Of a stretch of 64,000 nucleotides of DNA, positions 1 to 64,000 are shown piece by piece. The stretch's first letter is position 1; each line of letters starts with the position of its first letter. The notes under the pieces were generated by a model. That model was not told the DNA's origin, ran no database searches, and was given only the letters and a program-made list of their open reading frames with translations. The DNA is taken from NCBI GenBank assembly GCA_016208495.1, contig JACQXX010000148.1, forward strand, positions 1 to 64,000, in the 5' to 3' direction. The DNA comes from Acidobacteriota bacterium (GTDB lineage Bacteria > Acidobacteriota > Blastocatellia > Chloracidobacteriales > Chloracidobacteriaceae). The translations under genes and the position numbers were made by a program.

Positions 1-380
1 CTCATCCGCGACTGCCCTCGCTTGAGTTCTCCTCAGTCTATTTGTCAAAGATCGATGGTCAACTTCTCTTCCAACCCCACCAACTTCTCAATAAACCCGG
101 TTGGATTTTTACAGATTGAGTTCTGCGACACGCTCTAGTTACAGGTGGCGACTTTAGGAAATCTGAATCTTGGGTGCTTCAAAAATCTCCACCACGATTA
201 AGTGTGGTGCTACCGTGCTCTAAATTTTAAGGTAAAATTAAGGATTGAAAGGATCTGTTTAATCAGCAATCTACAATAAGTGGTCTGAGCAATCGGGACC
301 TGAGCATTTGAGTTTAAAAACAAGTGCTTCTTTCATCCTTTATTCGCGCCATTAACCAAAGAAAGTTATCAAGTTCAAAT
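1..380. other. Gene-free left edge
   Basis: I see no convincing gene here. The sequence is AT-rich compared with the Rhs cores downstream. A small inverted repeat (CACCAC at 190-195, GTGGTG at 204-209) could form a weak hairpin. The stretch may be the tail of another Rhs cassette that lies left of the window, but nothing visible proves that. Confidence 0.4.
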
Positions 381-932
381 ATGTGTAGCAAAATGAATAT
401 CTTAGGCTTTACCTTATTGTTTCTGCTGTTGACAGTTTCTTACCAAGCAACATCCCCGAAAGAGCCTGTGTCTCGACAAATTGCTGCAACTAAAATAGTT
501 AATGATGGTGGTTGGGACATCCCATTTATCAACCAAAGTTCAAAGCTAAACCAGATTAAAATTGAAGAAAAACCTTATCCGGGCCTCCCGCCCTTTTCAG
601 TTAAAATAACCACTTACCAACCCCAAAAACCTAAAAAGAAAGACTTAAACCTACAAAAGTTGCCATTTTTTACCATTAATGGAGACAAATTACATGTCCA
701 TCAAGCACATCTTTTGATCACTGAAATTGTTCAATACTCAGTTGAAAACAAGATTTTTAGATATCAGGTTACAGGTTATAGCGTAGTTGACACGCCTCAA
801 GGCGTAGATTTAGGCGCACAATATTTTCTCTATTTCTTTGATATGGACGGGGACGGTAAGTTTGAAACACTAGATTATGAACCCGGTCTCCCACCAAAAC
901 GAATCCCCAAATGGGTAATTCCGAACAAATAA
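381..932 (+). CDS. Small exported protein of unknown function in the Rhs region
   Basis: A 183-residue protein I do not recognise. The N-terminus is a clear export signal: a short start (MCSKMN) followed by the hydrophobic run LGFTLLFLLLTV. An ATG at 393 would give the same signal without four residues, and an ATG at 324 would add 19 polar residues in front of it and is less likely. Near the C-terminus the motif DMDGDGKFE resembles a calcium-binding DxDxDG loop. The coding sequence is AT-rich, unlike the Rhs core that starts about 40 bp after its stop. The position, right before a 5'-truncated Rhs core, is what a cassette-associated protein (for example an immunity protein for a lost tip) would show, but that role is inference. 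Function otherwise unknown. Confidence 0.55.
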   Translation: MCSKMNILGFTLLFLLLTVSYQATSPKEPVSRQIAATKIVNDGGWDIPFINQSSKLNQIKIEEKPYPGLPPFSVKITTYQPQKPKKKDLNLQKLPFFTINGDKLHVHQAHLLITEIVQYSVENKIFRYQVTGYSVVDTPQGVDLGAQYFLYFFDMDGDGKFETLDYEPGLPPKRIPKWVIPNK

Positions 933-971
933 AAACCGAAAAGGACTAGGCCGCTAAGATTAGGTAATCTG

Positions 972-1337
972 ACGACGCGGAAAACCGGATGGTGGAAGCG
1001 GTGGTCAACGCAGTCACAACCAGTTACCGCTATGACGGAGAAGGTCGCCGCCTCAAGAAAACGGTCGGCACGGCGGTCACCCGGTTTGTCTACGGAATGG
1101 GTGGAGAGTTGGTCGCCGAACACGAAGGCGTGACGGCTTCGCCTTCAACCCCAACCAAAGAATATGTGTACGGGCCTACGGGGATGCTGGCGGAAGTCAC
1201 CGGAAGTGCGGTCAACTTCCTGACGCCGGATCATCTTGGGTCGCCGAGGGTACTCACCAGCCAGAATGGCATCGTCGTCAACCGAAGGGACTTCTTCCCC
1301 TTTGGAGAAGACATCGCGGTTGGGGTGGGTGGACGAA
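972..1337 (+). repeat. Direct repeat, Rhs core copy 1
   Basis: This GC-rich block is nearly identical to 2955-3311, about 1,983 bp downstream in the same orientation. Homology starts abruptly at ACGACGCGGAAAACC and runs through the conserved Rhs core. The pair brackets the AT-rich tip and the exported protein gene, so homologous recombination between the copies would delete that cassette. Confidence 0.85.
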
Positions 1338-2287
1338 CGGCGGGGATGGGCTACGGGACAGACTCGTTGCGGCAGCGGTTCACTGGCTATGAGCGGGATG
1401 AGGAAACGGGGTTGGACTTCGCCCAGGCCAGGTACTATGCCAACACGTTGGGGCGGTTTCAGAGTGCGGATCCGCTTTACTTTCAAGGAATGATGGTAAT
1501 TGACCCACAACAATTCAACGGCTATGTATATACGCGGAATAACCCACTGAAATGGATAGATCCAACTGGAGAGCGCCTTTTTTTAGGTGGGAATATCAAC
1601 TGGCTGGTGTCAAATGTTCTTTATGAACTGGCTGGTGGGCAAGGACAATTTCAAACTTACTTCCAGGTTCAAGATGGGCAAGTAATTCTCCGTGAAGGAG
1701 CTGACTTGTCACAAGCAAACTCTGGAGTTCAATTACTTGTGGAATTGGTTCAGTCAAATGAAAACTACCTTTTCTTTGCTGACTCAAATGGTGCTGCTGC
1801 TGCTGATTTATTTCAAGGCTCAAGAGACAATAAAGGGCGCCTGACACAGATGGGTAAATCTTTAGCTATCAGGTTTAACGGAAGTACCTCACAAACCGGT
1901 GGTGTTGGTTATTTGCTTGGCACAAGGGGAAGACCTAATCAATTACAACCAGCAAATCTTTCAAATGGTGATTCTGTTTTTTCTGTTATCGCTTACAACA
2001 CAAACTTGGTGCAAACTCAGGTAGGAATTAATGTAAGCAGTATTTTCCCTGGTGCCGCATCCTCTCCTGAAGTCAACGGACAAATAGAAGGAATGGGGCA
2101 TATTATTCGACCTGTTAGCTTTTTTATCCATGAAGCGAGTGAAAACCGGAAATTCGAAGAAATTGGGCCAAAATATGAAACAGCACACCATCATGCTATC
2201 CGACGTGAAGGTATCATCAGGCAAGAGCTTCGAATTGGTGGTGGGTTTGCAGGGGCGATAATACAGTCTGTAGTTAAAAAACCATAG
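989..2287 (+). CDS. 5'-truncated Rhs protein: core fragment plus variable C-terminal tip
   Basis: The first ~195 residues are the C-terminal part of an Rhs/YD-repeat core: YDGEGRR, DHLGSPR, RFTGYERDEETGLDFAQARY, then LGRFQSADPL and the boundary motif DPTGE near residue 195. After that the sequence changes to an unrelated, AT-rich tip of ~237 residues. The tip ends with HEASEN (His381-Glu382), three histidines at 400-402 in AHHHAI and a Glu-rich helix, a spacing that could form a zincin-type metal site; this is a guess from motif spacing. A full Rhs protein has well over 1,000 residues. Here the N-terminus is missing: the frame is closed by TAA at 965-967, just before homology to the second core starts. 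It is therefore best read as an orphan tip module, expressed only if recombined behind a complete core. It has no obvious ribosome binding site. Confidence 0.75.
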   Translation: MVEAVVNAVTTSYRYDGEGRRLKKTVGTAVTRFVYGMGGELVAEHEGVTASPSTPTKEYVYGPTGMLAEVTGSAVNFLTPDHLGSPRVLTSQNGIVVNRRDFFPFGEDIAVGVGGRTAGMGYGTDSLRQRFTGYERDEETGLDFAQARYYANTLGRFQSADPLYFQGMMVIDPQQFNGYVYTRNNPLKWIDPTGERLFLGGNINWLVSNVLYELAGGQGQFQTYFQVQDGQVILREGADLSQANSGVQLLVELVQSNENYLFFADSNGAAAADLFQGSRDNKGRLTQMGKSLAIRFNGSTSQTGGVGYLLGTRGRPNQLQPANLSNGDSVFSVIAYNTNLVQTQVGINVSSIFPGAASSPEVNGQIEGMGHIIRPVSFFIHEASENRKFEEIGPKYETAHHHAIRREGIIRQELRIGGGFAGAIIQSVVKKP

Positions 2288-2310
2288 TTCGGAGGTTGGA
2301 AAAACAGGAT

Positions 2311-2769
2311 ATGAAACAGTTTGTTGCTATCTGGCTAGGTCTTTGGTTTTTCTCCCAGGCTACAGGGCATCAATGTCGCTGCAAACCACCTGAACCAAAT
2401 AAAACAACACACCCAGGTGGAAATGAGATAATTACTGTCATGGAGCAAGTTCCATATAAATGCATTGAAGGTCGGGTGCAAAATATTGGTGGTCAAGCAT
2501 TAAAAGATGTTTTGGTTGAGGTTCTTGACAGACCAGAATGGATCACCAAAGGGCTGGTTGCATCACCAGTTGGCCAAAAGAGAATTAAAGCCTGCAAAAC
2601 AGATGCGTTGGGAAGATTTTGCTTCCACAATATTCCAGCAGGTAAATATGAAATATGTGCCAGCAAAGACTCTGAGTGGAATCCATCTCATGTTTATGTA
2701 GTTGTCCAACCTCACAACCGAAAAGCAACAAAGAAAAAATTGGTTATTCACCTCACACCAGGAAGCTAA
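2311..2769 (+). CDS. Exported carboxypeptidase-regulatory-like (Cna-B type) domain protein
   Basis: A 152-residue protein with signal peptide MKQFVAIWLGLWFFSQATG, then four cysteines and a beta-sandwich domain of the carboxypeptidase regulatory-like type (GRVQNIGGQALKDVLVEV at about 52-69, later TDALGRFCFHNIPAGKYEIC). I chose the ATG at 2311 because it starts cleanly at the signal peptide; an upstream TTG at 2296 would add five residues and lies directly on the GGAGG at 2291-2295. It follows the Rhs tip stop by 23 bp and ends before the second Rhs core, so it shares the tip's cassette. By analogy with other Rhs loci it could be the cognate immunity or chaperone protein. However, the fold is a common exported accessory domain and does not identify an activity. 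Confidence 0.6.
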   Translation: MKQFVAIWLGLWFFSQATGHQCRCKPPEPNKTTHPGGNEIITVMEQVPYKCIEGRVQNIGGQALKDVLVEVLDRPEWITKGLVASPVGQKRIKACKTDALGRFCFHNIPAGKYEICASKDSEWNPSHVYVVVQPHNRKATKKKLVIHLTPGS

Positions 2770-2899
2770 ATTTTTAGGGTGAAATGCCTTGATGTTTTGC
2801 TTGACTAGGTTCTGCTCAGGAATTCTCTGTTTTCCGAACAAAGAATTGCTGGTTAAGACCAAGATCAAGAATTATCTTCTTGCAATTCACTGATCCTTA

Positions 2900-3325
2900 G
2901 TGAGCTATGATCCGGCTGGAAACGTGATCATTGATAATGGAAAGAGCTTCAAGTACGACGCGGAAAACCGGATGGTGGAAGCGGTGGTCAACGGCGTCAC
3001 GACCAGCTACCGCTACGATGGAGAAGGCCGAAGAATCAAGAAAACGGTCAGCACGGCGGTCACCAGATTTGTCTACGGAATGGGTGGAGAGTTGGTCGCC
3101 GAACACGAAGGCGCGACGGCTTCGCCTTCAACCCCAACCAAGGAATATGTGTACGGGCCGACGGGGATGCTCGCGGAAGTCAGCGGAAGTGCGATCAATT
3201 TCCTGACGCCGGACCACCTTGGGTCGCCACGGGTACTCACCAGCCAAAATGGCATCGTGGTCAACCGACGGGATTTCTTCCCAAGACATCGCGGTTGGGG
3301 TCGGCGGACACCAGGGGAGCGATGA
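2900..3325 (+). pseudogene. Degraded second Rhs core copy
   Basis: This copy has one more YD-type repeat upstream (SYDPAGNVIIDNGKSFKYDAENR) than copy 1, then the same core up to RRDFFP. At that point it lacks the eight bases CTTTGGAG that copy 1 has between TTCCC and AAGACATCGCGG. The deletion shifts the frame and the protein ends 13 codons later. There is no RFTGYE/DPTGE boundary and no tip, and the reading frame opens on a GTG with no ribosome binding site. It is a remnant at both ends. Confidence 0.8.
2955..3311 (+). repeat. Direct repeat, Rhs core copy 2
   Basis: Partner of 972-1337, with scattered substitutions and one 8-bp deletion near its 3' end. Similarity ends soon after the GCGGTTGGGG stretch. 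Confidence 0.85.
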
Positions 3326-3378
3326 AGTAGTCAACAGGTGATGATTCTTTTCAGCCAAATCCCAAAATCAATGCACAG

Positions 3379-3403
3379 GGACGACGATCAGGTCGTCCTT
3401 TTT
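3379..3403 (+). terminator. Rho-independent terminator closing the Rhs region
   Basis: GGACGAC (3379-3385) pairs with GTCGTCC (3392-3398) around a 6-base loop and is followed by five T residues. Confidence 0.75.
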
Positions 3404-3522
3404 CATTTTCGGCTCTTCCCTGCTGTAACCAACTGAATCCAGTTGACGTTAGAAAGAAGGCACAGCTAAGCTTGGAAGTTCAATTCCAATCACCCAAATA
3501 ACCAATTTTTCCGGGAGATACT

Positions 3523-4746
3523 ATGGCACTGACACGCTTGTCTCAGTCACTAACCGCTGTCCCACGACTGCATCATTATCACTTTTGCTTTGCACTTATC
3601 CTGAGCCTGGGAGTGCTGTTTTCAAGTGCCTGCAGCACGGGCGCCAGCAGCACCAGGGAGACAGGTCCTCCGCGCGTTGAACTCAATGAGCAACTCAAAA
3701 CCAAACTTGGCCCGGATGACGGGTATGCGCTGGCCCTCATGTATGGGGCTGACCTGGGCGGGAATCTGGATGATTGCGGATGTAAAGCCCACCCGATGGG
3801 TGGTCTGGCCTGGCGCATGGGATACAAGGAAGGCTTTCGGGCAATGACTCCGGAAGTACCCGCGCTCCAACTTGATGCCGGACATATGTTTGCCGACGCC
3901 GGCGGCAGTGATTCGGGCTTATTCCTCGACAGCATCGAACGCAATAAGTGGGTCTTAAAAGGGTATGGCCAGGCAGGGTTTGCCGCCGCCAACATTAGTG
4001 CTCGTGATGCTGGATACCTTCCCGACATCTTCAAGAAAACCGGCTTTGACGAACGGGTCAAAGAACTTCCATTTATCCAAAAACTGGTTTCAGCCAATGT
4101 CAAAACCAGTGGCGGAGACCTTGGGCAACCCAAAGAATATTTGATTGAAGAAATTGACTCGAAACGGGCCGGGAAAACAGTTCGGGTGGGTATTACCGGC
4201 GTCACGACCGGCAACGCCCCTACCTGGGCCGGATGCGTGATTGAATCTCCGACCGAAGCTCTTAAACGGGTGGTCGGCGAATTGCGTGGTAAATCCGATC
4301 TGGTGGTGGTCCTGGCCTACGCGCAACCCCAGGACGTTGAAAAGCTGGCGACGGATGTGCCAGGAATTGACATTCTGATTGGCGCTCAAAGTGGAATGGG
4401 CGGCAAAGAAGTGAAGAAAATCGGCCAAACCACAGTGGTCTATACCTTTACCCAAACCAAGGAACTGGGCGACCTGCGGGTGTATTTCTCACCTGACGGG
4501 AAAGTCAAAGACCTTAAAAACAAGTTTGTGATCTTAGATAAAGAAATTCCGAAAGACCCAATGGCGACTACGATTGTGGCTGATGCCAAAACCGCCATTG
4601 AAACGGCTCAGCGAGCGCAAATGGGGACGCAAGGATCGCTTCCTGTCGGTCCAGGGCTTTCAACGCCGCAACCGGCAACTCAACCAGCAACTCCGGCCAC
4701 GCCACTGGTAGCACCGCCTGCCAATGATCTTCCAGCAAAGAAATAA
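3523..4746 (+). CDS. 5'-nucleotidase/UshA-like metallophosphatase lipoprotein
   Basis: A 407-residue lipoprotein: long N-region, hydrophobic segment and lipobox FSSAC with Cys37 as the probable lipidated residue. The mature part resembles the N-terminal metallophosphatase domain of the UshA/5'-nucleotidase group: GADLGGNLDDCGCKAHPMGG near 72-91, LQLDAGHMF, an asparagine in SANVK, and a later GIDILIGAQ segment. The CGC near the N-terminus is typical of a subgroup found with exported redox proteins. The tail is rich in Pro, Ala and Thr. The start is supported by GGGAG about eight bases upstream. The next gene begins 12 bp after the stop, so the two are probably cotranscribed. Substrate unknown; the canonical metal-binding DxH is not obvious, so hydrolase activity is uncertain. 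Confidence 0.65.
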   Translation: MALTRLSQSLTAVPRLHHYHFCFALILSLGVLFSSACSTGASSTRETGPPRVELNEQLKTKLGPDDGYALALMYGADLGGNLDDCGCKAHPMGGLAWRMGYKEGFRAMTPEVPALQLDAGHMFADAGGSDSGLFLDSIERNKWVLKGYGQAGFAAANISARDAGYLPDIFKKTGFDERVKELPFIQKLVSANVKTSGGDLGQPKEYLIEEIDSKRAGKTVRVGITGVTTGNAPTWAGCVIESPTEALKRVVGELRGKSDLVVVLAYAQPQDVEKLATDVPGIDILIGAQSGMGGKEVKKIGQTTVVYTFTQTKELGDLRVYFSPDGKVKDLKNKFVILDKEIPKDPMATTIVADAKTAIETAQRAQMGTQGSLPVGPGLSTPQPATQPATPATPLVAPPANDLPAKK

Positions 4747-4758
4747 ACCAATTTGCGC

Positions 4759-5679
4759 ATGAATTCATCAGGGAAATCACTGCACATCGCCTGGGGGCTC
4801 GCCATCGTGTTGGGCTGCATTCTACTTGTGGCGGGCCTCCTCAAAATCTACGAACCGCTCCAATTCGTCAAACATATCGCGGACTACAAAATCCTGCCCT
4901 GGCCAACGTCCCACCTGCTGGTGGCCTGGACGATGCTCATCGTCGAGTGTGCGTTGGGGGCAGCTTTAATCGTGGGGTATCGAATGCGCTTGACCTTAAT
5001 TTTTTCGTCACTGTTGTTTCTGGCCTTTTTGGGCGCGGTTGGATGGGCCTGGATGACAGGTGCTACGGCGGATTGCGGCTGTTTTGGCTCCTGGGCCAAA
5101 CGAACGCCCGGCGAGGCATTTGTCGAAGATTTACTGATGCTTGGCGGTAGCATTGCGGCGTTCTGGCTGGTTCGCAAACAACCTGTCAGCCAGCACAATG
5201 GAATGTGGCGCGTGGCGGTCATTTCAGCCTTTGCCGCAATTGGGCTGGTGCTCCCACTCAATTTCGGGATTCTTTCCACGCCGGCTGCCGAAGCCCAAAA
5301 AGCGGAACAGTCCATTGCCGATTTGAAAATTACCGGCATTTCGGTCAACCTCAAACAAGGCACCCACGTGGTGGCCTTTATGTTGACCGAATGTGAGCAC
5401 TGTCAGGCGAGTGTCCCAACCTTTAATTCCTACCTGACGACCAAAAATGTACCGAACTTTGTGGCCTTGTGCCCGGATGAAGACTGGAAACGTCAGTTTT
5501 TTGCTCAGCGATATGGTGCTAAATTCCCGCTCGGCCAAATTTCAAATGATGATTTTAACCGCATTCTAGGACCAACCGGCGATACACCGCATATTGTGCT
5601 GCTCCGCAATGGCAAAATCGTCAAAACCTGGGATGTAAATGCTCCTAAAGTTGAGGAACTGCAATCCTTGAACAAATAG
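4759..5679 (+). CDS. MauE/DoxX-like membrane protein fused to a thioredoxin-like domain
   Basis: A 306-residue protein. The first half has about four membrane segments (VLGCILLVAGLLKIYEP, then LLVAWTMLIVECALGAALIV) and the motif DCGCFGSW typical of the MauE/DoxX redox family. A further hydrophobic segment near residue 155 leads to an exported thioredoxin-like domain with the redox motif CEHC (TECEHCQAS) and a later TPHIVLLRNGKIV strand. Family knowledge suggests electron transfer across the membrane to exported cysteine substrates. The cysteine-bearing lipoprotein just upstream is a plausible partner. I chose the ATG at 4759; a TTG two codons earlier is possible. A strong terminator follows. 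Confidence 0.7.
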   Translation: MNSSGKSLHIAWGLAIVLGCILLVAGLLKIYEPLQFVKHIADYKILPWPTSHLLVAWTMLIVECALGAALIVGYRMRLTLIFSSLLFLAFLGAVGWAWMTGATADCGCFGSWAKRTPGEAFVEDLLMLGGSIAAFWLVRKQPVSQHNGMWRVAVISAFAAIGLVLPLNFGILSTPAAEAQKAEQSIADLKITGISVNLKQGTHVVAFMLTECEHCQASVPTFNSYLTTKNVPNFVALCPDEDWKRQFFAQRYGAKFPLGQISNDDFNRILGPTGDTPHIVLLRNGKIVKTWDVNAPKVEELQSLNK

Positions 5680-5725
5680 GCGGCTCAGTTGAAAAATCCA
5701 TTTTGCTTTGTATTCAGACGCGACG

Positions 5726-5771
5726 AAGCTCAGAAATTTGGAACTCCAAATTCTGAGCTTTTCCCTTTTTT
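5726..5771 (+). terminator. Rho-independent terminator after the MauE-thioredoxin gene
   Basis: The stem AAGCTCAGAAATTTGG pairs with CCAAATTCTGAGCTT (one bulged A) over a 4-base loop and runs into a T-rich tract (5759-5771). Confidence 0.85.
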
Positions 5772-5809
5772 AATCTCTCTTTCTTTTCCCTTTTGAGGAG
5801 GGCGATGTC

Positions 5810-6418
5810 ATGTCACGAAAGATTTTGTTCACGTTGATGCTGGCACTTCTGGTGTCAGGTGTTAGCGGGTGCTGGTTTGGAGGAAAACAACAACCCATGG
5901 TTTCAGAAGCATCAAGCATTGATTGTCCAGGTGCGTTGAATTACACGGTCAAATCCATTGAAGGTAAAGATGTTAACCTGTGTTCCTACAAAGGCAAGGT
6001 GGTGCTTATCGTCAACACGGCCTCCCAATGTGGATTCACACCGCAATATAAAGGACTCGAAGAGCTGTATCAGAAATATCGGGATCGCGGGCTGCGGATC
6101 CTGGCCTTTCCCTCAAATGATTATGGACAACAGGAACCGGGCACTAATACGGAAATTAAACAGTTTTGTGAGATGAACTATCACACCACGTTTGATTTGT
6201 TCGGCAAGGTGACCGTCAAAGGGGATGGGAAAGCCCCGCTGTTTGCCTATTTGACCTCAGGCGGCGGGAACCCCGACCTGGCCGGAGAAATTAAATGGAA
6301 TTTTTCCAAGTTTCTGATTGGCCCGGATGGAAAGCTGGTCGCCCGTTTTGGGTCAAGTGTGACTCCGACCTCAACCGAACTGACATCAGCCATTGAGAGC
6401 GTGCTCAAGGCCAAATAA
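5810..6418 (+). CDS. Glutathione peroxidase-like lipoprotein (thiol peroxidase)
   Basis: A 202-residue protein with signal peptide and lipobox VSGC (Cys21), so it is probably membrane-anchored in the cell envelope. The peroxidase domain has NTASQCGFTPQY with the peroxidatic Cys74, the Gln of GQQEPGTN and the Trp-Asn pair of WNFSKF, which together form the family's active site. In most cysteine-type family members the second motif reads FPCNQF; here it is FPSND, so the Cys often used to resolve the disulfide is replaced by Ser. Cys39, Cys58 or the Cys in QFCEMNY could serve instead. The gene follows a terminator and ends with one, so it is probably monocistronic. GAGGAGGG lies about seven bases before the ATG. 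Confidence 0.85.
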   Translation: MSRKILFTLMLALLVSGVSGCWFGGKQQPMVSEASSIDCPGALNYTVKSIEGKDVNLCSYKGKVVLIVNTASQCGFTPQYKGLEELYQKYRDRGLRILAFPSNDYGQQEPGTNTEIKQFCEMNYHTTFDLFGKVTVKGDGKAPLFAYLTSGGGNPDLAGEIKWNFSKFLIGPDGKLVARFGSSVTPTSTELTSAIESVLKAK

Positions 6419-6468
6419 TACCATTGAGGGCTCAGGGCATCGGGTTCAGGGGTTCGGGGAAAAACAAC

Positions 6469-6520
6469 AAATCCGAGAAGGAAGCTTTTCCGTGGTGCTT
6501 CCTTCTCGGATTTGAAATTT
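6469..6520. terminator. Strong 17-bp terminator hairpin
   Basis: A perfect 17-bp stem (6469-6485 with 6497-6513) and an 11-base loop, followed by TTT then GAAATTTTT. It closes the peroxidase gene and, because the stem starts with AAA, could also act on the opposite strand for the convergent gene. Confidence 0.85.
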
Positions 6521-6599
6521 TTGGGTGGACTGATGAACCAGCAAACTCAATCAAGCTCAACGTCTGGCTTCATTCATCCTTTCTTCCAGGTCATTGACC

Positions 6600-7151
6600 T
6601 CAGGGACGTGTCGGCAACACTGGAGCGGTTCCATTTTGGGCAGGTTCGCTGTTGGGGTTTCGGGCATCTTCAAGGAATGTCTGGATTTCCGCTTTGATTT
6701 GCTCGAAGGTTTTTTCAGGAATCGCGTTTAGGTCGGTCCCCGGAGAGCGCCAGCCTTTGATCGTTGGCTCACCCATCAAAAACTGACCATATTGCCAGTT
6801 GAGCGTTCGGTAGAGGGTTTGTTCATAGGTCAGAAATACCAGAAACTCCTGGCCTTTCACATAAACATCCATAGCACAGTACACTTTGCTGGCTGCCCAA
6901 ACAGTCACTTCTTTGAGCCGGGTATCACCTTTGAGTATTTCTAAAATTTCAAGGGTGACCAGTTGGCCATACATCGGATCACGAATCGCTTTGACTTTTT
7001 TGACTCGCACCCGGCTGATTAAATCAGCCTGGACCGTCAACTCACGGGCATCCATGACCCGCAAACGACACTGAGCTGTGGTGTCGGCTTGAAAAACTGG
7101 GACGCACACCCCAGATAATAAAAGGATTAGGCTTAAAAACAGAATTCTCAT
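6600..7151 (-). CDS. Secreted protein of unknown function
   Basis: A 183-residue protein with signal peptide MRILFLSLILLLSGVCVPVF. I chose this start because the ATG at 7208 would put 19 polar residues ahead of the signal, although AAGGT precedes that ATG closely. The body has the pattern of a small beta-barrel (LVTLEILEILKGD, VTVWAASKVYCAMDVYVKGQEFLVFLTYEQ), as in TIMP/NTR-like exported domains; I cannot assign it firmly. Two cysteines (CRLRV, VYCAMDV) could form a disulfide. It is divergent from thrC. Confidence 0.6.
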   Translation of the reverse strand: MRILFLSLILLLSGVCVPVFQADTTAQCRLRVMDARELTVQADLISRVRVKKVKAIRDPMYGQLVTLEILEILKGDTRLKEVTVWAASKVYCAMDVYVKGQEFLVFLTYEQTLYRTLNWQYGQFLMGEPTIKGWRSPGTDLNAIPEKTFEQIKAEIQTFLEDARNPNSEPAQNGTAPVLPTRP

Positions 7152-7389
7152 GTGAGGATAATTGAAGCGTGTAAAGTAGGACTTTTCAGGAAAGATTGAA
7201 TTGTGCATTGTACCTTAAATCTCTAATTTTGAAAGAGTGTCGTTCAAAGAAATCATTTTTGGGCTTGCACTCGGGCTGGATTTCCACCACAGTTTGATTC
7301 TTTGATCGGGGTCGGCTGTTGTACAGGCTTCCGGTTAAACCTGAATCTCCTCATTTTGTTCCCAAACTACTCCTCTTCTGTTCACGGCT

Positions 7390-8778
7390 ATGTCTACCTC
7401 ATCAATTGTGAAATTCCCGGCACTCAGCCAGGTTTGTTTAAAATGTATTGCCTGCGAGTCCACTTTTGACACGGCTCAAAATCTGTACACCTGCGAAAAG
7501 TGCGGTGATTTGCTTGATGTTTCCTATGAATGGAACTCACGCCTGGTCTCGGACTATCGAAAACTGTTCGATACCCGCCGGGCATCGGCAAATCCGCTGG
7601 ATATCAGCGGCGTCTGGCGCTTTCGGGAACTCCTCCCCTTCTATACCTCCGAATCACAAATTGTGACCATGTTTGAAGGCAACACCGCCATGTTTGATGC
7701 GCCTCGGAGCGCACAATATGCCGGGTTGCGCCAGTTGCGGTTGAAACATCAGGGATTAAATCCCACTGGTTCTTTCAAAGATAATGGCATGACCACCGGC
7801 ACGACTCAGGCCAATCGGATGCACGCCAGGGCGGTTGCCTGTGCCAGTACGGGCAATACGTCGGCATCAATGGCAGCCTATGCGGCTCGTGCGGGAATGA
7901 AAGGCATTGTGTTTATCCCTGGTGGTCAGATTGCCTATGGGAAACTCTCACAAAGCATGGACTATGGGGCGATGACGCTTCAGATTGATGGTGATTTTGA
8001 TGCGGCCATGAGTATCGTCCAGGAGATTGCCCGGGAAACGGATATCTATTTGTTAAATTCGATCAATCCATTTCGATTGGAAGGCCAGAAAACCATTGCC
8101 TTTGAGATGCTCCAGCAACTGCAATGGCAGGTTCCAGACCGGGTTGTCTTGCCTGGCGGAAACCTCGGGAATAGTTCGGCGATTGGGAAGGGTTTGAAGG
8201 AAATGTATTCACTTGGTGTCATTGATCGCCTTCCCAAAATCACCATCATTCAAGCTGAAGGAGCCAGTCCGCTGGCGCAGTACTGGTCCAGTCCATCGGG
8301 AACCCCTTTCAAATCAGTCGAAAAGGCCACAACGCTGGCCACGGCGATCAAAATTGGCAATCCGGTTTCCTGGGCAAAAGCCATTCGGGCACTTGAGTGG
8401 ACCAACGGCACCTGCATTTCCGTGTCAGAACAGGAAATCGCCGATGCCAAAGCCATGATCGGACGCGATGGCATTGGGTGTGAACCAGCCTCGGCCACAA
8501 CCGTCGCTGGAATCAGAAAGATGGTCGCCGCTGGACAACTGGATCCGGATGAAGTTGTGGTCGGCATCCTGACTGGAAATGTGCTCAAAGATCCTGATTA
8601 CACGATCCAATATCACTTAGGAGAACTTTATCAAAAGTCCGAACGTCGAACTGAGATCGTAAAGGCAGACTCTCTCCTTCATTCAACGTTTGCCAACCAA
8701 CCAATCCAGGTTGCGGCTGACAAAAAAGAGATTTACAAGGTGCTTGAACACATTCTTTCAGAGGAACACAACAACTGA
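7390..8778 (+). CDS. thrC: Threonine synthase
   Basis: A 462-residue PLP enzyme that converts O-phosphohomoserine to threonine in the cytoplasm. The N-terminus has a zinc-ribbon-like pair (CLKCIAC and CEKCG), common in this family. The PLP lysine is Lys130 in NPTGSFKDNGM. The phosphate-binding stretch ACASTGNTSASMAAYAARAG and the late glycine-rich GGNLGNSSA follow the fold-type II pattern. No strong ribosome binding site precedes the ATG. tatA starts seven bases after the stop and may be cotranscribed. The last third could be mistaken for a diaminopropionate or cysteate synthase relative, but order and length fit threonine synthase. Confidence 0.92.
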   Translation: MSTSSIVKFPALSQVCLKCIACESTFDTAQNLYTCEKCGDLLDVSYEWNSRLVSDYRKLFDTRRASANPLDISGVWRFRELLPFYTSESQIVTMFEGNTAMFDAPRSAQYAGLRQLRLKHQGLNPTGSFKDNGMTTGTTQANRMHARAVACASTGNTSASMAAYAARAGMKGIVFIPGGQIAYGKLSQSMDYGAMTLQIDGDFDAAMSIVQEIARETDIYLLNSINPFRLEGQKTIAFEMLQQLQWQVPDRVVLPGGNLGNSSAIGKGLKEMYSLGVIDRLPKITIIQAEGASPLAQYWSSPSGTPFKSVEKATTLATAIKIGNPVSWAKAIRALEWTNGTCISVSEQEIADAKAMIGRDGIGCEPASATTVAGIRKMVAAGQLDPDEVVVGILTGNVLKDPDYTIQYHLGELYQKSERRTEIVKADSLLHSTFANQPIQVAADKKEIYKVLEHILSEEHNN

Positions 8779-8785
8779 GGTCGCT

Positions 8786-9256
8786 ATGTTTGGTTTAAGT
8801 TTTACGGAACTGGTGTTTATTTTTTTTGTGGCACTTTTGATTTTCGGTCCGCGCAAACTGCCCGAAATTGGTCGCACCCTGGGAAAAATGATGAATCAAT
8901 TTCGACAGGCGTCAAATGAGTTCAAACGCGCCTGGGAAGCCGAAGTTGACCTTGAATCCACCCGGCAAGCCCTCCAGGTGGTTAAAGACCCAATCGGTTC
9001 CATTGTTCCCGCCGTTACAGCTTCCCTGACGGCCCCGTTAGGGTCCAAACCAGCCGTTTCACTGGCCAAAGCTGAATCCTCCGGTCCGACTGATCCTCCG
9101 CCCCCAACCATTGAAGAGTTTATTCCCCCAGCACCCGAAATTTCGGCCAGCCCAGTTGCAGTCAGCCGAGGTCGTTCGGCGGCTTCCGTGGCCTCACGTC
9201 CGACTCCCTCACCTCAACCCACAATCAGCCCGGTTATCGAAGGATTTGAGGGCTAA
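8786..9256 (+). CDS. tatA: Sec-independent translocase TatA/TatB
   Basis: A 156-residue protein. One N-terminal membrane helix (ELVFIFFVALLIF) is followed by the hallmark FGPRKLPEIGR and an amphipathic helix (FRQASNEFKRAWEAEVD). The remainder is a Pro/Ser/Ala-rich tail typical of TatB or long TatA. GAGG lies five bases before the ATG. With TatC it forms the twin-arginine translocase. Only one TatA/B-type gene is seen here, so it may do both jobs, or a second copy may lie elsewhere. Confidence 0.9.
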   Translation: MFGLSFTELVFIFFVALLIFGPRKLPEIGRTLGKMMNQFRQASNEFKRAWEAEVDLESTRQALQVVKDPIGSIVPAVTASLTAPLGSKPAVSLAKAESSGPTDPPPPTIEEFIPPAPEISASPVAVSRGRSAASVASRPTPSPQPTISPVIEGFEG

Positions 9257-9264
9257 ATACCATG

Positions 9265-9350
9265 GAGTCAGTAGCCAGTAGTCAGTAGCCAGTAGTTCGC
9301 TAAGTTTATTTGATTGAATTACTTGACTGTCTTCTCATACAAGTATTCCA
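9265..9350. repeat. Dispersed repeat with AGTCAGT heptamers, copy A
   Basis: Begins with four degenerate heptamers (AGTCAGT/AGCCAGT) followed by a conserved ~50-bp segment (AGTTCGCTAAGTTTATTTG and on to GACTGTCTTCTCATA). It matches 17806-17882 with scattered substitutions. It separates tatA from tatC. Confidence 0.8.
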
Positions 9351-9466
9351 TTGGAAAATGGTATTATTCCACTTTTACATCAACATCTGGTAGTTACAGA
9401 AAGCGAAATGGTTGGAAGCGTTGAATTTCCTCAACCTCAACCATTGAGCCCTTATTGATATTCTTT

Positions 9467-10510
9467 ATGGCAGAAACACCGATAACCCAAGGCACAACCG
9501 AACTGGAACCCGAAGGCGCCATGGGGTTCCTCGATCATCTCGAAGAACTCCGCCAGCGCATTTTTAGTGTCGCAATTTTTCTCGTGGTGGCCTTTCTGGT
9601 GTGCTGGGGATTTTCAAAACCGATTTATAATTTTCTCTCGGTCCCCGTCTCTGAAGCGCTCCGCAAAGCCAAGTTTATGGCGGTCAAAGCCACCAGCCGG
9701 GTTCAGGAATTAAAAGAACTGGAAAACGGCAAGGTTGTAACTTTTATTTTTGAAAAAGGAGTGACGGTTGAAAAGGTAAGTATTCCGACCGGCACCACGG
9801 TTCAGGCAAAGGTTGTCCGAGATCCCGGCCAGCCGCTCCGCATGGTAACAATTCAGCCCATCGTGATTGGGAAACGCATTTTGCCTGAAGGATTTCAATT
9901 GCCTTCCGACCTGCTTCCGCCAGATACCGACCCTGCAAGTCAACTGGTGGTTCACACCGTGCAGGGGGCCTTTAACCTGTATGTCAAAGTGGCTTTTTAC
10001 GCCGCGATTTTCTTTTCAATCCCTTACATTCTCTATCAGATTTATATTTTTGTGTCTCCGGGGCTGTATGAACACGAAAAAAGCTATGTCTGGCCAGTGA
10101 TCATCATGGGGACGTTTTTCTTCCTGCTTGGGGCGACATTCGGCTATTACATCGCCTTTCCAAGGGCCTGTGATTTCCTTATCGGCGAAGCCGAAAACTT
10201 CCAACCCTATATCGAAGCCAATGAATACTTTGACCTGATCATCACCATTATTCTCGGGTTAGGATTAGTCTTTGAAATTCCGACCGTGGTGTATTTTCTC
10301 GCGCGATTGGGGCTGGTCACGGCTGGATTCTTGCTCAGAATGTGGCGGTTTGCCGTGGTCGCGATTCTGATTTTAGCCGCCGTTCTCTCCCCCACTTCCG
10401 ATATCCCCAACATGATGATTTTTGCCGTTCCAATGCTGTTGTTGTACTACTTCAGCGTCGGCATTGCCTTTGTGTTTAACCGTCCCCGAAAGGAAGTGGT
10501 TAGTGGTTAG
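9467..10510 (+). CDS. tatC: Sec-independent translocase TatC with enlarged first periplasmic loop
   Basis: A 347-residue membrane protein that binds twin-arginine signal peptides. The family signature is clear: FLDHLEELRQRI before helix 1, IPYILYQIYIFVSPGLYEHEK, the FGYYIAFP helix and the closing SPTSDIPNMM. Typical TatC has about 250 residues; here roughly 95 extra residues (about 70-165, VKATSRVQELKELENG to LLPPDTDPASQ) sit between helices 1 and 2, on the periplasmic side. The insert is rich in beta-type and Lys/Val residues. I chose the ATG at 9467; a TTG four codons upstream is possible. The last five codons (V-V-S-G-stop) are encoded by a GTGGTTA repeat array. Confidence 0.92.
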   Translation: MAETPITQGTTELEPEGAMGFLDHLEELRQRIFSVAIFLVVAFLVCWGFSKPIYNFLSVPVSEALRKAKFMAVKATSRVQELKELENGKVVTFIFEKGVTVEKVSIPTGTTVQAKVVRDPGQPLRMVTIQPIVIGKRILPEGFQLPSDLLPPDTDPASQLVVHTVQGAFNLYVKVAFYAAIFFSIPYILYQIYIFVSPGLYEHEKSYVWPVIIMGTFFFLLGATFGYYIAFPRACDFLIGEAENFQPYIEANEYFDLIITIILGLGLVFEIPTVVYFLARLGLVTAGFLLRMWRFAVVAILILAAVLSPTSDIPNMMIFAVPMLLLYYFSVGIAFVFNRPRKEVVSG

Positions 10511-10813
10511 TGGTGCCAGTTAAGGGTTGAAGCCGGTTTTGGTTCTCAGCCCAGGAACTGGGTGTCGGCTCGTAGCCCAGGGCGAGTCTTCGAGCCCTGG
10601 GAATCTGGTCATTCCCCACCCTTTTCCCGCCCAGCCAGCCGCCGTAGGCGGCGGCTGGCTGGGCGGGGGAAATCTGGATCTGACCTGCATCCGGTGGTGG
10701 CGCGTCCAAAGCGACGCTGACCACCGGCTAACTTTGCTCCATCCCTTCGGGATGAAAACCAAAAACCACTTCAAACCTTAACTGGCATCACTAACCACTA
10801 ACCACTTTCTTCA
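10496..10813. repeat. Inverted-repeat element (TGCCAGTTAAG family) flanked by GTGGTTA arms
   Basis: TGCCAGTTAAGGGTTGAAG near 10513 is mirrored by CTTCAAACCTTAACTGGCA near 10768-10786, and the GTTAGTGG / CCACTAAC heptamers extend the mirror outwards. The interior has a segment shared with 30720-30790 (GGTTCTCAGCCCA, CGGCTCGTAGCCCAGG) and a perfect 18-bp hairpin at 10626-10643/10650-10667 with a 6-base loop. It has no coding capacity and fills the gap between the convergent tatC and methyltransferase genes. Confidence 0.75.
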
Positions 10814-10834
10814 TTCTTCATTCTTCATTCTTCT

Positions 10835-12319
10835 TCACTGTGGCGTCCATTTTTTCTGATAAATAATCACTCCGGAGCGGCGCATGGCCTCTGAGCCAAA
10901 AAGTCGGAGTGACAGTGTTTTGGCATCAAAAAAGCCACGCTCTCGCAGCCACGATTTGGCATCAAAGTCATGATCAAAGTGCATGGGATGGGCTTTGGTT
11001 GGCCCAAAAGCGATAGAGGCCACCAGTTTCCCTCCGGGGGCCAACCGGCTGACCAAAAATTCCAGCGTTTCAACCGGGTCAGCTAAATGCTCAAGCACAT
11101 CCAATAGAATAATGGTGTCATACTGGCTCTCCAGGCGACGGCGGTCACTGGCAAAGGTGATCCGGAGTTTTCGTTCACGAGCACGCCAACGGGCAAACTG
11201 TTGTGTTTCCCCATCAACATCAAAGTAGGTCACTTCACGATCCCCGCGTGCGGCCAGTTCTAACGAGAGGTCCCCAATACCCGCACCGTAATCCAACACC
11301 CGGCCACGGGCCTGTGAGATCACATCCAGGGTAAACACTATGTGCTTGTAAGCCAGGTGAAATTGCGCCAGGTCATAGATGTAATAGCCTGAATTTTGTC
11401 GGTACCAGGTTTCAAGTTCTTCAGGCGTCGTTGGCGGCTGGGCATTCCAGCTCGCAGCCAACGCACCCGTGCTGGTTAACAGTGCTTCCTGAATGTGTTC
11501 CGGGGTTTCACCAGTAAAATCCACCAGTGAAAAGAGCATGTCTTCCAGGTTCTTCCGATGTCGATCCCGAGCCATCCAGCACAGGGCCAGCGAGACAATC
11601 ATCCACGAAGTCACGGACCCAATATGTGGCCCCTGCCCTCCCACAAACCAGAGGAGTCCCGCGACACCAATCACAATCACCGGAATCAGGGCTAATTGCT
11701 TTTGAGACAAGAGCAAAATCAGCAAATGGACGGCCATCGCCGTTAACAATACCCCGGTTTCAAGGGTCAGAACTTTATTGCTAAGGAGCAATCCAAGGCC
11801 AAGGCTATCACCCGCCGCATAGACAAAGGGAATGTAGCTAAGTAATTCCGGCTTTTTTTGCTTGCGCTGAACCTGTCGAAAAACCTCACGCACCGCCCAG
11901 TTGGTTGACAACACAAACCCCGCCGCGCCAACCATCAACCCACAATCCTTGAGTGACCGACCAACCAGCGGCGTTGAAAGCAAGAACAACCCACCCAAAA
12001 TCCATCGGATTCGGATGGTCCAGGAATACTTTTTGTGTTCTTCAATGGTAAGGAAAAGATACTTGGGGAGGTAAAAAACAGCGATGCTAAGGGCAATTGC
12101 GAGCAGCGTCAATTTGGTGATGTTGCCCCAGCTCAACAATCGGCGAGTGACATTCACCAGGACCCCAAAAAAAACAAGGTTGAGGGCGATCATCCCGACC
12201 CCAACCTGCGCATACTGATTCAGAAATGTTTCTTGCTGACGATAATTCACAGTGGCTTCAGAGTTTAGCCAACCGGCAGAAATCCCAGAATTAAACGTGG
12301 ACACCCAGCCGATCAGCAC
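10835..12319 (-). CDS. Polytopic membrane protein fused to a SAM-dependent methyltransferase
   Basis: A 494-residue protein. The first ~270 residues contain about seven hydrophobic segments (for example VGMIALNLVFFGVLV, LTLLAIALSIAVFYLPKYLF, LALIPVIVIGVAGLLWFVGG). The C-terminal ~200 residues are a class I methyltransferase: VLDYGAGIGDLSLELA (SAM site, about 345), the acidic YFDVDGE strand, and LLDVLEHLADP followed by LAPGGKLVAS. The substrate is unknown; such domains often act on lipids or quinones, and membrane attachment would fit, but this is inference. It starts with GTG and overlaps the upstream gene by 29 bp, so translation is probably coupled. Confidence 0.75.
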   Translation of the reverse strand: MLIGWVSTFNSGISAGWLNSEATVNYRQQETFLNQYAQVGVGMIALNLVFFGVLVNVTRRLLSWGNITKLTLLAIALSIAVFYLPKYLFLTIEEHKKYSWTIRIRWILGGLFLLSTPLVGRSLKDCGLMVGAAGFVLSTNWAVREVFRQVQRKQKKPELLSYIPFVYAAGDSLGLGLLLSNKVLTLETGVLLTAMAVHLLILLLSQKQLALIPVIVIGVAGLLWFVGGQGPHIGSVTSWMIVSLALCWMARDRHRKNLEDMLFSLVDFTGETPEHIQEALLTSTGALAASWNAQPPTTPEELETWYRQNSGYYIYDLAQFHLAYKHIVFTLDVISQARGRVLDYGAGIGDLSLELAARGDREVTYFDVDGETQQFARWRARERKLRITFASDRRRLESQYDTIILLDVLEHLADPVETLEFLVSRLAPGGKLVASIAFGPTKAHPMHFDHDFDAKSWLRERGFFDAKTLSLRLFGSEAMRRSGVIIYQKKWTPQ

Positions 12320-13571
12320 ATTTGAAAATTGAAAGCCCTAACACACAGGCAATCATTGAAGTGAAAAAGAATTCAAGTGGTTTAAAAACAGCGTACCCAA
12401 CAATCGGAAGACCCAGAATGCCAGTAATGGCACCCACCACTTTGAGAATAACAAAGACCAATTCAATTCCAAAATACATCAACCAAACTTTGGCATAGAC
12501 AACACCCATCCGTTTGATGGTATCAAGCCCAACGAGTGGGTTCATCACCGCCCCAAACGACTGACTAAACCCGGCCACAAGCATCGCCATTGGGTAATAA
12601 AACACAGCCCACAGAAGTGATAGGGTTCCCAACAATCCAAATGAAAAAGGCCAGAGAAGCAATGGAGCATCACCTAACGACATGCCGATGGTGTCATCAA
12701 TACCAGTTGTTCGCACGATAAGTGCTGGTCCAAACACAATCAACCAGACACTGATGCCAAGAAAGGCAACCCCTCTCAAATCTTCAAAATCAAGGAGCAC
12801 GCTTTCCTCCAGGCGACCATCAGAAATCCGTCGAATGATAATCGAGAGATACCCAACCATCATCAAACTGGCTATTCCATCGTGGATGAATCCAATTGCA
12901 GTAATCATGAATGCGGCAATGGCAAACATCACGAAGTGTTTAAATGGGTAGGCCAACGATTGAACGAGATCCTCCATTCCAAAGCCGGATTTCTGAAACG
13001 ACTGGCGCTGCATTTGCTTTGTGGCTTCAGAGTATTTTTGACAAAGCTGGCCACAAAGGGAACAAATCGCACCGGAAGCAACAGCATTGACACATCCTTT
13101 GCACAAGACGGCACCGCAGCCCCGGCAGAGATATTCGGGTGCTGATTGCGGGTGGTTATGGCACACGGCGGTTGCCACTCCACCAGTTCCAGGTTGACTA
13201 TAGGCGGCATACGAAGCGGCCTGACTTCCAGTCGCTCGGCTTGCTCCGACGGCACCATAGCTGGCACCTGCCCCGGCAGCACTAGCCTGATGCTGGCCGG
13301 CGCCATGCCCGGCACCGCCGCTGTGGGAGTATGAGGCCCCAGTACTTTGAGCCGCTCCACCTACCGGCGCGGGTGTGGCCTGGCCAGTGGCGCCACTCAA
13401 CAAATTCCGAATCATTGGAATATTTTTGGCCTCGGTCCAGGCAAGATTACCGCGTTTGACTTTATCACCGGGCTGAACATACCCATCTTGAACCCAGGCT
13501 TTCATGGTTTCAGTATCCGCTTCGTAAATCTGTCCCTCGATTTCAACTTGCCAAATTTCGTTGGTGCTCAT
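12291..13571 (-). CDS. GYF_2/B-box-type zinc finger membrane protein
   Basis: A 426-residue protein. Residues 1-60 (IWQVEIEGQIYEADTETMKAW, then QPGDKVKRGNLAWTEAKNIP) match the GYF_2-like domain. A low-complexity Gly/Ala/Ser/His linker follows (about 65-130). A B-box-like zinc site has the pairs CHNH, CRGC, CKGC and CSLC (about 137-178). The last ~230 residues hold about five membrane segments of the Yip1/RDD-like kind. This domain order suggests a membrane scaffold or protein-interaction role; no enzyme motif is visible. It probably forms an operon with the overlapping methyltransferase gene. Confidence 0.7.
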   Translation of the reverse strand: MSTNEIWQVEIEGQIYEADTETMKAWVQDGYVQPGDKVKRGNLAWTEAKNIPMIRNLLSGATGQATPAPVGGAAQSTGASYSHSGGAGHGAGQHQASAAGAGASYGAVGASRATGSQAASYAAYSQPGTGGVATAVCHNHPQSAPEYLCRGCGAVLCKGCVNAVASGAICSLCGQLCQKYSEATKQMQRQSFQKSGFGMEDLVQSLAYPFKHFVMFAIAAFMITAIGFIHDGIASLMMVGYLSIIIRRISDGRLEESVLLDFEDLRGVAFLGISVWLIVFGPALIVRTTGIDDTIGMSLGDAPLLLWPFSFGLLGTLSLLWAVFYYPMAMLVAGFSQSFGAVMNPLVGLDTIKRMGVVYAKVWLMYFGIELVFVILKVVGAITGILGLPIVGYAVFKPLEFFFTSMIACVLGLSIFKCADRLGVHV

Positions 13572-13907
13572 AAAACCTCGATTTTTCAGTAAATTTTGTT
13601 CAGTTCACAGGCACCGGTGCGGGCAAAACCCTTTCGGTCAGGAGTTAAACTCAACAGAACCAGAGTTCTGCATGGTGTGAACTAAAACTCTATTGCATCA
13701 CACACTTTGACTGTAACTGCTTCTAATATCCAGAGAAAAAACAGGTACTCCCTTTTTTAGCGCACTCTGGCTTCATTCGTCCATATGAAAAATATGAATA
13801 TTCTAAAACTGAGTAATTTTTCTTCACTTAAAATGAAAAAGGGCACAGCAAGCTGTGCCCTTTTTGAATGTGAGCGCCGTTCAAAGCAACAGCGCCCATT
13901 CATCATT
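13572..13907. other. Gap between cysS and the GYF_2 gene
   Basis: Apart from the terminator, it holds a 10-bp palindrome GCACCGGTGC (13611-13620) and the inverted repeat CAGAAC-N4-GTTCTG near 13658. Both lie upstream of the minus-strand GYF_2 gene and could be regulator sites; no clear promoter hexamers are seen. Confidence 0.35.
13836..13865 (-). terminator. Rho-independent terminator of cysS
   Basis: AAAAAGGGCACAG and CTGTGCCCTTTTT form a perfect 13-bp stem with loop CAAG, 43 bp after the cysS stop. The flanking A and T tracts make it potentially bidirectional. Confidence 0.9.
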
Positions 13908-15299
13908 TTACTTTCGTTTCCAGCGTGTGCCGTCACGAGTGTCTTCAAGGATGATCCCACGGTCAGCCAGAATCTGGCGAATTTCATCTGACCGGGCAAA
14001 GTTTTTGGCTTTGCGGGCGGCAAGACGTTCATCCACCAGCGCCTGGATTTCGGCATCCAGGCTTTCATCCACAAACGGATCAAAAAAGCCAAACACACCA
14101 TCCATCTTGCCCAGGACCTCAAGCCCGAGCGTTTTGGCCTTTTCGGTCAGTCGTTCTTCGGCCATTGCCCGATTGAGCGCCGTTTCAAGCAGTGTCACCG
14201 CCGCCAGCCCCTGAGCCGTGTTGAGATCATCATCCATTCCGGCTTCAAACGCCTCCTGTGACTTCTGAATCTCGTACAGCAGCGCCGTGTCGTCAGATTC
14301 AACAGGTCTGGCCTCGCGTAACCGTCGGGCAAAGTCGGTCAACCGTTCAAGTCTTCGCGACATGCCTTCCAGTCCATCAATGGTAAAATTGAGCGATTTG
14401 CGATACGGCACTGAAATCAACGCCAGCCGAATCGCCCGTGGGTGATAGCCTTTTTCAAGCAAATCACGCACGGTAAAGAAATTCCCAAGCCGTTTTGCCA
14501 TCTTGCCGCCGTTGATTTGCAGGTGTTCGGCGTGCAGCCAGTATTTGACAAATGGCTTGCCGCTTGCGCCTTCGGATTGGGCAATTTCGTTTTCGTGGTG
14601 TGGAAAAACAAGGTCCACCCCGCCGCAGTGGATGTCAAATGATTCGCCAAGATATTTCATTGACATCGCCGAGCATTCGAGATGCCAGCCAGGACGGCCC
14701 TCGCCGAAATCAGCCGGCCAGCTTGGTTCGTTGGGTTTGACGCCTTTCCAGAGGACAAAATCACGGACGTCATCTTTTTCATATTCGTCAGTGCTGATGC
14801 GGGCACCGGCCTTGTTGCCTTCGAGCTTGGCCCCCGAAAGCTTGCCATAGCCATCAAAGGAGTTGATCCGGAAATAGACTGAGCCTTCGCTTTCATAAGC
14901 ATGCCCGTTCTGTATCAGTGAATGAACCAGTTCGACCATCTCCGGAATATGATCCGTTGCGCGGACGATATGGTGAGGAAACTGCATATCGAGCTGCTTC
15001 ATGTCCTCCAGAAAATACTGCAGGTATTCATCGGTAAATGTCCGAATGTTCTGCCCGGTCTGGTTGGCACGCTCGATGATTTTGTCGTCAATATCGGTGA
15101 TGTTCATCACAAACGTCACCTGATATCCACGATATTTCAGGTAGCGGTGGAGCACATCGGTAAACAAAAATGAGCGAAAATTTCCGATGTGGGCAAAGTC
15201 ATACACCGTCGGGCCGCAGCTATACATGCGAACGATGTTGTCTTCGAGAGGGGTAAATGCTTCGAGTTGACTGGTTAAAGTATTGAAAAATTTCAGCAT
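13908..15299 (-). CDS. cysS: Cysteinyl-tRNA synthetase
   Basis: A 463-residue class I aminoacyl-tRNA synthetase that charges tRNA-Cys. The HIGH-type motif reads FAHIGNFRS (about residue 36), preceded by the zinc-binding Cys in SCGPTVYD; other zinc ligands are in the HLECSAMS and HHENE motifs. The second signature is KMAKR (266-270) in place of the more usual KMSKS. The C-terminal anticodon-binding helical domain includes DDDLNTAQGLAAV. Length is normal for the family. It has its own terminator. Confidence 0.95.
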   Translation of the reverse strand: MLKFFNTLTSQLEAFTPLEDNIVRMYSCGPTVYDFAHIGNFRSFLFTDVLHRYLKYRGYQVTFVMNITDIDDKIIERANQTGQNIRTFTDEYLQYFLEDMKQLDMQFPHHIVRATDHIPEMVELVHSLIQNGHAYESEGSVYFRINSFDGYGKLSGAKLEGNKAGARISTDEYEKDDVRDFVLWKGVKPNEPSWPADFGEGRPGWHLECSAMSMKYLGESFDIHCGGVDLVFPHHENEIAQSEGASGKPFVKYWLHAEHLQINGGKMAKRLGNFFTVRDLLEKGYHPRAIRLALISVPYRKSLNFTIDGLEGMSRRLERLTDFARRLREARPVESDDTALLYEIQKSQEAFEAGMDDDLNTAQGLAAVTLLETALNRAMAEERLTEKAKTLGLEVLGKMDGVFGFFDPFVDESLDAEIQALVDERLAARKAKNFARSDEIRQILADRGIILEDTRDGTRWKRK

Positions 15300-15493
15300 A
15301 CGTTTGTTTTTTCGCTATTGTCAGTCGTGAGTCCCAGGGCTGGCAACTCACCGGTTTTTCGAGGAGCCTGGGGTGGCACCGTTTTTCAAAATAAATCTCA
15401 CGATGCAGCCCCAGGTCAGTTCATTCAACTGAATCCCCAGCGACAACAACCAAAAAACAACTGGCAATTATGGAGAATGGGCAACTTCAAGTT

Positions 15494-17773
15494 TTAGCGC
15501 CTCCTTGAGTCAAGAACTTCACGAACCTTTTGAATTAAGTCATACGGTTCAAAAGGTTTCCATAGAAAGGCGATACTTTTCAAGGGAAGACCACTTTCAA
15601 GCGGGATGTTTTTTGAATATCCCGACATAAAAATCACCTTCATTTCCGGATTTTCAGCCAGTACCTTCTGAGCCAGGTCGGGTCCGCTTAGCCTGGGCAT
15701 CACCACATCCGTCACCAGAAGATCAATCTGAGCCGCCTGCTCTTTGAAAATCCGAAGCGCGGTTTCACCATTGTTGGCTTCTAAAACCTGATATCGGCAC
15801 CGGCGCAAGGCTTCACAGACCAGTTTTCGAAGTTGCTCTTCATCCTCAACAATCAAGATCGTTTCCGTACCTTCAATATGCAGAGGCTCGGAATAACTGA
15901 TCGGGATCAAACTGATGTCGTCATCCACGCGAGGCAGGAAAATACTAAAGGCGGTACCTTCCCCGGCTGTGCTTTCAACTTCAATGAATCCATTGCTTTG
16001 CGTGACAATTCCATACACGGTTGATAGTCCAAGGCCAGTTCCCCGCTCGGCCTTGGTGGTAAAAAACGGTTCATAGATGTGGGATTTGGTGTATTCATCC
16101 ATCCCAACCCCGGTATCCGAAATTGCCAGCATCACATATGATCCGGAATGAGCATCAAGGCGTCCGTGGACAATCGCTTCGTCCAGATCAACATTCCCAG
16201 TGATGACTGACAGCATTCCTCCACCCGGCATCGCATCCCGAGCATTGACCACCAGGTTCATGATGACCTGTTCAATTTGACTTGGGTCGGCTTTCACCCG
16301 CCCCAAAGCCGGATCAAGTGATAATCCGAGTTCAATATCTTCGCTGATCAACCGTTCCAGCATTTCGCGGATGTCCAAAATCAGGGCGTTTAAATCAATC
16401 ACGTGGGGTTGCAGCACCTGACGACGACTAAAAGCGAGCAGTTGACGAATCAGGGCACTTGACCGATCAGCGCTTTTCTTAATCTCTTCGACATACTGCC
16501 GTGGAACCGAATCTGCGGGCTGTGACTTTAAAAGCAACTGACTATACCCCTTGATCACCGTCAGGAGGTTGTTGAAATCATGGGCCACGCCGCCCGCCAG
16601 CCGTCCAACCGCTTCCATTTTCTGTGACCGGTGCAGCGCAACTTCGGTTTGCCGCTGCTTGGTGATGTCCACCATGACCCCACGCAGGAGTTTCGGTCTA
16701 CCATCTTCACACACCACCCGGACCAGATCACGAAACCACAATTCCCGTCCGTCTGCGGCAATCATCCGATATTCAAACTCGTGGTCACGCCCTTGAATGG
16801 TTTCAGTTTTACAGTAGCGAACGGCTTCTTCCCGATCATCCGGGTGCAAATGGGATTCCCAAAAATCCGGTTCGTCCATCCAACGCTGCTTTGGATACCC
16901 AAGCAGGAGTTCAACTTGCTGGCTCACAAACTGAAAGCGAAACGTCTCGATGTCAACTTCAAAGACAATTCCATCAATCGAATTGACCAGTGCTTCAAAT
17001 TTTTGCTGGGAATTCCGCAGCTCGATTTCCGCCTGCTTACGCGAAGTAATATCTCGTAAAATGGCGGTAAATCGTTTGTTTCCATGAAAATCAAACTCAC
17101 TAACCGAAACTTCAAGGTTAAAAACCGAGCCATCTTTCCGGCGGGCAAATGTTTCCTGGCGGGTGGCGGAGGGCAAAAAACTCGTTTGACTTGGCAAACC
17201 TAAAATGTGCTGGATTGATTTTCCAATGGCTTCAGGAGCGGAAAACCCCAGAATTTGCTCGGCTGACGGATTAAACGATTCAATGATTCCCCACTCATCA
17301 AAGGTGACGACACCATCTGGAACATGCCGAACAAGTGACTGCAAATAGGCATTGGTTTCAGCCAGTTGCGTTTCCGCCCGGCTCGCCTGAACCAGCCGCA
17401 AGATTCGCTGACATAACACCGTGATCCGAACCGGTTTGGTTAAATAATCCGTGGCGCCAGCGCTAAAGGCTCTGGCAACCGAAGATTCATCCTCCAGTGA
17501 AGTAATAATCAGGATCGGAAGCCGGGCGCCGCCGGGTGTTTGCCGCAACTGGGCACAGAGTTCAAACCCATTCATGCCGGGCATCACGGCATCCAGCAAC
17601 ACAATTGAAGGGTGTTCCTTGTGAAAAATTTCAAGCGCCTTTTTCCCATTGGCGGCTTCGAAGACCGTAAATCCTGTTTTTTCAAGTGCCCGTCGCAGCA
17701 CCCGCCGCAGGGCATCTTCGTCTTCGGCAACCAAAACGGATAATGGCGATTGACCTCTAGGTATTTCTTCCAT
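15494..17773 (-). CDS. Hybrid sensor histidine kinase, REC-PAS-PAS-HisKA-HATPase-REC
   Basis: A 759-residue cytoplasmic protein with no membrane segment. Order: receiver domain (about 8-125, acceptor Asp in VLLDAVMPGMNG), PAS (about 145-250), PAS_3 type (about 268-385, HPDDREEAV), HisKA with His398 in GGVAHDFNNLL, HATPase (NLVVNARDAM, DTGVGMDE, GTGLGLSTVYG) and a C-terminal receiver (LLVTDVVMPRLSG). The AHDFNN form of the H-box is typical of kinases that end in a receiver. An N-terminal receiver means it takes input from another kinase as well as from the PAS domains. I chose the ATG at 17773 because GGAG precedes it; a TTG at 17797 would add eight residues. No response regulator with an output domain lies nearby. 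Confidence 0.9.
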   Translation of the reverse strand: MEEIPRGQSPLSVLVAEDEDALRRVLRRALEKTGFTVFEAANGKKALEIFHKEHPSIVLLDAVMPGMNGFELCAQLRQTPGGARLPILIITSLEDESSVARAFSAGATDYLTKPVRITVLCQRILRLVQASRAETQLAETNAYLQSLVRHVPDGVVTFDEWGIIESFNPSAEQILGFSAPEAIGKSIQHILGLPSQTSFLPSATRQETFARRKDGSVFNLEVSVSEFDFHGNKRFTAILRDITSRKQAEIELRNSQQKFEALVNSIDGIVFEVDIETFRFQFVSQQVELLLGYPKQRWMDEPDFWESHLHPDDREEAVRYCKTETIQGRDHEFEYRMIAADGRELWFRDLVRVVCEDGRPKLLRGVMVDITKQRQTEVALHRSQKMEAVGRLAGGVAHDFNNLLTVIKGYSQLLLKSQPADSVPRQYVEEIKKSADRSSALIRQLLAFSRRQVLQPHVIDLNALILDIREMLERLISEDIELGLSLDPALGRVKADPSQIEQVIMNLVVNARDAMPGGGMLSVITGNVDLDEAIVHGRLDAHSGSYVMLAISDTGVGMDEYTKSHIYEPFFTTKAERGTGLGLSTVYGIVTQSNGFIEVESTAGEGTAFSIFLPRVDDDISLIPISYSEPLHIEGTETILIVEDEEQLRKLVCEALRRCRYQVLEANNGETALRIFKEQAAQIDLLVTDVVMPRLSGPDLAQKVLAENPEMKVIFMSGYSKNIPLESGLPLKSIAFLWKPFEPYDLIQKVREVLDSRRR

Positions 17774-17805
17774 GAAGTTGTCTCCAAAACCGATCAAGTA
17801 ATATC

Positions 17806-17890
17806 AGTCAGTAGCCAGTAGTCAGTAGTCAGTAGTTCACTAAGCTTATTTGGTTAAATCACGTGACTGTTTTCTCATAAGGGGATTTCA
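17806..17890. repeat. Dispersed repeat with AGTCAGT heptamers, copy B
   Basis: Partner of 9265-9350: degenerate AGTCAGT/AGCCAGT units followed by AGTTCACTAAGCTTATTTGG and GACTGTTTTCTCATA. It lies directly upstream of the minus-strand hybrid kinase gene, so it may contain or disturb that gene's promoter. Confidence 0.8.
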
Positions 17891-17966
17891 TTGCAACCTG
17901 GCATACCAGTCGAAATCGTGAAAGAGTGAAGTACCAGGCCGAAGAAATAAGGCTTTTTCTATTTCA

Positions 17967-18770
17967 CTATTTCGCTATTTCGCTACGTTCCCCAATCAGC
18001 CTGTCCCTCTCCTGTAAAAGCTGCGCGGCAATGCTAATTGCAATTTCATGGGGGTGGTTCGACCCAAGCTTCAAGCCAATGGGGCAGAAAAACTGGTGCT
18101 GCTCTTCTTCCAATAGCCCGGCTTCAGCCACATCCTGGCGGAGTCGTTTGGCTTTGGCATCGCTTCCGATCACGCCCAGATAGGGGAAAGCCCTGGTTTT
18201 CAAAATTTCAATCAAAATGGGCTTATCGGTGGTGTGTCCCATCGTCATCAAGACAACAAAAGCATCTGCGGGAAGGTTTTTGACTTCAGCCGGCAGATCA
18301 CTGGCCAGTTGTCGGGTCAGATTTGGGGCTTCAGGCAGTTTGGCCAGCCATTCCGGTCGTGGATCAAGACAGGTAAGGTGGCATTCAAGCTTGATCAGAA
18401 GCGGAATCAACGCATTGGCAATATGTCCGGCGCCAAAAATGACGATATTCCACAATCCCACATTGTGAGCTTCAAAATAAAGCTTGACGGCACCGCCACA
18501 TGTCATGCCGATATCCTTGTGTAAGCTCCAGTTAACAAAATGTGTTTTCGGCTCCCAGGGACTGGCGGTCAGGAGTCGCTGGGCTTCTTCAATGGCGCGG
18601 GTCTCAACTTTCCCTCCCCCAACCGTACCATATTCCCGGCCCTGGGTAGTAACTATCATCTTTGAACCAGGATCCTGGGGCACACTTCCAACGACATCCA
18701 CAACCGTCACCAAAACACAGGGGACGTGTGCTTCGATCAGTTCTGTGAGGATCGCCCAAATGGTTTGCAT
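17967..18770 (-). CDS. xdhC: XdhC-family molybdenum cofactor insertion/sulfuration chaperone
   Basis: A 267-residue protein. The N-terminal XdhC domain has VTVVDVVGSVPQDPGSKM and GTVGGGKVE, and TCGGAVKLYFE follows. The C-terminal Rossmann domain starts with IVIFGAGHIANAL (about 117) and has GVIGSDAKAKRLR. XdhC proteins bind molybdenum cofactor, promote its sulfuration and deliver it to xanthine dehydrogenase; the position directly after xdhA-xdhB fits. About 270 bp with a repeat element separate it from xdhB. The last eight codons (E-R-S-E-I-A-K-stop) are read from a GCGAAATA octamer repeat. Confidence 0.9.
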   Translation of the reverse strand: MQTIWAILTELIEAHVPCVLVTVVDVVGSVPQDPGSKMIVTTQGREYGTVGGGKVETRAIEEAQRLLTASPWEPKTHFVNWSLHKDIGMTCGGAVKLYFEAHNVGLWNIVIFGAGHIANALIPLLIKLECHLTCLDPRPEWLAKLPEAPNLTRQLASDLPAEVKNLPADAFVVLMTMGHTTDKPILIEILKTRAFPYLGVIGSDAKAKRLRQDVAEAGLLEEEQHQFFCPIGLKLGSNHPHEIAISIAAQLLQERDRLIGERSEIAK

Positions 18771-18865
18771 AGGTGGTTCAGATCCGGGGGATCATTCAGA
18801 CTTGGGGGATGGGGTAGTTGAGGCGCTGGCCTCAAATTCGGGCACAGCCAGGGGCAGGGGAAAGT

Positions 18866-19053
18866 GAGAAGAATGAAGAAACCATTGAGTGGTTAGTGGT
18901 TAGTGGTTAGTGGTTAGTGGTTAGAAATCAATACTTTCGAAGAAGAACCAGTCACCAAAAACCAAGAACTAACCACTAACCACTGTATTTTCTTCATTTA
19001 ACCACTAACCACTAACCACCTGTATTTTCTTCATTCTTCATTCTCAATTCTTC
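18866..19053. repeat. GTGGTTA mirrored repeat element, locus 1
   Basis: Five perfect GTGGTTA units (18889-18923), then the core AAATCAATACTTTCGAAGAA, then TAACCAC units in two blocks, then TTCTTCATTCTTCATTC arms. The outer arm runs into the 3' end of xdhB and supplies its TGA. It separates xdhB from xdhC. Confidence 0.85.
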
Positions 19054-21380
19054 ACACCTAATTCCAATGGCCGTCGAGCCAGATTGGTCAAACGGGTGAG
19101 AATTTCTTCATTCGTGGCCGGTACATGAAGCACTGGAATTTCACCATTTGAGACACAGGAAAGAGCATGTTTGACGGCTGTCCAGACTGAAATGGCCGTC
19201 AAAAATGGCGGCTCGCCAACGGCTTTGCTCCGACGCACATTGACATCATTGGTGTCGTTATCAATCCAATCCACGTTAAAAATTGCTGGTACATCCTGGA
19301 TATTTGGAATTTTGTACGTGGTTGGTGAGTATGAAAGAAGGTCACCCTGAGCGTTATATTTCAATTCTTCAGAGGTAAGCCAACCAAGGCCCTGGATAAA
19401 ACCACCTGTAATTTGACCACGATCAATTCCAGGATTGATTGACTTGCCAATATCCATCAATACATCACTCCGTAAAATCCGCAAGTCACCAGTAAACCGA
19501 TCAATCAGCACCTCTGAAACAGCACACGCCATGGTGAAATAAAGAAACGGGTGGCCGGAGCCGGTTTCCCAATTGAAATCAACACCCTGGGTGGCATAAA
19601 AGCCGCGCTCACCGAGGCTGATTCGCTGGTGGTAGGCATACTTGACCAGATCTTTGAAGGAGAGCCGTTGGGAAGGACGCCGGTTATCGTAAATGAAACC
19701 TTCTTCAAAGCGAATATTCGCCGGTGATTTTTCCAGGTCCGGCTCCCGCGAAGCCAGGAATTCACTGGCGGCTTCGGTTAATCGGGTACGGATCCGCCGA
19801 CAGGCATCCACTGCCGCTCCGCCATTTAAATCGGCACCGCTGGACGCAGCCGTGGCCGAGGCATTATTGCTTTTCTCGGTTGAAGTCGGCATGGTAATGA
19901 CCCAATTTGGATCAATTGAAAACTCATCCGCCACCAGTTGTTTGATCTTGGTGTTGACACCCTGCCCCATCTCCGTGGCGCCGGTCGAAACCTGAATCGA
20001 ACCATCAAGATAGATGTGAACCAACGCGCTGGCCTGGTTCAAAAATTTGGTGTTAAACGAAATCCCAAATTTGACCCCGGTACAGGAAATACCCTTGAGG
20101 TGGGTTTTGGAAACGGCGTTAAAGGCTTCGACCTCAGCCCGACGACGACGGTAGTCAGACCGCTCCAATTGCTCGTCAAACAGCCGAGGGAGCATGTTGT
20201 TCATGACAAGCTGACCGTAGGGCGTGGTATTGCGGTCCGTAATGCCATAGAGATTTGCCAGTCGAATATCAACCGGGTCCTTTTTAAGAAAGACACCGAT
20301 TTCTTCCATGACGGCTTCAATCGTGGCGGCACCCTGTGGACCGCCAAACCCACGAAAGGCTGTATTTGGCGGCAGATTCGTTCGGCACACAACGCCGGTG
20401 ATTTCAGCATTGGGCAGAAAATAGGCATTATCAACGTGGGTCATGGCTCGGGCCATCACTGCGGTTGAAAGATCGGCATAGGCTCCGCCATTTGAATAGA
20501 TTTCAACTTTGAAGGCTGTAATACGGCCATCCTGGGTAAACCCAACCTGGTAGCGGTTTTGAAATGGGTGGCGTTTCCCGGTGACCTTCATATCGTCATC
20601 TTTGGTAAAGACAATCCGGGCTGGCCGTTTGGTTTTGAGTGCCACCAAACCCGCCATACAAGCTGGATGCGTTGCCTGGGATTCTTTTCCACCAAAGGCG
20701 CCTCCCATGCGCTTTGTGATACACACGACCTGATGAAATTGCAGACCAAGCACTTTGGCCACAATTTCCTGGACTTCGGTTGGGTGCTGGGTTGAAGAAT
20801 GCACGGTCAGGGTGTTGTGTTCGCCGGGATAAACAATCGCCGCCTGGGACTCAAGGTAAAAATGATCCTGACCGCCACAGACAAAAGTGCCTTCCAACAC
20901 GTGGTCAGCTTCAGCCAGTGCCGCCGTCACGTTTCCGCGGCGGATGGTTCGTTTCTGGCCTAGAAACCACCCTTTGGCAATGGCTTCGTCAATGGTGAAA
21001 ATTGGGTCCAGGGGTTCAATATCAACGGTAATGGCGGCTTTGGCAGCGGTGATGGCTTCGCGGGTTTCAGCCGCAACCACCACGATTGGGTGTCCAATAA
21101 ACAGGACTTCGGTTTCAGCCAGCAAGGGCTCATCCTTGAGAATCGGACCAAATTTATTGACGCCACCTAAATCGTGAGCGGTGTACACACCCACAACACC
21201 TGGCACCTGCAATGCCTGGCTGATATCAATGGATTTGATTTTCCCGTGAGCCACCGGACTCCAGAAGAAATCAACCAGTACTTCCTGGCGGGAAAAGGGC
21301 ATGTCATCAATGTATATTGATTCACCGGAGACATGTCCGGCGGCTGAATCGTGTGGGATGTTTTTGCCTACGACCGACAT
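19044..21380 (-). CDS. xdhB: Xanthine dehydrogenase, molybdopterin-binding subunit
   Basis: A 778-residue subunit that carries the molybdenum cofactor and oxidises (hypo)xanthine in purine breakdown. Visible family motifs: GGAFGGKESQ, FRGFGGPQG, MGQGVNTKIKQL and KAVGEPPFL, where the Glu of GEPP is the family's catalytic base. N-terminal GKNIPHDSAAGHVSGESIYIDD is the usual start of XDHB-type subunits. It overlaps the xdhA 3' end by 13 bp, so the pair is translationally coupled. The last codons come from a repeat arm. Confidence 0.95.
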   Translation of the reverse strand: MSVVGKNIPHDSAAGHVSGESIYIDDMPFSRQEVLVDFFWSPVAHGKIKSIDISQALQVPGVVGVYTAHDLGGVNKFGPILKDEPLLAETEVLFIGHPIVVVAAETREAITAAKAAITVDIEPLDPIFTIDEAIAKGWFLGQKRTIRRGNVTAALAEADHVLEGTFVCGGQDHFYLESQAAIVYPGEHNTLTVHSSTQHPTEVQEIVAKVLGLQFHQVVCITKRMGGAFGGKESQATHPACMAGLVALKTKRPARIVFTKDDDMKVTGKRHPFQNRYQVGFTQDGRITAFKVEIYSNGGAYADLSTAVMARAMTHVDNAYFLPNAEITGVVCRTNLPPNTAFRGFGGPQGAATIEAVMEEIGVFLKKDPVDIRLANLYGITDRNTTPYGQLVMNNMLPRLFDEQLERSDYRRRRAEVEAFNAVSKTHLKGISCTGVKFGISFNTKFLNQASALVHIYLDGSIQVSTGATEMGQGVNTKIKQLVADEFSIDPNWVITMPTSTEKSNNASATAASSGADLNGGAAVDACRRIRTRLTEAASEFLASREPDLEKSPANIRFEEGFIYDNRRPSQRLSFKDLVKYAYHQRISLGERGFYATQGVDFNWETGSGHPFLYFTMACAVSEVLIDRFTGDLRILRSDVLMDIGKSINPGIDRGQITGGFIQGLGWLTSEELKYNAQGDLLSYSPTTYKIPNIQDVPAIFNVDWIDNDTNDVNVRRSKAVGEPPFLTAISVWTAVKHALSCVSNGEIPVLHVPATNEEILTRLTNLARRPLELGVKN

Positions 21381-22804
21381 ACCGATTCCCTTTCTTCCTG
21401 TACTTCAAAATAAAATTTTTTGAGGATGTTTTCCGCCAGTTGAAAGCGGAATTCAGCCGACCCACGGACGTCTGAAATGGGGCTGATTTCCTGGCGCGCC
21501 AGTTGTCCAGCCTGTTCAATAGCGTCAAAGCTTAACTCACGACCCGTTAAAAAGGCTTCGGTTTGCGGGAGTCGCAACACAACTGGTCCGACACCACCAT
21601 AAGCCATCTGAATGGAATCAACCCGATCACCATTCAGAGCCAGTTTGATTCCAGCCGTAAAGGATGAGATATCAAGGTCTTTGCGCTTTGACACTTTGTA
21701 GAGTTTGAGAATTTCGCCAGCCGCCGGTAACGGAATCAGAATTCGGGTAATCAATTCGTCCGGCCTGAGATCAAGCTGCTTATACCCAAGGTACAACTGG
21801 TTGATATCCACCAGTCGTGAGCCAGTGACTCCAGTCAATTCCACCTGGGCATGGGTGACGAACAAAAATGGTAATGAGTCGGCAATCGGTGAGCCATTGG
21901 CAATGTTGCCCGCCAGCGTTCCAGCGTGTTTGATCTGTGGAGAACCAAAGATGGATAAAATCCGATGAAATTCCGGCACCACATCACGGGTGAAATCTTC
22001 CAGGTCTTGCAGCGTCACCCGGGCGCCGACCTTGAGCAGGCCATCTTCAACCAGGAGTTCTTTGAGTTCTGAAATCTGATTGAGGCTCATCACGGTCTCG
22101 GTGACGTAGCCCCGTTTGTTGCACCACACGCCAACGTCAGTTGCCCCCTGCACGATCAAGGTTTTGGGGTGTTTGGCCTTAAAGGCCACCGCGCTGGCAA
22201 TATCCACCGGGCTATAAAAAACTTTGTTTTTGAATTCAAGGTGAACCGGTCCCCGATACCGATTCAGGGTGGCCAGCATCTCCTCGGTTGGATATCGGGC
22301 TTGAAACCGGGTCAGCCGTTCGGTTTCGACCTTGAGCGCCGAAGTGATAATGGGCTCATACCCGGTGCAGCGACAGAGATTTCCGGTCAGTGCATCCTGG
22401 ACCTGCCGGGCTGTCACCTGAGTCTGTTCTTCAAACAACGCGCACAGCGACATGACAAATCCCGGTGTGCAATATCCGCACTGGGCCGCGTGGTTTTCAA
22501 CCATGGCTGACTGAATCGGGTTTAAGCCCCCATTTTCTTTCACGCCTTCAACCGTGATGATCGAGGTGCAATCAAGCTGATACATGGACTGAATACAGGC
22601 ATTGATGGGGCGATACCGGAGCTGCTCACCTTCAACCCGTCCGATGAGCACCGTGCAGGCACCGCAATCCCCTTCAGCACACACAACCTTGGTGCCGGTT
22701 GCCCCTTGCTGATAGCGCAAAAAATCGGAAAGTGTCTGAAAAGCTTCGGCAGCCGGGAGGGTTTGCAGGATGCCGTTGAAATAGAAAATGATGGAATCCC
22801 TCAT
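21368..22804 (-). CDS. xdhA: Xanthine dehydrogenase, FeS/FAD subunit
   Basis: A 478-residue fusion of the two electron-transfer parts. Residues 1-165 hold two [2Fe-2S] sites: CAEGDCGACTV with a later Cys (NACIQS), then QCGYCTPGF and LCRCTGYEP. Residues about 190-470 form the FAD domain (IVQGATDVGVW, HAGTLAGNIANGSPIADSLP). This layout is that of the bacterial XdhA small subunit. I chose the ATG at 22804, preceded by AGGA; the upstream TTG would add 12 residues that do not belong to the family. First gene of xdhA-xdhB-xdhC. Confidence 0.94.
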   Translation of the reverse strand: MRDSIIFYFNGILQTLPAAEAFQTLSDFLRYQQGATGTKVVCAEGDCGACTVLIGRVEGEQLRYRPINACIQSMYQLDCTSIITVEGVKENGGLNPIQSAMVENHAAQCGYCTPGFVMSLCALFEEQTQVTARQVQDALTGNLCRCTGYEPIITSALKVETERLTRFQARYPTEEMLATLNRYRGPVHLEFKNKVFYSPVDIASAVAFKAKHPKTLIVQGATDVGVWCNKRGYVTETVMSLNQISELKELLVEDGLLKVGARVTLQDLEDFTRDVVPEFHRILSIFGSPQIKHAGTLAGNIANGSPIADSLPFLFVTHAQVELTGVTGSRLVDINQLYLGYKQLDLRPDELITRILIPLPAAGEILKLYKVSKRKDLDISSFTAGIKLALNGDRVDSIQMAYGGVGPVVLRLPQTEAFLTGRELSFDAIEQAGQLARQEISPISDVRGSAEFRFQLAENILKKFYFEVQEERESVCRS

Positions 22805-23454
22805 TGGAATCGTCCTAAAAAAGGTGGTTAAAGCTTGCAAATTCTTGGGAAGAGATGATTTATGTGGGGAAAGCCCGCGTGCGAAGGAACTGCTTGGGCT
22901 GCATTATACTGATATTGGTCAGGCATCCAAACTGTTTTCTTCGGGCTGTTGGGATGTATCACATTCAGAACAAAATCAGCCGCCGAGTGGTTTCCATTTT
23001 TTGGAAAACCGCTTTTCCTCTCCGTCTGGCCGAGATGAAATCCAAAAACCTGCCTTTTTGGATGCCAAGAAAATGTTTTTTCCTTCCGACAAATCCTGGT
23101 GTATGATGGGAGTTCCCTGTGGATTTCGCCTCACGACGACTCACTGCCCAATCCCATTTTTTTGTTCCAGCCCAAATGATATAAGAAATCTTGAAAGATT
23201 TTTGGTACCGTTGACACTTACAACACCAGGCACAATAAAAACCTCCTGACAAATTTGATCTCAATTTCATCACCAGAGGAATTCCCCCAATCCTTCACAG
23301 GCGGTCCTGTCGAAGGCAGGGAGGCCACTGGTAAATTCACCCAGCTTGTTGCACTGCCCGCCTGTTTTCGCCTTTGCTGTCCAGGACATTAAAAAGGACA
23401 CGGGAATGGTGCACTGAGACGAACCGACTGCAATTGACACCTTCATATACACGT
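22805..23454. other. 650-bp gene-free gap between divergent xdhA and the PglY-like ATPase
   Basis: Short open frames here resemble nothing I know. It must hold the xdhA promoter (minus) and the ATPase promoter (plus). Unlike most gaps in the window, it has no tandem repeat. Confidence 0.5.
23211..23239 (+). promoter_or_regulatory. Candidate sigma70-type promoter for the PglY-like ATPase
   Basis: TTGACA at 23211-23216 and CAATAA/AATAAA 16-17 bp later. The -35 box is perfect but the -10 box is poor. It lies about 215 bp before the chosen start codon. Confidence 0.35.
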
Positions 23455-26400
23455 ATGGCCAGCCGAATCCGGGACTGCATCACAATTACCTCTTATACAC
23501 CAGTTGACTTTACAGAAAGTGGATGGCAGACACCGATGTTGCGGGAGGCATTGTTCACCTATGAACTGGGTGACATATTAGAGCGCCTGACTCAACATCT
23601 AACCTCACCCGCCGCTGCCCCACATCGCTCAGCAATGCTGGTGGGACCACCAGGAAGTGGCAAAACCCATTTAACCAAGCTGGCTCAGGCCCTGCTCCAA
23701 TCCGCCGGGCAACCGTTAACACAGGCGCATTCCCGAATTAAGGAAATCCATACCCGTCTTGGCAAAACCAGATATCTTCCAGTCGAGCTCTCACCCACGC
23801 TCACGGTTGGGAATTATAGTTCAGAGCCAACACTGGAGTACCTCAAGCATTACCTGCATCATCTGGCAACGTCCGATTTTTCAAGCGACACATTTGATTT
23901 GGAACAGGCGATGGGTACATTGCGCGATACACTCAAACATTTTCCGGCTGACACGCGCATTCTGGTTGTGATTGATGGGCTAGAGGACTGGCTTAAACCA
24001 CGAGATACCCGCACGGGTCAACGGATGGTCAATTTGTTGAAATTGCTCAGCGTGGCGTCACAGGAGCTTCCCCTCTCATTGATTACCAATGTCAATGACC
24101 GGACGCTGGATTCAGTCAATTATGGGTGGTTAAGCGGCGAACAGGTGATTCAAATGATGAGTTGCAGTTCGCTTGAATACCTGACTGGAAATTCCATTCC
24201 AACCCTGATTGGTATCCACTTGCTCCCAAAAACTGCCCGTCAACGGACCACTGTCAGCAAAATCCGTGAGCAACTTCGCCAAACGCTCCCGGAACTCAAC
24301 CTGGATGAGCAGGAATTTGTCAATATTTACCCGCTCCACCCGGCAGTTTGGGAAATCGGGGCCCGGTTGCGGCCATATCTGGAGAAATTTTCCTTCCCGG
24401 CCTTTGCCATTAAAGCGGCTGAAAAAGTTCGCAACCGCCCGGCTGAAAGCCTGTTCACGGTTGATGAAATGCTTGATGTACTGGAGTCTTCACTCCGGCG
24501 CTCTCCGCAACTCAAATTTGCCTTCGAAGCCTATGATAAGACTATCGAATCGGTCTTGCCACGCGTCAGTCAGGGACAACGACTCCATACCCGCATGCTC
24601 ATCAAGGCCATTTTGATGCACACGCTGGCCGGGTTGCCCGCAACCGTTCGAGATTTGACCAACAGTATCCTGTTTTATGATTTGACTGGAAAAAACCAGA
24701 GCTATGCCCTGGCGGCAGCCGTCCTGAAACAAATCAAAAGTCTGTCCAAATCACTTGAAGCCGTGGGCGAAGACAACAACCGGCAGTACCGGTTTGCCCT
24801 GCATCAAGGCCAGGTTATCGAGGAGCGGCTGGATGCCATTGCACGCACCCTTTCCGATTCGGATCCACGACTTGGCGTCTCGGTGGTGGCAGCCGGAATG
24901 AACCTGTTTGAAGACTGGCCGCTTGAATACCAGCCGTCGAAAACAGCTCATCCGTGGCGATCACGTTATACCCACATCTGGAACGTCATCAGCCAGGACG
25001 CCGGTGGCTTCTTGTGGCAACCAGCCCAACCGGAAGTGAACGGAAAGCCCAAATCAACCTCGAACTTCTCGATCTGTGTTGATTTTCCACATTGGAATCA
25101 AAGTACTTCTGGGTCAATACCTTCCAATGGGGCTTCGTCACAAAAAGATTCAGCCTTTGTTCGCTGGGTGCCCGGGAATCTTGAATCAGAGGAAGTATGG
25201 ATGCTCAAACGGTTTGTGGCCGTTCACGAGTTGATCAACCGCCATAAACAGATTGATACCAAAGACCTTGAGCAGATTTCCAATACCCTGGTGTCGCAAG
25301 CGGTCAAGATTTTCCGAAAAGCATATTTGGAAGCCGGGATGTTCAAGTTTTGTGGCGGTGAAAGTGGCCGGGTGCCACTGCCTGAATCACCGACTCCGTG
25401 GTCCTTGAGCGACTGGATGCTTCCCTTGATCGCACCAACCACACCTGAAGTCCAGCCCGCGGAAGGCGAATTCACCCCGGAAACCGCCGAATGGCTGGGA
25501 AATCTTTTGACCCCGGAACGCGATCAAGCCGCGGATTACCAGCCCAAAACCTTTGCTGAGGCACTGGGCGGACTAATTGCTTATTACCAAAACTGGCAGC
25601 GCCACGATATTTCACAAACAACGGAATATCTCAAACTCGCTCCACCTGACAACAAATTGTTGCAGGATGTGCTGCGGGCCGTTCGACAATTTGAAATGAC
25701 GGCCCTCCATATTCGGCATGCCATTGCCCAAAAATCGCTGAATGAAGAAATTGAGGAAATTATCTACTTGTTTGACAGTGATCTGGATAACTTCTGGAAT
25801 GCCAATCAGTTGATGAAACAACTCTATGATTTCAGCCAAATTGTGCCCGATTATGAAACCAAGCTGAATTATGTTCGCGCCAGTGCTCCCACCAATGACC
25901 TGTACATGGAAAAGCTGAAGTATGAAATGCTTTCCCAAGGATCGGCCATCTGGCAGTTTTTCGATGCTGGCGCTCGCCAACGCCTGGACCGCCTCTTTGC
26001 CACCTACCAACCGCTCTATATTGATTTTTATACCTCGGTGCACAAACAAGCCTCGGATGCAACCACCATCGAACCAATGTGCCAGGAACTCCTTTCAAGT
26101 GAAGACTGGCATAACCTGGAGCTCATCTCTCAACTCAATATCAGTCGCCAGGATTTCCATGTTGATGCCATCAACCAGATTTCGCTGGTGTATCAGATGA
26201 TTTGCTCAGAACCAGTCGAAGAACGCTTAAAAACCCATCCGATGTGTGTCTGTGGGTTTCACCCAGATGATGCCGGGCGTTTAACGGCGGCTATCGAACG
26301 CACCAAACGTTATGTGAGACGCGGCATTGAAATTCATCGTGATATTCTCCGGACCCATCGGCAGGAAATTCGAGATAAACTCAAGGCTCGCAAAGAACGC

Positions 26401-26505
26401 AACGCCGACACGATCCGGACAATTGCGTCCATTCTTGACAATGGTGATATGCCACGACTGACCGATGATGTGGTAAAAACCCTCAATGAAGTCATTACCT
26501 TTTGA
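23455..26505 (+). CDS. Large P-loop ATPase, DUF6079/PglY-BrxC-like
   Basis: A 1,016-residue protein with Walker A GPPGSGKTH at residues 64-72 and a Walker B-like strand RILVVIDGLEDW near 165-177. Other features recall DUF6079 ATPases, the group with BREX/Pgl PglY: the N-terminal TYELGDILERL lead-in, FDLEQAMGTLRDTL before Walker B, NIYPLHPAVWEIG near 294, and the C-terminal CVCGFHPDDA followed by a charged helix. In BREX and Pgl systems such ATPases are large, essential defence components. Here no methyltransferase (PglX), phosphatase (PglZ) or other partner gene lies on either side. I chose the ATG at 23455; the frame stays open to a TTG at 23374. Function unknown; family placement is from motif memory, not a search. 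Confidence 0.65.
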   Translation: MASRIRDCITITSYTPVDFTESGWQTPMLREALFTYELGDILERLTQHLTSPAAAPHRSAMLVGPPGSGKTHLTKLAQALLQSAGQPLTQAHSRIKEIHTRLGKTRYLPVELSPTLTVGNYSSEPTLEYLKHYLHHLATSDFSSDTFDLEQAMGTLRDTLKHFPADTRILVVIDGLEDWLKPRDTRTGQRMVNLLKLLSVASQELPLSLITNVNDRTLDSVNYGWLSGEQVIQMMSCSSLEYLTGNSIPTLIGIHLLPKTARQRTTVSKIREQLRQTLPELNLDEQEFVNIYPLHPAVWEIGARLRPYLEKFSFPAFAIKAAEKVRNRPAESLFTVDEMLDVLESSLRRSPQLKFAFEAYDKTIESVLPRVSQGQRLHTRMLIKAILMHTLAGLPATVRDLTNSILFYDLTGKNQSYALAAAVLKQIKSLSKSLEAVGEDNNRQYRFALHQGQVIEERLDAIARTLSDSDPRLGVSVVAAGMNLFEDWPLEYQPSKTAHPWRSRYTHIWNVISQDAGGFLWQPAQPEVNGKPKSTSNFSICVDFPHWNQSTSGSIPSNGASSQKDSAFVRWVPGNLESEEVWMLKRFVAVHELINRHKQIDTKDLEQISNTLVSQAVKIFRKAYLEAGMFKFCGGESGRVPLPESPTPWSLSDWMLPLIAPTTPEVQPAEGEFTPETAEWLGNLLTPERDQAADYQPKTFAEALGGLIAYYQNWQRHDISQTTEYLKLAPPDNKLLQDVLRAVRQFEMTALHIRHAIAQKSLNEEIEEIIYLFDSDLDNFWNANQLMKQLYDFSQIVPDYETKLNYVRASAPTNDLYMEKLKYEMLSQGSAIWQFFDAGARQRLDRLFATYQPLYIDFYTSVHKQASDATTIEPMCQELLSSEDWHNLELISQLNISRQDFHVDAINQISLVYQMICSEPVEERLKTHPMCVCGFHPDDAGRLTAAIERTKRYVRRGIEIHRDILRTHRQEIRDKLKARKERNADTIRTIASILDNGDMPRLTDDVVKTLNEVITF

Positions 26506-26508
26506 AGC

Positions 26509-26668
26509 TGGGACTGAAGATTCTCGGGCTGAAAACTTCGGGCTGAAGTCTCGCAAGCTTGGGGCTGAAGAACACGGGTTTCATACCCTGAGCCCGACGT
26601 CTTCAGCCCTGAGCCCGACGTCTTCAGCCCTGAGCCCCAAGCCCTGAGCCCCATGTCTTCAGCCTGCC
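26509..26668. repeat. GGGCTGAAG/CTTCAGCCC mirrored repeat, locus 1
   Basis: Units of GGGCTGAAG or GGACTGAAG on the left (26510-26570) face CTTCAGCCCTGAGCCC units on the right (26598-26665), giving a long imperfect hairpin. It follows the ATPase stop by a few bases. Related arrays lie at 39.7, 42.6 and 61.2 kb. Confidence 0.8.
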
Positions 26669-26791
26669 CAAGAAATCACCTGACAAGCCTTCCTTCTTGT
26701 GCTACAAAACGTGCCATTCTAACCCGGCACGAAAGACAAGTTTCTGAAAGTTGTTGGATTATTTCATCTTATTCCTGGCAGGTATTTATTG

Positions 26792-27370
26792 ATGCGTGAA
26801 TACGGTATTTTTCTTCAGTCCATGCTCCGCCACCCCCTTCAAACCGGAGCCGTTGCACCCAGTTCGCGGTATCTTGCTCAGGCAATGATCCGCACTATGA
26901 AACTAGAAGAAGCCCAATGCGTGGTCGAACTTGGACCTGGCACTGGCGCTTTTACCAATGTGATTCTCTCACGACTCAATCCAGAAGCGGTCTTTTTCGC
27001 CATTGAGCGCAACCCAGCCCTGGCAAGTTTCCTGCGTCGGGAGCTCCCCAATGTCGAAATCATCTGTGATAGCGCCGAAAATCTTGGAGACTATTTAAAA
27101 AGCCGGAACTTGACTGCCGACTATGTGCTTTCTGGATTACCCCTGTCCTGGTTGCCAAAGGAAGTGTGTCATAACGTGCTTGATGCCGTTCATGCCTCCC
27201 TCCGTCCCAGTGGGAAATTTGCCATGTTTCAATATATCCACTCAGCCATGACCCCAACTGGCGCCTATGTACAACAGGCTCTCAAAAATCGCTTTGGAAA
27301 CCTGCACATATCTCGCACCTTTCGAAATCTCCCCCCTGCATTGGCCCTGATCTGCGAAAAAACCGACTAA
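26792..27370 (+). CDS. Class I SAM methyltransferase, phospholipid N-methyltransferase (PmtA)-like
   Basis: A 192-residue protein. The N-terminus FLQSMLRHPLQTGAVAPSSRYLAQAM matches bacterial PmtA-type enzymes, which methylate phosphatidylethanolamine. The SAM site is VVELGPGTGAFTNVIL (about 45-60), with an acidic residue in FAIERNP and the later LSGLPLSWLP motif in the position of the NPPY-like loop. Family relatives include KsgA-type rRNA dimethylases, but the short length and the HPLQTGAVAPSS motif favour PmtA. The ATG at 26792 is preferred over the overlapping TTG three bases upstream. Confidence 0.8.
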   Translation: MREYGIFLQSMLRHPLQTGAVAPSSRYLAQAMIRTMKLEEAQCVVELGPGTGAFTNVILSRLNPEAVFFAIERNPALASFLRRELPNVEIICDSAENLGDYLKSRNLTADYVLSGLPLSWLPKEVCHNVLDAVHASLRPSGKFAMFQYIHSAMTPTGAYVQQALKNRFGNLHISRTFRNLPPALALICEKTD

Positions 27371-27393
27371 AACCATTGAGGGCTGAGGGTATT

Positions 27394-27637
27394 GAGCCAT
27401 AAGCGCCAGGATAAGGAAAACCGTGTCCTTTCCGTTGGTATTGAACACCGTCCGATCTGGACAAGGAGACACGAAGACAAGGAGACGAGGAGACACATTC
27501 AATCGCCTCATTCCTCCGCTCCCAACCGGAGTCCATTCAAGACTACACACTCCGTGAAATTATCTCCTTGTCTCCGTGTCTCTTCTTCTCCTTGTCTCAA
27601 ACAGCCTCTCATTTCCTTATCCTGGCGCTTATGAGCC
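27394..27637. mobile_element. MITE-like element with perfect inverted ends and 5-bp flanking duplication
   Basis: The terminal inverted repeats, about 21 bp, start ATAAGCGCCAGG (27399-27419) and end CCTGGCGCTTAT (27612-27632), with no mismatch. Each end is flanked outside by GAGCC (27394-27398 and 27633-27637), as expected for a target-site duplication. Inner inverted blocks (GGAGACACGAAGACAAGG against CCTTGTCTCCGTGTCTC) extend the hairpin. At about 234 bp without a gene, it would need a transposase supplied from elsewhere. Confidence 0.75.
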
Positions 27638-27736
27638 AGCTCCTCCCTTTTCCCACAAGACACAACGCCCACATAACCAATTCTTTTCATTGGATTTATA
27701 CTTTCCAATCAAATTTCTTGCGAAATTCCGGAATCT

Positions 27737-27790
27737 TTGACGCAATGCGTTAATTTTTTACTTGACTTAAATGACGCAGCGCGTTAATCT
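27737..27790 (+). promoter_or_regulatory. phaR promoter with paired palindromic operator-like boxes
   Basis: TTGACT (27762-27767), a 17-bp spacer and TAATCT (27785-27790) form a good sigma70-type promoter. Two similar palindromic boxes are present: TTGACGCAATGCGTTAA (27737-27753), upstream of -35, and TGACGCAGCGCGTTAA (27772-27787), filling the spacer and touching -10. Their centres are about 34 bp apart. A repressor bound here would block polymerase; autoregulation by PhaR, known from other bacteria, is the obvious candidate. Confidence 0.7.
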
Positions 27791-27853
27791 CTCATCATCA
27801 AGAAACGATCAGCGCCTTGAACAAGAGTTCGGGGAGCTTCTGGGAGAATAGGT

Positions 27854-28504
27854 ATGCCACGACTCATCAAACGCTATGCAAACCGAAAACTCTATGATGC
27901 CACCGAACGCCGGTACATCACACTGGAAGAAATCAGCGAATTCATCCAGAACAATGAAGAAATTCAGGTCATTGATAAGGCCAGCGGCGAAGACATCACC
28001 GAACAGGTCCTGTCAAAAGTGATCGCGGCTTCGGCTCAACAATCTGACACGCCGATTTCAAAGAATGTTTTGGTGAGTTTAATCCAACGCCCGAGCGATG
28101 CCGTTCTGGGATATTTTCGCAAGACGGTGTCAGCCGGTTTTGAAACGATGAACCAGCTTGATCGCTTTGTGAAAACCCTGCGGGAAATGGTTCGCTACGA
28201 TGCGAATGGAACGGCGACCGACGATTTAGGTCCAGCGCTCCGGCTCGTGATTGAAAGCTTTGTTGATGATTGTGTTCAGACCCGATTGGCTGAACTACAC
28301 ATCCCGCACCAACAGGAAATCGAGAAGCTCCGCCAGCAGGTACAGCGCCTGGAGCGGCAAGTGAAAAGTCTTCAAAAGACATCACCCGTTGTTCCCCAGA
28401 CCGCTGTGGCGGCCCCGCCGCCAGTCGAAACGAATGGTGTTTCCACAGCCTCGACGCGCCGACGTTCACGCCGTGGCGATCAGGCGAAACCCACAGAGAT
28501 GTAA
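27854..28504 (+). CDS. phaR: Polyhydroxyalkanoate synthesis regulator PhaR
   Basis: A 216-residue DNA-binding regulator of PHA storage. The N-terminal PHB/PHA accumulation domain is unmistakable: IKRYANRKLYDATERRYITL, then DKASGEDITEQVLSKVI, followed by the PHB_acc region (NVLVSLIQRPSDAVLGYFRK). The C-terminal part is a coiled coil (IEKLRQQVQRLERQVKSLQK) and a basic tail. Family members repress phasin genes and their own gene and bind PHA granules. A phasin-like gene follows 69 bp later, and the promoter carries two palindromic boxes. Confidence 0.9.
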   Translation: MPRLIKRYANRKLYDATERRYITLEEISEFIQNNEEIQVIDKASGEDITEQVLSKVIAASAQQSDTPISKNVLVSLIQRPSDAVLGYFRKTVSAGFETMNQLDRFVKTLREMVRYDANGTATDDLGPALRLVIESFVDDCVQTRLAELHIPHQQEIEKLRQQVQRLERQVKSLQKTSPVVPQTAVAAPPPVETNGVSTASTRRRSRRGDQAKPTEM

Positions 28505-28573
28505 GAATGTTGGGCTTTGGAGAGCCCAGTTGTCCCTCAAATTTTTTTTGCAATTCAAGATAGGAGTTCTATT

Positions 28574-29140
28574 ATGGCAACCCGAAAGACCGTTACCCCA
28601 ACTGCGAAACCAACCATCAAGAGCCGTTCTCCACGTCGCCCAGCTTCCAAAATCGTGACCAAATCCACCTCGCCACGATTGGCTTTCAATCCAATTAACC
28701 TGGCGACTCAGGTGGCAACCAAGAGCCTCCGGCTGGGCCTGGGCACCGCACTGTTAATCTCTGAAAATGCGGTAAAGTTTTACAATGAAGCCATGGACCG
28801 TGGAAACAAAGTTGAATTGAACGTTCCAAACGTCAACTTCCCAACCCTCAACATCAACACGGAAAAGCTTGAGCAACTCCGCGAAATCCCAACCAATTCA
28901 TTGAATATGGTTCAGGAAAATATGCGCAAGCTGATGGATGAAGCTTCAACCCAGATTTCAAAGTTCTCACGCCGCCGCGAGAAAAAGCAGGACACCAACA
29001 TCGAAGAAGAAGTGATCAATGTGATTGAAACGCTCGATCTGCCAAAAAAGTCAGACCTCAAAGATTTCAAAAAACAGATCACTGAACTGTCAAAGAAAGT
29101 TGAAAAATTGGCCAGCACGCAAACCCCGGCCACTGCTTAA
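28574..29140 (+). CDS. Phasin-like PHA granule-associated protein
   Basis: A 188-residue protein with a basic, Pro/Ser/Lys-rich N-terminus (about 1-38), a hydrophobic to amphipathic segment (LATQVATKSLRLGLGTALLI) and a coiled C-terminus (LKDFKKQITELSKKVEKLA). This layout fits the PhaF/PhaI group of phasins, which coat PHA granules; the basic part could bind DNA. AGGAG lies seven bases before the ATG. Its position after phaR supports the call. No PHA synthase gene is in the window. Confidence 0.75.
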   Translation: MATRKTVTPTAKPTIKSRSPRRPASKIVTKSTSPRLAFNPINLATQVATKSLRLGLGTALLISENAVKFYNEAMDRGNKVELNVPNVNFPTLNINTEKLEQLREIPTNSLNMVQENMRKLMDEASTQISKFSRRREKKQDTNIEEEVINVIETLDLPKKSDLKDFKKQITELSKKVEKLASTQTPATA

Positions 29141-29227
29141 TCGCGCCCTGATTGCTTGATCATCAAGCAGATCAGCTCCGCATCTTTCTCAATTTCACGT
29201 AGGTCTAAAAAACCGCTCGACTGTTTT

Positions 29228-29279
29228 CCCACTCAGTGTGCCGTACTTCTCCTCCGGCCATTGAGTGGGATTTTTTTTT
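29228..29279 (+). terminator. Terminator of the phaR-phasin operon
   Basis: CCCACTCAGTG (29228-29238) pairs with CATTGAGTGGG (29259-29269), with one G-T pair and a 20-base loop, followed by A and nine T residues. Confidence 0.8.
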
Positions 29280-29303
29280 GCAACCAGTGATCCCTCAATC
29301 AAT

Positions 29304-29360
29304 CTGTCACCCTGTCATCCTGTCATCTTGTCACCCTGTTACCTTGTCATTCCGTCTTCC
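29304..29360. repeat. TGTCATCC octamer tandem repeat
   Basis: About seven degenerate 8-bp units (TGTCACCC, TGTCATCC, TGTCATCT, TGTTACCT). The array keeps an open frame into ispH, which makes an upstream start look possible, but the translation is repeat-derived. A related array is at 38063-38101. Confidence 0.7.
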
Positions 29361-29447
29361 CAACTTGGCTTTGTTTTTCACCAAATGATACAGTGCGCGG
29401 GTAGGTTCACGCTCTCAACTCCTCAACTCATCAGGAACAAAGCCATC

Positions 29448-30686
29448 ATGTCGAAAGCAAATGGATCAATCTCTACGTCGTCGCAACCGGCACAAACCGT
29501 CCGCCCCGCTCCAGTTCGCATTTCGCGGAGCGGTTTTGGGCTTCGCACCGAAGTCCAGGGTGAAGTAACCTCTGATTATGACAGTCCGCTTGTCGCTCAA
29601 ATCCGACTTCAAGGTGGCACCCTTGAGGCTGGAAGACTGACGTTCAGATTAGCCAAGGAATTTGGGTTTTGTTATGGCGTTGATCACGCCCTGGGCCTGG
29701 CTTATGAAACGCATCGTCGTTTTCCGGACAAACAACTGTTCCTGACTGGGGAAATTATCCATAACCCGTCCGTAAACCAGCGTCTACAGGAAATGGGATT
29801 TCGGTTTCTCAAGCCCGGAGACCCGGTTTCCGCCAGCGATGTAGTCTTGATTCCCGCCTTTGGAACGCCAGTCGGTGATTTACTCAAACTCCAGGAAACC
29901 GGGTGTCTTTTGGTTGATACAACTTGTGGCTCAGTGGTCCATGTCTGGAAACGGGTTGAACGCTATGCCCGCGAAGGATTCACGGCCATTATCCACGGCA
30001 AATTTTATCATGAGGAAACTGAAGCAACTCGATCCCAAACCGAGCTCTATCCGGGCGGGAAATTTTTGGTGGTGCGTGATCGGGATGAAGCTCAACTGGT
30101 GTGCGACTTTATTACCCGAAAACTTGACCGGGAACAGTTTCTGGCCAAATTTGCCCCGGTTGCCTCACCTGATTTTGATCCGGACCGGGATTTACAGAAA
30201 GTTGGGTTAGCCAATCAAACCACCATGCTTTCGAGTGAATCCCTCGAAATTGCGGAAATGATTCGCCAGGCAGTGCTGGCCTATTATGGCGCCGAAGAGT
30301 TGAAAGATCGCTTTCGTTCATTTGACACGATTTGCAGCGCCACCCAGGAACGTCAAGATGCAGTCCTCGAATTGATTGAAGAACCTTTGGATTTGATGCT
30401 GGTCATCGGCGGGTATAACAGCAGCAACACCACCCATTTGACCGAAATTGCCGCTGAGAGGTGTCCAACATACCACATTGATAGCCCCGGTTGTCTGGTT
30501 TCAGCCGAAGTGATTCGCCATCAGCCCGTTCATAGCAAGCAGGCGATTGAAACCCCAAACTGGCTTCCAGGCGGAAATCTGCGCATTGGAGTAACCGCCG
30601 GGGCCTCCACACCCAATCGGGTGGTGGGTGATTGTATTGAGCGAATTATCAGTCTGGCTGGCGAAGAATTATCATCAGACCAGTAG
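29448..30686 (+). CDS. ispH: 4-hydroxy-3-methylbut-2-enyl diphosphate reductase
   Basis: A 412-residue iron-sulfur enzyme that makes IPP and DMAPP in the last step of the MEP pathway. The three cluster ligands are Cys75 (FGFCYGVDHA), Cys160 (DTTCGSVVHV) and Cys296 (ICSATQERQDA); the catalytic Glu motif region reads GEIIHNPSVNQ. Classic IspH has about 310 residues; this is the long form, with ~65 extra N-terminal residues and inserted segments. I chose the ATG at 29448 with AGGA upstream, because the in-frame extension before it is encoded by tandem repeats. The stop codon (Q-stop) is provided by an AGTCAGT repeat. Confidence 0.92.
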   Translation: MSKANGSISTSSQPAQTVRPAPVRISRSGFGLRTEVQGEVTSDYDSPLVAQIRLQGGTLEAGRLTFRLAKEFGFCYGVDHALGLAYETHRRFPDKQLFLTGEIIHNPSVNQRLQEMGFRFLKPGDPVSASDVVLIPAFGTPVGDLLKLQETGCLLVDTTCGSVVHVWKRVERYAREGFTAIIHGKFYHEETEATRSQTELYPGGKFLVVRDRDEAQLVCDFITRKLDREQFLAKFAPVASPDFDPDRDLQKVGLANQTTMLSSESLEIAEMIRQAVLAYYGAEELKDRFRSFDTICSATQERQDAVLELIEEPLDLMLVIGGYNSSNTTHLTEIAAERCPTYHIDSPGCLVSAEVIRHQPVHSKQAIETPNWLPGGNLRIGVTAGASTPNRVVGDCIERIISLAGEELSSDQ

Positions 30687-30910
30687 TCAGTAGTCAGTAA
30701 TGCCAGTTAAGAGTTGAAGCCGTTTTGGTTCTCAGCCCACGAAGTGGGCGCCGGCTCGTAGCCCAGGCGAGTCTTCGAGTCCTGGGAATCCGGCCCTCCC
30801 CCATCTTTTCCCAGGGTTGCACCCTGGGCTACAAGCCTTCCACCTGCTTCGCGGGTTCAAATCCGCTTATTTTTTTCAACTCTTAACTGGCATCACTGAC
30901 TACTGACTCT
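30684..30910. repeat. Inverted-repeat element (TGCCAGTTAAG family), second copy
   Basis: Starts with AGTCAGT heptamers, then TGCCAGTTAAGAGTTGAAGCC; ends TTCAACTCTTAACTGGCA followed by CTGACTACTGACT, the mirrored heptamers. The interior shares GGTTCTCAGCCCA and CGGCTCGTAGCCCAGG with 10540-10590 but differs in the middle. It fills the convergent gap between ispH and ftsH. Confidence 0.75.
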
Positions 30911-30924
30911 ACCGACAAAAACAA

Positions 30925-30957
30925 AAAACCCCAGGTTCAATCGGAACCTGGGGTTTT
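30925..30957. terminator. Bidirectional terminator between ispH and ftsH
   Basis: AAAACCCCAGGTTC and GAACCTGGGGTTTT form a 14-bp perfect stem with loop AATCG, flanked by A and T tracts on the proper sides for both converging genes. Confidence 0.9.
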
Positions 30958-30990
30958 CTCTTCGAGAATTCTGTCTAATCAAAAACCAGC

Positions 30991-32901
30991 TCAGGCAGTG
31001 GCTGGATTATCTGGCAGTGGCGGCAAGATTGGCTTTAAAACTGAAGGACGCGGTGAGTCAACCTGTTGACGGGTGTCTTCCTTCTTGTCGGTTGCATCAT
31101 CATCGAGCGGCAGGCCGGCAATCAGGCGGCGGACCTGAACAGCATCCAGTGATTCAAATTCCAGCAAGGATTCCGCCAACCGAACCAGCGCATCCCGATT
31201 TTCAAGGATAATCTGGCGCGCCCGATTGTATTGATCCATCACGATGCGTTTGACTTCCTGGTCAATCTTAATTGCCGTATCTTCGCTATAATCTTGATGT
31301 TGGGCAATTTCACGACCCAGGAAAATCTGTTCTTCCTTCTTTCCGAAGGTCAATGGACCAAGCAGGGACATACCGAATTCACAGACCATTTTCCGGGCCA
31401 GATCCGTGGCACGTTCGAGATCATTGGCGGCGCCGGTGGTCACATGGTTGAGGAAAACTTCTTCGGCCAGTCGGCCACCCATCAAAATGGCAATCTGGCC
31501 TTCAATATATTCCCGGGTGTGGGAATAGCGATCAGCTTCTGGAAGCTGCTGGGTCAAACCAAGTGCCATTCCGCGAGGAATAATTGTAATTTTGTGAACG
31601 GGATCGGCGTTTGGAACCTTCATGCCAACCAGGGCATGACCGGCTTCGTGGTAGGCCGTGTTGCGCTTTTCTTCGTTGGACATAACCATTGAGCGGCGTT
31701 CAGACCCCATAATCACTTTGTCCTTTGCCCACTCAAAGTCTTTCATGGTCACGACTTTCTGGTTATGGCGGGCGGCGTTGAGGGCCGCTTCATTCACCAG
31801 ATTTGCCAGATCAGCCCCGGTAAAACCAGGAGTTCCACGAGAAATGACGCTGACATCAACATCGTCTCCGAGTGGAATTTTGCGGGTGTGAACCGCCAGA
31901 ATTCCCTCGCGACCTTTCACGTCTGGTCGTTGAACCACAATCCGGCGATCAAACCGACCAGGTCGAAGCAGAGCCGGATCAAGAACGTCTGGACGGTTGG
32001 TGGAAGCCATCAAAATGACGCCGTCATTTGATTCAAAGCCATCCATTTCCACCAGGAGCTGGTTCAGGGTTTGCTCACGTTCATCGTGTCCACCGCCCAA
32101 ACCGGCACCCCGATGGCGACCAACGGCGTCAATTTCATCAATAAAGATGATGCAGGGGGCATTCTTTTTCCCTTGCTCAAACAAGTCGCGAACCCGTGAG
32201 GCGCCAACCCCAACAAACATTTCGACGAAATCCGAACCTGAAATTGAAAAGAACGGAACGTTAGCTTCACCAGCAACGGCACGCGCCAACAACGTTTTTC
32301 CAGTTCCTGGAGGGCCCATCATCAAAATTCCTTTTGGAATGCGTCCACCAAGCTTTTGGAATTTTTGGGGTTCCTTCAAAAATTCAATGATTTCCTGGAG
32401 TTCGTCCTTGGATTCCTCAACGCCAGCCACATCTTTAAAAGTGACCCGTTTCGATTGATTTGAAAGGAGTTTGGCCCGACTCTTCCCAAACGAGAGGGCT
32501 TTATTCCCGTTCCCTTGCATCTGGCGCATCATAAATATCCAGAAGGCCATTAAAATGAGCAATGGGAAGGCCATTGACAACATGCTGAGCCAGAAACCAC
32601 TGGTCGGAGGCCGAAGCGTGACCTGGACATTTTTCTTCTGCATGAGCTGAACCATGTCCGCAATCAACTGCTCGTTGGCAATTTCCGTCCGGAACCCCTT
32701 ATCATCTTTGAGTTTTCCGGTGACTTCCGTTTCAGAAATGACCGCTTCTTTGAGCTGTTCGTTTTCGATCTTTTTGATCAGTTCCGTATAGTTGGGGGTT
32801 TCTTCGCGGGAACTGCGTCCGGAATCATAAATCTTCCAGAGCAAAATTGCTCCGCCAATCAGAATACACCAGAAGAGAATCAATCTAACCGTTGAGTTCA
32901 A
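30991..32901 (-). CDS. ftsH: ATP-dependent zinc metalloprotease FtsH
   Basis: A 636-residue membrane AAA+ protease for quality control of membrane proteins. N-terminal helix [16 protein letters not shown], periplasmic segment to about 100, second helix [16 protein letters not shown]. The AAA domain has Walker A GPPGTGKT (near 198), Walker [14 protein letters not shown] and the second region of homology [20 protein letters not shown]. The protease motif HEAGH has His418, Glu419 and His422. The start codon is TTG with GGTAGGA nine bases upstream. Located 640 bp downstream of tilS; the tilS-ftsH order is seen in many bacteria. Confidence 0.97.
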
Positions 32902-33542
32902 GGCTTTTTCCTACCTTCCATCAAGCATGGTTGAGGGAATGCCCCCAATTTTGCCGAAATCCTTTTGAAGTTGATGTCATTGACGCACCTGCCTATGCGC
33001 CGACAGCCAGTTTACACGAATTTGAACCTCTCCTCCCTATCGCTTCGCGATTGAGGAAGGAGATTCCTGCTGTTTCCTGCCACCGCTTCCGATCCTGCCT
33101 GGGAGCAGACGGCTCTAAGTGGCACTTTCCAGCTTTCGCACGAAACGCTCTCACGGTATGTGGAGTACCGTTTCGGGAAGAAATTTCCCTCTGTTGCATT
33201 TTGTTCGCTCCACACGTTTGGTATCGACCGCGCGGCGTCAAGGTTCGATGACGCGAATGTCGATCCAAAGGTGATTCCGGAGAATCACCAAAACCGAAAT
33301 TTCCAACGCTCCATGTCCGAGCGATGACGCTCTACGGATCAATATGCCTTATATATGGCTCATGGAGTGAGACAACGGTAGCATGGCTAATTTAGGAAAT
33401 CAAAAAGATCAAGCCGATTCATCCCCGCCCTACGGCTTCGCAGTTGAGGACGGAGCTTTCTCGGTTTTTTATGGTAAAGCATCCTGCCTAACCCTCTTTA
33501 CCTGAGGCTTGCCAGAATTTAGTCTCAAAAACCCAATATTTT
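32902..33542. other. 641-bp gap upstream of ftsH
   Basis: No recognisable gene. The only clear structure is GGTGATTC-CGGA-GAATCACC (33270-33289), an 8-bp hairpin with a tetraloop, followed on the minus strand by TTT; it might terminate tilS transcripts. The rest presumably holds the ftsH promoter. Similar phrases (TCGCTTCGCGATTGAGG near 33040 and GGCTTCGCAGTTGAGG near 33433) occur twice. Confidence 0.4.
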
Positions 33543-34580
33543 CTATATGTTATTTGAACGCTCGAACAAGAGATAGTTCCGGACGCGACGAACACGCCGG
33601 TTCCCCGGCAGGTCAATCGCTTTGCCACCAGCCTTTCCCCAAACCAACACCTCACAAACCTGTTGAATCTGCCTTTGATTGGCTGATGGGAATTCAGGTT
33701 GCTGGACCAGTTGGTGAATCACCCGACCAACGAGAACCGGATGTAATTGCCTGAGTTCAGCCAAAGGCACCTGAACCTGCCCGGCCACCACAACTGAAAA
33801 TTGGGCTATCCACTGATCAACCAGAGGCTTAAAAAAATCGGCTTCCTGATGAGCTAAGGCTGCCAGACCCGCCAGATGATCAACCACGTTCGAGTTTAAC
33901 CGGGTCAGAAGCGGCATGACCTGATGCCGAATCTGATTTCGGGTCAATCCGATCAGGTCGTTGGTTTCATCGTGACAGGCAAGTATCTGTTTTCGCTTCA
34001 GATAGGCTTCAATTTCAAATCGTTCAACGGCTAACAACGGTCGAATCAGGCGAATAGTGTCAGTCTCAGGCTGATTTCCATTCTTCAGAAATTGCACTGG
34101 TTGGATAGACCCCAATCCGTCAACTCCGGTTCCCCGAATCAACCGCATCAAAACCGTTTCCGCCTGATCTGTTTTGGTGTGGCCAGTGGCAACTGCCTGC
34201 GCACCGGCTTCGCGTGCAACCCGGTGAAGAAAATCATACCGGACCATTCGAGCGGTGGCTTCCCAGTTCCGCTTACTTTCTTTTGCCTGGGCTGACACGT
34301 CCTGAGTTTCAATCGTTACCGGTAACTCAAGCTGAGTCGCGAGGGTATGAACAAATCGAGCATCAGCTATGGCGGCACTTCCCCGCAAACCGTGATTGAG
34401 GTGAGCAACATGCAGGCGCACTTCTGGATAAGTGCGGAGACCTTCGGCCTTTAGTATATGGAGTAACGCCACTGAATCCGGCCCGCCAGAAACAGCAACC
34501 ACCAGCCGCTTTACTCCATTGAAAGCTGCGGTCTGCTTGAGGTATCTGGCAATTGGAGGCCACAATGGGTCACAAACCAT
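33543..34580 (-). CDS. tilS: tRNA(Ile)-lysidine synthetase
   Basis: A 345-residue PP-loop ATPase that converts the wobble cytidine of tRNA-Ile2 (CAU) to lysidine. The PP-loop is VVAVSGGPDSVALLHIL (about 26-42); HLNHGLRGSAA, VATGHTKTDQAETVLMRL and LIRPLLAV are standard TilS motifs. The C-terminal substrate-binding domain is shorter than in E. coli but of the common bacterial type. Its start lies directly beside a GTGGTTA repeat element. Confidence 0.93.
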   Translation of the reverse strand: MVCDPLWPPIARYLKQTAAFNGVKRLVVAVSGGPDSVALLHILKAEGLRTYPEVRLHVAHLNHGLRGSAAIADARFVHTLATQLELPVTIETQDVSAQAKESKRNWEATARMVRYDFLHRVAREAGAQAVATGHTKTDQAETVLMRLIRGTGVDGLGSIQPVQFLKNGNQPETDTIRLIRPLLAVERFEIEAYLKRKQILACHDETNDLIGLTRNQIRHQVMPLLTRLNSNVVDHLAGLAALAHQEADFFKPLVDQWIAQFSVVVAGQVQVPLAELRQLHPVLVGRVIHQLVQQPEFPSANQRQIQQVCEVLVWGKAGGKAIDLPGNRRVRRVRNYLLFERSNNI

Positions 34581-34582
34581 GG

Positions 34583-34703
34583 GAAGAATTGAGAATGAAG
34601 AAAAGACATAGTGGTTAGTGGTTAGTGGTTAGTGGTTAGAAATCAATACTTTCGAAGAAGAACCAAGAACCAACCACTAACCACTAACTGGTTTCTTCAT
34701 TCT
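34583..34703. repeat. GTGGTTA mirrored repeat element, locus 2
   Basis: Outer arm GAAGAATTGAGAATGAAG (34583-34600), four GTGGTTA units (34611-34638), core AAATCAATACTTTCGAAGAA, then CCACTAA units and the mirrored TTCTTCATTC arm (34693-34702). The right arm codes for the last residues and the TAG of the Wzz-like gene. Confidence 0.85.
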
Positions 34704-35481
34704 TTATTGGAGCTGGACTGATAAATTCAAGACCAATAATCAGGAGCGCTCCTAATAGAAAAGCACCGCCAGCAGCAAGTATGGTGTTTCTGGAAGGTTG
34801 CGGCGAGGAAATAATTTCGGGGGCCGTGGTGGGACGTGCAAGCTGAGTGGCAAAAGTCCGCTGGGGCAACAACTTTGAGCGGACATCAAATAATTCACGT
34901 TCACACAGCAATAAATCTGAGAGCGATCCCCCTGGCGATTTCCGAAGTCCTTCCAGGCGGGTAACAAGTTCGGTCTCGCGGTCCCGATATAATTTGACTG
35001 CATCGGTGAATTTTTTATTTGTCCGATCAATGACTGCCGTGGCACCGGTTTCCACGGTTGCCCGGGCGGCGGCCTTGTCCTCACTTCGCGCCGTAAGCCG
35101 AATTAAGTAGACGATTCGCTCGCGCTTACGGCCAGTTTCAAGGCATTCAGCCGTCAATCGTCCGCCACCGCCAGCCTGTTTTTTCTTCTTCTTTTTTCCT
35201 TCCAGGGAAGCTGAAGAATCTGATTCTGAGTTAGGCTCACTACCCTGAGTTGCTAAAAAACCAGGGGCATTGACAATTTCAGCTAACAGGTGAGGTTCTT
35301 CAATTGGTTCCTGGTCAATTCGACCAAGTTCAATAAACGCCAGAGCCTGATAGATCGTCGGTTGACGCTGAGTCCAAAAATATCCAGCCCCGGCACCCAA
35401 TGCCGCCAAAATCACCAGCCAGATTGAGCGCCTGATCAACGCTTTGAATAAATCAACAAAGTCTTTTTCTTGCAATTGCAT
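34684..35481 (-). CDS. Wzz/chain-length-determinant-like membrane protein
   Basis: A 265-residue protein with two membrane helices, near the N-terminus (WLVILAALGAGAGYFW) and near the C-terminus (ILAAGGAFLLGALLIIGLEF), bracketing a periplasmic part: the topology of polysaccharide co-polymerases (Wzz). The start of the periplasmic part, YQALAFIELGRI, also fits. The periplasmic region is unusual, with a Lys-rich stretch (KKKKKKQAGGGG, about 95-106). No polysaccharide cluster is adjacent, so the substrate is unknown. I chose the ATG at 35481; a TTG six codons upstream is possible. The last codons (N-E-E-T-S-stop) come from a repeat arm. Confidence 0.6.
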   Translation of the reverse strand: MQLQEKDFVDLFKALIRRSIWLVILAALGAGAGYFWTQRQPTIYQALAFIELGRIDQEPIEEPHLLAEIVNAPGFLATQGSEPNSESDSSASLEGKKKKKKQAGGGGRLTAECLETGRKRERIVYLIRLTARSEDKAAARATVETGATAVIDRTNKKFTDAVKLYRDRETELVTRLEGLRKSPGGSLSDLLLCERELFDVRSKLLPQRTFATQLARPTTAPEIISSPQPSRNTILAAGGAFLLGALLIIGLEFISPAPIKNEETS

Positions 35482-35623
35482 ACGGTTGCGGGAAGTCAAC
35501 TGATGTCGAACCGAAGTTCAGTGGGCAAACGACATCGAGCTGAAGGAAGGTTGGAAATGAACCAAACCCGATTTCTTCAGCCCGAAAACCTGGTTGGTGA
35601 AGGATTTCATGCCGAACGATTCA

Positions 35624-36223
35624 TTACGGCAATGGTTTAAAACTTCTGGCCAGTTGATCGGTTTGATACCGAAATGGATCGAGGTATGTTTTTTCTCCGA
35701 TAAACCTCAAAACCCATACCGTGTCGGGTGCGGTCTGGAGGTAGTAGTACCGACCTGTCATCAGCTTTCCAACCCGTTTATAAGTGAACTGCAGCAAGGC
35801 ACCACGACCGATTGAATTGACATATCGTTCCTGGGTCACAAATTTGTAATCAGGCCGAAACCGGAGATCATTTTCCATCTCGCGGCTGATCAGGGTTTTT
35901 ACCAAATCCCCTCCGACCAATGGCTCATCGGGTGCTTTCTCTTTTTTGACTTTCAACAGTGCATAACTCCGGTCGCGGAAAATAATTTCAGTGATCCGGC
36001 GTCCATTATTCTCAACCGCCACTTCAGTGCGCCACCCGTTGTCGAGTTCGACTTCATATCCGCCTTCAACGTCAGCAAAAACGCGTTTGCCGACAGCGGG
36101 CGGCGCTTCTGAATTGGCGGGAACGTCTATTTTTTGAGCCAGGACCGGCGTGGTAAGGCCGACCAGTACCAGCACGATACAAGCAAAGATACCTTTCAAA
36201 GCGAATCGAACAACCACATTCAT
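35624..36223 (-). CDS. Exported protein of unknown function
   Basis: A 199-residue protein with a signal peptide (FACIVLVLVGLTTPVLA, cleavage probably after VLA-Q). The mature part has alternating beta-type segments (GGYEVELDNGWRTEVAVE, YALLKVKKEKA, VWVLRFIGEKTYLD), like small exported proteins of the PsbP/lipocalin-like sort, but I do not recognise the family. The ATG at 36223 has GGAAG about eight bases upstream and starts the signal; the TTG further upstream is less likely. It lies between rph and the Wzz-like gene on the same strand. Confidence 0.6.
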   Translation of the reverse strand: MNVVVRFALKGIFACIVLVLVGLTTPVLAQKIDVPANSEAPPAVGKRVFADVEGGYEVELDNGWRTEVAVENNGRRITEIIFRDRSYALLKVKKEKAPDEPLVGGDLVKTLISREMENDLRFRPDYKFVTQERYVNSIGRGALLQFTYKRVGKLMTGRYYYLQTAPDTVWVLRFIGEKTYLDPFRYQTDQLARSFKPLP

Positions 36224-36327
36224 ACAGGACTTCCAGGGTTTACAAAACAATCAGTTCACGACGAGTTGAATCGGTTTAGTTCTGGGTTCTTGGAAGATAT
36301 TGATTCCTAAGCACTAAGCACTATGGA

Positions 36328-37050
36328 TCAATCCAATATTCCCAGAATTTTCCGCTGGTGACCAACCAGTTCATCAATTCCCTGCCGGGCCAGGGTAATC
36401 ATTGAGGTCATTTGTTCCGGAGTAAACGGTTTATGTTCAGCCGTCCCCTGAACTTCCACAAATCGTCCATCGCCGGTGCAGACAATGTTCATGTCCACAT
36501 CCGCTTGAGAGTCCTCAATATAATTGAGATCCAATACCGGAGTTCCGGCGACGATGCCAACGCTCACGGCGGCAACATAGTCTGAGATGGGTAAATCCTT
36601 GAGTTTGTTGTCTTTCTGAAGTTTTCTCAGTGCGAGGACAAACGCCACGAAAGCGCCAGTGATGGAGGTGGTCCGGGTTCCCCCGTCAGCCTGCAGCACA
36701 TCACAGTCCAGGTAGATTGTCCGTTCACCCAATTTTTCCATAATGGCCACCGCTCTGAGGCTTCGGCCAATCAACCGTTGAATTTCGTGCGTTCGCCCAG
36801 ATGGCCCACCACGACCAACTTCACGTGGGGTGCGAACGTCCGTGGCTCGTGGGAGCATTGAATACTCAGCCGTAATCCACCCCAGACCTTTCCCTTTTAA
36901 AAATGGAGGGACTCGTTCTTCAACGCTTGCCGTACACATCACCCTGGTATCGCCAAACTCGATCAAGGCGGAACCTTCGGCGTGTTTGCTAATGCCTGGG
37001 GTAATGGTTATCCGGCGTAATGCATTATTTACTCTTCCATCTGGACGCAT
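36328..37050 (-). CDS. rph: Ribonuclease PH
   Basis: A 240-residue phosphorolytic 3'-5' exoribonuclease that trims tRNA 3' ends. Family motifs: [16 protein letters not shown] at the start, [19 protein letters not shown], the central [16 protein letters not shown] and [21 protein letters not shown]. Length is standard. It follows murI by 36 bp and is probably cotranscribed. Confidence 0.96.
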
Positions 37051-37086
37051 GGTGTCTCCTTCCCGTGTACTTGGGATTCAAAATTT

Positions 37087-37983
37087 TCAAAACGAGCTGT
37101 CAGGACGTTCTTCATCTTGATGAGGAACGTCAGCCTGCAATTTCACTTTGTCGTTGTTCATTGCCCATAAGTCAACTGATTCAGGTTGATCCATCGGGTG
37201 TCCCAAAAAGATTTCAGCAATCCGGCGAAACCGTTGTCCGGTGTCAGTCACACAAAACCGCGTCTGCTGTGGTCTTTGCAGAGGGCCGTTTACTTCCTGA
37301 CCGGGCAGCGTTGCCAGGACTTCTTCGGCGGCACTCGCCCCTGAATCCACCAGATTGACATGCTCGCCGACGACCTGCTGAATCAAAGTCCGTAAGATCG
37401 GATAATGAGTACAACCCAATACCAGGGTGTCAATCTCATCCTGAGCAAAGGGCTTTAAATATTCTTCAGCAACCATGGCCGTGACCTGATGGTTGGCCCA
37501 CCCTTCTTCAGTTAATGGCACAAACAACGGGCAGCTCCGCTCAATCACCACGGCTTCAGGCAATAACTGGTGAATGGCTCGGGTATAAGCACCACTCCCG
37601 ACCGTGGCTTCAGTTCCAATCACGCCAATGCGGCCATTCCGGGTCAAGTTGATCGCCCGTCGGGCGCCTGGTCCAATCATTCCGATCACGGGGATTGATA
37701 AAGCATCAGTTAACACATCCATTGCGGTTGAAGACGCTGTGTTGCAGGCCACAACCAGCAACTTAATGCCACAGGAAACCAAAAAGGCAGCGTCCTCAAG
37801 GGCATACCGACGCACGGTGACCAGTGACCTGGTACCATACGGAATGCGGGCGGTATCGCCCAAATACACGATATCTTCAAATGGGAGTCGCTCCCGGATG
37901 GCTCGATAGACGGTAAGACCACCGACACCGGAATCAAAAATTCCAATCGGCTGGCCTGGCTGGGTTGGATTGAAAGTGGTCAC
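37087..37983 (-). CDS. murI: Glutamate racemase
   Basis: A 298-residue cofactor-independent racemase that supplies D-glutamate for peptidoglycan. GIFDSGVGGLTVYRAI is the N-terminal signature. The two catalytic cysteines are in VVACNTASSTA and LVLGCTHYPIL. The C-terminus is extended by about 25 residues compared with typical MurI and ends near rph, with which it forms an operon. Confidence 0.94.
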   Translation of the reverse strand: MTTFNPTQPGQPIGIFDSGVGGLTVYRAIRERLPFEDIVYLGDTARIPYGTRSLVTVRRYALEDAAFLVSCGIKLLVVACNTASSTAMDVLTDALSIPVIGMIGPGARRAINLTRNGRIGVIGTEATVGSGAYTRAIHQLLPEAVVIERSCPLFVPLTEEGWANHQVTAMVAEEYLKPFAQDEIDTLVLGCTHYPILRTLIQQVVGEHVNLVDSGASAAEEVLATLPGQEVNGPLQRPQQTRFCVTDTGQRFRRIAEIFLGHPMDQPESVDLWAMNNDKVKLQADVPHQDEERPDSSF

Positions 37984-37997
37984 GTTGACGGATACCT

Positions 37998-38101
37998 GTA
38001 AGGTTCAGGGTTCAGGGTTTTCGGAAAGGATGAGGGATGAGGGATGAGGGATGAAAAAATCCCCTGTTACCTTATCATTTTGTCATCTTGTTCCCTTGTC
38101 A
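37998..38101. repeat. Short tandem repeat cluster upstream of murI
   Basis: GGTTCAGGGTTCAGGG (GGGTTCA units) is followed by about three GAGGGAT heptamers (38029-38052) and degenerate TGTTACCT/TGTCATCT octamers (38063-38101). Three unit types found elsewhere in the window lie side by side between the divergent murI and DUF58 genes. Confidence 0.7.
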
Positions 38102-38218
38102 GGGTCTTTGCCGCAACCGCAGTGGTTGATTTGAGGCAGGTCGTTTACGGCCTGCTTCGTACGCACCAGATACCAATCACCAGGCACGAAGCAGATTGCT
38201 CTGGCCTGATTTTGGTTT

Positions 38219-39679
38219 ATGATGCAATCCAATTTCAGCCCAGACCCGGCAAATCGAGGTGCTTTCGTGAAAAAATGGTTAGCGAAATTTCTGACTGACG
38301 ATTTCAAAACCGAACTCAAAAGCGTGATTATCAGTGCGGTGATCACGACATTTTTGTTAGGGGGCGCGATTGTATCACTGGTTGTTGCCATTTTGGCAAC
38401 CCAGGTGGGTGAACATCGAACCGCCGAGGTACTCTATATCCTGTCGCTTGTGCTTGTCCTGGCTGGTGGTGTGTATTCCATCCCCCGGCTTATGAAGCGG
38501 ATCCGGTGGAGTTTCCTTCAGTTTAACATCAGTTATACCGCGACACCTGGCACTGCCTTTTTCATGGCAATTTTGGCCGTCGTCGGCCTGGCCGCATTTA
38601 ATACCGGGAACAACCTCCTCTATTTGATTTTTTCGGTCTTGCTGGCATTGATTTTGACGTCTGGTATTGTCTCTGAAACTGGACTCAGAGAACTCGACGT
38701 TGGCCTCCGGTTTCCAGATCACATTTTTGCGGGTCAGGACGTTTTGCTTGAAATTTCAGTCACCAATCACAAATTTCTCATTCCCTCATTTTCGCTGTCA
38801 GTGGGGGTTGAGCTTTCAAATCAACCGCTCCCCACGGGAATACAGAAAGTTCGCCAGTGGTTGCTTGGCACCAACCTTGCCGGGGAACTTTCAAAATTGA
38901 CCCACTTCATTGTCGTTCCCAGTCATCAGCGGCTCCGGCAAACGATTCAACATTCCTTCTCACGTCGTGGACGCTATGAAATCAGAGGATTTACGGTCAG
39001 CACCCAATTCCCCTTCGGGTTTATTCAGAAAACCCGCCGGATTGAAGCCCAGGGGGAATTGGTTGTGTATCCGGAACTTGAAAAACGGCGTGACTTGCTG
39101 AGCGGGCTCAGCCAGCTTATGGGCACGCAAGAACATTTTTTCAAAGGCATGGGTGTGGATTTATATGCCATTCGCCAGTATCAGAGCGGTGATAATCTGC
39201 GGCATATTGACTGGAAGGCGACCGCGAAGGTTCGCCGAACAATGGTGAAAGAATTTGCCCGGGAAGATGAGCGGCGGATTTCGATCTATTTTGATAATCG
39301 GGCGCCAAAGGAGATTACCCCCGAATTTCTCAACGCGTTTGAAGCTGCCGTGAAGCGAGCGGCTTCAATGGCTGCCCAACTGGTTGAATTGAGTATTCAG
39401 GTTCGACTCTTAACCCCGATTGGACAAACCGATTTTGGTGAGTCGAAAGAACATCTTTTCAACATGCTCCGCACGCTAGCGCTGATTGAACCAGAACCGC
39501 CTGACGAAATTCCCACTGACGATCCGGAAGCTCACATCGCGAAACAGGATTTCTTCAAACTGGTAAGTTCCTCAAATGAAGTCGGTATTTTGTTCACGGG
39601 TCTTCCGCCCGCAGGCGAGCAACTGAGCCGGTTTCAGCGATTTGGGAAGATTATTCAATTTCAATCACTGGTGCATTGA
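38219..39679 (+). CDS. DUF58 family membrane-associated protein
   Basis: A 486-residue protein. Membrane pairs near 42-65 (VIISAVITTFLLGGAIVSLV), 72-90 and 112-150 precede an exported or cytoplasmic beta region. The DUF58 signature is present: DLYAIRQYQSGDNLRHIDWK followed by ATAKVRRTMVKEF, then a von Willebrand-like strand ISIYFDNRAP. DUF58 genes usually lie beside a MoxR ATPase and other VWA proteins. No such partner is here, and the N-terminal membrane part is longer than usual. Two adjacent ATGs (38219, 38222) are equally possible starts; no strong ribosome binding site is visible. Confidence 0.8.
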   Translation: MMQSNFSPDPANRGAFVKKWLAKFLTDDFKTELKSVIISAVITTFLLGGAIVSLVVAILATQVGEHRTAEVLYILSLVLVLAGGVYSIPRLMKRIRWSFLQFNISYTATPGTAFFMAILAVVGLAAFNTGNNLLYLIFSVLLALILTSGIVSETGLRELDVGLRFPDHIFAGQDVLLEISVTNHKFLIPSFSLSVGVELSNQPLPTGIQKVRQWLLGTNLAGELSKLTHFIVVPSHQRLRQTIQHSFSRRGRYEIRGFTVSTQFPFGFIQKTRRIEAQGELVVYPELEKRRDLLSGLSQLMGTQEHFFKGMGVDLYAIRQYQSGDNLRHIDWKATAKVRRTMVKEFAREDERRISIYFDNRAPKEITPEFLNAFEAAVKRAASMAAQLVELSIQVRLLTPIGQTDFGESKEHLFNMLRTLALIEPEPPDEIPTDDPEAHIAKQDFFKLVSSSNEVGILFTGLPPAGEQLSRFQRFGKIIQFQSLVH

Positions 39680-39691
39680 GTAGGGGCGGAA

Positions 39692-39836
39692 GAAGTCGGG
39701 CGGAAGACATCGGGCTGAAGGTATTGAACCTGTTTTCTTCAGCCCCGAGCTTACGAGTCTTTCTGCCCCAAGCCCGTCGTCTTCCGCCCCGAGCTTGCAA
39801 GTCTTTCTGCCCCAAGCCCGATGTCTTCAGCCCAAG
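39692..39836. repeat. GGGCTGAAG/CTTCAGCCC mirrored repeat, locus 2
   Basis: Left arm units GGGCGGAAG and GGGCTGAAG, right arm units CTTCAGCCCCGAGC and CTTCCGCCCCGAGC with GAGTCTTTCTGCCCCAAGCCC inside. It fills the convergent gap between the DUF58 and J-domain genes. Confidence 0.8.
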
Positions 39837-39842
39837 GTTTTC

Positions 39843-40637
39843 TCACCATTCATCCAAAAATTGGCCAATCCGGCGGAAGTACACCACAATGCAGACAGCA
39901 ATCGGCGGATAGATCAGCCCGGTTCGCACCATATCCAGGAACGTCACCTTTTCCTCTGGCATCACAAAGGTAACCGATCCAATGGCATTGCCAATCACAA
40001 TCGCGATGACATAGCCCAGGGCCAAAAACACAACCGCTGATGCTCTGGTAAACGGTTGATGTGGTGAATCATCTGATGAGGTGATTGAAAGAATAAAGTC
40101 AGGCGAATACGTGTAGTTGCTGAGCACATCTCGCAAAAATTTCACAACTTGCCAGAAGGCAACACAGGCAATCATAAAGACCAGCACGTGGCCCACAATG
40201 CCAAACGGTTCGACCGTTGAAGGCCGGGCCGCCGCCACCACAAATGCCGAAGCAAACAACGTGGCAACCACTGAAATGGCATCAGCCCGTTTGCGCATTT
40301 CCCGACGTTCCTCTTCAATAATCTCATCAACCACCCGGTTAATTCGCGAATTATAAGCCGCTGCCCGCTGGGCGCGTTCACGGTCAGGGTCAACTTCCGG
40401 TTGAGCTGAACGTCGGCCTCCACGACGCGGAATATATTCGCCCCGGTCATATTGCCTTCGGGATTGAGGATCGCCTAAAACCTGGTAGGCTTCGGCTACT
40501 TTTTGAAATGTTGCCTTGGCTTCAGGAGCATGACTGACATCCGGATGATGCTGGCGTGCCAGCCGACGAAAGGCAGAACGAATCTCGCGTTCGGTTGCCG
40601 TTCGCGAGACACCCAAAATCTGGTACAGGTCATCCAT
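39843..40637 (-). CDS. J-domain membrane protein (DnaJ-like)
   Basis: A 264-residue protein. Residues 1-65 are a J-domain (YQILGVSRTATEREIRSAFR, LARQHHPDVSHAPEA, FQKVAEAYQVLGDPQSRRQYD) with the HPD motif needed to stimulate Hsp70. A charged linker follows. The C-terminal half has about three or four membrane segments (VVATLFASAFVVAAA, IVGHVLVFMIACVAFW, VVFLALGYVIAIVIG). It is not DnaJ itself, since the zinc finger and C-terminal domains are missing. It probably recruits DnaK to the membrane; this is inferred from domains only. Confidence 0.85.
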   Translation of the reverse strand: MDDLYQILGVSRTATEREIRSAFRRLARQHHPDVSHAPEAKATFQKVAEAYQVLGDPQSRRQYDRGEYIPRRGGRRSAQPEVDPDRERAQRAAAYNSRINRVVDEIIEEERREMRKRADAISVVATLFASAFVVAAARPSTVEPFGIVGHVLVFMIACVAFWQVVKFLRDVLSNYTYSPDFILSITSSDDSPHQPFTRASAVVFLALGYVIAIVIGNAIGSVTFVMPEEKVTFLDMVRTGLIYPPIAVCIVVYFRRIGQFLDEW

Positions 40638-40706
40638 AAATGCTTCAGCGACCTCCTTCAGGAAGTAATGGATTTTGGGAAAGTGAAATTTTGCGATTTG
40701 CTGGTC

Positions 40707-40944
40707 ACATTATAAAAGCGAAATAGAAAATAGCGAAGAGTGAATAGCGAAGAGCAAGGAGAAAAAACCACCTTACTTTGCTTTTCTCCCAAACTTATTT
40801 CAATCCCCCAAACTCACACTGGTGGCACCACTTTTTGATTCAAGGGCAAGCTTGCTATTCTGGATTTCACCTGGCTTCAACTCAATCCCATTGATTTTCA
40901 CTGTTTCACTATTTTGCGACCTCACTCTTTCACTAAATGCACAT
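40707..40944. repeat. GCGAAATA/TATTTCGC-type degenerate repeat region
   Basis: Left arm GCGAAATAGAAAATAGCGAAGAG and GTGAATAGCGAAGAG (40708-40750); right arm CACTGTTTCACTATTTTGCG and CACTCTTTCAC (40900-40935), a degenerate mirror. The rest of the 307-bp gap between the J-domain and hydrolase genes has nothing recognisable. Confidence 0.6.
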
Positions 40945-42579
40945 ATGAAACGAACTTATTGCAAACTGATATTGTTCTGGTCAGGGCTGCTGCTTTTCGC
41001 TGGATGGTCAACACCGGTACAAGCTGAAAATCAGTTCTGGATCATCGGGCCCGCCATCACTGATCCAGCCATCAATACCGCCACTGAATCCCATTATCTC
41101 TTCCTCAGTCGGTCAGTTCAGCATCGAAATCAACTGTTCCTTTTCTTTTCCGGCACCGGCGCCATTCCGCGCAACTATCTCAAAATCAGCAATACCGCGG
41201 CTGACATGGGGTACCATGTAATCAATCTTCGCTATCCGAATGCGGAGGCAGTAAACCAGCTTTGTGGCTTCAGTGCCGATCTGGACTGTTATGAGCAGGT
41301 CCGGGCAGAAATTATTGATGGAACAGATCGCTCACCGGTGGTCACGGTCAACCGGGCGAATTCAATTGAAAACCGGTTGATCAAACTCCTTCAGTATATG
41401 GAGCGAACGTACCCCGGAGACGGCTGGGGTCAGTACCTCGATGCCACGGGTCAACCTCGCTGGGAGTTGATTGTGACCAGCGGGCACTCACAGGGAGGCG
41501 GACATGCGGCCCTGCTGGCTAAATATCACCGGGTAGCCCGAGTCGTGATGTTTGCCGCGATGGATTATAATTTTCTGCTCAGCCAGCCCGCCAATTGGAT
41601 CAATACGAGCAATGCCACGCCGACTTCAGACTACTATGCATTCTCTCACGAACGAGATGAACTGGTCAGCTTTTCGACTCTTTCAAATGCAATTTATCCA
41701 GCCTATGGAATGACGGCCTTTGGTCCAATAACCAGTGTGGAATCAACACCTCCCCCATTTGGGAGCACGCATTTGCTGTCAACCAATCGGACAGTCACAA
41801 GCAACCCCTCAACCAACAAATACCATAGCGTCATTATCTTTGACTCCGTTGTACCAACCGTTGATGGACGCCCGGTGTACGAACCAGTTTGGAAATACCT
41901 GTTGGAAACCAGTTCCACACCTCCGCCTCCGCCTCCTGATACCACTCCACCAACGGTTCAGGTTCTCAGCCCAATTTCCGGGCAGATGATCGAATCTATC
42001 CCCAATGCTCAAATTTTCGTCGCCTGGAATGCCAGCGACAACATCGGTGTGGAGCGTCAATCAATTGAGTTTCGCGGTCAAAAGAATGAAACGGGCTTTG
42101 AAGAAACCATCGCCACTGGTTTGTCTGGAGAGTTGCGCTCTTTTTCAATCGCAGTGCAACCAAACGATACCATTTCCAACGCCCAAATCACGGTTAAAGC
42201 TGAAGATGAGGCCGGAAATCAAGGTCAGGGAGTATCAGGATTTTTTGCGATTGCGCCTCCGCCAGATACTCAATCGCCACAAGTTTCAGTGGTCACACTC
42301 TCCAAAACCAAAGTCAAACGCAAGAAAGACCCGACACTGCAGGTTTCCTGGACGTCGGTTGACAATCGAAGCGTGGTAAATCACTCAATCAACCTGTTAT
42401 CAACTGGCCAATCAGCTCCAGTTGAACTGGCCACCGGCCTGGCTGGGAATATTCAAGCTGTTTCAGTGACGATTCCTTCCGGGGTCGCCAAAACCAAACA
42501 GGCTGTGATTCAGGTGGTTGCAACTGATGCTGCCGGCAATCAGGGACAGGGTCAGAGCAATCAATTTGTCATTAAGTGA
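40945..42579 (+). CDS. Exported alpha/beta hydrolase with C-terminal Ig-like repeats
   Basis: A 544-residue protein. Signal peptide MKRTYCKLILFWSGLLLFAG. The catalytic domain (about 25-325) has the nucleophile elbow SGHSQGGGHAALLAK (Ser near 182), preceded by FLFFSGTGAIPRNY for the oxyanion hole; it resembles the BPSS1187-type esterase-like group. A PPPPPPDTTPP linker leads to two similar Ig-like domains, each beginning PPTVQVLSP/SPQVSVVTL and ending DEAGNQGQGVSG or DAAGNQGQGQSN, an internal repeat. Substrate unknown. The ATG at 40945 starts the signal peptide directly; the open frame before it comes from repeat-rich DNA. Confidence 0.75.
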   Translation: MKRTYCKLILFWSGLLLFAGWSTPVQAENQFWIIGPAITDPAINTATESHYLFLSRSVQHRNQLFLFFSGTGAIPRNYLKISNTAADMGYHVINLRYPNAEAVNQLCGFSADLDCYEQVRAEIIDGTDRSPVVTVNRANSIENRLIKLLQYMERTYPGDGWGQYLDATGQPRWELIVTSGHSQGGGHAALLAKYHRVARVVMFAAMDYNFLLSQPANWINTSNATPTSDYYAFSHERDELVSFSTLSNAIYPAYGMTAFGPITSVESTPPPFGSTHLLSTNRTVTSNPSTNKYHSVIIFDSVVPTVDGRPVYEPVWKYLLETSSTPPPPPPDTTPPTVQVLSPISGQMIESIPNAQIFVAWNASDNIGVERQSIEFRGQKNETGFEETIATGLSGELRSFSIAVQPNDTISNAQITVKAEDEAGNQGQGVSGFFAIAPPPDTQSPQVSVVTLSKTKVKRKKDPTLQVSWTSVDNRSVVNHSINLLSTGQSAPVELATGLAGNIQAVSVTIPSGVAKTKQAVIQVVATDAAGNQGQGQSNQFVIK

Positions 42580-42583
42580 TGAG

Positions 42584-42910
42584 ACGGAAGACTTCGGGCT
42601 GAAAAAAACCGGGGCTGAAAAACCAGGGTTGAGGGCTGAAGACTCGCAAGCTCGGGGCTGAAGAAAACGGGGTCCAAACCCTGAGCCCAACGTCTTCAGC
42701 CCTCAGCCCTCAGCCCCGAGCCTGCGAGTCTTCAGCCCCGAGCCTGCGAGTCTTCAGCCCCGAGTCTGCGAGTCTTCAGCCCCGAGTCTTCGAGTCTTCA
42801 GCCCCGAGTCTGCGAGTCTTCAGCCCCGAGTCTTCGAGTCTTCAGCCCCAAGCCCTCAGCCCCGGTTTTTTCAGCCCCAAGCCCTCAGCCCTGGTTTTTT
42901 CAGCCCAATT
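42584..42910. repeat. 22-bp minisatellite inside a large mirrored repeat
   Basis: Six tandem 22-bp units of GAGCCTGCGAGTCTTCAGCC plus CC (42718-42849), with C/T and G/T variants at two positions. Left arm (42597-42672) has GGGCTGAAAAAAACCGGGGC and GGGCTGAAGACTCGCAAGC; the right arm (42840-42907) has the complement (CAGCCCCGGTTTTTTCAGCC). The whole could fold as a ~320-bp hairpin. It starts just after the hydrolase stop. Confidence 0.88.
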
Positions 42911-43036
42911 TCTTCGCTCCGGGCTGGTCAGTTTGATCAATTCCCTCTATCATTTTGGTTTTCACCCAGCCAGCCCAATCAATTCAGTCTATTTCGCTCA
43001 TCATGATGCTGAGCTTCGCGAGGTAGGTATCAGTTC

Positions 43037-43987
43037 ATGTCTTCCCGATTCCTGAAAAAGTTCCGTTCCCTGATCACTGGCTTGCTTTGCCTGTTCGTCT
43101 GGTTTCCAACCCCGGTTGGAGCGGTGCCAGTAGTTGAATCACGACAGGATAAGCCCCCTGCAGACGAGAAAAATGGCCAGCAGCCCGATTCATCCAAAGA
43201 TCAGAAAAACAATGAGGGCGAAAAGTCCAAAGAAAAGCCCCAAGGTCCCCCCAAAGCCGAAAAAGATCAAAAATTTAAGGCCGGCAAACCCAGTACCTGG
43301 ACCGCCGAACAACTGGCTGAAGTCGTGCTTTTTGCCTACGGAAGCCGCCCCGTCCAGACCTATGTCACCACCAACATGACCGAAGATGGGATCATTCGGC
43401 TCTCAACCGGCGAAGATACCCCACCCATGGAAGGCCGGTTTACCCGGCGGGTCCTCCGCAAAGAAAGTTCAGACAGAGATTGCGTTCGGGTGGATGTGGT
43501 ATTTCCAAAACAAACATTTACCTTCGGATTTAATGGTGTTGCCTCCTGGGCAGCCCAGGACGGGAATGCGTTTACGCCCAAACCTGAAGCCGAAGCCAGC
43601 TTCCTGGCTTCACTGACTCATGACTATTGGGCATTGCTCCGATATAAAGAAGATGGGACCACATTGACTCGTGCGGGAAGCGAACGCATCACAGGCATTG
43701 ACACCAGCATTCTCGAACTGACTCACAGGGACCAAACCAAAACCCGATATTTCATCAGCGATAAATCCTATCGGATCCTGCACCTGGAATATGAAATTCC
43801 GCTGTCACCTGGGGCTCCGCCGACCAAGTTCCGCGAATCCTTCTATGATTTCCGAAACGTTCAAGGCGTGCTGGTACCTGGCCGAACAGTACTGTATGAA
43901 AATGGTAAGTTTGTGCAGGAAATTGAGTTAAAAGAAACCAAATGCCGATTAGCCAAGCTTGACGAGGAAATTTTCCTCCGTTTTTAA
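43037..43987 (+). CDS. Exported protein of unknown function (LolA-like pattern possible)
   Basis: A 316-residue protein. Signal peptide (LITGLLCLFVWFPTPVGA), then a long charged linker (about 34-88, Asp/Lys/Gln/Pro-rich) and a beta-rich domain with GRFTRRVLRKESSDRDCVRV, FTFGFNGVASW and ITGIDTSILELTHRD followed by TRYFISDKSYRILHLEYE. The latter pattern (residue-conversion to FYDFRNVQGVLVPGRTVLYE) is like outer-membrane-lipoprotein carrier relatives that bind lipids. The call is tentative. It is followed 13 bp later by the NfeD-like gene, so they are probably cotranscribed. Confidence 0.6.
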   Translation: MSSRFLKKFRSLITGLLCLFVWFPTPVGAVPVVESRQDKPPADEKNGQQPDSSKDQKNNEGEKSKEKPQGPPKAEKDQKFKAGKPSTWTAEQLAEVVLFAYGSRPVQTYVTTNMTEDGIIRLSTGEDTPPMEGRFTRRVLRKESSDRDCVRVDVVFPKQTFTFGFNGVASWAAQDGNAFTPKPEAEASFLASLTHDYWALLRYKEDGTTLTRAGSERITGIDTSILELTHRDQTKTRYFISDKSYRILHLEYEIPLSPGAPPTKFRESFYDFRNVQGVLVPGRTVLYENGKFVQEIELKETKCRLAKLDEEIFLRF

Positions 43988-44000
43988 AGCGCGATTCTGG

Positions 44001-44318
44001 ATGCGAAACCACTTTTTCCTTTGGGTACTCATCAGCGGTGGAACTGGGATTGGACTCGCAAGCCTCTGGCTGGTCATCCGTGGAATGCACCGAAAACGGC
44101 GCCCGGATCTCGGCTTCACCCCTGGCGATTGTGGAATCACCGAAAGCGCCTTAACCCCGATGGGCTACGTTTGTTTTGCCGGAGAAATCTGGCCAGCCCA
44201 GGCTGTAACCTCAATTCCAGCCGGTGTCCCAGTGCGATTGATCGGAGTTGATGGAATTCGACTTCGTGTTGAACCTGTTTCTCCAGGATCCAGGAAACTC
44301 ACTGAACCCAGCGGGTGA
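44001..44318 (+). CDS. Short NfeD-like membrane protein
   Basis: A 105-residue protein: one membrane helix (FFLWVLISGGTGIGLASLWLV) and a C-terminal small beta-barrel with the NfeD C-domain pattern (GDCGITESALTPMGYVCFAG, EIWPAQA, IPAGVPVRLIGVDGIRLRVEP). NfeD proteins usually work with membrane proteases or stomatin-like proteins; neither is adjacent here. I chose the ATG at 44001, 13 bp after the previous stop, over an upstream overlapping start at 43959. Confidence 0.75.
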   Translation: MRNHFFLWVLISGGTGIGLASLWLVIRGMHRKRRPDLGFTPGDCGITESALTPMGYVCFAGEIWPAQAVTSIPAGVPVRLIGVDGIRLRVEPVSPGSRKLTEPSG

Positions 44319-44430
44319 TGAGATTGAGGGAATGCAAAAAGTGGTTAGTGGTTAGTGGTTAAGTACCTTACCGAAAGTTTCCAGACATTTTAACCACGAA
44401 AAACACGAAAAACACGAAAAAGATCAACCA

Positions 44431-44510
44431 CTTACCAAACTCAATATCTCAGGAAACTTATGACAAGGTACTTACCAAACCCAATATCTCAGGAAACTTA
44501 TGACAAGGTA
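44431..44510. repeat. 40-bp tandem duplication
   Basis: Two head-to-tail 40-bp units starting CTTACCAAAC and ending TGACAAGGTA, differing at one base (T or C at the 11th position). A further CTTA starts a third unit. Confidence 0.9.
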
Positions 44511-44626
44511 CTTAGTACTTGGCTTTTCGAAGGTATTGGTCCCAAAACACCAAATACCAAGTACCAAAAACCAACCACTAACCACTAAGGGACCCAGAAG
44601 AAAATAAAATCCCACTGAAATCGGGT

Positions 44627-44772
44627 TCAGGGTTCAGGGTTCAGGGTTTCGGCGATGAGTTGACTGATCCCACTCCAGATGAAGACTGGGGAACTGGCGG
44701 GTACCACGCAACGTGGAGTATCTGGCCCTGAACCCTGAACCCTGAACCCTGAACCCTGAACCCTGAACCCTG
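44627..44772. repeat. GGGTTCA mirrored heptamer array
   Basis: Three GGGTTCA units (near 44630-44650) face six CCCTGAA units (44727-44768) across a ~75-bp core (TTTCGGCGATGAGTTGACTG and on). Built like the GTGGTTA elements but with an unrelated unit. Confidence 0.85.
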
Positions 44773-44880
44773 GTGGTATGATATTTCCATCCGACTCCCT
44801 AACCACTTTCTTCATTCTCAATTCTCAATTCTCAATTCTTCCTTCTTCATCCTCAACTCTTCATTCTTCATTCAAATTTT

Positions 44881-47229
44881 ATGAGCCTGGACTTTCTCAA
44901 AACCCTCAATCCACAACAACGTGAAGCCGTTACCACAACCGATGGACCATTGCTGGTTCTGGCGGGTGCCGGTTCTGGGAAAACTCGTGTGATTACATTT
45001 CGCATGGCCTATCTGATCCAGGAACGCGGCATCCGACCGGGTCACATTCTGGCGGTCACCTTTACCAATAAGGCGGCGGCGGAAATGAAAGAGCGGGTAA
45101 CCCAGCTTTTGCCACAAGGCCAAACCCGTTCCACACCAATGGTTTCGACGTTTCACAGCTTCTGTGTGCGATTACTGCGGCGTGATATCAACCGGTTGGG
45201 AGGAAACTACACGGGAGATTTCACAATTTATGACTCGGATGACCAGGCCAAAATTGTCAAAAGCTGCCTCAAAGACCTCAATATTGATGAAAAGATGATC
45301 CAGCCGCGGGCAGTTCAACACGCCATCAGCGGCGCGAAAAACCAGGGCAAAACAATTGAAGATTTCCTGCAAACCAATGATCCAAAGAAGGTTACCATTG
45401 GTCGAGTGTTTAAGCTCTATGAAGAGCGTCTGGCTAATGGCAATGCACTCGATTTTGACGACCTGCTTCTGAAATCAGTCCGCTTGCTGAGAAATTTTCC
45501 TGAAGTTCAGGATTATTACAACGACTGGTTCCGGTACATCCTGATTGATGAATACCAGGATACCAACCCACCCCAGTACAGCCTGATCCGCCTGCTCACG
45601 CAAAAACAACAAAACCTGTGTGTCGTGGGCGATCCGGACCAGTCTATCTATCGCTTTCGGGCAGCGGATATTCGCAATATTCTGGATTTCGAAAAACATT
45701 ATCCTGGCGCCAAAATGATCAAGCTGACTGAAAACTACCGCTCCACCAAGGTCATTTTGAGTGCCGCCAACGAAGTCATCCGCAATAATACCGAGCGCAA
45801 ACCGAAGGATTTGTTCACCAACAACGACGAAGGCGAAAAAATTCGGTACTTTCAAGCCGATTCAGGCGAAGCTGAAGCCAACTTTGTCGTCAACGAACTC
45901 AACCGCTGGCAAAAACTCAATCCGCAGATCGACAACCGCGCGGCAATTTTGTATCGCACCAACGCCCAATCACGACTGTTTGAAGAAGCCTGTCGCCGGG
46001 CGGGCCTGCCCTACGTGCTGGTTGGCGGGTTTTCCTTCTATCAACGGTCTGAAATCAAAGACGTTATTTCCTACCTGAAACTGGTGCTCAACCCGACGGA
46101 TCCGATTGCATTTGAACGAATTATCAATACCCCAGCCCGTGGAATCGGGAAAGCGACACTTGATATTTTGTATGCCAGAGCACGCGAGGAAAACAGTTCG
46201 CCGTGGGATGCGATGGGAAATCTGATCGCCGAGCAAAAACTCCCTGCCCGTACCACCAACGCGCTCAAACATTTCCAGGAATTCATCCAGCGGTTGATTG
46301 ATCTTGCCAGCCAGTCTTCGCTTTCGGAACTGGTCAAAGCCGTACTGAACGAAAGCGGATATCTCAAATGGCTCCAGGCTGAAAAAACTGAGGAAGCAGA
46401 AAGTCGGCTACTCAATCTTGAAGAACTGGTCAACGCCGCCGTCGAAGCCGAACTCCGCGACGAAACCATCCGTGATTTCATTGACCATGCCGCGCTGGTG
46501 GCTGATACCGATTCACTCAAAGAAACAGCCAGAATCACCCTCATGACGATCCACAGCGCCAAAGGACTGGAGTTTCCTCTGGTGTTTGTGGTTGGGATGG
46601 AAGAAGGGCTCTTCCCCCACCAGCGGGCGTCAATGAACGTGCACGAAATGGAAGAAGAGCGGCGGCTCTGTTACGTCGCGCTGACCCGGGCCAAAACCCA
46701 GTTGTACATTACCCACGCCGAGTGGCGGCGGCAGTACGGAGACGAAATTTTTAATGAACCGTCACGGTTTCTGAAAGAAATCCCGGTTGATAAGATCACT
46801 GACCTGACCCTTGGACAAAGCTGGTTGAAATCAATTTCGAGGAAGACCCCAAATGCCTTGAGCGCCACGGCTTCAACCGGTCTGAGCCCCAAATCACCAG
46901 CGAAACCACCCGTGGCGCCGCCCAAATCCCCTTTCCCTACTTACAACAGCGTTGACAGCATTCAACAATTTTTCAAACTCCAGCAGGCTCGCAAAGCAGC
47001 AGAAACCCAAAACAACCAGCCAGTTCCCAAACCTGGAATCCAGCGCCCCACACCACCTCCGCCACCTACCACATCGTCTCGCGGGTTTAATCCGGGTGAT
47101 CGTGTTCGTCACGAAAAATATGGCGTTGGGCTCATTCTCAAACGCGAAGATGACAAACTCGTGATCAATTTCCCTGGCTTCGGCATGAAAAAATTTGTTG
47201 AATCGGCGGTAAAACTAGAGCGCGTCTGA
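44881..47229 (+). CDS. pcrA: ATP-dependent DNA helicase PcrA/UvrD
   Basis: A 782-residue SF1A 3'-5' helicase for nucleotide excision and mismatch repair and removal of stalled complexes. Motif I is LAGAGSGKTR (about residue 24-33), followed by TFTNKAAAEMKERV, motif II ILIDEYQDTN, motif III VVGDPDQSIYRFR, LTENYRS, motif V TIHSAKGLEF and motif VI CYVALTRAK. The C-terminal linker is Pro-rich and ends in a Tudor-like domain (DRVRHEKYGVGLILK) used by PcrA to bind RNA polymerase. The repeat region before it offers no strong ribosome binding site. Confidence 0.95.
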   Translation: MSLDFLKTLNPQQREAVTTTDGPLLVLAGAGSGKTRVITFRMAYLIQERGIRPGHILAVTFTNKAAAEMKERVTQLLPQGQTRSTPMVSTFHSFCVRLLRRDINRLGGNYTGDFTIYDSDDQAKIVKSCLKDLNIDEKMIQPRAVQHAISGAKNQGKTIEDFLQTNDPKKVTIGRVFKLYEERLANGNALDFDDLLLKSVRLLRNFPEVQDYYNDWFRYILIDEYQDTNPPQYSLIRLLTQKQQNLCVVGDPDQSIYRFRAADIRNILDFEKHYPGAKMIKLTENYRSTKVILSAANEVIRNNTERKPKDLFTNNDEGEKIRYFQADSGEAEANFVVNELNRWQKLNPQIDNRAAILYRTNAQSRLFEEACRRAGLPYVLVGGFSFYQRSEIKDVISYLKLVLNPTDPIAFERIINTPARGIGKATLDILYARAREENSSPWDAMGNLIAEQKLPARTTNALKHFQEFIQRLIDLASQSSLSELVKAVLNESGYLKWLQAEKTEEAESRLLNLEELVNAAVEAELRDETIRDFIDHAALVADTDSLKETARITLMTIHSAKGLEFPLVFVVGMEEGLFPHQRASMNVHEMEEERRLCYVALTRAKTQLYITHAEWRRQYGDEIFNEPSRFLKEIPVDKITDLTLGQSWLKSISRKTPNALSATASTGLSPKSPAKPPVAPPKSPFPTYNSVDSIQQFFKLQQARKAAETQNNQPVPKPGIQRPTPPPPPTTSSRGFNPGDRVRHEKYGVGLILKREDDKLVINFPGFGMKKFVESAVKLERV

Positions 47230-47232
47230 CCC

Positions 47233-47420
47233 GAATGAAGAATGAAGAACCCTTTTAGTGGTTAGTGGTTAGTTTTTAGTTTTTAGTTCCTGGTTCTTGG
47301 TTCTTCTTCGAAGGTATTGATTTCTAACCACCAACCACTAACCACTAACCACTAACCACTAACCACTAACCACTAACCACTAACCACCAACCACCAATCA
47401 CATTCTCCATTCTTCATTCC
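47233..47420. repeat. GTGGTTA mirrored repeat element, locus 3 (reverse orientation)
   Basis: Read on the minus strand it has the same order as loci 1 and 2. Plus-strand order: GAATGAAGAATGAAGAA, two GTGGTTA units, GGTTCTTCTTCGAAGGTATT core, then eleven TAACCAC-type units (47325-47401, three of them variant), then TTCTTCATTC. It separates pcrA from the hybrid kinase. Confidence 0.88.
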
Positions 47421-47529
47421 CAAATTCCTCTATTCCCTCTTAAAAAAAATCTGTAAAGTAACACCGTCTGTTCCGCGAGCAAGACCACCCCTAAAATCCC
47501 AAAAAATAGCTCCAAGGGCATCCAGGTTT

Positions 47530-49293
47530 ATGAACAAGGAATTTGAAGATAGCTCCTCTACAGTTCCTGTATTTGAGGTAGAACGAGAAGCCAGTCTCCA
47601 GGTGTCATCGCATGTCCAGGTGTTTGAGGGGGAAATCGCAATTGCGGAAGAAGCCGACCTGTTTTTGAAACGAGGTGATTTTACCCGCGAAGAACTGGTC
47701 GAACGGCATCGGTTCCTGATCAAAAAATACCGCAGCCTGATGAAACAGGCGACCAAGATCGTGAAAGTGGGAGATAGCACCCAGGCCCGGTTGATTCGGA
47801 CACAACACGAACTTGACAAACAAAATGAAGAACTGGCCAAAATGGTTGAGCAATTGCGCATTTCCGAGCACAAAGCCCTTGAAGCCAATCGCGCCAAAAG
47901 CACCTTTCTGGCCAATATGAGCCATGAATTGCGGACACCGCTCAATGCGATTTTAGGATTTGTCCAGGTGATGCAGCGCCGTCAGGGTCGTGATGTGGAA
48001 GATACCGAAAACCTGCAAACGATTATGCGGAGCGGAGAACACCTGCTTGGGCTCATTAACGATGTTTTGTCCATTTCAAAGATCGAAGCTGGAAAAATCA
48101 CTCTGACCGAACACACCTTTCACTTGCCGAAGTTGCTGCTCGGCATCGAAGAAATGATTCGGGTCAGAGCCCAATCCAAAGGATTGCAGTTGAGTTTTGA
48201 AATATCACCCGAGGTCCCCGAATATGTGCTCGGAGATGAAGGCAAACTCCGCCAGGTGCTCATCAATTTGCTGGGAAACGCGGTCAAGTTCACTGAGCGT
48301 GGACAGGTTACGCTCCGGGTGTTTTGGTCAAACAATATCGCGACGTTTGAGATCGAAGATACCGGCCACGGGATCTCAAAAGAAGAACAAACCAAGCTTT
48401 TTGAACCATTTGTACAAACCGAGAGTGGCCAGAAATCAACCGAAGGCACGGGTCTGGGACTCGCCATCAGCCGCAATTTTGTGAATTTGATGGGTGGTGA
48501 AATTTGGGTTCGGAGCGAACTGGGTGAAGGCACCGTTTTTTGCTTTACCGCCTGGATGCCGCAAAGTTCGCGCGAATCATCCGCTCCGACGCTGGAAAGA
48601 GTCATCGGACTGGCCAACAATCAGCCGGCTCCCCGCATTTTGATCGTGGATGACAAAACGGAAAACCGGCAGATTCTTTCCAAATTGCTCACGCCGGTTG
48701 GATTCCAGGTGGCTGAAGCCATCAATGGGGTCGAAGCCATCACTCAGTTTGAGAAATACCGACCCGACCTGATTTTTATGGATTTGCGGATGCCAATCCT
48801 GGATGGATATGAAGCCACCAGAGCCATTCGTCAACTTGAATTGGAGCTTTTGGCAGTGGGCGAATCAACGGAAATAAATAAACGGAGTGTGATTATTGCG
48901 CTCTCTGCCATGGCGTTTGAGCATGACCGGGAAGCGGTTCATAACGCCGGCTGCGACGGGTTTCTCGCCAAACCATTTCGGGAAGAAGATTGTTTCGAAG
49001 TGTTGCGCCAACACCTGAACCTCAAGTTCATATATGAATCAACTACCCCACACAAGGCAACAGTGTCCACGACTTCCACGACTCACCAGGCACTGACCAG
49101 AGAGCGGTTGGCGGCGCTGCCCAAATCACTTCAGGAAGAGTTGCACCAATCACTGATTCGCGGTGATACCCAGATTGCCGGCGATGTTGTCCGACGGGTT
49201 CGCCAATTTGACGCTTCGCTGGCGGAAGAGCTGATGAATACCGTCAAAACCTATTGTTTTGACGAAGTTCTGGATTTGCTGGAGACCATTTAA
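47530..49293 (+). CDS. Hybrid histidine kinase/response regulator
   Basis: A 587-residue cytoplasmic protein with no membrane segment. Residues 1-80 have no recognised sensor domain; a coiled coil follows (about 80-120, HELDKQNEELAKMVEQLRIS). HisKA has His132 in MSHELRTPLNA. The HATPase motifs are NLLGNAVKF, DTGHGISKEE and [11 protein letters not shown]. The receiver (about 370-495) has Asp in LIFMDLRMPILDG. A ~90-residue tail could be helical and Hpt-like, but I see no clear phospho-His. The signal is unknown; the coiled coil suggests input from a partner protein. Confidence 0.88.
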   Translation: MNKEFEDSSSTVPVFEVEREASLQVSSHVQVFEGEIAIAEEADLFLKRGDFTREELVERHRFLIKKYRSLMKQATKIVKVGDSTQARLIRTQHELDKQNEELAKMVEQLRISEHKALEANRAKSTFLANMSHELRTPLNAILGFVQVMQRRQGRDVEDTENLQTIMRSGEHLLGLINDVLSISKIEAGKITLTEHTFHLPKLLLGIEEMIRVRAQSKGLQLSFEISPEVPEYVLGDEGKLRQVLINLLGNAVKFTERGQVTLRVFWSNNIATFEIEDTGHGISKEEQTKLFEPFVQTESGQKSTEGTGLGLAISRNFVNLMGGEIWVRSELGEGTVFCFTAWMPQSSRESSAPTLERVIGLANNQPAPRILIVDDKTENRQILSKLLTPVGFQVAEAINGVEAITQFEKYRPDLIFMDLRMPILDGYEATRAIRQLELELLAVGESTEINKRSVIIALSAMAFEHDREAVHNAGCDGFLAKPFREEDCFEVLRQHLNLKFIYESTTPHKATVSTTSTTHQALTRERLAALPKSLQEELHQSLIRGDTQIAGDVVRRVRQFDASLAEELMNTVKTYCFDEVLDLLETI

Positions 49294-49295
49294 GG

Positions 49296-49565
49296 GCGAG
49301 TAGCGAGTAGGGAGTAGCAAGTAGTCAATCCAATACAGATTGCACAGAATCTTCACTGGTTCTAATCCCCCAAATTTTGTGGGTGATAGGCAAAACACTT
49401 TAAAATGGACTCATTTTAAGGCTTTTTGCTTCATTTCTGAGCTTATCCTCAGAAAATACAGGGATTAACACTGTTTAAGAAAACCAAAGTTATCAGTGAA
49501 AAATTCCTAAACTTTTTCTGACTACTCGCTACTCGCTCTTGTTTCGCTACTTCACCACTTCGCGA
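49296..49565. repeat. GAGTAGC mirrored heptamer region
   Basis: GCGAGTA, GCGAGTA, GGGAGTA, GCAAGTA (49297-49324) just after the kinase stop, mirrored by TACTCGCTACTCGC (49524-49537) and then TTTCGCTACTTCACCACTTCGC near 49540. Between them is ~200 bp of unassigned AT-rich sequence. Confidence 0.7.
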
Positions 49566-49574
49566 CACGAAACA

Positions 49575-50228
49575 ATGCTGAACCGCCGGATTATCCTTTC
49601 CTATGTGGCCTGCCTGCTCGGTTTTTTGAGTCTGGCACTTGCCGTTTTGACCGACTCCGATAAACGTTTTCAAATCGACATCACAATCTCTCAAGCCGTG
49701 CAATCCTTTTCCTTGCCTGGGGTTGAGGCTGGAATGAGGCTTATTTCATTTCCCGGGAATCATTCACTGGCAGATCTGGCCTGGGGCTGCCTGATTTTTG
49801 CATTTCTGCTGTGGAAGGGGCGGAAAGTGGCGGGATATGCATTTGCATTGTCGGCAGGCGGTGGGACATTACTCAACATGATCGTCAAGGAGCTGGTGGC
49901 ACGTCCCCGTCCCACCAGTGAACTGGTCCAGCAACTGGTTCAGGAAACATCCTTGAGCTTTCCCTCAGGTCATGTGATGCACTATGTCACCTTTTATGGG
50001 TTTCTGCTGATTCTCATCAATGAAGAGCCCTTCCCACGATGGCTCAAAACCAGTTTGAACGCCCTGTGTGGAATACCAATTCTCCTGATTGGAACTTCGC
50101 GGGTATTCTTGGGAGCTCACTGGCCAAGCGACGTCACGGCAGGTTATTTCCTTGGGGGATTCTGGCTAGGGCTCAGCATCTGGCTCTACCACCAGTGGAA
50201 GGCGAAATCGAATGAAGAAATCATCTAG
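49575..50228 (+). CDS. PAP2-family membrane phosphatase
   Basis: A 217-residue membrane protein with about five or six helices. The three catalytic motifs of PAP2 phosphatases are complete: KELVARPRP, PSGH (SLSFPSGHVMHYV) and SRVFLGAHWPSDV. Typical substrates are undecaprenyl pyrophosphate or phosphatidic acid; I cannot distinguish them. The ATG at 49575 is favoured because residues encoded before it come from repeat DNA. The final codons (N-E-E-I-I-stop) are repeat-derived. Confidence 0.88.
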   Translation: MLNRRIILSYVACLLGFLSLALAVLTDSDKRFQIDITISQAVQSFSLPGVEAGMRLISFPGNHSLADLAWGCLIFAFLLWKGRKVAGYAFALSAGGGTLLNMIVKELVARPRPTSELVQQLVQETSLSFPSGHVMHYVTFYGFLLILINEEPFPRWLKTSLNALCGIPILLIGTSRVFLGAHWPSDVTAGYFLGGFWLGLSIWLYHQWKAKSNEEII

Positions 50229-50556
50229 TGGTTAGTGGTGAGTAGTGAGTGGTTAGTGGTTAGTGATGCGAATGAAGAGTTGAAATTGAGACTTCAAAAT
50301 CAACAATTTACAGACAGCAAATTGAACGTCTGAAATTTGAGATTTTGATAAACCCTTTGTTTTCAACAAACAATTTTTTCAACCCTTAACTGGCATTAGT
50401 GATTAGTCATTAGTTCCTGGCTTCTGACTTTCTTCGAAAGTACTGATTTCTAACCACTAACCACTAACCACTAACCACTAACCACTAACCACTAACCACT
50501 AACCACTAACCACCACTAACCACTCACCACTGATATTTCCTTCATTCTCCATTCTT
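50222..50556. repeat. GTGGTTA mirrored repeat element, locus 4 (reverse, composite)
   Basis: GTGGTTAGTGGTGAG on the left, a ~200-bp interior that includes TTCAACCCTTAACTGGCAT (the end of the TGCCAGTTAAG element family), then CTTTCTTCGAAAGTACTG core and nine perfect TAACCAC units (50451-50513), one more after CAC, then TTCATTCTCCATTCTT. It fills the 419-bp gap before the next gene. Confidence 0.85.
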
Positions 50557-50647
50557 ACAGGGCTAAACCCTTGCGGGTTCAGTGGTCGCCATAATATGCT
50601 GAAGTCCTTCCGACAAGCCTCATGTTTCAACCGAAAGGACTCCGTGT

Positions 50648-51073
50648 ATGTGGGATCAACTTTTAGGCTGGCTTCTCTCCTGGCTTCTGGACCTGCTGGG
50701 TGGGATACAACTCCGATTGTGGATTGGCTTTTTGATGTTTTTGGTGTTTTACACCCTGTTCACCTTCTGGTCCTACCGGTTTTCAATCCGCTCAGTTGGT
50801 ATCCGTGAAGCAACCTACTCACAATCAATCTGCGTCCGGCTGGTGGATCTGGCTTTGTTTGGGTTGCTGTTTTTTACCGGCTGGTATTTTCCACTGGGAA
50901 TTCCGCTCCTGCTCGCGGCAAGGGTCCTCAGCTTTATGATCTTTTTTAAGGCTGAATTTGGAAAAGCCTTGCTTGGCGTCTTGTTGAGCCTTTTTCTGGC
51001 GGTAGTGTTTACGATTCTCTACACCATTTTTCTGGGCCTGTGGTTTTGGTTTTTTGGCAGCTTGCCGTTTTGA
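50648..51073 (+). CDS. Small polytopic membrane protein of unknown function
   Basis: A 141-residue, very hydrophobic protein with about four helices (LRLWIGFLMFLVFYTLFTFW, LVDLALFGLLFFTGWYF, LLLAARVLSFMIFF, LLGVLLSLFLAVVFTILYTI). A charged, conserved-looking patch YRFSIRSVGIREATYSQSIC sits between helices 1 and 2. I do not recognise the family. AAGGA precedes the ATG. It overlaps no other gene and is followed 23 bp later by another small gene, so they are probably an operon. Confidence 0.7.
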   Translation: MWDQLLGWLLSWLLDLLGGIQLRLWIGFLMFLVFYTLFTFWSYRFSIRSVGIREATYSQSICVRLVDLALFGLLFFTGWYFPLGIPLLLAARVLSFMIFFKAEFGKALLGVLLSLFLAVVFTILYTIFLGLWFWFFGSLPF

Positions 51074-51096
51074 TTCTCTGAAAGGAGCAAGAAGCT

Positions 51097-51522
51097 GTGC
51101 CGACTGGACCACTGAAACGACTTTTGTTTGAAGCTGACACTGGTCTCCAGCCCGATGTTCACGGCTGTAGACAGGTTCTGCGAGTTATGTGGAACGGCAT
51201 TTATGTGGGCCGGGTATTGCAAAGCCTTGAAACCTCGACCTGGGGGAATGATCAGGAACTTGGCACCTACCCGTGGAAAACACCTGAAGAGGCTTCCTTT
51301 CACCTGATTGGACGCAACGAAGTCACTCGACTGGCACTTCAGGAAAGCTATGAATGGAATGTTTATTTGGCTGATACCGGTGGATTTTGGATGGGCCCCT
51401 TTCCTTCACGCGAAGAAGCTGAACGTGCTGTCCACACCACTGCCGGGTTTGACCTCCCTTTTGCCAGCCAGATCCGCCAGGATCCGGTTGGAACAGCCAA
51501 AAACTATCTGACTTCGAAATGA
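51097..51522 (+). CDS. Small soluble protein of unknown function
   Basis: A 141-residue protein with no signal or membrane segment. It has two similar halves: VMWNGIYVGRVLQ and TPEEAS, then YEWNVYLADTGGFWMGPFPS and REEAERAV, which suggests a duplicated small alpha/beta fold. Start codon GTG with AGGAG nine bases upstream. Function unknown. Its TGA lies at the edge of a repeat arm. Confidence 0.65.
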   Translation: MPTGPLKRLLFEADTGLQPDVHGCRQVLRVMWNGIYVGRVLQSLETSTWGNDQELGTYPWKTPEEASFHLIGRNEVTRLALQESYEWNVYLADTGGFWMGPFPSREEAERAVHTTAGFDLPFASQIRQDPVGTAKNYLTSK

Positions 51523-51675
51523 AGAATTGAGAATGAAGAATGTGGTTAGTGGTTAGTGGTTAGTGGTTAGTGGTTAGAAATCAATGCTTTCAAAGAAGAA
51601 CCCAAAACCAATCACCAACCACTAACCACTAACCACTAGATGGTTTCTTCATCCTCAATTCTTCATCCTTCATTC
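51519..51675. repeat. GTGGTTA mirrored repeat element, locus 5
   Basis: GAAGAATTGAGAATGAAG (51521-51538), five GTGGTTA units (51542-51576), core AAATCAATGCTTTCAAAGAA, mirrored CCACTAA units (51617-51638), and TTCTTCATCCTCAATTCTTC. The best-preserved full copy along with loci 1 and 2. Confidence 0.88.
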
Positions 51676-51710
51676 CCCTCAAATTCTCAACAAAGGTATT
51701 TTTTCTGTAT

Positions 51711-53300
51711 ATGACTAAGTTTAAAGTTCTTGTCTGCGGTAACTTAGCCGAAGACGGTCTGGCTGTGTTCCGGGCCGCGGACAACGTTGAACTGGATGTA
51801 AAGCCGGAATTAAAAGAAGACGAACTGGTCGCCTGCATCGGCCCCTATCACGGGCTGGTGGTCCGTAGCGACACCAAACCAACCGCCAAAGTTATTACCG
51901 CGGCTGAAAACCTGAAAGTTATTGGCCGGGCCGGCACCGGCGTTGATAACATTGATGTCAAAGCCGCCACCAAGCGTGGTGTGGTTGTCATGAATACCCC
52001 TGGCGGTAATACCGTCACCACCGCCGAACATAGCTTTGCGCTGTTAATGGCTCTGGCTCGCAACATTCCACAAGGCACGGCTTCGCTCAAAGCTGGCCGG
52101 TGGGATCGAAAAAAGCTGATGGGAGTTGAATTGTGCAACAAAACCATCGGCATCCTTGGGTTTGGAAAAATCGGCAGCGAAGTGGCATCACGTGCGATTG
52201 GGTTTGGCATGCGTCCAATTGCCTATGACCCATACCTGACCAAAGAAGCCGCCAACAAGCAAGGTGTCGAACAGGTCACCCTCGATGAACTCTTTGCCCG
52301 GTCAGACTTTATCACCGTTCATACTCCATACACCCCAGAAACGGCCAACTTGCTCAACCGGACCGCTTTTTCAAAGATGAAACGTGGCGTCCGGATCGTG
52401 AACTGTGCCCGCGGCGGTCTCATTGACGAACTCGCCCTCGTGGATGCCATCAAAGAAGGAATCGTCGCCGGTGCCGCCCTCGACGTGTTTGAAACCGAAC
52501 CCCCTCCCGCCGATCATCCGCTGTTGAAACTTGAACAGGTCATTTATACCCCTCACCTGGGCGCCTCCACCCAGGAAGCACAGGTATCGGTGGCCGTGGC
52601 CATCGGTCACCAGATGGTGGATTTCTTCCGAACCGGTGCTGTGTTTGGTGCCGTCAACGCCCCATCGGTCAGCGCTGAAATCCTGGCGGAAGTCGGTCCC
52701 TATATCACCCTGGGTGAAAAACTTGGGTCCTTCCAGGGCCAGGCGTTTGGGCATAACCTCAAACGGGTCAATATTGAATATAGCGGGGATGTGGCCAGCT
52801 TTGATGTCCGCCCGATTGCCCAGGCCATTCTGGTCGGGTTGTTAGGTCCAACCAGTGATCGAATCAACTTTGTGAACGCCCTGTTGATTGCTGAAGAGCG
52901 TGGCATCAAAGTCACTGAATCGAAGCAACACAAATCAACCGATTTTGCGAGCCTGATTACCATCACGGCTGAAACCACTGACGAGGAAAGCACCATCGCC
53001 GGCGCCTTGTTTGGACAAAAGGATTTGCGCATCGTCCGGGTCAATGGATTTCCACTCGAAGCCATCCCTCAGGGCAATATGCTCCTGTGTACCAATCGCG
53101 ACCTGCCCGGTGTGTTAGGCCGCATTTGTGCGAAGCTGGGTGAAGAAAATATTAATATCGCCCGGCTGTACCTTGGCCGAAAAGAAATTGGCGGCAAAGC
53201 GATTTTGCTCGCTCAAATTGACAATGAAATTTCAGATGACGTGACGGCGGCGCTCACCCAGGTGCCGGATGTTCTTTCCGCTCGAAAGATTCAGTTGTAA
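51711..53300 (+). CDS. serA: D-3-phosphoglycerate dehydrogenase
   Basis: A 529-residue NAD enzyme that starts serine synthesis. N-terminal catalytic/substrate part with NTPGGNTVTTAEHSFALLMA, NAD site LGFGKIGSEVASRA (about 146), the Arg-Gly motif NCARGGLIDELAL and the catalytic His in YTPHLGASTQEAQ. An ASB domain follows (about 320-450) and an ACT domain closes the protein (NRDLPGVLGRICAKLGEENI), a site for serine feedback control in related enzymes. This is the long type I form. Confidence 0.96.
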   Translation: MTKFKVLVCGNLAEDGLAVFRAADNVELDVKPELKEDELVACIGPYHGLVVRSDTKPTAKVITAAENLKVIGRAGTGVDNIDVKAATKRGVVVMNTPGGNTVTTAEHSFALLMALARNIPQGTASLKAGRWDRKKLMGVELCNKTIGILGFGKIGSEVASRAIGFGMRPIAYDPYLTKEAANKQGVEQVTLDELFARSDFITVHTPYTPETANLLNRTAFSKMKRGVRIVNCARGGLIDELALVDAIKEGIVAGAALDVFETEPPPADHPLLKLEQVIYTPHLGASTQEAQVSVAVAIGHQMVDFFRTGAVFGAVNAPSVSAEILAEVGPYITLGEKLGSFQGQAFGHNLKRVNIEYSGDVASFDVRPIAQAILVGLLGPTSDRINFVNALLIAEERGIKVTESKQHKSTDFASLITITAETTDEESTIAGALFGQKDLRIVRVNGFPLEAIPQGNMLLCTNRDLPGVLGRICAKLGEENINIARLYLGRKEIGGKAILLAQIDNEISDDVTAALTQVPDVLSARKIQL

Positions 53301-53320
53301 ACCACCCCTATTTCAGCAAT

Positions 53321-53362
53321 AATCGCAAACTCGTCACCCACACCTTCGGCGAGTTTGCGATT
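53321..53362 (+). terminator. Hairpin after serA
   Basis: AATCGCAAACTCG (53321-53333) and CGAGTTTGCGATT (53350-53362) form a perfect 13-bp stem with a 16-base loop, 21 bp after the serA stop. It has no T tract, so it could stabilise the 3' end or terminate weakly. Confidence 0.65.
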
Positions 53363-53577
53363 CAATCATCAACATTCAAACCAACTCTTTCCCCGCAAAA
53401 GGGCGCTCCCTTCCTGACTTGCCCTGGTTTGGATATTGGCGAACGAATTCAAGCTCTCTCTCGCCAATTTTTTTCATCAAATTATGAATGACGAGTTATG
53501 AACAAGTAGTCACACCATAAACCGTGATGAGTCATTTTCTTACCTGTGAGTCACCCTCAATTTCCGTGCTCTATAGC

Positions 53578-53637
53578 GGTGTTACTCGTACCTCCACTGG
53601 GGCGGTGTCATCCCCCACAATTCACAGGTATAACACC
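53578..53637 (+). other. Possible structured RNA or regulator site
   Basis: GGTGTTA...TACC (53578-53592, 4-base bulge) pairs with GGTATAACACC (53627-53637); inside lies TGGGG...CCCCA. The resulting two-level stem lies about 175 bp upstream of the large kinase gene. No known riboswitch class is recognised. Confidence 0.3.
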
Positions 53638-53811
53638 ATTGTGGAATGCCCCTATCGCATGAGCAAGAAGCTAAGTTGTTGATAAACTTGTATTTCTCTC
53701 AGCCATTAGCCCGATACCCTCAGCCCCAAGTGGTATAACCCAGATTTTCCACCAGCAATCAGCACTGCCCACCATGTGTACCGGAATAGCAACTTGACCA
53801 GGACTCAGGCT

Positions 53812-56800
53812 ATGTCAGCAGAACCACTCATATCAAAGGGACAAGAGCGATTGGCGGCACTTGAGCAATATGGATTGCTGGGTGAAGTTCCGGCAGATGC
53901 CACCTTTGATCGAGTAACAAATCTGGCCGTTCGATTATTTGAGGTACCGCTGGCACTCATCTGCTTTGTCGGAAGCGACCGAAAACAGGTTATTGCCCGG
54001 TCGGGAACCGATATCAGCCTGGCTGAATCAGAGGCAGGTTTTTGCAGCCTGACGGTTGACTCTGATGCACCCGTTGTGATTACCGACCCAGTCCATACAG
54101 CCGTTACCCTTGGCATCCAGCTCCCGCCGAATTTTCCCTTTCCGATTGAGTTTTACGTGGGTGTACCGCTGCGGCTTCCAAATGGGCTGGCGGTTGGCAG
54201 CTTGAGCCTGGTTGACCAGCACAGCCGTGTTTTTTCAGAAACTGATCTTGCTTCACTGATTGATTTGGCCATCGTGGCTTCAGACCATCTGGCCCTCAAA
54301 ATTGTCACCCAGTCCCAGAGTCGAACCGAAGAAATCCTCAAACAGCATAGCCAGGTTCTGGTTCAACTTTCGAGCCGCGAAGCAGCCCACCGTGGCGATT
54401 TACCGACTGAACTCCGAGCCATTGCCAAAGTGGCGGCTGATACGCTGGCGGTTGACCGGTGTGGAATTTGGCTCCTCAACGACGATAAAACCCAGTTGAT
54501 CAGCCAGGATGTGTATAGCCGACACACCGGCTTGCATGGTCGGAACCCAAATCTGCTGACAGCCGATTATCCTCACTATGTCAAAGCTCTGGCCGAAGAA
54601 CGCATCATTGCCGCCAGTGATGCGGTTCGGGATTTTCGGACTCAAGAATTTGCCCCAGCTTATTTTCTCCCACATCACGTTGCATCTACTCTTGATGCCC
54701 CCATCCGATTGGGTGGACAAATTATCGGTGTTATCTGCCTCGAACATTGTGGCCACATTCGCCACTGGACCATTGAAGAGCAACAATTTGCTGGATCGCT
54801 GGCTGATCTGGCATCACTGGCCGTGGAAGCCTCTGAACGCCGCGAAGCTGAGGAAGCCCTGCGTAAAAGCGAGGAACACTATCGGAAACTCTTTGAAAAT
54901 GCCGATGACATCATCTATAGCCACGATTTGACGGGGAAGATTTTGACGGCCAACGGCGCAACCGAACGCTTAATCGGCTATACCGTGCCTGAAGTACTAA
55001 CCAAAAATATTTTTGATCTGGTGGCCCCCGAATATCAATTGCCAATTCGGAAAACGATGTCGCCAAAGCGCGTCCAGGCTGATTCGCCAGCCAACAACAC
55101 CTCACTGGTGACGTTTTTTCAGTTTGAGGTCGTCACTAAAGATGGCCGCCGAACCTGGGTTGAAGCCAATACCCAACCTATCATCGAAGGCAACCGAATT
55201 GTTGGTGTTCAAGGCATCGCCCGCGATATTTCCAAACGGCGTCAAATTGAAGAACAACTGCGCAAAAGCGATGAACGCTTTCAACTTGTGGCGCGTGCCA
55301 CCAATGATGCCGTTTGGGATTGGGACATCCCCAATGATGTACTGTGGTGGAATAATGGACTGCAGGTCCTGTTCGGCCATCAACCTGATCAAATTCAACC
55401 CCGAATTTCCTGGTGGTTTGACCAGATTCATCCAGACGACCGGGAGCGAGTTCGCACCGGGATCATGAACTGCCTCAATCAGCGGGAGAAAAACTGGTTG
55501 GATGAATACCGTTTCCACCGGGCTGACGGCTCAATCGCCCACGTCTTTGACCGGGGCTTTGTGGTCTTTGACCAGGAGGGGCACCCCTCCCGCATGATCG
55601 GTGCCATGCTTGATATCACGGCCCGAAAACAAGCCGAGGAGGCACTTCACGAAAGTGAGGCCCTCTATCGAACCCTGTTTGAAAATGCACCGATTGGTCT
55701 CGGGATTGCTGATATGGACGGCAATCTGATCGGATTTAACCGCGCCATTTTGGAGCCGGGTGGCTATATGGAAGAGGATATCCACCGCATTCAGAACGTC
55801 GGTGATCTCTACCTTGATGAAGCCCAGCGTAACACCATCCGGGATCTGTTTGAAAAACATGGATTTGTCCGGCAACAGGAGGTTCGATTCCGACGCAAAG
55901 CAGGCGGCTATTACGATGCCCTGCTGAGCCTGGTACCAGTTCGGATCAAAGGCCAGCCATGTATTCAGGCGATGGTTGAAGATATCACCGACCGCAAACG
56001 GGCCAGTGAAGCTTTAAAACAAAGTGAACTCCGCTATCGCACCATTTCCGAAGTGACCTCTGATTATGCCTATGCGGTTCGAATCGAGCCGGATGGGACA
56101 ATGGTCCGCGAATGGATTTCGGGCGCGTTTTCACACATCACGGGCTATACCGTTGAAGAACTCGACGCCGCCATCAACTGGCGCAATGTCGTGCATCCAG
56201 ATGATTTTGAAATTGGACGCGAACACCTGGTTACCATCCGCAAGGGTCAGCCTAATACCTGTGAGCTCCGAATCCGAACCAAAACTGGAACTGAACGCTG
56301 GCTCCGTGTCCAGGGCCAGCCCGTCTGGGATGAAACTCACACCCAGGTGATTCAGTTTTATGGTGCGGCCCAGGACATTACCGAGCGCCGGCTGGCCGAA
56401 CTGGCCCTCAAAGAAAGCGAAGAACGCTTCCGCGATCTATTTGAAAATGCCACCGATCTGATTTACATCCATGATTTGCAGGGGAATTTTACCTCGATTA
56501 ATGGTGCCACGGAGCGCATTACCGGCTATTCCCGCGAAGAAGGGCTGCAGATGAACATTCGTCAGATTGTGGCGCCTGAATATTTGAACCTCGCCCGGCA
56601 CATGATTGCAGCCAAGCTCAACGGCGATGCGTCCACCACCTATGAAATTGACATCATTGGCAAGGATGGACGGCGGGCATCACTGGAAGTCAGCACCCGA
56701 TTGCTGGTTGAAAATGGCCAGCCAGTTGGGGTTCAAGGCATTGCCCGCAATATTACGGAACGCAAACAGGCTGAAAAAGCCCTGCGTGAATCCGAAGAAC

Positions 56801-59571
56801 AATACAAGCTCCTGTTTGCCAGCAACCCCCATCCGACCTGGATTTATGACCTTGAAACCCTCGCCTTTGTGGTCGTCAACGATGTGGCCATTGAGCATTA
56901 TGGCTATAGCCGCGAGGAGTTTCTCTCGATGTCGGTTCTGGACATGCGGGTTCCAGAAGAAATCCCCTTATTTCAAAAACATCTCAACAACACGGCCCGG
57001 CAAAAAATTGAGCGCTCTGGAATCTGGCGACATCGGAAAAAAGACGGCAGCGTGATTGAAGTTGAAACCACATCGCACGAATTAATGTTTGGTGGCCGAG
57101 CCTGTCGGATTGTCCTGGCCAATGATGTGACCGAACGCAATCAAATGGAGTCGGCGCTCCGTGAAAGTGAAGCCAAAAATCGAGCACTGCTGGATGCCAT
57201 TCCCGATTCAATTTATCGAATCAGCCACGATGGCACCCTGCTTGACATGAAACTTCGGCGGAATTTTGAAGAACCCCTCCAGTCAATTATGGATGTGGGC
57301 GATAACATTTTTCACATCCTGCCGCCTCAAGTCAGCGAAGGTGCCCGTCAGGCAATTGAACTCGTTTTTTCCACCCGTGAAACACAGATTTATGAGTATC
57401 AGTTTTTCCTCAAAGACCAGGTACGGGACTTTGAGGCACGGTTTGCCCCGGTTGAAGGCAAAAATGAAGTGCTCACGATGGTTCGAGACATCACCATCCG
57501 CAAACGGCTGGAACGTGAGTTGATTTCCGCCCGCGAGGCTGCCCTGGAAGCCGTCCGGATCAAGTCGGAGTTCCTGGCCATGATGAGCCATGAAATTCGG
57601 ACCCCGCTCAACGGCATTCTGGGCATGACCACCCTGTTGCTCGATACCAACCTCCACGAAATTCAAAGTGATTATGCCAAGACAATCTATACCTCGGGCG
57701 AAGCCCTGTTGACCATCATCAACGATATTCTGGACTTCTCCAAAATCGAAGCCGGGAAAATCGAGCTTGAGGAAATTGATTTTGACCCACGCCGGGTAAT
57801 CGAAGATGTGGTTGAAATGCTGGCTGAACGCGCTGATGCCAAACAACTCGAACTGGCCTATCAGGTTCGGCATTCAGTACCTCCCCGGCTGTGCGGCGAC
57901 CCGAGCCGGTTGCGACAGGTCCTGACCAACCTGACGGCCAACGCCATTAAATTTACCGACACAGGTGAAGTGGTCATTCGAGTCAGCGTTGAAACTGAAA
58001 ACAAAGAGTTTGTGGACCTGTCATTTGAGGTCATTGATACCGGAATAGGGATTCCGGAGCAGGTTCAGGAACGGTTGTTTCAATCATTTACCCAGGCTGA
58101 TAGCTCAACAACACGAAAATACGGAGGCACGGGACTCGGACTTGCCATTTCCAAGCAACTGGTCGAATTGATGGGCGGGAAAATCAGCGTCACCAGCCAG
58201 CCTGAAAAGGGATCAATTTTTCGATTTACGGTTCGATTAAAACGCCCCCACGAACCACTCCCCGCTGATTTGACCCAAATTGACTTTTCCCACCTCAATA
58301 CCTTGATTGTGGATGACAATGCCACCAATCGCTCTATTTTAAGGGAGTTGATGATTTCTTGGGGAATGCACAGCGAAGAAGCGGAAGATGGTCTCCAGGC
58401 CCTGGCTAAACTCGAAGAAGCCCGTGATGAAGGCCGACGGTTTGATTTTGCGATTCTCGACCTGATGATGCCGGGGATGGATGGTTTTGATTTGGCGCAT
58501 GCCATTCGGGCCAATCCAGCTTATGAAACCATTAAACTCATTCTGTTGACATCGTTTAGTCAGCGCGGCCATGGCGAAAAAGCACGTCAGGCCGGTATTG
58601 CGACGTATCTGACAAAACCGATTCGACAATCCCAGTTGTTTAACTGCATGGCCTTGCTGGCACCACAAACCCACCAGCCGACGATACCTGACACCACGAA
58701 AACCATTACCCTCACCACGACCTCAATGCCGCCAGGCTTTAAACCGAAATTTGGCCGAATTCTGCTGGTTGAAGACACAGACGTCAATCAGCGGGTGGCT
58801 CAGTTGATGATCGAACGACTTGGGTATGAAGTTGATGTCACCTCAAATGGCTATGAAGCCCTGGAAGCACTTGAAAAAAGGTCATATGCCATGGTGTTTA
58901 TGGACTGTCATATGCCGGGGCTGGATGGATTTGCCGCAACGGTCGAGATTCGACGGCGAGAAGCACTTCAGAACCGACTCACTTTTGGCACAACTGGCGG
59001 AGCAGGACCACCACGGCTTCCAATCATTGCCATGACAGCAAATGCCCTCAAAGGGGATCGCGAACAATGTCTGGTGGTCGGAATGGATGACTATATTTCC
59101 AAACCTATAAAGATCAGTACATTAAGCGAAATTATCGAACGCTGGATCAAGGTGGCGCACACTCAGATCAATCCCCTTCCTCTGGAAGATATGCCAACTG
59201 ATCCACCACGCCCAGATCCGATTGATCCGGAAATACTGGCCGGATGGCGGGAACTTCGAATCGAAGGCGCCCCAGACCCGCTCGAAGAAATTTTCATGCT
59301 GTTTTTAAGCGGCATTGCTGAACGATTCCTGAAAATCGAACACGCGATTGCCCATCGCGATTACCAGGGGGTGCGAGAGCTGGCTCATAGTTTGAAAGGC
59401 AGCAGCAGTACATTTGGTGCCATGCGGCTTGCCGAACTGTGCACCACGCTTGAAGCCCTTGCCAAAGCAGGCGATCTGTCCCATTCAACTTCACTACTGG
59501 GACAGATTAAAGAGGAATTTGAACGCGTCGAGTGGGTCTTGAAAAATGAGTTTGGGAAAAATGGGAATTGA
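53812..59571 (+). CDS. Very large hybrid sensor histidine kinase, GAF2-PAS7-HisKA-HATPase-REC2-Hpt
   Basis: A 1,919-residue cytoplasmic phosphorelay protein. GAF domains at about 8-165 and 185-345. Seven PAS domains, starting near 360, 492, 621, 744, 875, 1000 and 1125; most are followed by the PAC-type ending DITxRK. HisKA has His1260 in [11 protein letters not shown]. HATPase motifs: [27 protein letters not shown]. Two receivers have Asp1550 ([11 protein letters not shown]) and Asp1698 ([11 protein letters not shown]). The C-terminal Hpt has His1859 in AHSLKGSS. All phosphorelay residues are present. PAS domains 1 and 5 are similar ([28 protein letters not shown]), suggesting internal duplication. 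The ATG at 53812 starts [14 protein letters not shown]; a GTG at 53776 would add 12 residues. No partner response regulator is adjacent. Confidence 0.93.
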
Positions 59572-59752
59572 GCGAAGTAGCGAAGTAGCGAAGTAGCGAA
59601 GTAGCGAAGTAGCGAAGTAGCGAAGTAGCGAAGTAGCGAAGTAGCGAAGTGCTTCAGCCTTGATTCCCAGTCCTGGTCTGTCAACCTCTAAACTTGTTGT
59701 CTTGGACTATTTCGCTATTTCGCTATTTCGCTATTCACTATTTCACTCAAAG
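59571..59752. repeat. AGCGAAGT octamer array with mirrored TTTCGCTA arm
   Basis: Ten perfect tandem AGCGAAGT units (59571-59650) start in the stop codon context of the large kinase. After a ~55-bp core come three CTATTTCG units (59707-59730) and degenerate CTATTCAC/CTATTTCAC. The ten identical units suggest recent expansion. Confidence 0.92.
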
Positions 59753-59765
59753 TGGGGTACCACAA

Positions 59766-60641
59766 ATGAAAGGCATTATATTGGCGGGTGGATCAGGAAC
59801 ACGGCTTCATCCGATTACGCGTGTTGTCAGTAAGCAATTGTTGCCGGTTTATGATAAACCGATGATTTATTACCCGTTATCGGTTCTGATGCTGGCCGGG
59901 ATTCGGGAAATTCTGATTATCTCCACTCCAGATGACCTGCCCAAGTTTGTCCACCTCATGGGAGATGGCTCCCAAATCGGAGTTCAATTTACCTACGCCG
60001 TTCAACCCCGTCCCGAAGGTCTGGCCCAGGCGTTTACCATCGGAAGATCATTTATAGGCGTTGATTCGGTTTGCTTGATTTTGGGCGATAATATCTTTTT
60101 TGGTCACGGGTTATCAGAATTACTGAAGCGAGCGGCGGCGCTTGAATCCGGCGGATTGGTGTTTGGGTATCCAGTGAGCGACCCAGAACGGTATGGCGTG
60201 GTTGACTTTGATAAAGCCGGGAATGTGCTCTCCATTGAAGAAAAACCACAGCACCCGAAATCAAAATTCGCCGTCCCTGGCCTCTATTTTTTTGACAATT
60301 CGGTAGTCGAAATTGCGTCCAATTTAAAGCCTTCAGCCCGCAATGAACTGGAAATCACCGATGTGAACCGTGAATACCTGCGACGTGGGACGCTTCGGGT
60401 GGAACTCCTGGGCCGTGGATTCTCCTGGCTCGACACTGGCACCCACGAAGCGCTGCAACAGGCATCGCTCTTTGTGCAGGTCATTCAGGAACGGCAGGGA
60501 CTTCAGGTGGCCTGTATTGAAGAAATTGCCTATCGCGAAGGGTTTATTTCCGCCAACCAACTCCGGGCCCTGGCGGCACCGCTTCTGAAAAGCGGGTACG
60601 GAAAGTACCTGATGGATATTTTGAACGAAGACCTGAAATGA
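59766..60641 (+). CDS. rmlA: Glucose-1-phosphate thymidylyltransferase
   Basis: A 291-residue enzyme that makes dTDP-glucose, the first step of dTDP-L-rhamnose synthesis for surface polysaccharides. Signature [20 protein letters not shown] and [21 protein letters not shown]; later [28 protein letters not shown] and [15 protein letters not shown]. Length is standard. The other rml genes are not in the window. The ATG at 59766 follows an octamer-repeat region. The stop overlaps the next gene by four bases (ATGA). Confidence 0.95.
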
Positions 60642-61141
60642 AACTGGCTTGCCTCGATGTACAATACCGTGACCTGGATGCGACTGCTGGCTGTGTCATA
60701 TTTGAAAACTGGACGGAATCGTCACCAACTCAAGAATTGACGACGATTGTCAGTCCAATTGCGGCCTACGAACCAGGGAAGTTTTATCGGCGCGAACTTC
60801 CCTGCCTTCGGGCGGTTCTGGATCTGGTCAGCGATCCGCTTGATGTGATTATTGTGGATGGATTTGTCTGGCTCGAACATGGCACCCCTGGGTTGGGCGG
60901 TCACCTGTATGCGGCACTCAAGAAAGCCGTTCCCGTGGTGGGAGTTGCCAAAACCAAATTTCTGGGCGCCACGTCGGTCACTGAAGTTTTTCGTGGTCTG
61001 AGCAAGTCTCCGCTTTATGTCAGCGCCGCCGGGATGGAACTTGATGAAGCAGCTCAATCCATTCAAAACATGCACGGGCCGTATCGAATCCCAACGCTAT
61101 TGAAACGGGTTGACCAGTTGTGCCGGAAAACAACGGGCTGA
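60638..61141 (+). CDS. Short endonuclease V-like protein
   Basis: A 167-residue protein, shorter than typical endonuclease V (~220), lacking the usual N-terminal stretch. Family residues seem present: Asp7 in LACLDVQY, Glu53 in FYRRELP, Asp74 in [12 protein letters not shown], His81 and His89, and the Lys of [10 protein letters not shown]. Endonuclease V cuts at deaminated (inosine) sites. One residue is inserted between the Asp74 and His81 positions compared with the classic VDGQG form, so activity is not certain. It overlaps rmlA by four bases and is translationally coupled. The stop TGA comes from a repeat unit. Confidence 0.8.
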
Positions 61142-61258
61142 AGGCTTGGGGCTGAGGGCTTGGGGCTGAAGAAAATGGGATGAAGACTCGCAAGCTGGGG
61201 CTGAAGTCTTCAGTTCGACTTCTTCAGCCCTCAGCCCCAAGCCCTGTTTTTTTCAGCC
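61136..61258. repeat. GGGCTGAAG/CTTCAGCCC mirrored repeat, locus 4
   Basis: Left arm units GGGCTGAAGG and TTGGGGCTGAGGGC, centre AAGTCTTCAGTTCGACTTC, right arm CTTCAGCCCTCAGCCCCAAG. It fills the gap between the converging endonuclease V and phosphatase genes and supplies the TGA stop of both. Confidence 0.85.
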
Positions 61259-63970
61259 TTTGGCCTTTAAAACCACCAGCGTGATGTCATCTTCAATCAG
61301 TCGAGTGGAATTACCTGAAAATGTCCGGGTGACTTCCAAAAAAGAACGCGAGTCATCCAGGATCGCATCGCGGAGTTCTTCAGCCCGGCAGGTACCATTT
61401 TCAAGGATGGCCTGCTCCAAACGCTCATACCCAAACATGGCGCCAGTGGCATTTTGGGCTTCAATAATGCCATCACTATAAAACACGATGGCATCACCCG
61501 GTTCCAGGGTTCGGTGCAGTACCGGAAATTCGCAGTTTCGCCGGACTCCGAGTGGGTAAGCTGAACTCTCCAGCGCTTCAACAGTACCAGTAGCAGCATG
61601 ATACAGATAAGGTGGCGGATGGCCCGCGTTTGACAGTTCCAGGGTCAAAGTTCGGCTGTCAATGACACCATAGGCAAACGTCATCAGGTTTTTCCGACTC
61701 CCAGCCGAGCAAATTAAATTGTTCATGGCATACATCACGGCGCTGGGTGTGGCGTTAATGCTAATTTGATTGAGGAGCCCACCTTTCCCCAGGGCCATCA
61801 ATAAACCGGAAGACACTCCGTGACCCGTGACATCTCCGACGGCAATGGCAAATGTGGTTGGATTCAGCAAAAAGTATTCATAGTAATCACCACCCACGTC
61901 ATTGGCTGAAACTGAATATCCAGCACATTCAAACCCCGGTAGAATCGGATCAATGCTCGGCAACAGGCTTTGCTGCATTGTCCGGGCAATTTCCAGTTCA
62001 CGTTTGAGGCTTGCTTCCTCGGCCATCCGCCGAATGAGCAATGAGTTTTCCAATCGTAAGGCGGCGGCTTCAGCCATGGCCATCAACAAATCTTTATCCT
62101 CAGGGGTGTAGGGTTCTTCAGAGAGTTTCGGTCCTAAACTGATACAGCCCAACAAACCATCCTTGGTTGCCAGTGGCACCAGCAGGTTGGCGTTGATTTG
62201 AATGAGGAGATTGCGTTCCTGTTGATAGAACTCAACCACATTGGAAAAAGGATTCCCCCGATCCTGTTGAATCAATCGCTCCGTCCAGGCATCAGCCGTG
62301 TTGTAGTAAACCTCAAGCGGGCCGCCTGATTTGGCAAGTTGTTTCATCACCAGTGAGCCACCCGGCAGTAACAACTCAGTATCAATCCGGCCCTGGGTGG
62401 AAACATCAAATTGACATACATAGGCCCGCAACCGCGGATTTCCCGGTGTGTCGTGGTTAAACTTCAAAAAGTGGGGCTGCAGAAAAACCACCACTCGATT
62501 CACCAGCAAAGTGGTTCGGATCCGTTCCGCTACACACTGGATAACTTCTTCCACCTGAGTCAGTTGGCGCATCGAGCGTCCCAAATCACTCAGCACCTGT
62601 TGCGGTTGATAGGCATTGCGGAAAAATGCCCGGTCAATCATGGCCTGCAACTGTGGATTGATTTTCCACATGGCAAGCAACCCCAGGGCACCGAGAAAAT
62701 AGGAAATGCCGTGACGGACAATATCAGGTGGAGAATATTGAAAAGCCAGAAAAACGTTGCGGGCAATAATCGTGGCCGGGTACATCACCAGCAAAAACAG
62801 GATCACGACTTCGACCAGCAGGTATCCATAGGAAACAAAGGCGTGCTGCAATCCCCGCCGAAGAATCTGTTTAATTCCCAGCACCTGGTGTTTGACAATC
62901 GTGTAGGCAAACGACAATGGAAAGAGTGTAAACAACGCCAGGCAGGTGGCAACCAGCCACTGCGGGTAATCGCGAAGTTCAATCACACGATGGCGAAGAA
63001 AGCTGATGACCATTAAACCCAGCGTCGGGCCACATCCCACAATAATCCCGAGCGTCATCACCCGAAACCGGCGACGCTGATCAGCATCGAGCGTCCCCTG
63101 GGTCAATCCTGACAAAACAGCTCCAAAATAGCCAATCACGGGCAAAACCGAAATAAAACTATCAATAAACTGGTAGGTCAGGGTTCCATATTGGGCTGCG
63201 GCTTCAAACGAATAGGTATAGGTCAACAGCGACACCACCCCAATCGGCGTCACCGCCAGCAACGTGGCCAGATACAGTCTTCGCAACCACGACCAGTGCG
63301 AAGCAAACAGCGAAACACCAGGAAATTCAGAGAAAAAGGCAAAACACCAGTACCCTGAAAACCAGTACGCCACGTTGATGTAGAGCACAAAAAACGGCAG
63401 CAACCAGGTCGGCAGGGAGTGCAAGTTAAAGCTAAATAAAACCCCAATCGAAATAAAAAATAAGCCCCCAAGTTGAGCCGTTCGGTCCTCCCACCGCAAC
63501 CAGCAAATCCCCAGCCCGATGAGCGTACACAGGGTTGAAATGACCAGGGAGATGAAGTAATAGAAGAACGAATAGGAAAAGAGTTCAATCGGTGGCGGGA
63601 GCAACTCAATGGCCTGATTCAGGATCTGCCCATCTGCTTTTCGGATCGAGATTTCAAGGCTGTGAGTTCGCTGGGCACGGCGAATGAGTTTGGTAAAATG
63701 GGCGTAACTTTGGACTGGTTCCCCGCCAATTGAGAGCACCTCATCACCCTTCACAAGGCCCACCCTGGCGACGGGGCTGCCTGGTCGGACATCAATCACT
63801 TTAAATTGACGAGTTGGCAGATCATAGTCGGCGGCAAACCCGACTCGTGAATGGAAAAAGAAGGTCTCAGAGGCAAAGAAAGTCCGTCCGCCGGTATAAA
63901 ACAACGCGCAAAACGTCAAAATTACCAGCAGAAATCGAGGTGTTTTAGTGCTTGGTCGTGTCCTGGCCAT
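61253..63970 (-). CDS. PDZ-membrane-GAF-SpoIIE (PP2C-type) phosphatase
   Basis: A 905-residue RsbU-like protein. N-terminal helix, then a PDZ domain (VIDVRPGSPVARVGLVKGDE, about 60-80) probably outside the membrane, then roughly eight to ten helices (about 130-430). A GAF domain follows (about 480-640, VNRVVVFLQPHF, LLVPLATKDGLLGCISLG) and the SpoIIE phosphatase domain (about 660-900) with ANDVGGDYYEYF, AVGDVTGHGVSSGLLMA, LSNAGHPPPYL, FYSDGIIEAQN and EDDITLVVLK, giving all metal-binding Asp residues. Such enzymes control anti-anti-sigma factors or similar switches; no partner is adjacent. The ATG at 63970 is chosen; a TTG at 63979 is possible. Confidence 0.88.
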   Translation of the reverse strand: MARTRPSTKTPRFLLVILTFCALFYTGGRTFFASETFFFHSRVGFAADYDLPTRQFKVIDVRPGSPVARVGLVKGDEVLSIGGEPVQSYAHFTKLIRRAQRTHSLEISIRKADGQILNQAIELLPPPIELFSYSFFYYFISLVISTLCTLIGLGICWLRWEDRTAQLGGLFFISIGVLFSFNLHSLPTWLLPFFVLYINVAYWFSGYWCFAFFSEFPGVSLFASHWSWLRRLYLATLLAVTPIGVVSLLTYTYSFEAAAQYGTLTYQFIDSFISVLPVIGYFGAVLSGLTQGTLDADQRRRFRVMTLGIIVGCGPTLGLMVISFLRHRVIELRDYPQWLVATCLALFTLFPLSFAYTIVKHQVLGIKQILRRGLQHAFVSYGYLLVEVVILFLLVMYPATIIARNVFLAFQYSPPDIVRHGISYFLGALGLLAMWKINPQLQAMIDRAFFRNAYQPQQVLSDLGRSMRQLTQVEEVIQCVAERIRTTLLVNRVVVFLQPHFLKFNHDTPGNPRLRAYVCQFDVSTQGRIDTELLLPGGSLVMKQLAKSGGPLEVYYNTADAWTERLIQQDRGNPFSNVVEFYQQERNLLIQINANLLVPLATKDGLLGCISLGPKLSEEPYTPEDKDLLMAMAEAAALRLENSLLIRRMAEEASLKRELEIARTMQQSLLPSIDPILPGFECAGYSVSANDVGGDYYEYFLLNPTTFAIAVGDVTGHGVSSGLLMALGKGGLLNQISINATPSAVMYAMNNLICSAGSRKNLMTFAYGVIDSRTLTLELSNAGHPPPYLYHAATGTVEALESSAYPLGVRRNCEFPVLHRTLEPGDAIVFYSDGIIEAQNATGAMFGYERLEQAILENGTCRAEELRDAILDDSRSFLEVTRTFSGNSTRLIEDDITLVVLKAKG

Positions 63971-64000
63971 GGCGCTCAAATAACCCTGGGAAAAATAAAT

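What the first reader, a model, noticed from the sequence alone, without database searches (positions are those of the whole stretch)
27737..27790. Two matching palindromes around the phaR promoter
TTGACGCAATGCGTTAA and TGACGCAGCGCGTTAA bracket and fill a TTGACT-17-TAATCT promoter. The downstream box covers the spacer and touches -10, the classic place for a repressor site. PhaR is known to autoregulate elsewhere, but I do not know this site as the described PhaR target.
Basis: partly seen in the sequence, partly recalled or inferred. Interest (0 to 1): 0.6.

Follow-up and report, generated by a model that had tools for sequence, protein, structure and literature searches.

The report
Conserved operator of a PhaR-like repressor
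Two matching DNA palindromes wrapped around a promoter are very probably the binding sites through which a regulator of bacterial storage granules (a relative of PhaR) switches off its own gene and its partner granule-coat gene; the same site recurs before related genes in several bacterial phyla.

Summary
TTGACGCAATGCGTTAA (27737-27753) and ATGACGCAGCGCGTTAA (27771-27787) lie 34 bp apart around TTGACT; the second fills the spacer and overlaps the -10. They are the genome's only exact matches of the pattern. All 17 class loci of this gene have the spacer site (exact in 16); 15 of 17 have an upstream copy. Outside the class 18 of 68 loci have an exact site, 31 of 68 one within one mismatch; shuffles 0.15%. 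The core fits published PhaR motifs. An autoregulatory operator is well supported; binding was not tested.

Correction: the gene is not canonical phaR. It scores 73.9 against the PhaR cut-off of 109.45 and lies outside the PhaR clade. The canonical phaR sits beside PhaC-type genes and has another operator, TTCGCA-N2-TGCGAA. Among 69 further loci, nearly all non-acidobacterial, 19 have a wax-ester/triglyceride synthase beside the paralog and 0 a homolog of this genome's PhaC, although many of those genomes do encode PhaC. The group may serve storage granules in general.

The parts
27737..27753 (.). Operator copy 1 (upstream palindrome, TTGACGCA-A-TGCGTTAA), upstream of the -35
   Evidence: Sequence; a second copy in 15 of 17 class loci, imperfect in three of them
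27771..27787 (.). Operator copy 2 (ATGACGCA-G-CGCGTTAA), fills the promoter spacer and overlaps the -10
   Evidence: Sequence; present in 17 of 17 class loci at +16 to +18 from the start of the -35, exact to TDACGCRNYGCGTHA in 16 (L022 has one mismatch)
27762..27767 (+). Putative -35 element TTGACT
   Evidence: Sequence; TTGAC in the same place in 17 of 17 class loci
27785..27790 (+). Putative -10 element TAATCT (weak match to consensus, 3 of 6)
   Evidence: Sequence; not called by the consensus scan
27854..28504 (+). PhaR-like regulator, 216 aa ('type A'): PHB_acc_N DNA-binding domain plus a helical C-terminus with weak phasin similarity; probable ligand of the operator
   Evidence: PF07879 81.7 bits, PF05597 26.8 bits below cut-off; TIGR01848 73.9 bits, below cut-off 109.45; conserved operon
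28574..29140 (+). Phasin-like protein, 188 aa, probably co-transcribed
   Evidence: PF05597 and TIGR01837 matches below cut-off; homolog downstream in 17 of 17 class type-A loci

Best explanation
The two palindromes are the autoregulatory operator of the PhaR-like (PHB_acc_N, type A) regulator encoded just downstream, controlling an operon of that regulator and a phasin-like granule-coat protein. A PhaR-like dimer binds each TNACGCR-N-YGCGTNA palindrome (inferred); occupancy of the spacer site, helped by the site 34 bp upstream, keeps RNA polymerase off the promoter (inferred from position). When storage granules form, the regulator is titrated onto the granule surface and the operon is derepressed (inferred by analogy with PhaR). 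Shown here: the sites, their conservation at the same promoter position, their link to this paralog rather than to canonical PhaR, and the conserved regulator-phasin gene order. Not shown: binding, repression, co-transcription, the ligand.
For: Only two exact sites in the genome, both here. Spacer site centred at +16 to +18 from the -35 start in 17 of 17 class loci, TTGAC conserved, second copy 31-34 bp upstream in 15 of 17. Exact operator upstream of 16 of 16 class type-A genes scored, plus L018 read separately, and upstream of 0 of 24 type-B genes scored. Outside the class 18 of 68 exact and 31 of 68 within one mismatch, against 2 of 1,360 shuffles (0.15%) within one mismatch. A homolog of the window's phasin gene was found downstream in only 1 of the 68 non-acidobacterial loci (L185), so there the regulator gene, not that partner, is what the site follows. 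In Desulfobacterota the same operator also lies before patatin and WS/DGAT genes and before ORFs that I read as phasin-like. In the class TDACGCRNYGCGTHA occurs 54 times against 14 for the reversed control in the 17 type-A genomes, and 39 against 79 in the 41 without type A. The core equals the S. meliloti PhaR core. In the class type A occurs with a PhaC_N match (E<=0.001): 14 of 17 against 2 of 41.
Against: No binding or expression data. 37 of 68 outside loci have no site within one mismatch in the 350 bp before the domain, and 3 of 25 type-A genomes searched (G069, G070, G087) have no exact site anywhere, so the rule is not universal. The exact motif marks no other gene in this genome. Canonical PhaR binds its own promoter only weakly in R. 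eutropha, P. denitrificans and S. meliloti, and S. meliloti showed if anything weak positive autoregulation; R. sphaeroides shows mild negative autoregulation, about 130% of wild type in the mutant. G016 (99% complete) has type A, operator and phasin-like gene but no PhaC or WS/DGAT match, so the ligand is open. 3 of 24 type-B promoters have a type-A site within one mismatch. The association counts are not corrected for shared ancestry.
Confidence: 0.82

Rival explanations
1. The sites are bound by the genome's canonical PhaR (type B, encoded beside the PhaC-type genes) rather than by the neighbouring paralog.
For: Both proteins have the same DNA-binding domain, and published PhaR motifs share the YGCRNYGCR core with one central base. 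Three of 24 type-B promoters have a type-A site within one mismatch.
Against: Type-B promoters carry a different palindrome, TTYGCR-N2-YGCRAA (15 of 24 exact, 20 of 24 within one mismatch, shuffles 2.7%; 0 of 16 class and 0 of 68 outside type-A promoters within one mismatch), and 0 of 24 carry the exact type-A operator. G011, G013, G016 and G017 have type A and operator but only one match in the search with the window protein, so no type B was found there.
Confidence: 0.08
2. Another transcription factor binds here (for example a nutrient or redox regulator) and the PhaR-like gene is merely its target.
For: No binding data exist; a symmetric palindrome alone does not name its ligand.
Against: The motif follows this one gene in loci titled Acidobacteria/Blastocatellia, Desulfobacterota-type and Chloroflexi/Dormibacterota, is not enriched in class genomes lacking it (39 matches against 79 control), and has the core known for PhaR.
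Confidence: 0.08
3. Palindrome 1 followed by a T run is a weak intrinsic terminator of the upstream methyltransferase-like gene, and the pair is coincidental.
For: The terminator scan flags 27737-27753 plus TTTTTT (7 pairs, 3 G-C, loop 3); 1 found against 2.7 expected in shuffles.
Against: Nearly the same sequence recurs inside the promoter spacer without a T run, both copies are conserved at near-fixed distance, and the stem is short.
Confidence: 0.02

Closest known systems
PhaR / AniA operators of S. meliloti phaP1 and phaP2 (PMC12542648, passages)
   Same: Core YGCR-N-YGCR palindrome with AT-rich arms; two copies flanking the -35
   Different: Here the outer arms are TNA...TNA, the gene controlled is the regulator's own operon, and the regulator is a paralog outside the PhaR clade
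PhaR operators of R. eutropha phaP1 and phaP3 (PMC12849132, passages)
   Same: Palindrome with one central base; phaP1 sites beside the -35 and -10/TSS, steric repression proposed
   Different: Consensus YTKNTGCRNYGCANMAR is missed at 3 and 4 of 17 positions; the R. eutropha phaR promoter fragment is bound about as weakly as control DNA (PMC3570403 passages)
Autoregulated regulator-phasin operons: phaRP of Haloferax mediterranei and phaQ-phaP of B. megaterium (review PMC9049629, passages)
   Same: Regulator gene followed by a phasin gene and repressing its own operon
   Different: Haloarchaeal PhaR is described with an AbrB-like domain and PhaQ as a possible separate class; here the domain is PF07879

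Membership tests
Canonical PhaR (TIGR01848 equivalog) | Score above the curated cut-off of 109.45 bits | tested here: not met
   Window protein 73.9 bits; four class orthologs tested score 60.7-77.7, four type-B proteins tested score 109.7-118.0
Canonical PhaR (TIGR01848 equivalog) | Groups with proteobacterial PhaR in a tree | tested here: not met
   Type B plus 4 proteobacterial PhaR-type proteins form a branch supported 100/98; the window gene lies outside (106 columns for 67 rows, root by midpoint, deeper forks uncertain)
Canonical PhaR (TIGR01848 equivalog) | PHB_acc (PF05233) granule-binding domain | tested here: not met
   No match at E<=0.001 in the window protein or in two orthologs; 68.9 and 65.5 bits in two proteobacterial PhaR; 20.9 and 22.6 bits, below the cut-off of 27, in two type-B proteins
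PHB_acc_N (PF07879) DNA-binding family | Pfam gathering score 25 bits | tested here: met
   81.7 bits, residues 4-62
PhaR-type operator | YGCR-N-YGCR palindromic core | tested here: met
   Both sites match; the stricter R. eutropha consensus with at most 3 mismatches is met by site 1 only
PhaR-type operator | Bound by a PhaR-family protein | not testable with these tools
   Needs EMSA, footprinting or DAP-seq
PhaR-type granule-sensing repressor | Released from DNA by binding the storage granule | not testable with these tools
   Analogy only (passages)
Phasin (PF05597 / TIGR01837), downstream gene | Score above curated cut-off (28.8 / 94.7 bits) | tested here: not met
   25.8 and 27.3 bits; called phasin-like only

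The most novel reading that the evidence does not exclude
PHB_acc_N regulators are not PHA regulators only: the type-A lineage, with its own operator TNACGCR-N-YGCGTNA, is a general storage-granule sensor that in Desulfobacterota governs wax-ester/triglyceride droplets (coat protein, patatin lipase, WS/DGAT), while within one acidobacterial genome two paralogs, A and B, run separate granule-coat circuits kept apart by a changed operator (one versus two central bases, ACGCA versus TCGCA half-sites).
Probability: 0.33. Interest if true: 0.68.

Novelty: new variant of a known kind. Interest (0 to 1): 0.47.

Why it matters
It gives a testable operator for a large group of PhaR-domain proteins (332 pattern hits, 325 confirmed relatives), shows that a gene readily taken for phaR can be a paralog with its own circuit, and links that circuit to neutral-lipid genes in some lineages. 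The A/B pair in one genome is a ready case for studying how PhaR-type DNA recognition diverges. The predicted model of the window protein has no PDB match at E<=0.001 by fold, and its profile finds none by sequence (best E 0.034, a synthetic helix).

Tried and rejected
Wider regulon in the own genome: the exact pattern gives only the two sites. TNACGCRNYGCGTNA with one mismatch has 44 matches against 31 for the reversed control, little above background; I did not read them all. I read the 6 one-mismatch hits (L003-L008): none shows an obvious storage-granule gene, though L003 lies about 145 bp before an enoyl-CoA-hydratase-like ORF (my reading). No A site within one mismatch in the own PhaC stretch (L102) or around the own WS/DGAT gene (L272).

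Other class sites: of 20 stretches read, 11 have the site inside a long coding ORF (PurL-like, RpoC-like and others, my reading), 5 lie at one glycosyltransferase-like gene, 4 elsewhere. Probably mostly chance.

Idea that type A in Acidobacteriota follows WS/DGAT: not supported, 2 of 17 against 12 of 41 (p 0.19); PhaC_N does, 14 of 17 against 2 of 41 (p 7e-9), uncorrected for phylogeny. One of the 14 (G009) is below the family cut-off.

Structure: AlphaFold2 model mean pLDDT 67.9, pTM 0.32, residues 1-60 about 84-91; Foldseek against PDB no match at E<=0.001.

Rows dropped: L018 (search string did not fit its domain; its two sites were read), L185 (147 bases upstream), L039 (domain string not found; so 24 of 25 type-B genes). 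11 of the 80 loci are the same places as class loci already counted (judged from identical neighbour scores) and were left out of the 69; one search kept the best 80 of 325. The tree used 25 of the 69 outside loci and 17 of 25 type-B genes. One search was given 44 of the 80 loci and 7 class genomes; the same 44; one search was given 25 of those genomes, chosen mostly because a site had been seen.

My first checkpoint note gives the -35 one base too far right; the report's coordinates are the corrected ones.

Full report
WHAT IS THERE. Two palindromes with one central base, TTGACGCA-A-TGCGTTAA (27737-27753) and ATGACGCA-G-CGCGTTAA (27771-27787), have centres 34 bp apart. TTGACT (27762-27767) lies between them, and the second palindrome fills the 17-bp spacer and runs into TAATCT (27785-27790). 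The next gene starts at 27854. TGACGCANNGCGTTA has exactly two perfect matches in the 8,375,582-base genome, both here; the symmetric form TDACGCRNYGCGTHA also has two, its reversed control two as well. Over the 64-kb window with two mismatches allowed there is no excess (6 against 4.48 expected). So the significance rests on two exact copies at one promoter and on conservation. The promoter is weak by consensus (-10 at 3 of 6; not called).

THE GENES. The downstream protein (216 aa) has a PHB_acc_N DNA-binding domain (PF07879, 81.7 bits) and a helical C-terminus with weak phasin similarity. It does not reach the PhaR equivalog cut-off (73.9 against 109.45 bits). It is followed 69 bp later by a 188-aa phasin-like gene (below family cut-offs). 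A homolog of that gene lies downstream of the regulator in 17 of 17 class loci. Neighbours (methyltransferase-like, DUF6079, LytB family; FtsH-like by my reading) are not storage genes.

CONSERVATION. Among 58 class genomes (own included), 17 have this 'type A' gene (YANRKLYD). All 17 loci have the palindrome in the promoter spacer, centred 16 to 18 bases from the start of a conserved TTGAC; it fits TDACGCRNYGCGTHA exactly in 16 and with one mismatch in L022. In 15 of 17 a second copy lies 31-34 bp upstream, imperfect in three (L013, L016, L017). A scan of named genomes kept the best 80 of 325 relatives; 11 repeat class loci. Of the 69 others one upstream stretch was too short; 18 of 68 have the exact operator and 31 of 68 a site within one mismatch, against 2 of 1,360 shuffles. 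By record title these include Desulfobacterota-type, Chloroflexi/Dormibacterota, one 'Bacillota' and one further acidobacterial locus. 37 of 68 have none within one mismatch. In the 41 class genomes without type A the pattern is not enriched (39 matches against 79 for the reversed control); in the 17 with type A it is (54 against 14).

TWO PARALOGS, TWO OPERATORS. The genome has a second PHB_acc_N gene on contig C17. It passes the PhaR equivalog cut-off (114.5 bits) and lies within about 3 kb of two PhaC-type genes (PhaC_N over its cut-off; class III PhaC model 350 and 330 bits, just under its cut-off of 365), with a small helical ORF and a PhaE-like ORF between (these two labels are my reading). 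Its promoter region and those of its orthologs carry another palindrome, TTYGCR-N2-YGCRAA: 15 of 24 exact, 20 of 24 within one mismatch (shuffles 2.7%). None of the 24 has the exact type-A operator, and none of 16 class or 68 outside type-A promoters has the B site within one mismatch. In a tree of the domain, type B joins four proteobacterial PhaR-type proteins (100/98) and the window gene lies outside (few columns, deeper forks unsure). So the window gene is a PhaR paralog. An exception to a clean separation: in three Chloracidobacterium-like genomes a one-mismatch type-A site lies in the spacer between phaR-B and a divergent small helical ORF, hinting at cross-talk.

MECHANISM. Published PhaR operators are palindromes with one central base. 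The S. meliloti core is YGCRNYGCR, and at phaP1 and phaP2 two copies flank the -35. In R. eutropha phaP1, sites lie beside the -35 and -10/TSS with steric repression proposed (passages of PMC12542648 and PMC12849132). The window sites have that core and that layout; against the R. eutropha consensus they miss 3 and 4 of 17 positions, and that paper allowed three. PhaR is described as leaving DNA for the nascent granule, which derepresses phasin genes (passages). The best reading is that the type-A protein binds both palindromes, blocks its own operon, and is titrated away when granules form. Position and conservation are shown; binding, repression, co-transcription and the granule step are inferred. 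Autoregulation by canonical PhaR is weak or mixed: near control DNA in R. eutropha (PMC3570403 passages), about tenfold weaker than at phaP in P. denitrificans, weakly positive in S. meliloti, mildly negative in R. sphaeroides (passages). A two-copy operator on the regulator's own promoter would be a stronger loop than these.

WHICH GRANULE? In the class, type A goes with PhaC_N (14 of 17 against 2 of 41, p 7e-9) and not with WS/DGAT (2 of 17 against 12 of 41; uncorrected for ancestry). In G017, without a PhaC_N match, a PhaC-like gene (213.8 bits, under the cut-off) lies about 2 kb from type A. These point to PHA. But G016 (99% complete) has type A, operator and phasin-like gene with no PhaC and no WS/DGAT match. 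Outside the class the neighbourhood differs. In the held stretches (at most 2.5 kb each side of the gene), 19 of 69 loci have a WS/DGAT homolog, 14 a patatin homolog and 21 a homolog of a Desulfobacterota ORF that I read as phasin-like, while two own PhaC-type proteins as queries found 0 of 69 (phmmer, E<=1e-6). The phasin-like label there has no Pfam support (no match at E<=0.001 for L255, L256 and L260 proteins, nor for the helical ORF of L270). The exact operator lies between divergent type-A and WS/DGAT genes in L255, L257, L258 and L261, between such a phasin-like ORF and a patatin gene in L256, and before such ORFs in L251, L255 and L260 (WS/DGAT confirmed by Pfam for L258 and L261, patatin for L256). 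Against this reading: only 5 of the 19 WS/DGAT-neighbour loci have the exact site before type A, and PHA synthase is common in the same genomes (class III PhaC match in 35 of 51 searched, over the cut-off in 16; WS/DGAT in 26 of 44). I take it as a real lead, not a result.

LITERATURE. Searches for PhaR operators, PhaR with Acidobacteria, Chloracidobacterium with PHA, PhaR with wax ester synthase, PhaR autoregulation, the PHB_acc_N domain and lipid-droplet regulators in Desulfobacter listed no title or abstract start describing this operator or this paralog split. Only open-licence full text is held and the listings were capped. I read passages, not whole texts, of six papers: PMC12849132, PMC12542648, PMC4400912, PMC3570403, PMC10888616 and PMC9049629. 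The taxon is inferred: the closest relatives are titled Blastocatellia and Chloracidobacterium, and the sizes of G004's two contigs fit C. thermophilum (recalled).

VERDICT. Real, conserved, well explained as a PhaR-type operator; the novelty is the paralog, its distinct operator and its spread to lineages where its neighbours are neutral-lipid genes.

Noticed in passing
L102 / L121 (G000:C17:9000-22000): Canonical phaR (type B) with two TTCGCA-N2-TGCGAA-like palindromes 115 bp apart (each imperfect) in the spacer it shares with a divergent small helical ORF, followed by PhaE-like and PhaC-type genes; the two-base-spacer palindrome recurs before type-B genes in the class.
   Followed up: partly
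G014, G021, G022, G025, G026, G037, G052, G056 (places): In these class genomes without a PhaC_N match the canonical-type phaR (type B) lies within about 10 kb of a WS/DGAT match (partial in G021), as if the regulator had moved from PHA to wax ester or triglyceride storage.
   Followed up: partly
L083, L086, L088, L089, L097: In five Chloracidobacterium-like genomes an exact type-A palindrome lies at or just before the start of the same glycosyltransferase-like ORF (ILTSDTGGGHTSAARALEAG); no promoter checked there.
   Followed up: no
L268, L269, L270 (G088, G099, G100): In Chloroflexi-titled genomes a second exact type-A site lies near a PfkB-like ORF; in L270 it sits in a promoter-like stretch before a small helical protein that may be a granule-coat protein (no Pfam match).
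   Followed up: partly
L255, L256, L258: Desulfobacterota carry a further PHB_acc_N paralog (YANGRFYD), in L255 and L256 downstream of an ORF read as phasin-like; a paired type-A operator with 26-bp spacing precedes these genes in L255 and L256.
   Followed up: partly
window 26570-26660: Short tandem-like repeats (ccctgagcccgacgtcttcag) between the DUF6079 gene and the methyltransferase-like gene, seen by eye.
   Followed up: no
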